From the IMG/VR virus record IMGVR_UViG_3300030102_007804, positions 1-27,741 of that record: a stretch of 27,741 nucleotides of DNA; one strand, 5' to 3'. The DNA is from a virus. Position numbers and translations under genes: made by a program. The first letter of the stretch is position 1. Every line of letters starts with the position of its first letter. This document shows, in pieces, positions 1 through 27,741 of this stretch. Below the pieces are notes generated by a model, which was not told the DNA's origin, ran no database searches, and saw nothing but the letters and a program-made list of their open reading frames with translations.

Positions 1-555
1 CTGACTGCCAACTCCAATGGCGCGGCGGTGATTGATGGTGAAACTCTGAACCTTGGTGATCGTGTTCTGATCCATCTGCAGACCACAGGAACCCAAAAAG
101 GAATCTATACCGTTACAACTCTGGGCGATGCCAGTAACCCATTTGTTCTGACCCGTGCCGATGACTTCAACCAGTCATCAGAGATTGGTGCAGGTTCGTT
201 CACATATGTAGAAGCGGGCACAGCCAACAACGGTAAAAGCTTTGTTCAAACTGTCAGGAACCCAATCCTTGACACAACCGATCTGGTTTTCAGCGTCTTT
301 GGTGAGACGGCGATTGGTACAAACTCAATCGCGAACAGCAAGCTTCAACAGATTCCCCAGGCAACAATCAAAGGACGTGCGGCAGCCGCCGGTACGGGGG
401 ACGTTTCTGACCTTACAGCAGATCAGCTAATCGCTGTAATTAACGCTGGAACAGCAGCCACAATCGACTTGGCTAGGCTTTCTATTCAAACACCTAATCA
501 GCTCGTAGCTGCTTTGAATCAAGCAACTGATGCGGTAGACGCAGGTACTTACTAA
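1..555 (+). CDS. Tail-fibre-like protein, C-terminal part (5' end outside window)
   Basis: The frame is open from base 1, so the real start lies upstream; the GTG at 28 is only the first in-window start codon. The visible 184 residues contain the pattern IDGETLNLGDRVLI, then GIYTVT, LTRADDF and EAGT..GKSFVQT, a module common in phage tail-fibre and baseplate proteins. It is followed by a linker with IKGRAAAAGTGDVSDLT, also typical of fibre proteins. It ends 124 bp before the next fibre gene on the same strand. Likely a virion structural protein acting at the cell surface. The family assignment is from motif recall, not from a search. Confidence 0.75.
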   Translation: MTANSNGAAVIDGETLNLGDRVLIHLQTTGTQKGIYTVTTLGDASNPFVLTRADDFNQSSEIGAGSFTYVEAGTANNGKSFVQTVRNPILDTTDLVFSVFGETAIGTNSIANSKLQQIPQATIKGRAAAAGTGDVSDLTADQLIAVINAGTAATIDLARLSIQTPNQLVAALNQATDAVDAGTY

Positions 556-679
556 ACGAGAAGCTATATATAGCTAAACTTTATGCAGCCGACTTAACTG
601 ATTTGGCGCAACTTCTACTGCGGTGGTGCAGCGTTTGCAAATCTAATTAACGTCGTTTTTCGACATTTATCCGAAGGCT
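556..679 (+). promoter_or_regulatory. Gap between fibre genes with a 14-bp palindrome
   Basis: No gene is seen here. A perfect palindrome, AGCTATATATAGCT, lies at 562-575 just after the stop codon, and a short GTCG/CGAC hairpin with a T-rich loop lies near 652-664, about 15-28 bp before the next start. These could mark a weak terminator or late promoter, but no clear sigma-type promoter is visible. Confidence 0.3.
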
Positions 680-1312
680 ATGGGACTACCAATTCAGAAC
701 TTACGAAGTGGGACTTCGAGTAAGCGACCTAATCCGACAGGGTTGGAGAACGGTCAGATTGCGATTAATTATCACGAGGATGACCCCGCGATCTTTATCA
801 GGGGTGAATCAGACGCCTTGATTAAGGTTTCTCCTACTTTTGTGGGTACAACTCAACCCAATTCTTCTCCAGCCACTGGCGGAGCCACTGGAAATTCAAA
901 AGGGGAGACCTGGCTGGATACGACTTTGACACCGCCCACATTCAAGGTCTATGACGGCAGCAATTGGGTTACTGCGTTTGGTTATAGTGACATCGATATT
1001 TCCGGTCGATATACTCAAACCGTTCAAACAGTCAGTGCTTTAGACATTGATTGTTCCGCTGGAAATTATTTTACAAAAACTATCAACGCGAATAGTACAT
1101 TCACGTTCAGTAATGTGCCTACTAACAGAGCTTATGCTTTTACGTTGGAACTGAGGCATACCTCAGGAACCATCACATGGCCTTCCTCGGTGAAGTTTAC
1201 TGATGGTGTTACACCATCACTTTCAACTGGTAAAGATCATTTGTTTGTCTTTATCACAGATGACGGCGGCTCTTGTTTCCGTGCCGGATTACTGCGTAAC
1301 TACACCTATTGA
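680..1312 (+). CDS. Modular tail-fibre-like protein
   Basis: 210 residues. The N-terminus (IQNLRSGTSSKRP followed by LENGQIAIN) is the short fibre-attachment-like module seen again in the minus-strand genes at 3547-3876 and 3892-5160. The middle has GETWLD..L.PPTFKVYDGSNW, a common fibre motif. The last ~90 residues (DCSAGNYF, FSNVP, AYAFTLEL, HLFVFITDDGG) are clearly homologous to the C-terminus of the minus-strand gene at 2981-3547. Probably a receptor-facing or trimerising fibre component. It ends 3 bp before the next start, so the two are probably co-expressed. Exact place in the virion unknown. Confidence 0.75.
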   Translation: MGLPIQNLRSGTSSKRPNPTGLENGQIAINYHEDDPAIFIRGESDALIKVSPTFVGTTQPNSSPATGGATGNSKGETWLDTTLTPPTFKVYDGSNWVTAFGYSDIDISGRYTQTVQTVSALDIDCSAGNYFTKTINANSTFTFSNVPTNRAYAFTLELRHTSGTITWPSSVKFTDGVTPSLSTGKDHLFVFITDDGGSCFRAGLLRNYTY

Positions 1313-1315
1313 ATC

Positions 1316-1936
1316 ATGTATCTTCTATTTTCTGACAACAAAATTCAGCAGTACCCCTATAGCTTGGTTGAGCTTCGCAGGGACAACCCTAGTGTAAGTT
1401 TTCCTGAGAATATGAGTGCTGAAGATCTTGCTCAGTGGGATGTGTACCCAGTAGAGTATTCGGCACCACAATTCGACCCCGTCACCCAGGAAGCTATTCC
1501 AGTTGATCCTGTATGGGATGAAGATAGAGAAGTCTGGGTTGAGACTTGGCAGATCAACGATTATTCTGAAAACGATATTAAAACTCGTCGACTTTACGCC
1601 GCAGACTACAAAGAGTTTAGTATCAAGCTAAATCCCTGCGAGGCATATCAAAAGATTAGAGCGCAGGCTACTGAGAGTCTTCAGCTCACTGTCGCTTGTA
1701 CTGAATTTTTAGCAGTCCTTCAAGATCATAAGTTCGGGGAACGGAATGAGTTTTTATTCCAACAAGCGTTTGAAAATGTACTTGGACTGTGTTCACTAAC
1801 GGATGAAGATTATCAGCAACTTCAGGTGCTAATGAATCAAACCGGATTGGGTTATATCTATACGGTTTGGGAGGGCGAATTGCCTGAAGAGTGCGTTGAC
1901 CAAGAGTGCGGAATCATTTCAGGGGGAGGTAATTGA
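1316..1936 (+). CDS. Conserved cyanophage-type hypothetical, fibre-associated
   Basis: 206 residues. The N-terminus has a YPYSLVELRRDNP..SFP stretch, then LAQWDVYPVEY and a P/W/E-rich segment (VDPVWDEDREVWVETW). This pattern is common next to tail-fibre genes in marine phages, where a fibre assembly or chaperone role is suspected but not shown. The C-terminal half is helical and acidic, with a cysteine cluster near the end (EECVDQECG). It lies tightly between a fibre gene and a Gly-rich adhesin candidate, which fits a chaperone or co-structural role by position only. Confidence 0.65.
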   Translation: MYLLFSDNKIQQYPYSLVELRRDNPSVSFPENMSAEDLAQWDVYPVEYSAPQFDPVTQEAIPVDPVWDEDREVWVETWQINDYSENDIKTRRLYAADYKEFSIKLNPCEAYQKIRAQATESLQLTVACTEFLAVLQDHKFGERNEFLFQQAFENVLGLCSLTDEDYQQLQVLMNQTGLGYIYTVWEGELPEECVDQECGIISGGGN

Positions 1937-1937
1937 A

Positions 1938-2984
1938 GTGGATCCGACCTCACAGCTAATTGCTTTCGGCGGGCAGACAGTTTCTTTCAGCCCGTTCCAA
2001 ACAACCTTAAATGGAGGCTCTGCCTCTCGACTTGGGGATGACCTTACTACTGTTAATTCTTTTTGGTCTTCTAATACTGCTCACGCCGCCCTTTTCACAA
2101 ACACTGGCATCCAAACCTATACAGGTTTCTATGCTGGAACCTTGTTAACATCTGTCACATGTGTCGCTACGTTGGGTGGTGCTGCGGGTTGGATGAACTG
2201 CAGAGGTAGAAAAATTCGAGCCACTTTCAGTTTTAATGCTGGAGATCGACTTGTGTTTTTCGCCGGAAAGACAACTGCAAAGGCAACTAGCGCAAGCCAA
2301 CAAGTTGGTGCTGGCGGTGGCGCATCTTGCTTGATGTTACACACGAACAGCGGTTTTACACCCTTGATTGTTGCTGCAGGAGGTCAAGGTTGTTTTGAAG
2401 CTAGGGAGCCCACACAGGAAGCTAAGCCCCTTAATATGTCCGACACAGTGAGTAAACGTAATACAATTAGATCTCAACGAGATAGCGTCGTCGGTAATAG
2501 CACCCCGGACGGTGCTGGAGGTGCTGGTCGATCCACAAAACGAAATGCCCAGCAAGCTGGCGCTGGTTGGCATACTGCGGCATATGAACCTTCTACTACG
2601 AATAGTAATAGCGGCCTTAATATTGATTCAAGATCTGAGGCCCTAAAAGACGGTGCAAGGGGAGGGCCAAGCGTCAATAGCAACGCTGCGGATGGTGGCT
2701 TCGGTGGTGGTGGAGGTGATTACGACGGGAACTGCTACGGATGTGGTGCTGGCGGTTACTTCGGATCTTGGGAATCAGCGCAGTCTTGTAGTAATAGCCC
2801 TTTGACATCGGCTGTGTTTGAATACTATCTTTATGCTCAAGGTCAGAATGATTATTTGGGTTCATTCTCTTATGTGGATTCCAGCGGCACCAGTGTCTCA
2901 GACCTAGGTCATAACGGACTTGCACAGGGTTACAGTTACGACGGCGGGCAAACTACGGGTTTTGTAACTTTAGACTTTAGTTAA
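1938..2984 (+). CDS. Glycine-rich tail adhesin candidate
   Basis: A GTG start at 1938 is chosen because GGGGGAGGT lies 7 bp upstream and the previous gene stops at 1936; the ATG at 1896 would overlap it by 41 bp without such a site. The product is 348 residues. After an N-terminal beta-rich half, it holds VGAGGGASCLML..G.TPLIVAAGGQG, then GGAGGAG and a GGFGGGGGDYDG..CYGCGAGGYFG run. This resembles the glycine-rich domain family of ALK/LTK-type proteins (PF12810) and Gly-rich phage adhesins. Likely role: receptor binding at the fibre tip. It converges with the next gene, the two stop codons sharing bases at TTAA (2981-2984). Confidence 0.65.
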   Translation: MDPTSQLIAFGGQTVSFSPFQTTLNGGSASRLGDDLTTVNSFWSSNTAHAALFTNTGIQTYTGFYAGTLLTSVTCVATLGGAAGWMNCRGRKIRATFSFNAGDRLVFFAGKTTAKATSASQQVGAGGGASCLMLHTNSGFTPLIVAAGGQGCFEAREPTQEAKPLNMSDTVSKRNTIRSQRDSVVGNSTPDGAGGAGRSTKRNAQQAGAGWHTAAYEPSTTNSNSGLNIDSRSEALKDGARGGPSVNSNAADGGFGGGGGDYDGNCYGCGAGGYFGSWESAQSCSNSPLTSAVFEYYLYAQGQNDYLGSFSYVDSSGTSVSDLGHNGLAQGYSYDGGQTTGFVTLDFS

Positions 2985-3547
2985 TTTACATAATCGACGT
3001 TAGCAACGCCTCTCCATCTAGAGCCGCCATCGTCGGTTATGAAGACAAAAAGGTGAGTTTTTGATGTTGTCAAAGTAGGTGCCGTATCTCCTGGCCATTT
3101 AACCTCACTCGGCCAGGAGAGCGTTCCTCCAGTGTGATACACCTCTAGTGTGAAAGCGTATGATCTACCACTCGCTGGCACGTTACTAAAGGCATAGGTG
3201 GTGCTGCTGCTAGCGGTATGACAAAAATAGTTTCCTGTTGAGCAATCCACTGTGGCGTTGCTCATTGTGACTTTGTTGCTGGCGTATGACCCAGTTACGT
3301 CCAAATCTACATTTGTTGATGTTGAAGCTAATCCAACTGCCAATGTTGTAAGCGCGGGAGAACCTGTTGTGATTGCATCGCCGCTTACCTTCCCTGCTGT
3401 TGTGATGGTATTTAGCTTGCTATCAGTAATACTGCCTGCAAGCTGAGCGTTCGTAACAGAACCAGCAGCACCTGATGGGATGTTGTCAACAGTAATCGTC
3501 TGCGTACTGGTGATAATCTGATCTACTTTTACTGATCCGTAAGCCAT
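2981..3547 (-). CDS. Tail-fibre-like protein with duplicated C-terminal module
   Basis: 188 residues. A beta-rich, T/S/V/I-rich N-terminal half (TQTITVDNIPSG, TTAGKVSGDAIT) leads into a C-terminal module (DCSTGNYF, AFSNVPASG, YAFTLEV, HLFVFITDDGGSRWRG) matching the end of the plus-strand gene at 680-1312. Its start codon overlaps the stop of the upstream gene as TAATG, so it is the last gene of a five-gene leftward fibre operon. Probably a virion fibre component. Confidence 0.7.
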   Translation of the reverse strand: MAYGSVKVDQIITSTQTITVDNIPSGAAGSVTNAQLAGSITDSKLNTITTAGKVSGDAITTGSPALTTLAVGLASTSTNVDLDVTGSYASNKVTMSNATVDCSTGNYFCHTASSSTTYAFSNVPASGRSYAFTLEVYHTGGTLSWPSEVKWPGDTAPTLTTSKTHLFVFITDDGGSRWRGVANVDYVN

Positions 3548-3876
3548 TAGACAATCGCCCAGGTTGCGTTTTGTGGTACTTCAACTGTCACGCCGTTAGC
3601 TACTTCGACAGGTCCGGCTGATACGCCATTGTAGCTAGCGGTCAGTGTGTAATTACTGCTAATGGTTTGCTGTGACTCTAGGATCACTCCTTGAGATGAT
3701 CCTGAGCCACCGCCACCTGCACCGATTTCAACAATCGATTCGGTTCCACTAACAGACTTCTTGATGAAGACCTTGCCATCCGTTGTGTTGATCGCAAGTT
3801 CACCCAGCTCAAGTTGAGATGTTGTTGGCGTTCTTCCTTGAACAGAAGAACGTATGTGTTTGATAGTGGAAGCCAT
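3547..3876 (-). CDS. Short fibre-module protein
   Basis: 109 residues. The N-terminus IKHIRSSVQGRTPTTSQLELGELAINTTDGKVFIKK is the same family of attachment-like module as in the 680 and 3892 genes, given here with its key parts being IRSS, LGELAIN and DGKVFIK. A Gly/Ser hinge follows (GAGGGGSGSSQG) and then a beta-rich end with VEVPQNATWAIV. It lies between two fibre genes on the same strand. Probably an adaptor or short fibre in the virion. No strong Shine-Dalgarno is seen. Confidence 0.62.
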   Translation of the reverse strand: MASTIKHIRSSVQGRTPTTSQLELGELAINTTDGKVFIKKSVSGTESIVEIGAGGGGSGSSQGVILESQQTISSNYTLTASYNGVSAGPVEVANGVTVEVPQNATWAIV

Positions 3877-3891
3877 AAGGTTTTATTAGAT

Positions 3892-5160
3892 CTAGAAAGT
3901 ACCGCCGTCAATTTCTACGTTGTCAATGGTATTTCCAGAGCCAGTAATAGCAAGGTTGCTTACAACACGACTGCTGTTAATAACCTGAGTACCACCAATG
4001 CTTAAACCGCCGGTTGTGACATTGATGTTCTGGTTAAATGTCCAGGAGTCGGTCGCATTTACCCAAACAATTGAGTAATCACTCGCACCCTTAAGTGTAA
4101 TACCACCACCGTCTGCGGTTGTGTCGTTGGGGCTGGCTGTGTCACCCAGGAGGATGTTTTTATCCTCTACCTTGACCTCTGTTGTGGACAGCGATACCAG
4201 AGCACCATTCACAGTCAAATCGCCAGTGACTGTGACATCTCCACCGACCGCAAGATCGTTGTTGACGTTTACATCACTCGGCAGACCAAATGTGAAGGTA
4301 TTAGTACCTGAATTAGTCGCAATAGCAACTTCGCCCGCCGTGCCCTGCAGCGTAATAGTCCCACCTAGTGACCCTCCTACCGTGGTCGTTGTGGTTGAAC
4401 CTCCGAGTGGAGTAGCAACCCCGTTGATAGTGATCGAGCTGTTGGAGAGAGCTGAGTTAGGAATGCTCCCCAGTGTGAAGGCTCCTGTAGAGCTGTTATA
4501 GATAACCCCACCAGAACCGCTCAGGGCTGCTCGACTACGAGCATCGGTGTAGTACAGGTTGCTTGAACCTTCACCAACGTCATCTGTATCCAGAGTGATG
4601 GAGGCACCCAAGCTCACACTGTTGGAATTGACCGTGACGGCAGAATTCGTGAGTGAGCTGTTTGGAATGGAGGCCAAAGCCACCACGCCAGTCCCGCTGT
4701 CATAGGTGACACCAGTGTTGGTAGTTGCACTGATATGTGCTCGCGTTTCAGCGGCAGAGGGACCGGTGTATGTGATTACCCCTGTCGAGCTGTTGTAAGC
4801 GAGGGATCCATCACCGCCTGCATCAGTTACGGAGACAGAGGCTCTTGCTCTCGCGTCGGTGTAGTACAGGTTTGAGGAACCTTCTCCGACATCATCAGTG
4901 TCGAGAGTTACGCTGCCACCGAGTGAAACCGACTTGCTGTTAACAGTGAGGCTGCTGTTAGCTAGGCCCGCGTTGGGAATTGCTTCACCAGCGATAGCAA
5001 TAACGCTTGTTGCGTTACCTGATCCGTCGTCACCGTATCCGTAATAAAGAAGCTTATCAGAAGTATTTTCGTTAAACGCTAATTCGCCGCTCTTAAGACT
5101 TGCGGGTGATCCAGAATTGCCGCTACTGGCGCGACGTTTAATCTTGAGGGTTACAGCCAT
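3892..5160 (-). CDS. Long tail-fibre-like protein with NLYYTDARAR repeats
   Basis: 422 residues. It starts with the KIKRRASSGNSGSP..LKSGELAFN attachment-like module, then has two near-identical repeats built on TLDTDDVGEGSSNLYYTDAR (about residues 80-110 and 190-215). That signature is common in cyanophage and other tail-fibre shafts. The C-terminal part has a parallel-beta style run (GDVTVTGDLTVNGALVSLSTTEVKVEDKNILLG) found in fibre and neck-fibre proteins. It overlaps its upstream neighbour by one base (TAATG). Likely a trimeric fibre shaft; receptor unknown. Confidence 0.8.
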   Translation of the reverse strand: MAVTLKIKRRASSGNSGSPASLKSGELAFNENTSDKLLYYGYGDDGSGNATSVIAIAGEAIPNAGLANSSLTVNSKSVSLGGSVTLDTDDVGEGSSNLYYTDARARASVSVTDAGGDGSLAYNSSTGVITYTGPSAAETRAHISATTNTGVTYDSGTGVVALASIPNSSLTNSAVTVNSNSVSLGASITLDTDDVGEGSSNLYYTDARSRAALSGSGGVIYNSSTGAFTLGSIPNSALSNSSITINGVATPLGGSTTTTTVGGSLGGTITLQGTAGEVAIATNSGTNTFTFGLPSDVNVNNDLAVGGDVTVTGDLTVNGALVSLSTTEVKVEDKNILLGDTASPNDTTADGGGITLKGASDYSIVWVNATDSWTFNQNINVTTGGLSIGGTQVINSSRVVSNLAITGSGNTIDNVEIDGGTF

Positions 5161-5435
5161 TAGAAATTACCACCAGTGATTGTTAGGTCGTTCTCTAGTT
5201 CATTAGTTGGAGAGAACTGTGCGCCGTCAAATTCGAGCACTTGTCCAACATCCCCTGATGTCAGGGCACCAATTGCAGCGGTATTAAAGAAAGTACTACC
5301 GGCAAATGGAGGGCCTTGTGGGCCTACCGCTGTTACTTCGACAACCGTGGCGTTATGCCGTTGAACCTCAACCGATGTAGGAGTTTCAGTGACTTTAACT
5401 AGACTGGATATTTTGTTTATTTGTACTTGAGCCAT
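5160..5435 (-). CDS. Small virion protein with collagen-like GPQGPP motif
   Basis: 91 residues. The N-terminal half is beta-rich (VEVQRHNATVVEVTA) and is followed by a short collagen-like GPQGPP. The C-terminal half (GQVLEFDGAQFSPTNELENDLTITGGNF) resembles linker segments of fibre proteins. The start codon overlaps the stop of the upstream gene by one base. By position and style it is a fibre or neck accessory protein; the exact role is not known. Confidence 0.6.
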   Translation of the reverse strand: MAQVQINKISSLVKVTETPTSVEVQRHNATVVEVTAVGPQGPPFAGSTFFNTAAIGALTSGDVGQVLEFDGAQFSPTNELENDLTITGGNF

Positions 5436-5776
5436 CAGATAACCCCTGTAATGCCTGGATCCAGTTTTGTTCTTCCTTGTAGTAGAAAGAATTTTTCTCC
5501 ACTCGGTTCAGTTACAAGCACGTCATAGAGACCTTCCACTGAGATCGCAGTGGTCACCGCTGAGCTGAGCTTTAGGTTGAATTTCCCTACGGCTCTGTCA
5601 GTAAACGTTGTTGTAAATGTTGCGAGGGTGTTTGTGGTTGTTCGGTCTACAATTTTCGACTCGACAGAGTAACCTGCCATGTCGACTCCAGTACCTGTTG
5701 AATCCAAGTATTGAAGGTCCAGGTTGAATGTTGCGCCCTGGTGAATTGTTATGTCTAATACTCCAGGATCAACCAT
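5435..5776 (-). CDS. Beta-rich virion protein, first gene of leftward fibre operon
   Basis: 113 residues. ITIHQGATFNLDLQYLD near the N-terminus and the alternating hydrophobic pattern suggest an Ig-like or baseplate-upper-protein-like beta sandwich, a frequent small gene beside cyanophage fibre genes. No Shine-Dalgarno is obvious; instead the short hairpin GTTACttgGTAAC (minus-strand reading, 5782-5794) lies just upstream of the ATG. It is transcribed divergently from the lysis genes that start at 5843. Confidence 0.6.
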   Translation of the reverse strand: MVDPGVLDITIHQGATFNLDLQYLDSTGTGVDMAGYSVESKIVDRTTTNTLATFTTTFTDRAVGKFNLKLSSAVTTAISVEGLYDVLVTEPSGEKFFLLQGRTKLDPGITGVI

Positions 5777-5842
5777 GGATTGTTACCAAGTAACTATTAA
5801 TATTGTAAGCGAAGCTATTATTAAAACAGTGGGCCAGGCTAA
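5777..5842. promoter_or_regulatory. Divergent intergenic region with GTTAC/GTAAC dyad
   Basis: 66 bp separate the leftward fibre operon from the rightward lysis genes. GTTACCAAGTAAC at 5782-5794 is a dyad with a 3-base centre, close to the TGTTACAAGTAACA dyad found at 26473-26486. AATATT and other AT-rich sequence follow. Any promoters for both directions must lie here or inside the flanking genes. Confidence 0.35.
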
Positions 5843-6127
5843 TTGGAACCGGTACTACCGCTGAGTATTGTGATTTCTGTTGTTGGTGGTGCGGCCTGTG
5901 GTTTTTTAACGCTCGGACGTAAATTTGGCGAAATGGAACTCAGGCATAATTCGCGCATTGAGAAGCTGGATCACAGGGTAGATGCGATTGAAATTAAGCT
6001 TGCAAAGGATTACGTCGACAAAGGTGATCTGCAAGCAATGATTGAAAAGCTTGATGTGCGAATGGACCGAGTTGACAGCAAACTTGATCGTATTTTGTTG
6101 GGTTACGATAGGAACGCACTAGACTAA
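5843..6127 (+). CDS. Membrane-anchored coiled-coil protein, lysis candidate
   Basis: 94 residues from a TTG start at 5843; the next in-frame ATG would remove the membrane segment. Residues 4-24 (LPLSIVISVVGGAACGFLTLG) form one transmembrane helix or signal anchor. The remainder is a charged coiled coil (heptads through IEKLDHRVDAIEIKLAKDY and IEKLDVRMDRVDSKLDRILL). The position, two genes upstream of an endolysin, suggests a holin, antiholin or spanin-like role, but topology alone cannot tell which. Confidence 0.6.
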   Translation: MEPVLPLSIVISVVGGAACGFLTLGRKFGEMELRHNSRIEKLDHRVDAIEIKLAKDYVDKGDLQAMIEKLDVRMDRVDSKLDRILLGYDRNALD

Positions 6128-6135
6128 TTATTACA

Positions 6136-6294
6136 ATGGGTATCATCGAGAGCCCTATTTTTTGGATCATTCTTGCTGCTGTAAGTGAGATTCTGGCAGC
6201 GATCCCTAATGAAAAAGTTCAATCAAACTCTGTTTTTCAGCTTTTGAAGTCAGCGTTGACTGCCCTGCTGTCTAGCAGCAAAAAGGGAAAGTAA
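6136..6294 (+). CDS. Small hydrophobic cyanophage-type protein
   Basis: 52 residues. The N-terminus (IIESPIFWIILAAVSEILAAIP) is hydrophobic, then NSVFQLLKSALTALL and a basic SSSKKGK tail follow. This ESP.FW.I..A.SE....N...N.V.QL pattern is familiar from small conserved cyanophage proteins of unknown function. It lies 8 bp after the preceding membrane protein in the lysis group; a holin-like role is possible. Its end carries an A5-GGG-AAA run (6280-6290) near a frame change into the following open frame. Confidence 0.6.
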   Translation: MGIIESPIFWIILAAVSEILAAIPNEKVQSNSVFQLLKSALTALLSSSKKGK

Positions 6295-6353
6295 CTTGGC
6301 CGCCTGACGCTCAGGCTGTTTCGTTTTACGAGTCGCGCTCACCATTTGAGAAG

Positions 6354-6566
6354 TTGCACCGACTTATCCAGGCGCAGAAGTTCTACAAGACTTTGCGTTC
6401 AAAACTAGATCGTGAAGAGCAGCGATGGCGTGACTCTCAACCCGATCCGCCTGTCACCGAACTAATCGAGCACCCACCAGATGGTTCGTTGGCGCAGAAG
6501 CTGTTAGGCGGCGTTCTTCAAATACGTCACAAGCTTTTAAGTAGAAATGACAACAGGAAGATTTGA
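6354..6566 (+). CDS. Small charged protein, start uncertain
   Basis: 70 residues if translated from TTG 6354, which has no convincing Shine-Dalgarno. The frame stays open back to a TAG at 6273 and the upstream 26 codons look protein-like (TWPPDAQAVSFYESRSPFEK), yet contain no ATG, GTG, TTG or ATN codon. The visible part is helical and basic (RLIQAQKFYKTLRSKLDREEQRW) with a PPD-rich linker. It overlaps the endolysin by 20 bp. It may be expressed by -1 frameshifting from the 6136 gene, or a sequence error may hide its start. Function unknown; spanin-like or lysis accessory by position only. Confidence 0.45.
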   Translation: MHRLIQAQKFYKTLRSKLDREEQRWRDSQPDPPVTELIEHPPDGSLAQKLLGGVLQIRHKLLSRNDNRKI

Positions 6567-7284
6567 CCCAGGCAAGCTGCTGGACTTTTTTACTTGGTTC
6601 GATAAGGACAATCCAAATCACGTTGCAGCAGCCAAGCTCCTGCAGGAGGAGTGCGAGGCCCTGGACCCGGACATGATGTCCGACTATGCCTCGTGGGTGC
6701 GTCTTTATCGAAACAGGACAGATGCTGCCGTCTCATTGAAATTCACGCCTCAACTATTCGAGCGTCTGACTGGGTATCCGGCCCGCAAGTTCGACGCGGA
6801 GTTCTGTCACGACTGTGCATATCTCTTCGAGGAAACTGGCTTTAGCGATCATTTAGAGCCGTCCAGAATGCTGATGGCGAACCTCATGCACGAGAGCGCT
6901 AATTTCAAATATATGAAAGAGATTGCCTCAGGAGAAGCCTACGAAGGTCGCCAAGATTTACAGAACACGCGGCCAGGTGACGGAAAATTGTATAAGGGCA
7001 CAGGACCCTTGCAGGTGACTGGAAGAGGCCATTTCCAGGCCTTTAGTGACTGGTTGCGCGATAGCGAGGGTATTGATGATCCTAAGATCATGGAACTTGG
7101 TTGTGACTATGTTGCGGACAAATACCCGTTCTCGATTGCAGTCAACTGGATCAATAGAAACAATCTTTTGCGTGTTTGTCTAGAGGACGGTTTTGATGCC
7201 TGTTGTTACCGTATTAACGGGGGTTGGAATGGTTTTCACCATCGCCTTGATTGTTACCAAATCTGTAGAGAAGTAATGAACTGA
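6547..7284 (+). CDS. GH19-type endolysin (chitinase-like lysozyme)
   Basis: 245 residues. Predicted to cut host peptidoglycan at the end of infection. The core LMHESANFKYMKEI (Glu116 as likely general acid), YEGRQDLQNTRPGDGKLYKG (Glu133 as second acidic residue) and GTGPLQVTGRGHF is the conserved active-site layout of glycoside hydrolase family 19 phage lysozymes. Residues 1-65 form an extra helical N-terminal part, which could be a cell-wall binding or regulatory segment. No signal peptide is seen, so export would depend on a holin among its neighbours. It sits at the centre of the lysis cassette. Confidence 0.88.
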   Translation: MTTGRFDPGKLLDFFTWFDKDNPNHVAAAKLLQEECEALDPDMMSDYASWVRLYRNRTDAAVSLKFTPQLFERLTGYPARKFDAEFCHDCAYLFEETGFSDHLEPSRMLMANLMHESANFKYMKEIASGEAYEGRQDLQNTRPGDGKLYKGTGPLQVTGRGHFQAFSDWLRDSEGIDDPKIMELGCDYVADKYPFSIAVNWINRNNLLRVCLEDGFDACCYRINGGWNGFHHRLDCYQICREVMN

Positions 7285-7288
7285 GATC

Positions 7289-7426
7289 ATGATCAACAAA
7301 GATACTTTTATCGCGGGAAAGCCCAAAAAGACCTCCATTGGTGACGGTCGCCGTAAAGGATCTGGGGCGGGTCGAACTAAGCGATCACCTCGGCGTAAAC
7401 CTTATAGAGGGCAGGGAAGAGGATGA
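7289..7426 (+). CDS. Tiny basic cyanophage-type protein
   Basis: 45 residues, starting 4 bp after the endolysin stop. It is strongly basic and Gly/Arg-rich: GDGRRKGSGAGRTKRS then PRRKPYRGQGRG. The KPYRGQGR end is familiar from small cyanophage proteins of unknown function. The charge suggests binding to nucleic acid or membrane lipid. The stop overlaps the next start as ATGA (7423-7426), so the two are likely translated together. Confidence 0.6.
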   Translation: MINKDTFIAGKPKKTSIGDGRRKGSGAGRTKRSPRRKPYRGQGRG

Positions 7427-7521
7427 ATGGTTTCCCTTGGGACATCGCTTTTATGGTGTTCTTGTTATTGGTTTTTGTGACTTATGTGATCGTCGTAGAG
7501 ATCTTGATGCTTAAAGATTAG
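7423..7521 (+). CDS. Tiny single-pass membrane protein
   Basis: 32 residues. The ATG overlaps the preceding stop (ATGA), with GGGAAGAGG just upstream as a ribosome site. After NGFPWD comes one long hydrophobic helix (IAFMVFLLLVFVTYVIVVE) and a short MLKD end. It could be a small holin, pinholin or antiholin partner of the endolysin; size and topology fit but do not prove it. Its stop shares bases with the convergent gene at 7518. Confidence 0.55.
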   Translation: MNGFPWDIAFMVFLLLVFVTYVIVVEILMLKD

Positions 7522-7718
7522 TTCGGCTCTGCATATCTTTTCCAACCAGTTGCCCAGGCATAAATATCTGGGTTGGAGTCGAGTGGTCCCATTTCTGAGA
7601 ACCCTCGCTTCCAACCCTCGCGCCGCATAATATCTTCGATTTGATCTTTAATCGCATTCAAATCCTCTAATGATCCGGTGTATCGGAATCGAAGATATTT
7701 AGCTTTGGAATCAGCCAT
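7518..7718 (-). CDS. Hypothetical protein (66 aa)
   Basis: Not recognised. KAKYLRFRYTGSLEDLNAIKDQIEDIMRREGW followed by GFSEMGPLDSNPDIYAWATGWKR suggests a small alpha/beta fold. It overlaps the start of the upstream DUF3310-like gene by 8 bp, so it is co-translated with it, and converges on the lysis cassette with shared stop-codon bases. Confidence 0.55.
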   Translation of the reverse strand: MADSKAKYLRFRYTGSLEDLNAIKDQIEDIMRREGWKRGFSEMGPLDSNPDIYAWATGWKRYAEPN

Positions 7719-8082
7719 GCCTAATATTTAATTCCCCGTGGATCTCCTTATGCAACTCGATTGCAGTTTCAAGGCTTCGCTTTGCCTTGATCAGATCGTC
7801 CAGTTGCTTGTCTGAATCTTCCTTGTATTTGTGGGGATAGCGTTGAATATACTTTATCGCGTTTACGGTAACAAACTTAAGTAAACCATCAGCGCCATAC
7901 ATGCTTTTTGCAACATCGTAGGGCGATACTCCTTGCTTGTAATGATCAGGATTTTGGATGCTTTCAACGTTTGCGAATGATTCTGCAACGTTTAAAAGGT
8001 CCAAGTTCACAGTGTTTTCCTCATAAGAAGAAGGGGGATCAACCTCTCGGTAGTCCCCCCGTCCTGATGTGGTGTTGAACAT
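7711..8082 (-). CDS. DUF3310-like protein (T7 gp1.7-type family candidate)
   Basis: 123 residues from ATG 8082. NPDHYKQGVSPYDVAKSM, then VNAIKYIQRYPHK and DDLIKAKRSLETAI form the DUF3310 pattern, common in cyanophages and related by annotation to T7 gp1.7, a nucleotide kinase. The biochemical role here is inferred, and fits the other nucleotide genes in this window. ATG 8082 has no Shine-Dalgarno; a GTG at 8010 preceded by GAGG is a possible true start that would leave the motif intact. The upstream 8083-8140 gap holds an inverted repeat. Confidence 0.75.
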   Translation of the reverse strand: MFNTTSGRGDYREVDPPSSYEENTVNLDLLNVAESFANVESIQNPDHYKQGVSPYDVAKSMYGADGLLKFVTVNAIKYIQRYPHKYKEDSDKQLDDLIKAKRSLETAIELHKEIHGELNIRHG

Positions 8083-8111
8083 TTGAAGGAGGCTTTGACT
8101 CTCTTCATGTA

Positions 8112-8127
8112 ACCGCTTCTGAGCGGT
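8112..8127. terminator. Perfect palindrome between two leftward genes
   Basis: ACCGCTTCTGAGCGGT forms a 6-bp stem with a 4-base loop. It lies 14 bp past the stop of the leftward gene ending at 8141 and before the start at 8082. There is no U-run, so it could be an RNA processing or pausing hairpin, or an operator. Confidence 0.35.
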
Positions 8128-8140
8128 CCCTGTTTGCCCT

Positions 8141-8272
8141 TTACTTGGCGACCTCGTAAGGCACGCCTCGATAGACCAGGCTGACAGGCTTGGCCTGCAG
8201 GGAGGCCTTCTGAGCAGCTCTCAGAGCCCTTTTCTTCTGTGTCTGCTGACGGACGATTTGTAACACGTTCAT
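8141..8272 (-). CDS. Small YRGVPYE-motif protein (DUF4278-like)
   Basis: 43 residues from ATG 8272, chosen over an upstream in-frame start at 8329 because GGAGA lies 8 bp before it. QTQKKRALRAAQKASLQ is a basic helix, then KPVSLVYRGVPYEVAK ends the protein. The SLVYRGVPYE ending is familiar from very small cyanobacterial and cyanophage proteins (DUF4278-like) of unknown function. Confidence 0.65.
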   Translation of the reverse strand: MNVLQIVRQQTQKKRALRAAQKASLQAKPVSLVYRGVPYEVAK

Positions 8273-8292
8273 GGTGTCTCTCCATGGCCCCG

Positions 8293-8336
8293 ACCCCCGT
8301 TGCATGGTCGGTTTTGATGCAACCCCCACGGGGGTT
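8293..8336. promoter_or_regulatory. Overlapping, mutually exclusive inverted repeats
   Basis: Three pairings share bases: ACCCCCGT (8293-8300) with ACGGGGGT (8328-8335); GTTGCAT (8299-8305) with ATGCAAC (8317-8323); and AACCCCC (8321-8327) with GGGGGTT (8330-8336). Only one set can form at a time, as in attenuators. On the minus strand this is the leader of the 8272 gene. Confidence 0.4.
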
Positions 8337-8359
8337 CAACGTTATTCCTAATTTAGCGA

Positions 8360-8394
8360 TTGACATCCCATTGGGGATGAAGTACAAGAATACT
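8360..8394 (+). promoter_or_regulatory. Candidate promoter with LexA-like box
   Basis: TTGACA (8360-8365), a 17-bp spacer and TACAAG (8383-8388) form a sigma70-like promoter pointing towards attP and the integrase. AGTACAAGAATACT (8381-8394) overlaps the -10 and differs by one base from the cyanobacterial LexA pattern RGTACNNNDGTWCB in its second half, plus an otherwise symmetric layout. Confidence 0.4.
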
Positions 8395-8478
8395 GCTCTA
8401 ACAAGATTTGTAGAGTCCCAAAAGACCAATCGCTGGATTCCCCTGTGCCGCAACCAGTCTCATTTTTGGTTGCTTTTC

Positions 8479-8520
8479 ATGGCATGCAGGGGGTCAGGAG
8501 TTCGAGTCTCCTTGGCTCCA
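8479..8520 (+). other. attP: attP candidate: 3' half of a tRNA-Ala(GGC)-like gene
   Basis: From 8479 the sequence reads as a tRNA anticodon loop (ATGGCAT, anticodon GGC), the 3' anticodon-stem strand, a 5-base variable loop, a perfect T arm (AGGAG TTCGAGT CTCCT, 8496-8512) and the 3' acceptor strand TGGCTCC plus discriminator A. The 5' half is missing: the bases before the loop do not pair with GCAGG. This is how phage attP sites that integrate into tRNA genes look, and an integrase follows 173 bp downstream. The Ala identity is inferred from the anticodon. Confidence 0.75.
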
Positions 8521-8542
8521 TTTCCCAAAGTGATTGCACTGC

Positions 8543-8576
8543 AAGGGGTTACGAGCTTTTCGTGGCCCCTTTTTTG
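8543..8576 (+). terminator. Strong rho-independent terminator after attP
   Basis: AAGGGGTTACGA (8543-8554) pairs over 12 positions, two of them G-U, with TCGTGGCCCCTT (8560-8571), and is followed by a T-run. After integration it would lie downstream of the restored tRNA; it also insulates the integrase from transcripts crossing attP. Confidence 0.75.
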
Positions 8577-8692
8577 CTGTCTCTTTTTGAGAACAGATTG
8601 GACTTAAAGGCCTGGCTATCCTCTTTTGAGGCGGCTTTGTGACTGGGATCTCTTGCAATTAGGGCAATTCCATCCTAAAAAAGACAAGTCCG

Positions 8693-9844
8693 ATGCCCAG
8701 TAGACCTGTGGGTAGACCCCCTTCTCTCACCTCTCTCGAAGATCTGAACGCTGGCCTGAATCAGACAGGCGTCAAATTCCGCGTCAGAGCTACAAATCAG
8801 AGCCCTCGCATCCAAATTCGCGCTGTTGAGCGGTTTGAGGATGGATCGAAGGTTCGTTCAGTCGATCTGTACCACGCAAAACCCGGTGATCTCGAAAAAG
8901 CACGGGACCTCTGCCTGCTGTTGCAGAACGAGGACTACCCGTTAAGCACGCTGCTGAAGCACGCACCGAACGGACACCAGATCCAAAGCGATTGGGGCGG
9001 CCTGATCAAGTCCTTCGAGCGTTACCTCAACGAGCAGAACATCAAATGGCAGGACCAGTGCCAGGCCACTCACATTCGCCACTTCCAGCAGTTCACAGGC
9101 CCTGTGAACGCTCACAGGCTGATGGAGTGGGTCGAGGACGCCGAGGCGAACAGTTCCGATCGTGTGCGTCGACTAGGGACGCTGAACAAGTTGATCATCT
9201 GCGCTGAGCTGGATGTTCCCGAGGTCTGGTTGAAGCGCATTAACGCGACAACAAACTTCTCGGCTGTAACCAAAGCCGTTAACCCTCGCGAGCTACCCAA
9301 CGACGAACAGATCGAGGCGTTTGTGGATGCCATCCCCTGTGAAAAGTGGAAGGTGGCTTTTGGCTTCATCGCAACCTACGGATTGCGACCTCACGAGATC
9401 TTCTGCATCAACGGTGTGCCTGACGCCGATGGTCTTCTTGAGGTGAACTCAATGAAGAAAAAGAAAGGCCAGGAGGGATGGCGTTTCGTCATTGCCCGTC
9501 GTACTGACTGGATCGAGCGTTGGAACCTCGTTGAAGGCATTCAGCTTGCTTTCGACGCGAACCATTCGGCCAAGCAACTCGGCAAGCGGGTGAGCACCCA
9601 GTTCGGGCGTTACCGCAAGAAAGGGGACGCACCTGTGTGGCGAGAAGGTGCCAAGGCCTATGACCTGCGTCATGCCTTCGCAGCGGCAGTTCATACAGAG
9701 TCGAAGTTTGAAAAGATCGGTACGGATCAGGCTGCGAGATGGATGGGTCACTCTCGCAAAGTTCATGAGGACACCTACCTGCGTTGGCTGAGCAAAGCTT
9801 CAGCTAAGGAAGCTGCCCGTCGTGTCGCTCTGGGGTTGGCATGA
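8693..9844 (+). CDS. int: Tyrosine site-specific integrase
   Basis: 383 residues. Catalyses integration of phage DNA at the att site. The catalytic domain shows Arg232 in ATYGLRPHEIF, box II as AYDLRHAFA (Arg326, His327; Tyr323 stands where the usual first His would be), His353 in RWMGHS, and the nucleophile Tyr362 in HEDTYLRW, nine residues after the GH. Residues ~95-185 form the core-binding helical domain (WGGLIKSFERYL..). The N-terminus (RPVGRPP) may grip arm-type DNA sites. It lies directly downstream of the tRNA-like attP and terminator and overlaps the next gene by ATGA. Confidence 0.93.
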   Translation: MPSRPVGRPPSLTSLEDLNAGLNQTGVKFRVRATNQSPRIQIRAVERFEDGSKVRSVDLYHAKPGDLEKARDLCLLLQNEDYPLSTLLKHAPNGHQIQSDWGGLIKSFERYLNEQNIKWQDQCQATHIRHFQQFTGPVNAHRLMEWVEDAEANSSDRVRRLGTLNKLIICAELDVPEVWLKRINATTNFSAVTKAVNPRELPNDEQIEAFVDAIPCEKWKVAFGFIATYGLRPHEIFCINGVPDADGLLEVNSMKKKKGQEGWRFVIARRTDWIERWNLVEGIQLAFDANHSAKQLGKRVSTQFGRYRKKGDAPVWREGAKAYDLRHAFAAAVHTESKFEKIGTDQAARWMGHSRKVHEDTYLRWLSKASAKEAARRVALGLA

Positions 9845-10071
9845 ATAAGCAAAACGAAAAACGTGATCGCTTTGCTCGTGTCTTCCCCAATCGGGTCGAC
9901 ACCCTGCGAGACACGCTCCGCAAGATCGCTAATTGCTCGAACAAGGGTAATTACGACTGGGACAGCGAAAAGGTTCAGGACGCTTGGATTCTTATCGCTG
10001 AAGAATTCACTACAGCGGCGCGGCAGTACGGCGTGCGATTCAACGTCGAAGTGACGGAGGTCGAACGATGA
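9841..10071 (+). CDS. Small NCSNK-motif protein
   Basis: 76 residues; the start overlaps the integrase stop as ATGA. LRDTLRKIANCSNKGNYDWDSEKVQDAWILIAEE is the core; similar L..i.NCSNK.NY stretches occur in small cyanobacterial and phage proteins. Function unknown. By position next to int an excisionase-like role is worth considering, but no winged-helix pattern is clear. Confidence 0.6.
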   Translation: MNKQNEKRDRFARVFPNRVDTLRDTLRKIANCSNKGNYDWDSEKVQDAWILIAEEFTTAARQYGVRFNVEVTEVER

Positions 10072-10265
10072 CCGAGGTTCACTGCTCTTTAGTTCCTGAC
10101 GACGCGGAGATTTTTGCTGGTCCGCGAGGTGGCAGCTATTTCTTCCGAAACGGACGGAAGGTTTACATCTACTACCGACCAAAACGCAGACGACGCGAAT
10201 CCCGCTTCAGACCGCGATCAGGCGCATTTAACCGTTTCCTTCAGCACCAATCTTCAACCTCATGA
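10068..10265 (+). CDS. Small basic protein with GPRGGSYFFRNGRKVYI motif
   Basis: 65 residues; ATGA overlap with the previous gene. The motif FAGPRGGSYFFRNGRKVYIY resembles the short basic adaptor domain described in chlorella-virus proteins and also found scattered in phages, where it is thought to hold partners together. A strongly basic tail follows (YYRPKRRRRESRFRPRSG). Function not known; it overlaps the next start by ATGA. Confidence 0.55.
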   Translation: MTEVHCSLVPDDAEIFAGPRGGSYFFRNGRKVYIYYRPKRRRRESRFRPRSGAFNRFLQHQSSTS

Positions 10266-10543
10266 CCAGTTCAATTGATCGTTCAGCATCAGAGCGCGTT
10301 TTTTCAAATCAAAGCTATAAAAAAACTGGTGAAGAACTGAAAGCACTGATCCACAGACAAAACGAGGTGGATCCTTACATCAGGGTCCGTAAGAGCAGCG
10401 TTAAGAGCCTCAGGAGTTGGGCAACCCACAGACAGGCTGAGCAACGCCGCGAGTTAAACGAACCTCAGGCGTCGTATGCAGAAGCCTTCTGGAACGGTTA
10501 CATCACTGCGCTCGATGAAGTCCTCGAAATGGAGAAGTCTTGA
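10262..10543 (+). CDS. Hypothetical helical protein (93 aa)
   Basis: Not recognised. Mostly helical and charged: SYKKTGEELKALIHRQNEV, SVKSLRSWATHRQAEQRRELNE, then SYAEAFWNGYITALDEVLEMEK. Third of four genes chained to int by overlapping start and stop codons. Confidence 0.55.
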   Translation: MTSSIDRSASERVFSNQSYKKTGEELKALIHRQNEVDPYIRVRKSSVKSLRSWATHRQAEQRRELNEPQASYAEAFWNGYITALDEVLEMEKS

Positions 10544-10824
10544 TGCCTGTCCCTAGAAAAACTGGCGTAGCAGTCACCCGTCGTTGCCGAAAGAATGGTC
10601 GACGGTTTGTGGAGATGGTGTGTGAGGTGGGGACTTACAGGATCGCCGCAGAAATGGCCCGTGAATTCAACAAACGAGACGATGATCATGTGTACGTCTT
10701 TTCATGGCGCACCACGGCACGAAAAGCGGAAGGCTTTTGGTCAGACCGTTCTGAAGATTTCGACGTCGCGGCCTACTTCAGGCAGATCGATGGTGTTTCT
10801 GTGCCTGTGAGTGTTTTTCACTGA
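10543..10824 (+). CDS. Hypothetical basic protein (93 aa)
   Basis: The ATG at 10543 shares one base with the preceding stop (TGATG), with GGAG 9 bp upstream; a TTG at 10540 is less likely. GVAVTRRCRKNGRRFVEMVCEVGTYRIAAEMAREFNKRDDDHVYVFSWRTTARK suggests a small alpha/beta DNA-binding fold, but no family is recognised. Last gene of the int operon. Confidence 0.55.
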   Translation: MPVPRKTGVAVTRRCRKNGRRFVEMVCEVGTYRIAAEMAREFNKRDDDHVYVFSWRTTARKAEGFWSDRSEDFDVAAYFRQIDGVSVPVSVFH

Positions 10825-10848
10825 AAGTGCCTTAAGAAATTGTAAATC

Positions 10849-10906
10849 GCAGTACAAGTCCCTTCTTGCAACGAGGGGGGACGTGTACTGAGGTGTTGTG
10901 TACTGC
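10849..10906. repeat. Three TGTACTG elements, one inverted (operator or hairpin)
   Basis: GCAGTACA (10849-10856) is inverted relative to TGTACTG (10884-10890) and TGTACTGC (10899-10906), the last two spaced 15 bp apart. CAGTACAaGTCCC and GGGACgTGTACTG pair over 12 of 13 positions (10850-10862 with 10878-10890), and the third copy could compete for the first arm. It lies in a 199-bp gap (10825-11023) with no convincing larger gene. Confidence 0.5.
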
Positions 10907-10942
10907 AATGTCTCTAAGACCGAGACAGAGAAGACTCTACTG

Positions 10943-11023
10943 ATGTGCCAATTTCTCGCGTGTCAGAGACGCTGTTTTTGGAGTTCTGAGCAGCACTACC
11001 TTCGCATCAGTTACAGCCTTTAA
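10943..11023 (+). CDS. Possible 26-aa leader ORF
   Basis: A short Cys/aromatic-rich frame (MCQFLACQRRCFWSSEQHYL..) ends in TAA directly before the next ATG (TAAATG). Such placement suggests a coupled small gene or leader peptide, but no Shine-Dalgarno is clear and it could be chance. Confidence 0.3.
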   Translation: MCQFLACQRRCFWSSEQHYLRISYSL

Positions 11024-11203
11024 ATGCAATTTTCAGTTACACAAGCCTTGGTTTATGCACACAGCCAAGTTTTGGAAATTCTCGACAATCACTGGCCAAC
11101 TGATAGCAAAGAGGTTCACGACCTCAATGAACAGCTCATTCAGATGGCATGGGATCTACAGAATGAAGCAGGCGTCGACCCTGATGTCACTCAGGATCTT
11201 TAA
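11024..11203 (+). CDS. Small acidic hypothetical protein (59 aa)
   Basis: Not recognised. The composition is protein-like and amphipathic: VTQALVYAHSQVLEILDNHW, then VHDLNEQLIQMAWDLQNEAG and an acidic end (VDPDVTQDL). It overlaps the convergent leftward gene by 17 bp. It is the only clear plus-strand gene between the int operon and the RNR block. Confidence 0.5.
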   Translation: MQFSVTQALVYAHSQVLEILDNHWPTDSKEVHDLNEQLIQMAWDLQNEAGVDPDVTQDL

Positions 11204-11339
11204 GTTTCGGGTGATTCATGTAGTCACCCTGTCCTGATGTAATTGAGACCGCTCTTTTATAGAAGTGAGTATCAGTCTTTCCAGCCGCCTCCAGGGCGGC
11301 TTTTATTTTGCGCCAGTTCTCGACTTCGTAACTATCCAT
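11187..11339 (-). CDS. Small hypothetical protein (50 aa)
   Basis: The ATG at 11339 avoids overlap with the upstream gene; an ATG at 11399 would add 20 residues. The core YEVENWRKIKAALEAAGKTD followed by HFYKRAVSITSGQGDYMNHP looks conserved in style (helix, GKTD turn, FYkRA). Function unknown. Probably the distal gene of the RNR-linked leftward operon. Confidence 0.5.
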   Translation of the reverse strand: MDSYEVENWRKIKAALEAAGKTDTHFYKRAVSITSGQGDYMNHPKLKDPE

Positions 11340-11352
11340 CAGTTTTAAGGCT

Positions 11353-11541
11353 TTATGTGATGTATGGCCAAGACACTTCAATGTCTCGTTTCCATACATC
11401 TGAATCGATTGGATTCACTTCTACATACTGCCTAAATTCCTCTTGAAGTGTTTCAAGGGGCATATTCAACTGTTTCGCCATTAAAGCGACGTTGGATTGC
11501 CCCTTGTAGAGAATCTGGAGCGCTTCGAGCAACTCCATCAC
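11353..11541 (-). CDS. Small HTH-like hypothetical protein (62 aa)
   Basis: It starts 4 bp after the RNR stop. ELLEALQILYKGQSNVALMAKQLNMPLETLQEEFRQYV reads like a helix-turn-helix (NVALMAKQL-NM-PLETLQEEFRQY) of the kind in small sigma-like or recruiting regulators. A C-terminal tail (VWKRDIEVSWPY) follows. It may regulate or merely accompany the reductase. Confidence 0.5.
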   Translation of the reverse strand: MMELLEALQILYKGQSNVALMAKQLNMPLETLQEEFRQYVEVNPIDSDVWKRDIEVSWPYIT

Positions 11542-11545
11542 AACC

Positions 11546-13936
11546 TCAGATAGGTGCGAACAGAGATTCCTTCGAGAACGGCTTGGCTTCCACTTCAGCC
11601 GATGACCTCAAGCAGTAATCGGAATCGCAAGGGGCAGGGCCTGCCTCCACCAGGGAGTCGCCGTCAAAGCTCTTGAGTGCTGCGTCGAAGTCTTCGTTTC
11701 TTCGACGTTGATGCACTTCCGCACTGGCCTGTAAGTATTCGAGCTTCGAGATTGGCTCGAAGGGCAACCGAGGGAACGTCTCGTGACTATCGAAGCGAGC
11801 GAGCAAGGCTGCAGAGATGTAGCCCTGATCTTTGTCGATCGCAGAGAAGATCATCTCTGCCAGTGGCTCGATCTCGTTCTCGCGGAATTCGAGGGTCGCT
11901 GAGGTGTTGTGCGTCGTGTAATACGTCTGCACCTGCATGTAAAAGTCGAACTGTGCCGCGACAGAAAACTTGCTGATGTCGATGGTGTCAGCGCCGGGAA
12001 TGTTGGCCCAGCTCACTTCAGTCGGGATTTCTACCAACCACTCAGTGCAACGCTCGTCGAAGGGGTTATCGAGCAAGCGGCCATTCTCGTCTTTGTCGGA
12101 CTGCGCCGGAATCAGGTTGTAGCCGTAATCCATGCAGGCGAGAGCCACTGGGTCATCACGGCGGAAAGTGATTCGGCGAATAAAACGAGCGGCTTTGGGA
12201 GGGTGCCAGCCAGATGATGCCCCGGTTAAAAGGCTCTTTGTGCCCGCAGGTTGCACGGTGGTGTAGCGATTTGGGACGCGCAGTCCATGACGTTCGCAGT
12301 ATTCGGTGATGGTCCTTTTGACGATCCACCGCCATCGGTTGAGGTAGTCAGCTTCGAGCTTTTTAAAGACGCGACCTTTTGCGCCTTCAGGACGTCCATC
12401 AGCCCACCACTGAAGCCAGTCAGTCCCGAACGCATGCACGCAGAAGTCGAAGAACCCCGTGAAAGAGACACCAACGATCGGATCAATGTCCCGTGATTCC
12501 TGATAGCGCTCTTCTTTGAACTTGTGATGGAGCAGGGCAGCAACAGCGAGCGCACCCGCTCTAAATGCTTTGTCTTGTGTGTCTTGGTCGGCGGGGTCGA
12601 TCTTGTTGAGGTGGACTTCGCTGAGATTGCAGTGGAAGTCAGCACCGATGATTTCTCCGCAGGGGTTGAGCCCGTAGCGATCTAGGCGATGGGCCATCTC
12701 CTCTTCACTAATCACCATGTCCTGCCTTAAGGCCAAGTTCTTCAGCACTTCCCCAGCAGCAGCAGGGCCGAATCGCTCGTACTGACAAATAAAATTTTTC
12801 TTGCTTGCTGAGTCCGTCAATAGATCAGCATTAGCTCTAGCGATGGCTTCTGGCGCGTACTGAATCGCTCCCTCACCCGATGCGAACTGTTTGCGGATCG
12901 CCTCCAGAACAGTGGGGTAGTCGGGCTTGTCGTGGAAAACACGAGTGTGATTGGCCATACGAAGCGCATCTCGTGCTGGATCAATGCGCCAGTTGCCTTC
13001 ATCGTCCTGCTGCCAGAGGTTGTCTTTCGCCCCTGCAGCGTGCTTGTCGTGAGAGCTGAACTGCCGCATACCGGCACTACGGCGGATGTTGCCCGCTACA
13101 ACGACGCAGGCTGCTTCATCAATCAGCAGGCAGACCTCAACGGAAGTGAGTTGACGTCCGTAAGCGTCATTCAGGATTGCTGCCAGCTTTGGGAATAGCT
13201 CAGGAAGCTTGACCGGGTTTGAGGTGCCGCCGAACCCCTTCAACCGCGTCCCAGCAGCACGAACACGCGAAAGATCGACGTAAACCGAGACGCTCCGGTT
13301 GTGATCAAATTCGTTGCTGAAAGCAAGATCTAGGAATGCCTCATACGCCTCGACCCACCCAACACGAGAGTCTCCGCAATCAATAACGACTGTGTTTCCT
13401 TTGACCTCGACGTAAGTGTGCTCACGTCTGTTCTCAGGAGCTGTGCCCCCTACGGAGCCGACGTCTTTGATCTTGATGCGGTTTCGTACAGCAGGAAGTT
13501 TTGCGATGAAGCGGTCTTCAAGGACTGCGCCAGTTCCGCTGCCCATCATTGCTAGATCCATCATCAGAGCCAGGCTTCTGATATCGGTCACACGGGTGCT
13601 GGTGCAGTTGTAGGAACCGCTGTGATTAGCGGGCTTTTCAAGCCAGGGAGTGCCGCCTGTCCACAGCCAACGACCTGAAGGCAGCACTTGCTGCTTCTCC
13701 TGCATCTCGCGCACCAGGGCAGCTTCTTCATCGGTGAACTTCCCTAGTTCTGTGATGCCACGCATCGTGCGGTCAGTGACCTGTTCATAGGTCTCGCGGC
13801 CTGCATCGCCCATACGGCTATAGGTCCGATAAAAGACCGGCAATGCAGCAGGTGCTGAGGCATCAAAAGGATTCTTGGCTGACATAAAGCGGTTCGCGAC
13901 CTTTGCGTCGTTCTGAGGGTATCCAAACCAGGACAA
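11546..13936 (-). CDS. nrdJ: Class II (adenosylcobalamin-dependent) ribonucleotide reductase, monomeric type
   Basis: 796 residues. Reduces ribonucleotides (triphosphates in the monomeric RTPR type) to deoxyribonucleotides using coenzyme B12. Visible catalytic features: Cys111 in SYNCTSTR, Cys426 and Glu428 in NPCGEI, Cys436 in FHCNLSE, the PAGTKSLL loop, and a C-terminal Cys770-x4-Cys775 pair like the shuttle cysteines of Lactobacillus leichmannii RTPR. No ATP-cone or separate small subunit is seen, which fits a B12 enzyme and a cyanobacterial host that makes a cobamide. A TTG start at 13936 is chosen for AAGG 7 bp upstream; ATG 13888 is an alternative. Confidence 0.9.
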   Translation of the reverse strand: MSWFGYPQNDAKVANRFMSAKNPFDASAPAALPVFYRTYSRMGDAGRETYEQVTDRTMRGITELGKFTDEEAALVREMQEKQQVLPSGRWLWTGGTPWLEKPANHSGSYNCTSTRVTDIRSLALMMDLAMMGSGTGAVLEDRFIAKLPAVRNRIKIKDVGSVGGTAPENRREHTYVEVKGNTVVIDCGDSRVGWVEAYEAFLDLAFSNEFDHNRSVSVYVDLSRVRAAGTRLKGFGGTSNPVKLPELFPKLAAILNDAYGRQLTSVEVCLLIDEAACVVVAGNIRRSAGMRQFSSHDKHAAGAKDNLWQQDDEGNWRIDPARDALRMANHTRVFHDKPDYPTVLEAIRKQFASGEGAIQYAPEAIARANADLLTDSASKKNFICQYERFGPAAAGEVLKNLALRQDMVISEEEMAHRLDRYGLNPCGEIIGADFHCNLSEVHLNKIDPADQDTQDKAFRAGALAVAALLHHKFKEERYQESRDIDPIVGVSFTGFFDFCVHAFGTDWLQWWADGRPEGAKGRVFKKLEADYLNRWRWIVKRTITEYCERHGLRVPNRYTTVQPAGTKSLLTGASSGWHPPKAARFIRRITFRRDDPVALACMDYGYNLIPAQSDKDENGRLLDNPFDERCTEWLVEIPTEVSWANIPGADTIDISKFSVAAQFDFYMQVQTYYTTHNTSATLEFRENEIEPLAEMIFSAIDKDQGYISAALLARFDSHETFPRLPFEPISKLEYLQASAEVHQRRRNEDFDAALKSFDGDSLVEAGPAPCDSDYCLRSSAEVEAKPFSKESLFAPI

Positions 13937-13972
13937 AAATCGACCTTATTCAAACCGGCTTAAGAATGGCCT

Positions 13973-14134
13973 TTATAGACCGTCCATATTGTTAAGCAAG
14001 CTTTGGATATGTGCGATTTGCAGCGCCACCACGGCTCTGGCACCCGCGCTTAAATAAGGTCGTCTAGCCAGCATAAAGTAGTTCTCAAGTTGGCGTCTCA
14101 GATCTTCTTTTGATTCACCGCTATCTCTTGACAT
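13973..14134 (-). CDS. Small helical hypothetical protein (53 aa)
   Basis: Below a 60-residue cut-off but clearly protein-like: SKEDLRRQLENYFMLARRPYL then AGARAVVALQIAHIQSLLNN, two amphipathic helices. It stops 37 bp before the RNR start and may be its operon leader gene. Its ATG (14132-14134) is back to back with the divergent ATG at 14137, only two bases apart, so its leader RNA and promoter must lie within the AbrB-like gene or it is leaderless. Confidence 0.5.
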   Translation of the reverse strand: MSRDSGESKEDLRRQLENYFMLARRPYLSAGARAVVALQIAHIQSLLNNMDGL

Positions 14135-14136
14135 AA

Positions 14137-14319
14137 ATGGCAGCTAAAACGTGGACTATTCCTGTCGATTCAGAGGGTTGTTTGTCCTTTCCTGAAGAAC
14201 TTATGAAAGTTATGGGATGGGAAGAAGGGACCGTTCTTGAGTGGGATTACACACCTGAAGGAACAATCAAACTTAAGACGGTGAGTGATTCCGATCCAGA
14301 TACAACTTTGCCTGAGTGA
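14137..14319 (+). CDS. AbrB/MazE-like small DNA-binding protein
   Basis: 60 residues. KTWTIPVDSEGCLSFPEEL..VMGWEEGTVLEW....GTIKLK is the swapped-hairpin AbrB/SpoVT pattern (beta strand, G.L.fPeEL, GW.eGt.L.W, terminal strand). Members act as transition-state regulators or antitoxins; no toxin gene is adjacent. TTGACA stands only 3 bp before its ATG. It is a lone plus-strand gene in the leftward metabolic block and overlaps the convergent gene by 47 bp, so it is well placed as a local regulator. Confidence 0.65.
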   Translation: MAAKTWTIPVDSEGCLSFPEELMKVMGWEEGTVLEWDYTPEGTIKLKTVSDSDPDTTLPE

Positions 14320-14437
14320 CAGTTTTAAAATAGTGGCGCTCACCTTCAATAATTGCAAAGAAGGCTGCGTCCTCTCCTACAGGGAAACCAACCTCATAAA
14401 TCTTGAAGCCGTTATAGGTGTAGTAAGTCCTTGCCAT
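14273..14437 (-). CDS. Small hypothetical protein (54 aa)
   Basis: The ATG at 14437 gives a compact protein: ARTYYTYNGFKIYEVGF, then FFAIIEGERHYFKTVTQAKLYLDR. The Y.GFKIYE / I.GErhyFKT..qAK.yiD pattern is familiar from small cyanophage proteins. Starts at 14506 or 14530 would add residues that overlap dcd. It overlaps the dcd end by 26 bp. Function unknown. Confidence 0.55.
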   Translation of the reverse strand: MARTYYTYNGFKIYEVGFPVGEDAAFFAIIEGERHYFKTVTQAKLYLDRNHSPS

Positions 14438-14927
14438 CTTTGGCGCAACTGACGTCTCTATCTCCAAAGTACCGGCCTCGGTAGGGTCTTTCGGCGTTCT
14501 CGGCATATTCAAAAAATGTAAGTTGGGCAATTCTCAAATTCGGGTAGATCGGAATTTCTCCGAACTGGAGGTTGTTTTTTAGTTCGAGTGTGAGGACTCC
14601 GTTCCATCCACAGTCAACAAGTCCTGAGACGGCGTGCTGCAAACCCTCCCTGGCTCGACTGCTTACAAGGTGCAAATGAGCCTCGACGTTATCCGGTAAT
14701 CGCACGTATTCCACAGTCTGGCCAAGCAAAAACTGACCAGGAGTTATCCACAGGGGGTAGTCCTGGCTGTACTGCGAAAAATCAACCCTGTGGAAACCGT
14801 TTGTGTCCTCGATTTCGAGGTTTTCCCCAAGGTGGACGTCATAGCTGCAGGGCTGCACAGCCTGCTCGCTGAACGGCGTAATCATCTGCTTTGTAAGGCA
14901 GAGTTCGCGAATGCGGCGATCAATCAA
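14412..14927 (-). CDS. dcd: dCTP deaminase
   Basis: 171 residues from TTG 14927. Converts dCTP to dUTP, the first step towards dUMP for ThyX. The N-terminus IDRRIREL..ITPFSEQAVQPCSYDVHLGE matches the dCTP deaminase pattern; SSRAREGL (89-96), GLVDCGWNGVLTLEL with Glu115 as the expected catalytic residue, and a final RIAQLTFFE also fit. An ATG at 15086 would add 53 unrelated residues that are the shadow of the gene at 14920-15096, so the TTG start, which gives the normal family length, is preferred. Start overlaps the upstream stop by 8 bp. Confidence 0.83.
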   Translation of the reverse strand: MIDRRIRELCLTKQMITPFSEQAVQPCSYDVHLGENLEIEDTNGFHRVDFSQYSQDYPLWITPGQFLLGQTVEYVRLPDNVEAHLHLVSSRAREGLQHAVSGLVDCGWNGVLTLELKNNLQFGEIPIYPNLRIAQLTFFEYAENAERPYRGRYFGDRDVSCAKDGKDLLHL

Positions 14928-15096
14928 AGCGTCCGTATCCTCGTGGTTGTTTACCGCGATTTTTGCGGCGAAGTTCTTTTTTGGACTTGTGCCAAGCAAT
15001 GAACTCCTCAGCGTCTTTAACAAGCCTGACCAGTAAGCCCATGGGCATCTGTGCGGCAAGCTCGTTGAGGCGGCATAGAAGGTCATCTCGGTACAA
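14920..15096 (-). CDS. Small basic hypothetical protein (58 aa)
   Basis: Seen only when short frames are read. RDDLLCRLNELAAQMPMGLL then VRLVKDAEEFIAWHKSKKELRRKNRGKQPRGYGRFD: amphipathic helices with a basic, Gly/Arg tail. TTG 15096 is the likely start, as no ATG is upstream before the previous stop at 15136. It overlaps the TTG of dcd (TTGATTGA). May bind nucleic acid; family unknown. Confidence 0.5.
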   Translation of the reverse strand: MYRDDLLCRLNELAAQMPMGLLVRLVKDAEEFIAWHKSKKELRRKNRGKQPRGYGRFD

Positions 15097-15135
15097 CGTA
15101 GCGGCCCAGTCCCGCTTTGGTTGTAACGCAGAAAC

Positions 15136-15354
15136 TTATGCTGCTTGTTTGTGGTTTCTGCGAGGCTTTTTGGTCTGGATCAGTGTCGACCTGGCGGCAT
15201 CCAGCTCTGCTTTGTACTTGATGTAGAAACCACGCTCCAGGGCAGTCAGTTTCGGATTTCGCTTTCGCAGTGCGGCTTTTGCGGCTCGCTTTGCTGCCGC
15301 GATGTAGTTCTCCGAGTTCTGCCCTCGATCCGTTCGATTTGAGCTTGAGGTCAT
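15136..15354 (-). CDS. Small basic hypothetical protein (72 aa)
   Basis: NYIAAAKRAAKAALRKRNPKL then ALERGFYIKYKAELDAARSTL and a KKPRRNHKQ tail; highly basic and helical. Not recognised. The leader (15355-15439) carries CTCTCACC about 20 bp before the ATG on the minus strand, like two genes at the right end of the window. Confidence 0.5.
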   Translation of the reverse strand: MTSSSNRTDRGQNSENYIAAAKRAAKAALRKRNPKLTALERGFYIKYKAELDAARSTLIQTKKPRRNHKQAA

Positions 15355-15439
15355 TCCAGAGAGATGGTGAGAGTCCCTAGAGGGTAGACCTAAAAAAGAT
15401 AAAAAACGTGTCGAAAGGGGCAGGTCTCGGAACCCGGAT

Positions 15440-17245
15440 TTATTTGGCCTCTGACCAATTCAAGCCAGAGGCAGGCTCCGCGATGATTGGTACGGTCGTT
15501 ATTCCCACCAGGGGAGCAGCGTCTTCCATGCACTCTTTGAGTATTCGCTTTGTCTCCTCCTCTCTGTAGGGAGGACATTCGAGGATTAGTTCATCGTGAA
15601 CGCAGGCGCAGATTTTGATTTCAGGGTCATGCGCTAGATACTGCTCCCAAAGCAGTGCCATGGCAGCCTTCATGCAATCGGCTCCAAGACCCTGAATAGG
15701 GGTGTTGAGGTTGGTGGTGAAATTTGACTCGCCTTTTTTGGGACGCTGCAAAATTCGACGTCTGCCGAATTGAGTGAACACCTCCAGTTCTTCTGAGTTT
15801 CCCTGCCTTCGTTGCCATTGAATCAACCCTGGATAAGCGGCTTTCCACGACTGCAGTTTTTCCGTCACTTCTTCGAGCGACCACATCAGGCCAAATTGAG
15901 AGACTGCTTGCCGTCTGACCGTTTTTGCACCCGCGCCATACAAGCAGGAAAAATTGAAAACCTTGGCAGCGCTTCTAGCCTCCTTACTGACTTCTTCTAA
16001 AGGGACACCCGTCATCAGGGACGCCGAAGCTGTGTGAACGTCTAGCCCCTTTTCGTAAATCTCGATCAGGTTCTTATCACCGGAAACCTCAGTGACGACG
16101 CGAAGTTCGAGCTGCGAATAGTCCGCGACACACATAACGTGATTGATCTCCGCGATGAAGCCTTTGCGGTGTTTCTTGCCCTTTTTTATCTGTTGCAGGT
16201 TCGGATCCATGCAGGACATCCGACCTGTGCGAACCATTTGGTTGTATCGAGCATGGATGCGACCGTCAGGGGAGTTTTCAGCAAACTTGATCAGTTTCTC
16301 GACGTAACTGCAAGCGGTAGCAGCCTCCTTGAACTCCTTGTAAAGACGAAGCACCTCGAAGTCCGTGAGATAGAACGCAATTATGTTTTTGTCACAGCTA
16401 TAGCTGACCTTGCCCGTCTCTTTGTCTTCCTTCTTTTTTAGGGGGACGCCGTATTCAGCTAGCGCAACTCCTAGCTGAGCAGGTGATCCAAGGTTGAATC
16501 CCTTGGTCTTGGCCTTTCCTTTGCCGGAACAGTGCGGATGAATCAGCAGCTCACCAGTCAACGGACTCTTGTAATCCTCAAGAACTCCGTGCTCGTCCAG
16601 GTGGCGGATGACCGCAAGCTTTTTCTCTTCGCGAAACTGGGCTTCAGCGATCAGAAGCTCGCGGTAATACTCAATGTCGAGCTTCATCCCGTTGACATAC
16701 ATCTGAATGATTGCAGGCAAAGCGCGGCATTCCAAATGCCAAACGTGGATGAGATCTTGCCCCGCAAGCAGCGTTTTTGTTGCCTGCCAAATGTCGAAAA
16801 GGACTTCCCCTACGTCGTCTGCAGCGTATTGGAGCTGTTCTTCAGTGAATTCACCGTCGAAATCAACAAAACTCGTCTGCTCTTCTTTGCTTAGATCAAT
16901 ACCGAGCAGACGTTCCGCGCAAGCTGCCAGGCTATTCATGCCCTTTCTTTCAGGCAAACCAGCGGTGTCGACCTTCGATCCGAGGTAGGTATCGACCAGA
17001 GGTCCCCGAACGCGGAGGCCATTGACCTCTAGAAACGCGCAGTCAAAAGCCAGGTTGTGTCCCAGCTTTGCGAAAAGATCTGAACCCAGCAGGATGTCTA
17101 GTCTTTGGATCTCGTCGCCCAGCTTTCGGCAATCGATGACCAGACGTTTGGTCCTGGTGCCGAGTTGGATTAAAAGAATTTTGTCGTGGAAGGGATCGAG
17201 GCCAGTGGTCTCGATGTCAAGCGCTATCAGCCTCCCAGTCAGCAT
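15440..17245 (-). CDS. polA: PolA-type (family A) replicative DNA polymerase with 3'-5' exonuclease
   Basis: 601 residues from ATG 17245, chosen for GGAG 5 bp upstream; GTG 17287 or ATG 17362 would add residues and overlap the neighbour more. Exonuclease motifs: DIETTGL (Asp10, Glu12), GHNLAFD (Asp68), YAADD (Asp143). Polymerase motifs: A VADYSQLELR (Asp375), B RSAAKVFNFSCLYG (Lys428), C CVHDELILE (Asp551). Phe432 stands at the site of E. coli Pol I Phe762, a position known to tune fidelity and ddNTP discrimination and used in viral ecology as a lifestyle marker. It has the T7-like layout, with no 5'-nuclease domain. Confidence 0.92.
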   Translation of the reverse strand: MLTGRLIALDIETTGLDPFHDKILLIQLGTRTKRLVIDCRKLGDEIQRLDILLGSDLFAKLGHNLAFDCAFLEVNGLRVRGPLVDTYLGSKVDTAGLPERKGMNSLAACAERLLGIDLSKEEQTSFVDFDGEFTEEQLQYAADDVGEVLFDIWQATKTLLAGQDLIHVWHLECRALPAIIQMYVNGMKLDIEYYRELLIAEAQFREEKKLAVIRHLDEHGVLEDYKSPLTGELLIHPHCSGKGKAKTKGFNLGSPAQLGVALAEYGVPLKKKEDKETGKVSYSCDKNIIAFYLTDFEVLRLYKEFKEAATACSYVEKLIKFAENSPDGRIHARYNQMVRTGRMSCMDPNLQQIKKGKKHRKGFIAEINHVMCVADYSQLELRVVTEVSGDKNLIEIYEKGLDVHTASASLMTGVPLEEVSKEARSAAKVFNFSCLYGAGAKTVRRQAVSQFGLMWSLEEVTEKLQSWKAAYPGLIQWQRRQGNSEELEVFTQFGRRRILQRPKKGESNFTTNLNTPIQGLGADCMKAAMALLWEQYLAHDPEIKICACVHDELILECPPYREEETKRILKECMEDAAPLVGITTVPIIAEPASGLNWSEAK

Positions 17246-17543
17246 CAGCTCTCCGAGTTGCCTCGTCAGCTGTGAGCCGCTCGTCACATAGTTGAACGAG
17301 TTCTTTGACGATTTTGAGGTCACTACCTGACAGTTCGATGTGAACGTCGGCCTCCTCTTCATCGATCAGGGTCAGGAGCACTTTCCCATTGGGCTGCAAA
17401 TTGAATCCCAATGTCCCTGCAAGACGGGCTTCGGTCTTAGCGACCTGATCAGGAGCCACTGTCTCGCTTAGGACAACCTCCGCCTGGAACTCACCTGGAG
17501 CGTCGGCGAAGACATTCAGATTTGTGGGGGGAGACTCTGACAC
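17217..17543 (-). CDS. Hypothetical acidic protein before polA (108 aa)
   Basis: GTG start at 17543. An acidic, beta-rich N-terminal half (FQAEVVLSETV..., LGFNLQPNGKVLLTLIDEEEADVHIELSGSD) leads to a helical end (LKIVKELVQLCDERL). It overlaps polA by 29 bp with the chosen polA start, so the two are probably translationally coupled. A polymerase accessory role is possible from position only. Confidence 0.5.
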   Translation of the reverse strand: MSESPPTNLNVFADAPGEFQAEVVLSETVAPDQVAKTEARLAGTLGFNLQPNGKVLLTLIDEEEADVHIELSGSDLKIVKELVQLCDERLTADEATRRADADWEADSA

Positions 17544-17818
17544 CGGGGGAAGAGAAGGTGACCTCTAAAAGATAAAACTTAAACGAGATGACGCAAGGGG
17601 CTGCTGGCGGCGGTTTTTCGTGTAACAGAACACTACACCGTTAGCCCTCAGAATCCTGTCAGGAAGGGGGTCTGGACGCTAAAGCGTAAAGAATGATGTA
17701 CTTGATCATATGTACTTGTCAGACCTTGTCCTTCCTGGTATTGGGCATCGGCTGAGATGGATGCCTGCTTTGTTAAGGGTTGTAAGCAAGAAATTTTTTG
17801 GATAGCGATTTTGCTGAA
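17544..17818. promoter_or_regulatory. 275-bp gap with paired CAAGTACAT repeats around a TATGAT
   Basis: No gene is supported here. Reading the minus strand, CAAGTACAT occurs twice 14 bp apart (17710-17718 and 17696-17704), flanking TATGAT, a good -10 for the leftward polA block; the matching -35 is weak. The AGTACA half-sites match the recurring phage element. The primase gene ends at 17819, and no U-run hairpin terminates it here. Confidence 0.4.
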
Positions 17819-20602
17819 TCAGGTTGCCCAGAGTTCATCCTCAAAATTGTCGTCGTTTATACCAGATAACTGATCTGAGATAACAGCTTCTTTTATGGGC
17901 TCCCCTAAATTGTGCCCCTGAGGTAAATCCATTGGTACGACTGGATTTGATGGGGGGCACAATTGATCTTGATTTTTTAGCTGTGCCCCCTGCTTTTCGT
18001 GTTGAACAGATTGTTCAACCGCAGGGGGGTACACGTCTTCTTTTTGCCGCTTGGACCCCCTCCCCTGTAAATCGGGTGAGATCTCTTGCGGGGCTTGGGT
18101 TTTGACGGAATCGCTGTACCCCCTCCTTTCTTGCCCTGTAGCCCCTACATCTTCCTGTGATACCAACGCTTCTGAGCAATTAAGAGAAGAAGAAGATGAT
18201 CTCTCCTCCCGCGAGATAGAGCCTTGCATTTGACTTACGTTGCTTAAAAGCTCCATGCCGCCTTCAGTACAGGCGAACCAATAGTTGGTAGGGGAGCCGC
18301 CTTCAGACGGTCCTTCCACGCAGTCGATCAGCCCTCGCGTTCTAAGGCGCTTAAGAGACTGTTTTAGGACAGATGCCTTAGTAGACACGCCAAGGATGGT
18401 TGAGAGGTCTTGACGGGTCGTAGAGGTGCCTTTCGCGGTCATATTTCGGATGTGGCTGTGGATGCGATCGATGGTCGGCACCTTGCCGCTGTATTTCCGC
18501 CGACGCTCGACCTTGGTGAAGTCCTCGACGTCCATCGAGAAGTCTTCGTGCTGACGGGTAATAAAGCGGTCACCCTCACGTCCAATGCGGCTCTTGCCGA
18601 TAGTCAGGACTCGAACCATTTCGGTGTCAGGTCCGAAAGTTCCCTGCTCGCACTCTTGCTCTGTGGGCTTATCCAGGCCCCAGGTTTCAGTCACTGCGTC
18701 ACCAATGCCTGAGTGACCTCGCATTCCATTGCTCTTGTTGTTGTGGTGAAGGATCAGAAAAACGGTTGCAGGGAAGTCGAGCCCGTTGCTGACTTCGAGG
18801 TCGTAAAGCGGTTTACAGACTTCCTGCTTGTTCTGATCGACCCCCGGCATGCAGCCTGCCAATGAGTCGATGACCACAAGTGCGGGACGCTCCAGGGCAA
18901 TGCGCTTGTAAAGACGGCGTGTCCATTGCAGGCGGAATTTGGGCCATGACTTGAAGTTGGGGTGGTCTGCGATGCCATGGCTTTCGAGCTGTGACTCGAA
19001 GATTTCGGGGTTTTGATCACCGTTGCACCACAGCACGGGGCCAGCTTTGACCGGCATCTCTGCCCCTCTGACTTTGAAAGGCGTTCCTTCGAGGACGTGC
19101 TTTGCAAAAGCCATAGCGGTCTGTGACTTGCCTGTGCCGTGCATGCCGTGAAGGATCACGGTCGACGGCGTCAGCAGCACATCAGGGATGACGAAGTTGA
19201 GACCTTTGAGCGTTGCTTTGCGTTGCTCTGCTGTCTGAGGTTCTGCTGCAGTTTGAAAGTCGTGATCCTGCTGCAGGAGCTGGTTGATTTGATCGACACC
19301 GAACCTGACCCGGTGATCGTTGGCCAACTTGGCCATCTCCAGGGCCTGCTCTGCCGGGTTCTCGTATTCAGCGTCAATCCAACGCGCCCACTCCAGCGTC
19401 GTTTTGCTCTTGTCGTAGGTGATGTCGGCATCGCTGATCTTCGTTGTCGCGATGAAGTCCTCTGGGTAGGACTTGCCTAATAAGCCAGCCGCCTCGATCA
19501 GGTAGTTCTCAAGCGTTCTTGCATCGGGCTTGCCTGCCTCGATGTCGCCTGTCCGTAAGGCGTGCAGGAGTTCGATAGCTCCACCCGCCACATCCTCCTT
19601 GTGGCACATCCATCCGAACAGCCCTTTACCGCGTTCATCACCCTCACCTTTGATGTCTGGCCAGAGCGTGAAGGATTTGCCTCCTACAGAACTGTGAAAG
19701 GGGCAGCCACCCACCAACGGCTTATTGGGGTTGCCGTGTTCCCGCTGCAGCGGCTGACGTTCGGCCCGCCATACATCGGCTTTGTAAAGCTGCCAAACCA
19801 GTGAGCCTGGATCCTCTACGTCGCTCTTCTCGACAAGCTCCTGCAGAACAGTGCGTCGAAAGTCCCGTGAAAGCTGGTCATAGTTCTTGTTGCTGAGGGG
19901 ACCGAACTGAGTTGCCAGCTCCTCAGGTAAGTACTGAGTCGTTTCAGGTGTCCTGGCCTCATGGGCCATCAGCCACTGAATCAGGCGTTTTGGGAGGTTC
20001 GCGACCTTGCCATCGTTGTGATCCAGCCACTTGTAAGTGGACTTGGTGTCTGGGTGGTAGCTGCCGGGAAGGACGCTGTAGCAGCCGCCGTACCTAAGAC
20101 AGATCTCGCTGTTTGCCTGCTTCTTCAGGTCTTTGTCGAGCTGGGCTTTTGTGAAGTCAACAAAGAAGTGCTGAAGCCCTGTCGGGATCCGGTAGATGAG
20201 CTGCCTATTGGTCGGCTTGCCTCTCCAGGACATGGTTCCTGGCTTATCGATAGCGGGGTAGTCCTCGCCCATGAAGCCCGCAAAGACCTCTTCAGCGTTC
20301 TCACCGTCGATGTCAACCGCGATCAGACAGCCGTTACCCGGCCCGGTTAAGACACCTAATCCATTTTTGTTTACGTTGCCCCACTTGCCCGTGGTTTTGT
20401 TTTTCTTGCGGGACGTTTGTCCCCATTTGGACAGCACCTCTTCTGGTCTAAGCCCTTTATTGCAGTCGCCGTTGAATTTCTCTAGGTCCGTCTCTTCGCC
20501 TTTCCAAGACGTGAAAGCGGCCTTGTCCTCAACGATGTTGTAGATCCAGTCACTTGGAAATACGCCTTCCCGCAGCAAATCGATTGCCGTTTTGTCGCCC
20601 AT
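17819..20602 (-). CDS. Prim-Pol / RepA-type helicase fusion
   Basis: 927 residues. Predicted replicative primase-helicase. Residues ~80-200 hold LGVLTGPGNGCLIAVDIDG, the bifunctional primase/polymerase style. GGCPFHSSVGGKSF..GWMCHKED (~298-337) looks like a zinc-binding insert. A RecA-like ATPase follows: Walker A GMHGTGKS (486-493), Walker B ALVVIDS (574-580), then LILHHNNKSNGMRGHSGIGDAV as in RepA/DnaB-like helicases. RQDLSTILGVS..LKRLRTRGLI is a winged helix near residue 760. The last ~140 residues are low-complexity, ending in an acidic NDDNFEDELWAT tail that might bind partner proteins. AAGG lies 5 bp before the ATG. Confidence 0.85.
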   Translation of the reverse strand: MGDKTAIDLLREGVFPSDWIYNIVEDKAAFTSWKGEETDLEKFNGDCNKGLRPEEVLSKWGQTSRKKNKTTGKWGNVNKNGLGVLTGPGNGCLIAVDIDGENAEEVFAGFMGEDYPAIDKPGTMSWRGKPTNRQLIYRIPTGLQHFFVDFTKAQLDKDLKKQANSEICLRYGGCYSVLPGSYHPDTKSTYKWLDHNDGKVANLPKRLIQWLMAHEARTPETTQYLPEELATQFGPLSNKNYDQLSRDFRRTVLQELVEKSDVEDPGSLVWQLYKADVWRAERQPLQREHGNPNKPLVGGCPFHSSVGGKSFTLWPDIKGEGDERGKGLFGWMCHKEDVAGGAIELLHALRTGDIEAGKPDARTLENYLIEAAGLLGKSYPEDFIATTKISDADITYDKSKTTLEWARWIDAEYENPAEQALEMAKLANDHRVRFGVDQINQLLQQDHDFQTAAEPQTAEQRKATLKGLNFVIPDVLLTPSTVILHGMHGTGKSQTAMAFAKHVLEGTPFKVRGAEMPVKAGPVLWCNGDQNPEIFESQLESHGIADHPNFKSWPKFRLQWTRRLYKRIALERPALVVIDSLAGCMPGVDQNKQEVCKPLYDLEVSNGLDFPATVFLILHHNNKSNGMRGHSGIGDAVTETWGLDKPTEQECEQGTFGPDTEMVRVLTIGKSRIGREGDRFITRQHEDFSMDVEDFTKVERRRKYSGKVPTIDRIHSHIRNMTAKGTSTTRQDLSTILGVSTKASVLKQSLKRLRTRGLIDCVEGPSEGGSPTNYWFACTEGGMELLSNVSQMQGSISREERSSSSSLNCSEALVSQEDVGATGQERRGYSDSVKTQAPQEISPDLQGRGSKRQKEDVYPPAVEQSVQHEKQGAQLKNQDQLCPPSNPVVPMDLPQGHNLGEPIKEAVISDQLSGINDDNFEDELWAT

Positions 20603-20832
20603 AGCATCCTTGTCCTCTTTTAGTCAACGTACCGAGGGCAGAGCGTTTGCCTACCCCTGGTCCGAAAAGGGCAAACGTCTTGCTTTTTGAGTGCTGTGGC
20701 AAGCAATACATCTTTTTTGGGTTGCTTTCCGCACCCCTTCTTGGTACATTTTTTCTAGATCTCCCGGCACAAAGCCGTTCTGGGCTTGGGCACGGTGTCT
20801 TTGCTTGATCCTTCTCCAACATCCCCTCAGGC
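20603..20832. promoter_or_regulatory. Divergent control region between primase and HTH-like gene
   Basis: 230 bp without a gene. An exact inverted repeat, CGTTTGCC (20644-20651) and GGCAAACG (20670-20677), lies in the primase leader and is followed on the plus strand by a T-rich stretch, so it may be an operator or hairpin. GGTACA at 20737-20742 is a further half-site of the AGTACA type. Neither promoter is clear enough to place. Confidence 0.45.
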
Positions 20833-21555
20833 ATGGAAATTTCCGGTCAAAAATTTGGTGCAGCGGACATCGAGGAACGTTTTGAGCAGGGGGCAGTCAC
20901 CTTTGCTCGATGGTTCGCAAAACTCATGGATGCCAATGGGTGGTCCCATCCAAAGCTGGTTGAGTTAGCAAAGGTCGCTACGGACGGGAAGTCCTGGGTC
21001 CACTCCAGCCAGATCGCAAGCCTCAGAATCGGCAAGCTTAAAAGTCCTGGACCTCGCTCTTTCGCCACCCTTTCTTATCTGTGGAGCGAGATCGACGCAT
21101 ATCAGAACCAAGCTCAAGACGAGCATTCCCCAGACTTTTCAAAGCAGGACAAATTCATCAAGAACGCACAGGTGATGCGTGATGACGATGGCAACCCTGC
21201 TTCCATCGGTTACATGTTCGAGGTTTTTTGCGGATGGAGGGAGCCGCCTCAAGGCACTACACAGCGCGACTTCACCGAAGAACAGGCAGCTTTAGTTAGC
21301 GAAAACGCTGGAAAGTACGTGCGACGTCTGGTCACTGCCGATCGCATGGATCTGATCGAATCAATGCCTCGGATGCTCAGGAGTTACTCAAACGACAAAA
21401 TTGAGCAGGGTCTTTTTAAGAGTGTGATTTTGGGCGAAGGTGTTTGGACAAACGAAGAACTCGACCATAGTGTTACTTGCCTCTCGCATATGCTTACAAA
21501 AGTATTCAAAACAGAGCGCAAACCTGAAGAGTTGATGAACGATCTGCTTAAATGA
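20833..21555 (+). CDS. HTH-like DNA-binding protein, candidate lysogeny regulator
   Basis: 240 residues. Residues ~20-90 (FARWFAKLMDANGWSHPKLVELAK..VHSSQIASLRIGKLKSPGPRSF) read as a helix-turn-helix of an XRE-like kind, with a recognition helix around SSQIASLRIGKL. The rest is helical (EEQAALVSENAGKYVRRLVTAD, then LDHSVTCLSHMLTKVF) and may dimerise. No LexA-like Ser/Lys protease pair is evident. It is divergent from the primase and directly before a promoter-operator, which is where a phage repressor or early regulator would sit. Role inferred. Confidence 0.6.
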   Translation: MEISGQKFGAADIEERFEQGAVTFARWFAKLMDANGWSHPKLVELAKVATDGKSWVHSSQIASLRIGKLKSPGPRSFATLSYLWSEIDAYQNQAQDEHSPDFSKQDKFIKNAQVMRDDDGNPASIGYMFEVFCGWREPPQGTTQRDFTEEQAALVSENAGKYVRRLVTADRMDLIESMPRMLRSYSNDKIEQGLFKSVILGEGVWTNEELDHSVTCLSHMLTKVFKTERKPEELMNDLLK

Positions 21556-21577
21556 AAGAGGTCGTGTCTTTTTTAGG

Positions 21578-21606
21578 TTGACGACCACATAGAGCATCGA
21601 TAGAAC
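21578..21606 (+). promoter_or_regulatory. Sigma70-like promoter of recombination operon
   Basis: TTGACG (21578-21583), a 17-bp spacer and TAGAAC (21601-21606) fit a -35/-10 pair. It lies between the HTH-like gene and the ssDNA-binding gene, with its expected start point inside the following palindrome. Confidence 0.5.
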
Positions 21607-21626
21607 TTCAGTACACCGGTACTGAA
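21607..21626. promoter_or_regulatory. Perfect 20-bp palindromic operator, LexA-box match
   Basis: TTCAGTACACCGGTACTGAA has 8-bp perfect arms around ACCG. Its inner AGTACACCGGTACT fits the published cyanobacterial LexA consensus RGTACNNNDGTWCB at every position. It directly abuts the -10 and ends 9 bp before the ATG, so a bound repressor would block transcription start, and the RNA hairpin would cover the ribosome site. Confidence 0.7.
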
Positions 21627-21635
21627 TGATTCTTC

Positions 21636-22334
21636 ATGCCAATCACAAAGAGTGCAAAGCCGATTAAGGAGTTTCTTCCTTCTTCGTACAAGCTTCAGGT
21701 CGAAAAAGAAGCACAAGCAGCAGAGGAACGTAAGAAGTTCTCCGATGGACCGGGGCGTTATCTTCGCGCACCAAAAGAAGGCAAGAACCCTAAAACGGGA
21801 AAGCCTGAAGCAGGAAGCGTCGAATTCAGAGTGGTTTCTGACTGTGAGTTCGGGTTCTCGCTGTGGTACGAGAATGAAGAAGGTGGCCGAGCATGTAAGC
21901 GTTGGCTGGCTGAGGATCTGATTGCCCGTGGCATCGAAGGCGGTGACATCCCTGTGGATGAAATCCCAGAGAAGTGCGAGCGATACGACAAGTCAAAGAA
22001 GCCCAAGATCGTCAAGTTCTTGAGCATGATCGTCTACAACATCTCAGAGGATGCGTTTCAGATCTGGGATCTGGATAAGTCCACGATGTTGGAGCAGTTT
22101 GCTCAGGCGTGCGCCAATCCAAGGTTCGGCCACCCCACTGGATACGACTTTATTTGGAGTCGTACTGGTGAAATGCAGGCGACCAAGCACACTCTGCAAG
22201 CTCAACCACCGTATGAGCTACCGGCTGACATCATGACTCGTTACGGCGAGCTGGATGTAAACCTCAAAGCTCATGCAGCGGGCGCTCCTATGAGCGATGT
22301 GTGGGGTGACATTGAACCTCGCGAAGAAGGTTAA
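21636..22334 (+). CDS. Putative single-stranded DNA-binding protein
   Basis: 232 residues. After a basic N-terminus, GSVEFRVVSDCEFGFSLWYE.. to IVKFLSMIVYNISEDAFQIWDLDKSTMLEQFAQAC and GYDFIWSRTGE..TKHTLQAQPP follow the layout of phage OB-fold ssDNA-binding proteins, which coat replication and recombination intermediates. The C-terminal end is acidic (MSDVWGDIEPREEG), as expected for a partner-binding tail. It leads a rightward operon with a nuclease, ThyX and RusA. No Shine-Dalgarno is seen; the operator palindrome occupies that place. Family assignment is by pattern. Confidence 0.6.
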   Translation: MPITKSAKPIKEFLPSSYKLQVEKEAQAAEERKKFSDGPGRYLRAPKEGKNPKTGKPEAGSVEFRVVSDCEFGFSLWYENEEGGRACKRWLAEDLIARGIEGGDIPVDEIPEKCERYDKSKKPKIVKFLSMIVYNISEDAFQIWDLDKSTMLEQFAQACANPRFGHPTGYDFIWSRTGEMQATKHTLQAQPPYELPADIMTRYGELDVNLKAHAAGAPMSDVWGDIEPREEG

Positions 22335-22353
22335 TTCCTTTTAAACAATCAAT

Positions 22354-22373
22354 GGGGGAGGTGTTCTTCCCCC
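22354..22373 (+). terminator. GC-rich hairpin between operon genes
   Basis: GGGGGA (22354-22359) pairs with TCCCCC (22368-22373) across an 8-base loop, with no U-run after it. It lies between the ssDNA-binding gene and the nuclease and may cap or attenuate transcripts so the first gene is made in excess. Confidence 0.45.
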
Positions 22374-22391
22374 TTACGAAGGGATTAACAA

Positions 22392-23096
22392 GTGAAAACA
22401 CGACCCCGCGTCGAATCTATTGTCAAGTACGACAGTCATCGAGCACAGCACGATGGCAACCGTTTTTATTCCACACCACTGGGCTTCATGCCAAGTGTGA
22501 CAACGGTTCTGCGTGACGACAGTAAGTTTGAGCCATGGCGAAAGTACAAGGGTGAGAAGAAGGCCAATGCGATTATGCAAGCCGCTTCAGCCCGTGGGAC
22601 CTGGACCCATGACTGTTCTGAGCAGTATCTGCTGACGGGTGAGCTGCCTCGATTCCATCACGTTTATCAGCCGTGGTGGATCTCGATGAAGCCGTTCCTT
22701 GATCAAATCGACCATACGCTACTTACCGAAGGAGCGCTGTGGAATAGCGATTGCTACGCGGGTGCGTGTGACTGCATTGGTTACATGCGTGGTGCTGAAT
22801 GTGAGCCGGTTTTGATTGACTTCAAGACGGCCAACAAGCCGATCGGTGGCACCAAGCTATATGACTATGAGATGCAGGTCGCGGCCTACATCAAGGCGGC
22901 CAACTATGTCTACAGAAAAGAAGGCTTGATCATCCGTAAAGGGATCATCGCTTGTGCGGTGCCTGACTACGAGGTTCAGACGTTTGAGTTGAACCGTGAT
23001 GACATCAATCAGCTCTATGCACACTTCATTGAGAAGTTAGAGGATTGGCATGACAAACATACGATCCCTCAAACGTTAAAAATTAAATCCGAATGA
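22392..23096 (+). CDS. PD-(D/E)XK exonuclease, RecB/Cas4-like
   Basis: 234 residues from GTG 22392, with AAGG upstream. Likely a DNA exonuclease for recombination or host DNA breakdown. Motifs in order: MPSVTTVL near the N-terminus, ARGTWTHD (His73), LLTEGALWN (Glu113), CYAGACDCIG (Asp127), VLIDFKTA (Asp143, Lys145) and the helix MQVAAYIKA (Gln162, Tyr166). This is the phage RecB-nuclease-like order. The Cys-rich stretch near 121-137 lacks the full Fe-S pattern of true Cas4. It works naturally with the ssDNA-binding protein upstream. Confidence 0.78.
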   Translation: MKTRPRVESIVKYDSHRAQHDGNRFYSTPLGFMPSVTTVLRDDSKFEPWRKYKGEKKANAIMQAASARGTWTHDCSEQYLLTGELPRFHHVYQPWWISMKPFLDQIDHTLLTEGALWNSDCYAGACDCIGYMRGAECEPVLIDFKTANKPIGGTKLYDYEMQVAAYIKAANYVYRKEGLIIRKGIIACAVPDYEVQTFELNRDDINQLYAHFIEKLEDWHDKHTIPQTLKIKSE

Positions 23097-23112
23097 ATGT
23101 GGCAAACTAACC

Positions 23113-23388
23113 ATGAGTTCAAGGATCTCCGATTTTTTCTGGCCTGACCTAATTGAGGAACAGCATCGTTGGTCGTTAGATCAACTTGCGATGTTTTATC
23201 AGACGACGGAAGAGGAGGTTGTAGCGGCGTTAGTTAAAGCCAATGAAAAATACGCAGATGACCCTCGCTCAACTAATTACAGCGAGCCAGACAGCAACGA
23301 CGAGGGATCTACCCCTAACGAAATTGAAGGAGCATGCGGGAATGTTCCAAGTAATTCAGGGAAAGGTGGGATTGAAAGCGGCTCGTGA
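23113..23388 (+). CDS. Hypothetical protein with acidic C-terminal tail
   Basis: 91 residues. The first half is structured (SRISDFFWPDLIEEQHRWSLDQLAMFYQTTEEEVVAALVKAN), reading like a short helix-turn-helix or adaptor. The second half is a disordered, acidic Ser/Asn/Gly tail. It overlaps the small frame at 23342 by 47 bp. Not recognised. Confidence 0.5.
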   Translation: MSSRISDFFWPDLIEEQHRWSLDQLAMFYQTTEEEVVAALVKANEKYADDPRSTNYSEPDSNDEGSTPNEIEGACGNVPSNSGKGGIESGS

Positions 23389-23431
23389 ATGGCTTTTAGG
23401 CGTAGCACTCCTCGAACGAATTGAACAATGA
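23342..23431 (+). CDS. Possible 29-aa gene coupled to thyX
   Basis: A short frame (MFQVIQGKVGLKAAREWLLGVALLERIEQ when read in full, key part LKAAREWLLGVALLE) begins at ATG 23342 with GAAGGAG 9 bp upstream and ends as ATGA over the thyX start. A good ribosome site and coupled stop suggest a real gene or a translation coupler; the size makes this unsure. Confidence 0.35.
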   Translation: MFQVIQGKVGLKAAREWLLGVALLERIEQ

Positions 23432-24132
23432 CTCTGCCCAAAGGACTCAAGATCAACAAGGAATCCGACACGGTGGATCTCGATCGACCAGTGACCCTGG
23501 TGCAGTGCCCGGACGAAGCGGAGCAACTAATCGTCCGAATCGCGAGGGTGAGTAACCAGAAGAACGAGAACAACTGGGCGACAGGTCCAAAGCTGTTGAA
23601 GTTCTTGATTGATCACAAGCACTGGTCTCCCTTCGAGCACGCTTTTTTAACGGTGCGAATAGAAACGCAGCTTGATGTAGCTGCCCAAATTTGTAGACAT
23701 CGCAGCTTCGTATTCTCCCAGTTCTCTTGCCGTTATGCGAAGGCGACTAAGGCGAATGTTCCGCACTTTAGGGTTCAAGACACAAAGAACCGACAGAATT
23801 CCTTTGACACCCTCCACCCGGAGGTCCAGGCGTCTGCTCAGGAAACGGCGGAGAGCTGCATTGATATGGCGTTTATTTTGTATGAACGAATGCTTGCCCA
23901 GGGCATTGCCCTAGAAACAGCAAGAAGGATCTTGCCTGTGTGTTCACCAACCACGCTCTATATGAGCGGAACGCTGAGATCTTTTATGCACTACGTCCAG
24001 GTGCGGACTGACCCCAGCACTCAGTTGGAGCATCGAGAGGTGGCCGAGGAAATTAAAAAGATCTTGATGTGGAAGTTTCCCATTACTTCGGAGGCGTTGG
24101 GATGGACAGAAGAAACGAACTCCCCCGCCTGA
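23428..24132 (+). CDS. thyX: Flavin-dependent thymidylate synthase ThyX
   Basis: 234 residues. Makes dTMP from dUMP with methylene-tetrahydrofolate, NADPH and FAD. The ThyX signature RHRx7S is present as RHRSFVFSQFS (Arg90 to Ser100), followed by RYA. HWSPFEHAFLTVRIE upstream and LPVCSPTTLYMSGTLRSFMHYVQVRTDP downstream are typical flavin- and dUMP-binding segments. It uses the dUTP/dUMP stream started by dCTP deaminase. The start overlaps the preceding small frame, and the next gene starts inside its 3' end. Confidence 0.93.
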   Translation: MTLPKGLKINKESDTVDLDRPVTLVQCPDEAEQLIVRIARVSNQKNENNWATGPKLLKFLIDHKHWSPFEHAFLTVRIETQLDVAAQICRHRSFVFSQFSCRYAKATKANVPHFRVQDTKNRQNSFDTLHPEVQASAQETAESCIDMAFILYERMLAQGIALETARRILPVCSPTTLYMSGTLRSFMHYVQVRTDPSTQLEHREVAEEIKKILMWKFPITSEALGWTEETNSPA

Positions 24133-24476
24133 TTATTGTTGACATTACCCCTAAACCTGCCTCTAGACCGCGTTGTAGTAGGCAGGGAAGGGTTTATACC
24201 GAGCCAGCCTATAGAACATGGTTAGAGACGTTCTCAGGGCTCGTACAGAAGCAATGGCATCGCAAACCTCTGGAGCGTGTTTCACACTTAGAGGTTGTAA
24301 TAAGCGGGCCTAATAGAAGAGGTGACATTGATAATCACCTGAAAGCAATTCTGGACGGTCTTCAGTACGCCAAAGTTATTCGATCAGACAATTTGAAAGT
24401 GGTGGACTCAGTTTCTGCACGTTTTTCTTCTTGTGAAACAGCAGAACCTTGGATTCTGATCAAGCTTTTTGGCTAG
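24102..24476 (+). CDS. rusA: RusA-like Holliday-junction resolvase
   Basis: 124 residues from ATG 24102, preferred because GGAGG lies 7 bp upstream; a GTG at 24069 lacks this. Cuts four-way DNA junctions. IIVDITPKPASRPRCSRQGRVYTEPAYRTW is the RusA N-terminal pattern; acidic residues in GDIDNHLKAILDGL (Asp75, Asp77, Asp85) and SDNLKV (Asp96) match the metal site. Overlaps thyX by 31 bp, so translation is probably coupled. Useful for resolving recombination or branched DNA before packaging. Confidence 0.85.
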   Translation: MDRRNELPRLIIVDITPKPASRPRCSRQGRVYTEPAYRTWLETFSGLVQKQWHRKPLERVSHLEVVISGPNRRGDIDNHLKAILDGLQYAKVIRSDNLKVVDSVSARFSSCETAEPWILIKLFG

Positions 24477-24506
24477 GTACGATTAATTCAAGCCAACTAA
24501 ATACCG

Positions 24507-25001
24507 ATGCTGAGAGCGCAATCGCCCAACGATTTGCTGTTCAATCTCACATCATTAAGGCGAAAAGATGCGGTAAAGAGCTTTAGACGAGCGATTATTG
24601 ACGAGTATCCCACCAGGGGCTGCGCCTATTGCGGGCGATCCATGCGGAACTGGACGCTCGATCACATCATCCCCAAGTCAAAAGGGGGACCCACAAGGCG
24701 GTGGAATCTGGCGAAATGTTGCTCACGTTGTAATGGCAACAAAGGTTCTATGGATGTTCTTCCCTGGTATCGACCGCAATTGTTTTGGGACGAGTTCTTA
24801 GAAGATACATTGTTTGAATGGATGCGGTCTAATGCAAACATGGATGACGCCATGAATGCTTTGGAGCAGTCACTACGTGAAGGCACTCTTGATAAAGAGG
24901 CCCTGGAAGATCTCAAGCAGAAACCTGAAAAACGAAGTTTCTGGGACACCTATTGCGATGCCAATCCTTGGGAAAAAGAGTGTTTGATCTATGAGTGCTG
25001 A
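24507..25001 (+). CDS. HNH endonuclease
   Basis: 164 residues. CAYC (Cys39, Cys42), TLDHIIPKSKGGPTRRWNLAKCCSRCNGNKG with Asp52-His53, Asn67 and Cys72/Cys75 make a zinc-braced beta-beta-alpha HNH fold. The C-terminal half is helical and acidic and not recognised. As the last gene of the recombination operon it could be a free-standing homing nuclease, a packaging partner or a defence nuclease; its neighbours do not settle which. It meets a convergent gene with no gap. Confidence 0.85.
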   Translation: MLRAQSPNDLLFNLTSLRRKDAVKSFRRAIIDEYPTRGCAYCGRSMRNWTLDHIIPKSKGGPTRRWNLAKCCSRCNGNKGSMDVLPWYRPQLFWDEFLEDTLFEWMRSNANMDDAMNALEQSLREGTLDKEALEDLKQKPEKRSFWDTYCDANPWEKECLIYEC

Positions 25002-25439
25002 TTAGGCCAGAAGAGGTGGCCTGATCGCGTCCCCTTTTGGCAGCTCAGGCAGGATGTCGAGGCGTCGGCGATTTTTTGCGCCTTTCAACTCCAGCATCCA
25101 ATCCTGCACGGCGTTCAGGTTTTCGCAACTGTCGTCCAGGGTGCAAAGCACATCCAGTAGCGGGCAGCGCTCTGGATAACGCCACCTGTAGCGTTCGAGC
25201 ATTTCAACAGTCAACGGTTTCCACCCGAAAACAAGTAGTTGCACGTCGTCTAGGTCATCAACGTGCATACCGACTTTTTTCAAGCCGTCTTCGACTTTGG
25301 CCCACATTTGAGTAGGTGTCAGTCCGTGTTTTGTAGCGATGTGTCTGAACCCCTCCTTTGCGCCTTCTACGAAGAAATCGCTTTCTTTCTGGCTGAGGGT
25401 TTTGGCTAATTGCTTGCGAGGCTTGGAGCCATTGGACAT
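25002..25439 (-). CDS. Hypothetical protein, paralogue A of tandem pair
   Basis: 145 residues from ATG 25439, 10 bp after the stop of paralogue B; a frame extension to 25583 is mostly shadow. Core: FVEGAKEGFRHIATKHGLTP, MWAKVEDGLKKVG, DDLDDVQLLVFGWKPLT, RYPERCPLLDVLCTLDDSCENLNAVQDWMLE. It is clearly homologous to the gene at 25450-26052. No known family or catalytic motif is recognised. The convergent junction with HNH holds an AGGCCA/TGGCCT hairpin at 25004-25022. Confidence 0.55.
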   Translation of the reverse strand: MSNGSKPRKQLAKTLSQKESDFFVEGAKEGFRHIATKHGLTPTQMWAKVEDGLKKVGMHVDDLDDVQLLVFGWKPLTVEMLERYRWRYPERCPLLDVLCTLDDSCENLNAVQDWMLELKGAKNRRRLDILPELPKGDAIRPPLLA

Positions 25440-25449
25440 TGGAGGCAGA

Positions 25450-26052
25450 TCAGATTGGTGTGAATGTTGTGGTCGGTGTACCTGAAGGTCTGACGCCATC
25501 AGGATCTGGCAAAACAGGCAGGACGTCGTTTCTTGTGCGTCCATAGCTGTTTTTTCTATCCAGCAACCAGTCCTGAACTTCATTCAGGTCGGGGCAGGTG
25601 TGATCGAGCGAGCAAAGCACGTCCAGCAATGGGCAGCGCTTGGGGTAACGGATTGCCCAGCGGTGCATGGCTTCTGGAGTGAGGTCGAGCCATCCGAAGC
25701 AGTAGTGCTGAAGATTTTCGAGGTCGTCGTGATGAATCCCGAGCTGCTTCATGCCCCTTTCGACGATTGCCCACATCTCCACGGGGTTTAAACCGTGTCT
25801 TTGTGCGATGTATTGGAAACCGCCTCTTGCCCCACGATTGAAGTACGCGATGTCTTCAGGCGTCATCAAGCAACCGTGACAAGAACAGTTGTTCGATGAG
25901 GAGACGGCCTTAATGAAAGCCTGGACTTCAAAGGCACGCCACCAGGGCTGTGCAATCGCTGCATCCACTAGCCCGGAAACCGCGTCCAGGTCGCTGTCTC
26001 TATGAGCTGAGTACCCATACATTCTCTTGTGGTTTGAATGGTGAGCAGTCAT
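25450..26052 (-). CDS. Hypothetical protein, paralogue B of tandem pair
   Basis: 200 residues. It shares with paralogue A the core FNRGARGGFQYIAQRHGLNP, MWAIVERGMKQLG, DDLENLQHYCFGWLDLT, IRYPKRCPLLDVLCSLDHTCPDLNEVQDWLLD. It adds an N-terminal ~75-residue part with ACxxC-like NNCSCHGC, perhaps metal-binding. ATG 26052 is used; ATG 26022 with AAGAGA in front is an alternative. Function unknown. Being next to the iteron block makes an origin-linked role worth testing, but there is no direct sign of DNA binding. Confidence 0.6.
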   Translation of the reverse strand: MTAHHSNHKRMYGYSAHRDSDLDAVSGLVDAAIAQPWWRAFEVQAFIKAVSSSNNCSCHGCLMTPEDIAYFNRGARGGFQYIAQRHGLNPVEMWAIVERGMKQLGIHHDDLENLQHYCFGWLDLTPEAMHRWAIRYPKRCPLLDVLCSLDHTCPDLNEVQDWLLDRKNSYGRTRNDVLPVLPDPDGVRPSGTPTTTFTPI

Positions 26053-26208
26053 GAGTTGAGACGAAGGGTGAGCGATTTGCGATTGCTTGATCTTTCTAGG
26101 ACAGCGAGCAACCAGGATCTGTGGCCTGAACTACAAACTTAATGTCCAGAAGAGGATTATTGCATGCGTCTGTATCAGGACGTACACATTTCCGATTTCT
26201 TTAGGCCT
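26053..26208. other. Gap before the iteron block
   Basis: No gene is supported. It is the upstream region of the leftward paralogue pair; no strong promoter is visible. Confidence 0.4.
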
Positions 26209-26349
26209 GGGATCTCGCGGCACCCCTGGGATCTTGAGGGGTTGCTGGGATCTCGACGACCCCCTAGGATCTCGTTACACCCCTAGGATCTCGCGGCACC
26301 CCTAGGATCTCGTCGACCCCTAGGATCTCGTGGCCCCCCTAGGATCTCG
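26209..26349 (+). repeat. Eight iterons with GGATCTCG core
   Basis: Cores start at 26209, 26229, 26248, 26267, 26286, 26305, 26323 and 26342, giving spacings of 20, 19, 19, 19, 19, 18 and 19 bp. Seven are exact GGATCTCG; the second is GGATCTTG. The first three follow CTG, and the last five follow CCCTA (CCTAGGATCTCG). A ninth exact copy is inverted at 26910-26917. Regular direct repeats next to AT-rich DNA are typical of replication origins with initiator-binding iterons. Confidence 0.85.
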
Positions 26350-26391
26350 TGACGATCTCAAAAATCCATCCGAACGAGAACATGTATAAAA

Positions 26392-26538
26392 TGTTTTAAG
26401 TATAAAATTATACAAGTATAAATTCATACACATTCAAGTATCAAATAATACGCATCAAAATATACACTCAAATGTTACAAGTAACAAATGCTACACAGCA
26501 TCAAATGCTACAAGTAGCAAAAGCTACACAACATTTAG
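26392..26538. repeat. Degenerate array of TACAAGTA dyads
   Basis: Clear 14-bp dyads are TTATACAAGTATAA (26408-26421), TGTTACAAGTAACA (26473-26486) and TGCTACAAGTAGCA (26506-26519); weaker copies start at 26392 and near 26430. The last two belong to a 33-bp tandem repeat (26473-26505, 26506-26538), in which T-to-C and A-to-G changes on opposite arms keep the dyad intact. GCTACACA recurs at 26490 and 26523. Confidence 0.75.
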
Positions 26539-26539
26539 C

Positions 26540-26670
26540 GCCGCTTTTTAGCGCGAGTTTTTGACTTTTAAGGTTTCACAAGTAAGAAATTTTTTAGTTT
26601 GAAAAATTGCAGAGAGAAAAAATTTTTCCGCTGCATTTTTACAACTCAAAAAATTTTATTTTGACCCCGG
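26540..26670. other. A-tract-rich region, possible unwinding element
   Basis: No gene. TTTAGCGC occurs twice (around 26534 and 26548). From about 26585 to 26660 the DNA is dominated by A- and T-tracts (ATTTTTTAG, GAAAAATTG, GAAAAAATTTTTCC, CAAAAAATTTTATTTTG), giving very low melting energy and likely curvature, beside the two repeat arrays. Confidence 0.5.
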
Positions 26671-26687
26671 CACAACTTGACACAAGA

Positions 26688-26708
26688 AAACCACCCCCGA
26701 GGGGGTGG
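26688..26708 (-). terminator. Terminator of the 26714-26872 gene
   Basis: Read on the minus strand, CCACCCCC, a 2-base loop and GGGGGTGG form a perfect 8-bp stem followed by TTTTCTTG, 6-8 bp after the stop codon. A clear rho-independent terminator. Confidence 0.75.
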
Positions 26709-26713
26709 CTGTC

Positions 26714-26872
26714 TTATGGCAGTTCCTGGCTCAAGTCGTCCTCATGATCGGCCAGAAAGTCGATCAAGTGGGCGGGCAAGTTTCCGTAAACCTGCATCAG
26801 TCGCAAGTCCTCCGGGTGAGCCTTGAGAGACTCCACCAGAGCGGAAACCGCCGAGGCTGTGTCGGCGTGCAT
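26714..26872 (-). CDS. Small acidic protein beside origin-like block (52 aa)
   Basis: Supported by its own terminator and protein-like composition: TASAVSALVESLKAHPEDLRL then MQVYGNLPAHLIDFLADHEDDLSQELP. Acidic, two or three helices. No Shine-Dalgarno; the leader holds CCTTCTCTCACC 20-30 bp upstream (minus reading), as before the gene at 27367. Not recognised. Confidence 0.6.
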   Translation of the reverse strand: MHADTASAVSALVESLKAHPEDLRLMQVYGNLPAHLIDFLADHEDDLSQELP

Positions 26873-26895
26873 TTTTATTTGAGACGGTGAGAGAA

Positions 26896-26932
26896 GGGCA
26901 CGGGGTGCCCGAGATCCAGTCTCGGCGATTTT
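26896..26932 (+). terminator. Double hairpin with T-run, containing inverted iteron
   Basis: GGGCAC/GTGCCC (26896-26910, 3-base loop) is followed by CCGAGA/TCTCGG (26909-26925, 5-base loop), then CGATTTTTTT. The pair shares two bases, so only one can fully form. CGAGATCC at 26910-26917 is the exact reverse complement of the iteron core. Acts as a plus-strand terminator after the origin-like block. Confidence 0.65.
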
Positions 26933-26939
26933 TTTACGT

Positions 26940-26990
26940 CCTGGCCTTTTCGTGTGCCAGCTCTGTCTCTGTCCTAATTAAAAGGCCAGG
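26940..26990. promoter_or_regulatory. Exact 11-bp inverted repeat upstream of rightward gene
   Basis: CCTGGCCTTTT (26940-26950) and AAAAGGCCAGG (26980-26990) flank a 29-base CT-rich loop. It lies between the divergent genes and 20 bp before ATG 27011, so it can act as an operator or as a leader hairpin. Confidence 0.5.
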
Positions 26991-27010
26991 CCATCCAAAA
27001 TAAGACAAGA

Positions 27011-27277
27011 ATGGACGCAGTTCGGACTTCTCACCCGATGGCCAGCATCACCACAACTCGCCCCGCATGGGCCGCCGACATGATCGGGGCCTATGTCCAG
27101 TTCCCCGAGTCGGCAGGCGATCGGATGACGTACAAGCTCATTGACGTCGAGGGGCCGACTGCCTTCCGCAGTGCTCCTCAGTTCGTCATCTCTCCGGTGC
27201 TCCACACCGAGAGCCACAAGCGGCTGATTGTTTCGCTCGATGCATGGATGGACATGCTCAGCGTTGGCGTCCTCTGA
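27011..27277 (+). CDS. Hypothetical protein (88 aa) at GC-rich right end
   Basis: ATG 27011, with ATG 27038 as an alternative that removes nine residues. WAADMIGAYVQFPESAGDRM then YKLIDVEGPTAFRSAPQFVISPVLHTES and a helical end; beta-rich core. Not recognised. No Shine-Dalgarno. Codon use is GC-rich, unlike the left part of the window. Confidence 0.55.
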   Translation: MDAVRTSHPMASITTTRPAWAADMIGAYVQFPESAGDRMTYKLIDVEGPTAFRSAPQFVISPVLHTESHKRLIVSLDAWMDMLSVGVL

Positions 27278-27291
27278 AGCGCTGCACATAA

Positions 27292-27310
27292 GGGGGCCAC
27301 TCCGGCCCCT
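27292..27310 (+). terminator. GC-rich hairpin after the 27011 gene
   Basis: GGGGCC (27293-27298) and GGCCCC (27304-27309) with a 5-base loop, followed by a CT repeat, not a U-run. Possibly a weak terminator or RNA-stabilising hairpin. Confidence 0.4.
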
Positions 27311-27366
27311 CTCTCTCATCGGCGACTTCTCCCCGCCGTCTCTCTCTCCTTCTCTCACCTCTCACC

Positions 27367-27741
27367 ATGGCCCGCTCTCAAGGCTCAACCCCTAAGGGGA
27401 TAATTCTGCAGCGTGGCGAGTCGCCCCTAGACGGCTCCCCCTTTGTTGTCATCCTGACCACCAAAAGCGGCAACCGGAAGACCGGCGACATGTGCCAAGT
27501 CTGGATCCTTCGCGAGGATCAGAACCCCGTCGAAGCGATCGCCACCGGGGCAGACTTCACAGTCTGCGGAGACTGCCCACATAGAAAGCAGGCGGACGGA
27601 TCGCGGTCCTGTTACGTCAACGTGGGCCAGGCCCCTCTCAGCGTTTGGAAGACATACAAGCGCGGCGGATACGTTGACAGCCCCTCGGCTGAGCTGCTGG
27701 CCCGTGTTCTAAAAGGCCGCCGCATCCGGTGGGGAGCCTAC
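27367..27741 (+). CDS. Conserved phage protein with CGDCPHR..CYVNVGQAP motif, partial
   Basis: 125 codons are visible and the frame runs off the window end. TGDMCQVWILREDQNPVEAI, ADFTVCGDCPHR, SCYVNVGQAPLSVWKTYKRG is a pattern I recall from conserved hypothetical proteins of diverse phages. The Cys pair in VCGDC plus a later Cys suggests metal binding, but no activity is known to me. The start has no Shine-Dalgarno but a 60-bp CT-rich leader with CCTTCTCTCACC at 27348-27359. GC content is about 60% here. Confidence 0.75.
   Translation, partial: MARSQGSTPKGIILQRGESPLDGSPFVVILTTKSGNRKTGDMCQVWILREDQNPVEAIATGADFTVCGDCPHRKQADGSRSCYVNVGQAPLSVWKTYKRGGYVDSPSAELLARVLKGRRIRWGAY

Follow-up and report, generated by a model that had tools for sequence, protein, structure and literature searches.

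The DNA analysed here, hereafter the window, is a complete IMG/VR entry consisting of a linear fragment of 27,741 bases. It contains an array of short direct repeats (iterons) that forms one half of a two-part element, the other half being the AT-rich repeats that adjoin it. Judged from its sequence, this element is probably a replication origin of the phage, of the type in which iterons lie next to a melting region. The element and its right boundary are made up of the following features:

26206–26351, plus strand: direct-repeat (iteron) array, eight copies of the consensus CYTRGGATCTYGA, period 19 with one step of 18
26357–26540, no strand: AT-rich putative DNA-unwinding element; the 150-bp segment with the lowest duplex stability in the contig begins here, at 26376
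26400–26527, no strand: seven 14-bp near-palindromes GYA-N8-TAC, starting at 26400, 26416, 26438, 26452, 26481, 26498 and 26514
26415–26444, minus strand: sigma-70-like promoter match TTGATA-18-TATACT, reading leftwards across the array towards genes B and A
26689–26710, minus strand: GC-rich hairpin with a T-run, terminator-like, at the right boundary of the element

TRF delimits the array at 26206–26351 (period 19, 7.7 copies) and ranks it as the top-scoring array in the window. Its eight GGATCTYG cores span positions 26210–26349 and start at 26210, 26229, 26248, 26267, 26286, 26305, 26323 and 26342. An earlier, sequence-only reading had described seven exact cores and a single-base variant, with a change of flank after the third copy, and both points are borne out: the variant is GGATCTTG at 26229, and the 5' flank is CTG for copies 1–3 and CCCTA for copies 4–8. 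The spacing is regular, as that reading held, over a narrower range than the 18–20 bp it gave, the core-to-core steps being 19, 19, 19, 19, 19, 18 and 19. It had also judged the array too regular for chance, and rightly so: in 60 first-order Markov sequences derived from the window, the longest chain of similar 8-mers spaced 15–24 bp had four members (mean 2.35), compared to eight in the window. Nor does the array appear to be coding, again in agreement with that reading, since its period is not divisible by 3 and the sole listed forward open reading frame over it (26087–26305, 72 aa, TTG start) stops within the repeats.

The sequence-only reading correctly placed the array before AT-rich DNA but missed that this DNA is itself an ordered array of repeats. 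Its seven near-palindromes are, in order, GTATAAAATTATAC, GTATAAATTCATAC, GTATCAAATAATAC, GCATCAAAATATAC, GTAACAAATGCTAC, GCATCAAATGCTAC and GTAGCAAAAGCTAC, whereas 2000 shuffles of the same stretch gave 0.41 on average and four at most. The AT-rich half also holds the duplex stability minimum of the whole contig (26376, z = 4.3, nearest-neighbour energies in 150-bp windows).

Two other virus contigs, G005 and G001, carry both halves too, arranged and oriented as in the window. Most of the window is in synteny with G005 (31,522 bases), whose proteins are typically 50–75% identical to those of the window (about 60%) and which carries nine cores and an AT-rich block beside the same A/B genes, with a similar hairpin at the same place relative to the element. 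G001 (16,646 bases) has no protein detectably in common with the window or G005. The array opens this contig, with seven cores at 17-bp steps (19 bp for the last), and is followed by the least stable DNA with its 14-mers, by small genes, by the terminase and then by the portal and capsid genes. In all three contigs alike, the least stable 150 bp fall in the AT-rich part, and the 14-mers number 7, 8 and 7 in the three (shuffle means 0.3–0.4, maxima 3–4, 2000 shuffles). The steps range from 18 to 25 bp in G005 and from 17 to 25 bp over the three arrays, and the spacers vary in sequence as well as in length. The core, by contrast, is invariant: every one of the 24 copies has GGATCT and the terminal G, with C or T at the position in between. 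Such conservation despite varying spacers argues for the cores being selected protein-binding sites. In the window and G005, the copies that deviate from the commonest form sit at the end of the array far from the AT-rich part. Finally, when the window and G005 were compared over 900 bp, the main alignment covered window positions 26207–26513 (72% over 321 columns), and nothing comparable aligned in the intergenic DNA outside the element.

The sequence-only reading had found no recognised Rep protein in the window. This is not supported, as the window encodes a protein with domains that make it a candidate replication initiator, along with other candidate binders of the array:

17819–20602, minus strand: 927-aa primase-helicase with Prim-Pol, AAA_25 and a C-terminal winged helix, candidate replication initiator
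20833–21555, plus strand: 240-aa protein that looks HTH-like by eye, its gene running divergently from that of the primase-helicase; conserved in G005 and in a further relative, G407
25002–25583, minus strand: paralogue A, 193 aa by its first start codon, candidate array binder
25450–26052, minus strand: paralogue B, 200 aa, encoded by the gene nearest the array on its left, candidate array binder

The 927-aa protein matches Prim-Pol at its N-terminus (PF09250, 46.6 bits, cut-off 22.8) and AAA_25, a predicted helicase/ATPase, in its centre (PF13481, 49.8 bits, cut-off 27). Its C-terminal part was aligned with relatives from Cyanobiaceae genomes before being modelled. The resulting winged-helix model has a pLDDT of 78, and the PDB structures closest to it in fold are winged-helix proteins (probability about 1.0, best E 2.3e-3); a profile of the same region matches 2d1h (E 2.6e-4). 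The domain architecture is that of the pRN1 replication protein, and that of P4 alpha with another primase. Paralogue B is predicted to be all-helical with an HTH-like stretch, its core being modelled with moderate confidence, and has no match in Pfam, PHROG or PDB folds. It contains a C-x-C-x-x-C motif, a possible metal site, which is kept in G005 but present neither in A nor in the one homologue of G407. The conserved part of paralogue A is its last 130 or so residues. The only profile match of A/B, to a 20-residue piece of TAL repeats, was short and was judged spurious. The 240-aa protein is a possible regulator or accessory binder. The iterons would be bound either by the winged helix of the primase-helicase or by A/B, the evidence favouring neither. 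The number of A/B paralogues, which is two in the window and in G005, both of which carry the array, and one in G407, weakly suggests a link between these proteins and the array. The winged helix of G407, on the other hand, is nearer to that of the window (55% identity) than is that of G005 (39%), which argues mildly against this domain being the core reader.

The earlier reading had left the choice between an origin, a partition site and a packaging signal. An origin is the best supported of the three, given the combination of iterons with the least stable DNA and its conservation in two further contigs. The computed part of the case comprises the repeats, their conservation as a block with the AT-rich DNA, the stability minimum and the primase-helicase domains. 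The inferred part would run as follows: a phage initiator would bind the eight iterons as an ordered oligomer and distort the DNA, and the adjoining AT-rich repeats would open under the strain; the Prim-Pol/AAA protein would then be loaded at the opened stretch, or act on it, as helicase and primase, replication would start there, and the phage family-A polymerase PolA would extend. We favour this reading because the eight-copy array is regular far beyond chance, because the array and the AT-rich block are conserved together in G005 and G001, and because the AT-rich part, least stable in each of the three contigs, holds non-random 14-mers. The genome moreover has a replication set of its own, in which PolA, a class II RNR and ThyX accompany the Prim-Pol/AAA protein. 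Precedents point the same way: iterons beside an AT-rich opening region are a common plan, found in lambda and in plasmid origins, P4 alpha binds origin repeats through its winged helix, and the pRN1 protein also ends in one (PMC5043065; PMC4234260).

The likeness to known systems is partial in each case. Theta plasmids such as P1, F, RK2, R6K and pSC101 share the arrangement of several direct repeats adjoining an AT-rich opening region, and in RK2 repeats also lie inside that region, as they do here (PMC5043065). They differ from the phage element in that the latter has no good DnaA box, steps of 17–19 bp that are out of helical phase, no plasmid-type Rep among the proteins scanned, and a distance of about 5.6 kb between the array and the primase-helicase gene. 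The lambda origin is likewise a phage origin in which initiator repeats are flanked by an AT-rich stretch, and transcription through the repeats is possible in the window too. However, lambda iterons are inverted repeats that bind O dimers (PMC5043065), whereas those of the window are asymmetric direct repeats that do not lie within an initiator gene, and no O/P-like proteins were found in the window. P4 alpha, which acts at repeats, combines primase, helicase and winged-helix parts in one protein, as here, but its primase is of the Toprim type (PMC4234260); the phage protein has Prim-Pol and an AAA_25 (RecA-like) motor, and is a candidate binder of the repeats. ORF904 of pRN1 resembles the phage protein in having Prim-Pol, helicase and C-terminal winged helix in a single chain, but the pRN1 origin has a stem-loop and no iterons (PMC4234260).

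Several observations weaken the case for an origin. G407 (24,045 bases) is syntenic with the window and as close to it as G005 is (Prim-Pol 62% and PolA 66% identical), yet the array was not found in its incomplete 24-kb contig, including 2.5 kb past the single A/B gene. Absence from close relatives had been named as a refutation of the earlier reading; with the array present in G005 and G001, it is half borne out. In this contig, several copies of another repeat (CAACTTAAA...) lie upstream of small genes at the place where the array would be expected (L350, 1400–2500). The likeness of the winged helices runs the wrong way for the domain to be the array reader, as described above. Prim-Pol relatives in Cyanobiaceae genomes had no array within the roughly 6–20 kb read around each. 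Other weak points are the DnaA boxes, the helical phase and the GC skew. Near the array, we found only one-mismatch matches to TTWTNCACA and none to TTTTCCACA; DnaA boxes are common in plasmid origins without being universal. A 19-bp step rotates by about 291 degrees and a 17-bp step by about 223 degrees, neither of which amounts to whole helical turns; plasmid iterons are usually in phase with the DNA helix, although phase is not a strict requirement. A GC-skew signal at the array had been suggested as a check, but no clear switch was seen there: to the left of the array the skew is positive, and immediately to its right it is negative, as it also is over the first 2 kb of G001, before it becomes positive again.

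The strongest structural rival is a packaging or terminus site (cos or pac), in which the small terminase would bind the repeats and the genome ends would lie in or beside the element; it is the strongest because two of the three contigs that carry the element end near it. Indeed, G001 starts 15 bp before its first core, G005 ends about 220 bp past its last core, just beyond the hairpin, and the G001 layout, from the element through small genes to terminase, portal and capsid, would suit a left genome end. However, the terminase genes of G001 lie some 6.5–8.3 kb from the element, the window contig continues for 1.4 kb beyond it, tandem repeats break assemblies where there is no biological end, and a packaging site has no need of the least stable DNA alongside. 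On balance we think it unlikely that the element serves for packaging.

Of similarly low probability, in our view, is an operator or partition-like array, where a regulator (B/A or the 240-aa protein) would bind the repeats so as to control transcription of the B–A operon on the left and of the genes on the right, or else to hold the genome or keep it silent, without starting replication. The position of the array, 158–297 bp upstream of gene B, speaks for such a role, as do the coincidence of two paralogues with an array beside the gene in two phages (against a single one in G407, where none was found), the leftward promoter-like match inside the AT-rich part and the resemblance of the 14-mers to operator sites for dimers. 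Promoter-like matches are, however, at chance level (2 found, 1.5 expected), and a simple operator could do with less than eight regular copies and a 150-bp stability minimum. As to partition, no ParA/ParB-like or TubZR protein was detected among the approximately 20 window proteins scanned against Pfam, the contig being incomplete. Last, a neutral minisatellite, in which slippage would have multiplied a 19-bp repeat that no protein binds, would explain why copies within an array are very alike and why copy number and period differ between contigs, but is very improbable in view of the core that stays invariant over three divergent contigs while the spacers change, of the same kind of AT-rich repeat region always lying beside the array, and of the core patterns in viral_contigs otherwise giving coding repeats or unrelated tandem arrays.

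If the origin reading holds, the palindromes in the melting region raise the question of whether a host nutrient regulator gates phage replication. NtcA, the nitrogen regulator, is to our knowledge present in all cyanobacteria and has the consensus GTA-N8-TAC. The AT-rich palindromes match this consensus: five of the seven in the window fit it exactly, all within the 128 bp from 26400 to 26527 (shuffle mean 0.08, maximum 2), where the expectation for the whole contig is about 2. G005 has five exact matches and G001 one, most of its sites following the relaxed form GT-N10-AC. In a ChIP study, GT-N10-AC was strongly conserved over all NtcA sites, with T4, C5, A10 and A11 somewhat conserved in the top sites (PMC3898017); the site at 26438, GTATCAAATAATAC, fits GTA-N8-TAC along with these four preferences. 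T4-like cyanophages have 1–16 predicted NtcA sites per genome (PMC3037559). The sites found here are tandem and lie inside a putative melting region, unlike single promoter sites, and no description of such clustering was found in the literature searched. A role for NtcA is speculative, and the palindromes may instead serve another dimeric protein, or only as melting repeats. It is a rather doubtful prospect that the origin takes two proteins, the iterons recruiting the phage initiator and NtcA binding the palindromes, so that firing, or the choice between lysogeny and replication, would be tied to the 2-oxoglutarate/nitrogen state.

With regard to the lifestyle of the phage, a 383-aa protein encoded at 8693–9844 looks by eye like a tyrosine recombinase; it shows distant similarity to proteins in cyanobacterial contigs and had no worthwhile match in Pfam, PHROG or NCBIfam. 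Just upstream of its gene, positions 8493–8520 reproduce exactly, over 28 bp, the 3' end of a host tRNA-Ala(GGC) gene, and would probably be attP. This 3'-end sequence occurs in 34 of 151 Cyanobiaceae genomes, a few of which carry it two or three times over a span of tens of kb. The recombinase-like gene and the copy of the host tRNA end together support the window being a temperate phage of Cyanobiaceae (picocyanobacteria). A Cyanobiaceae contig, G195:C36 (L357, L265 and L358), probably carries a prophage or island, with a Prim-Pol relative, a class II RNR, an integrase-like gene and a portal within about 26 kb; it has neither the array nor an AT-rich repeat region. Its RNR is 61% identical to that of the window and its portal 40% identical to that of G001. 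Since this contig joins window-like Prim-Pol and RNR with a G001-like portal, we infer that G001 may come from a phage of the window's own group and make up its structural half.

Wider searches returned little beyond these contigs. Beyond three two-copy matches, no array was found in 400 Cyanobiaceae genomes; plasmids gave no match to the element, phages none longer than 28 bp (E 0.6), and an RNA family search gave nothing near the gathering score. Looser core patterns in viral_contigs and genome_contigs returned mostly period-18 coding repeats or unrelated tandem repeats. Among the individual candidates set aside, L003 and L005 resemble coding repeats, the five copies in L004 lie at a contig end and have different flanks, and L331, found by the AT-rich 14-mer pattern, has similar palindromes but no iterons and other genes. 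We also dropped the idea of HLR1 sites, which are TTACA direct repeats, because TACA recurs every 15–17 bp.

Should the origin reading be right, the element would be a specific replication origin for little-known temperate phages of picocyanobacteria, and would combine iterons with an initiator of the Prim-Pol/winged-helix kind; pRN1 has this type of protein but no iterons, and P4 has repeats but another primase. The construction of shuttle vectors for Synechococcus and Cyanobium would benefit from a defined origin as well.

Two further open reading frames deserve mention. At 24507–25001, an HNH endonuclease frame is recognised at its C-terminus by the CP12 profile PF02672 (23.7 bits, cut-off 22.7); CP12 is a Calvin-cycle regulator that is present in some cyanophages. 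At 27367–27741, a truncated frame matches part of phrog_2554 (unknown function), and Klebsiella, Cronobacter and other phages have relatives that are about 50% identical to it.
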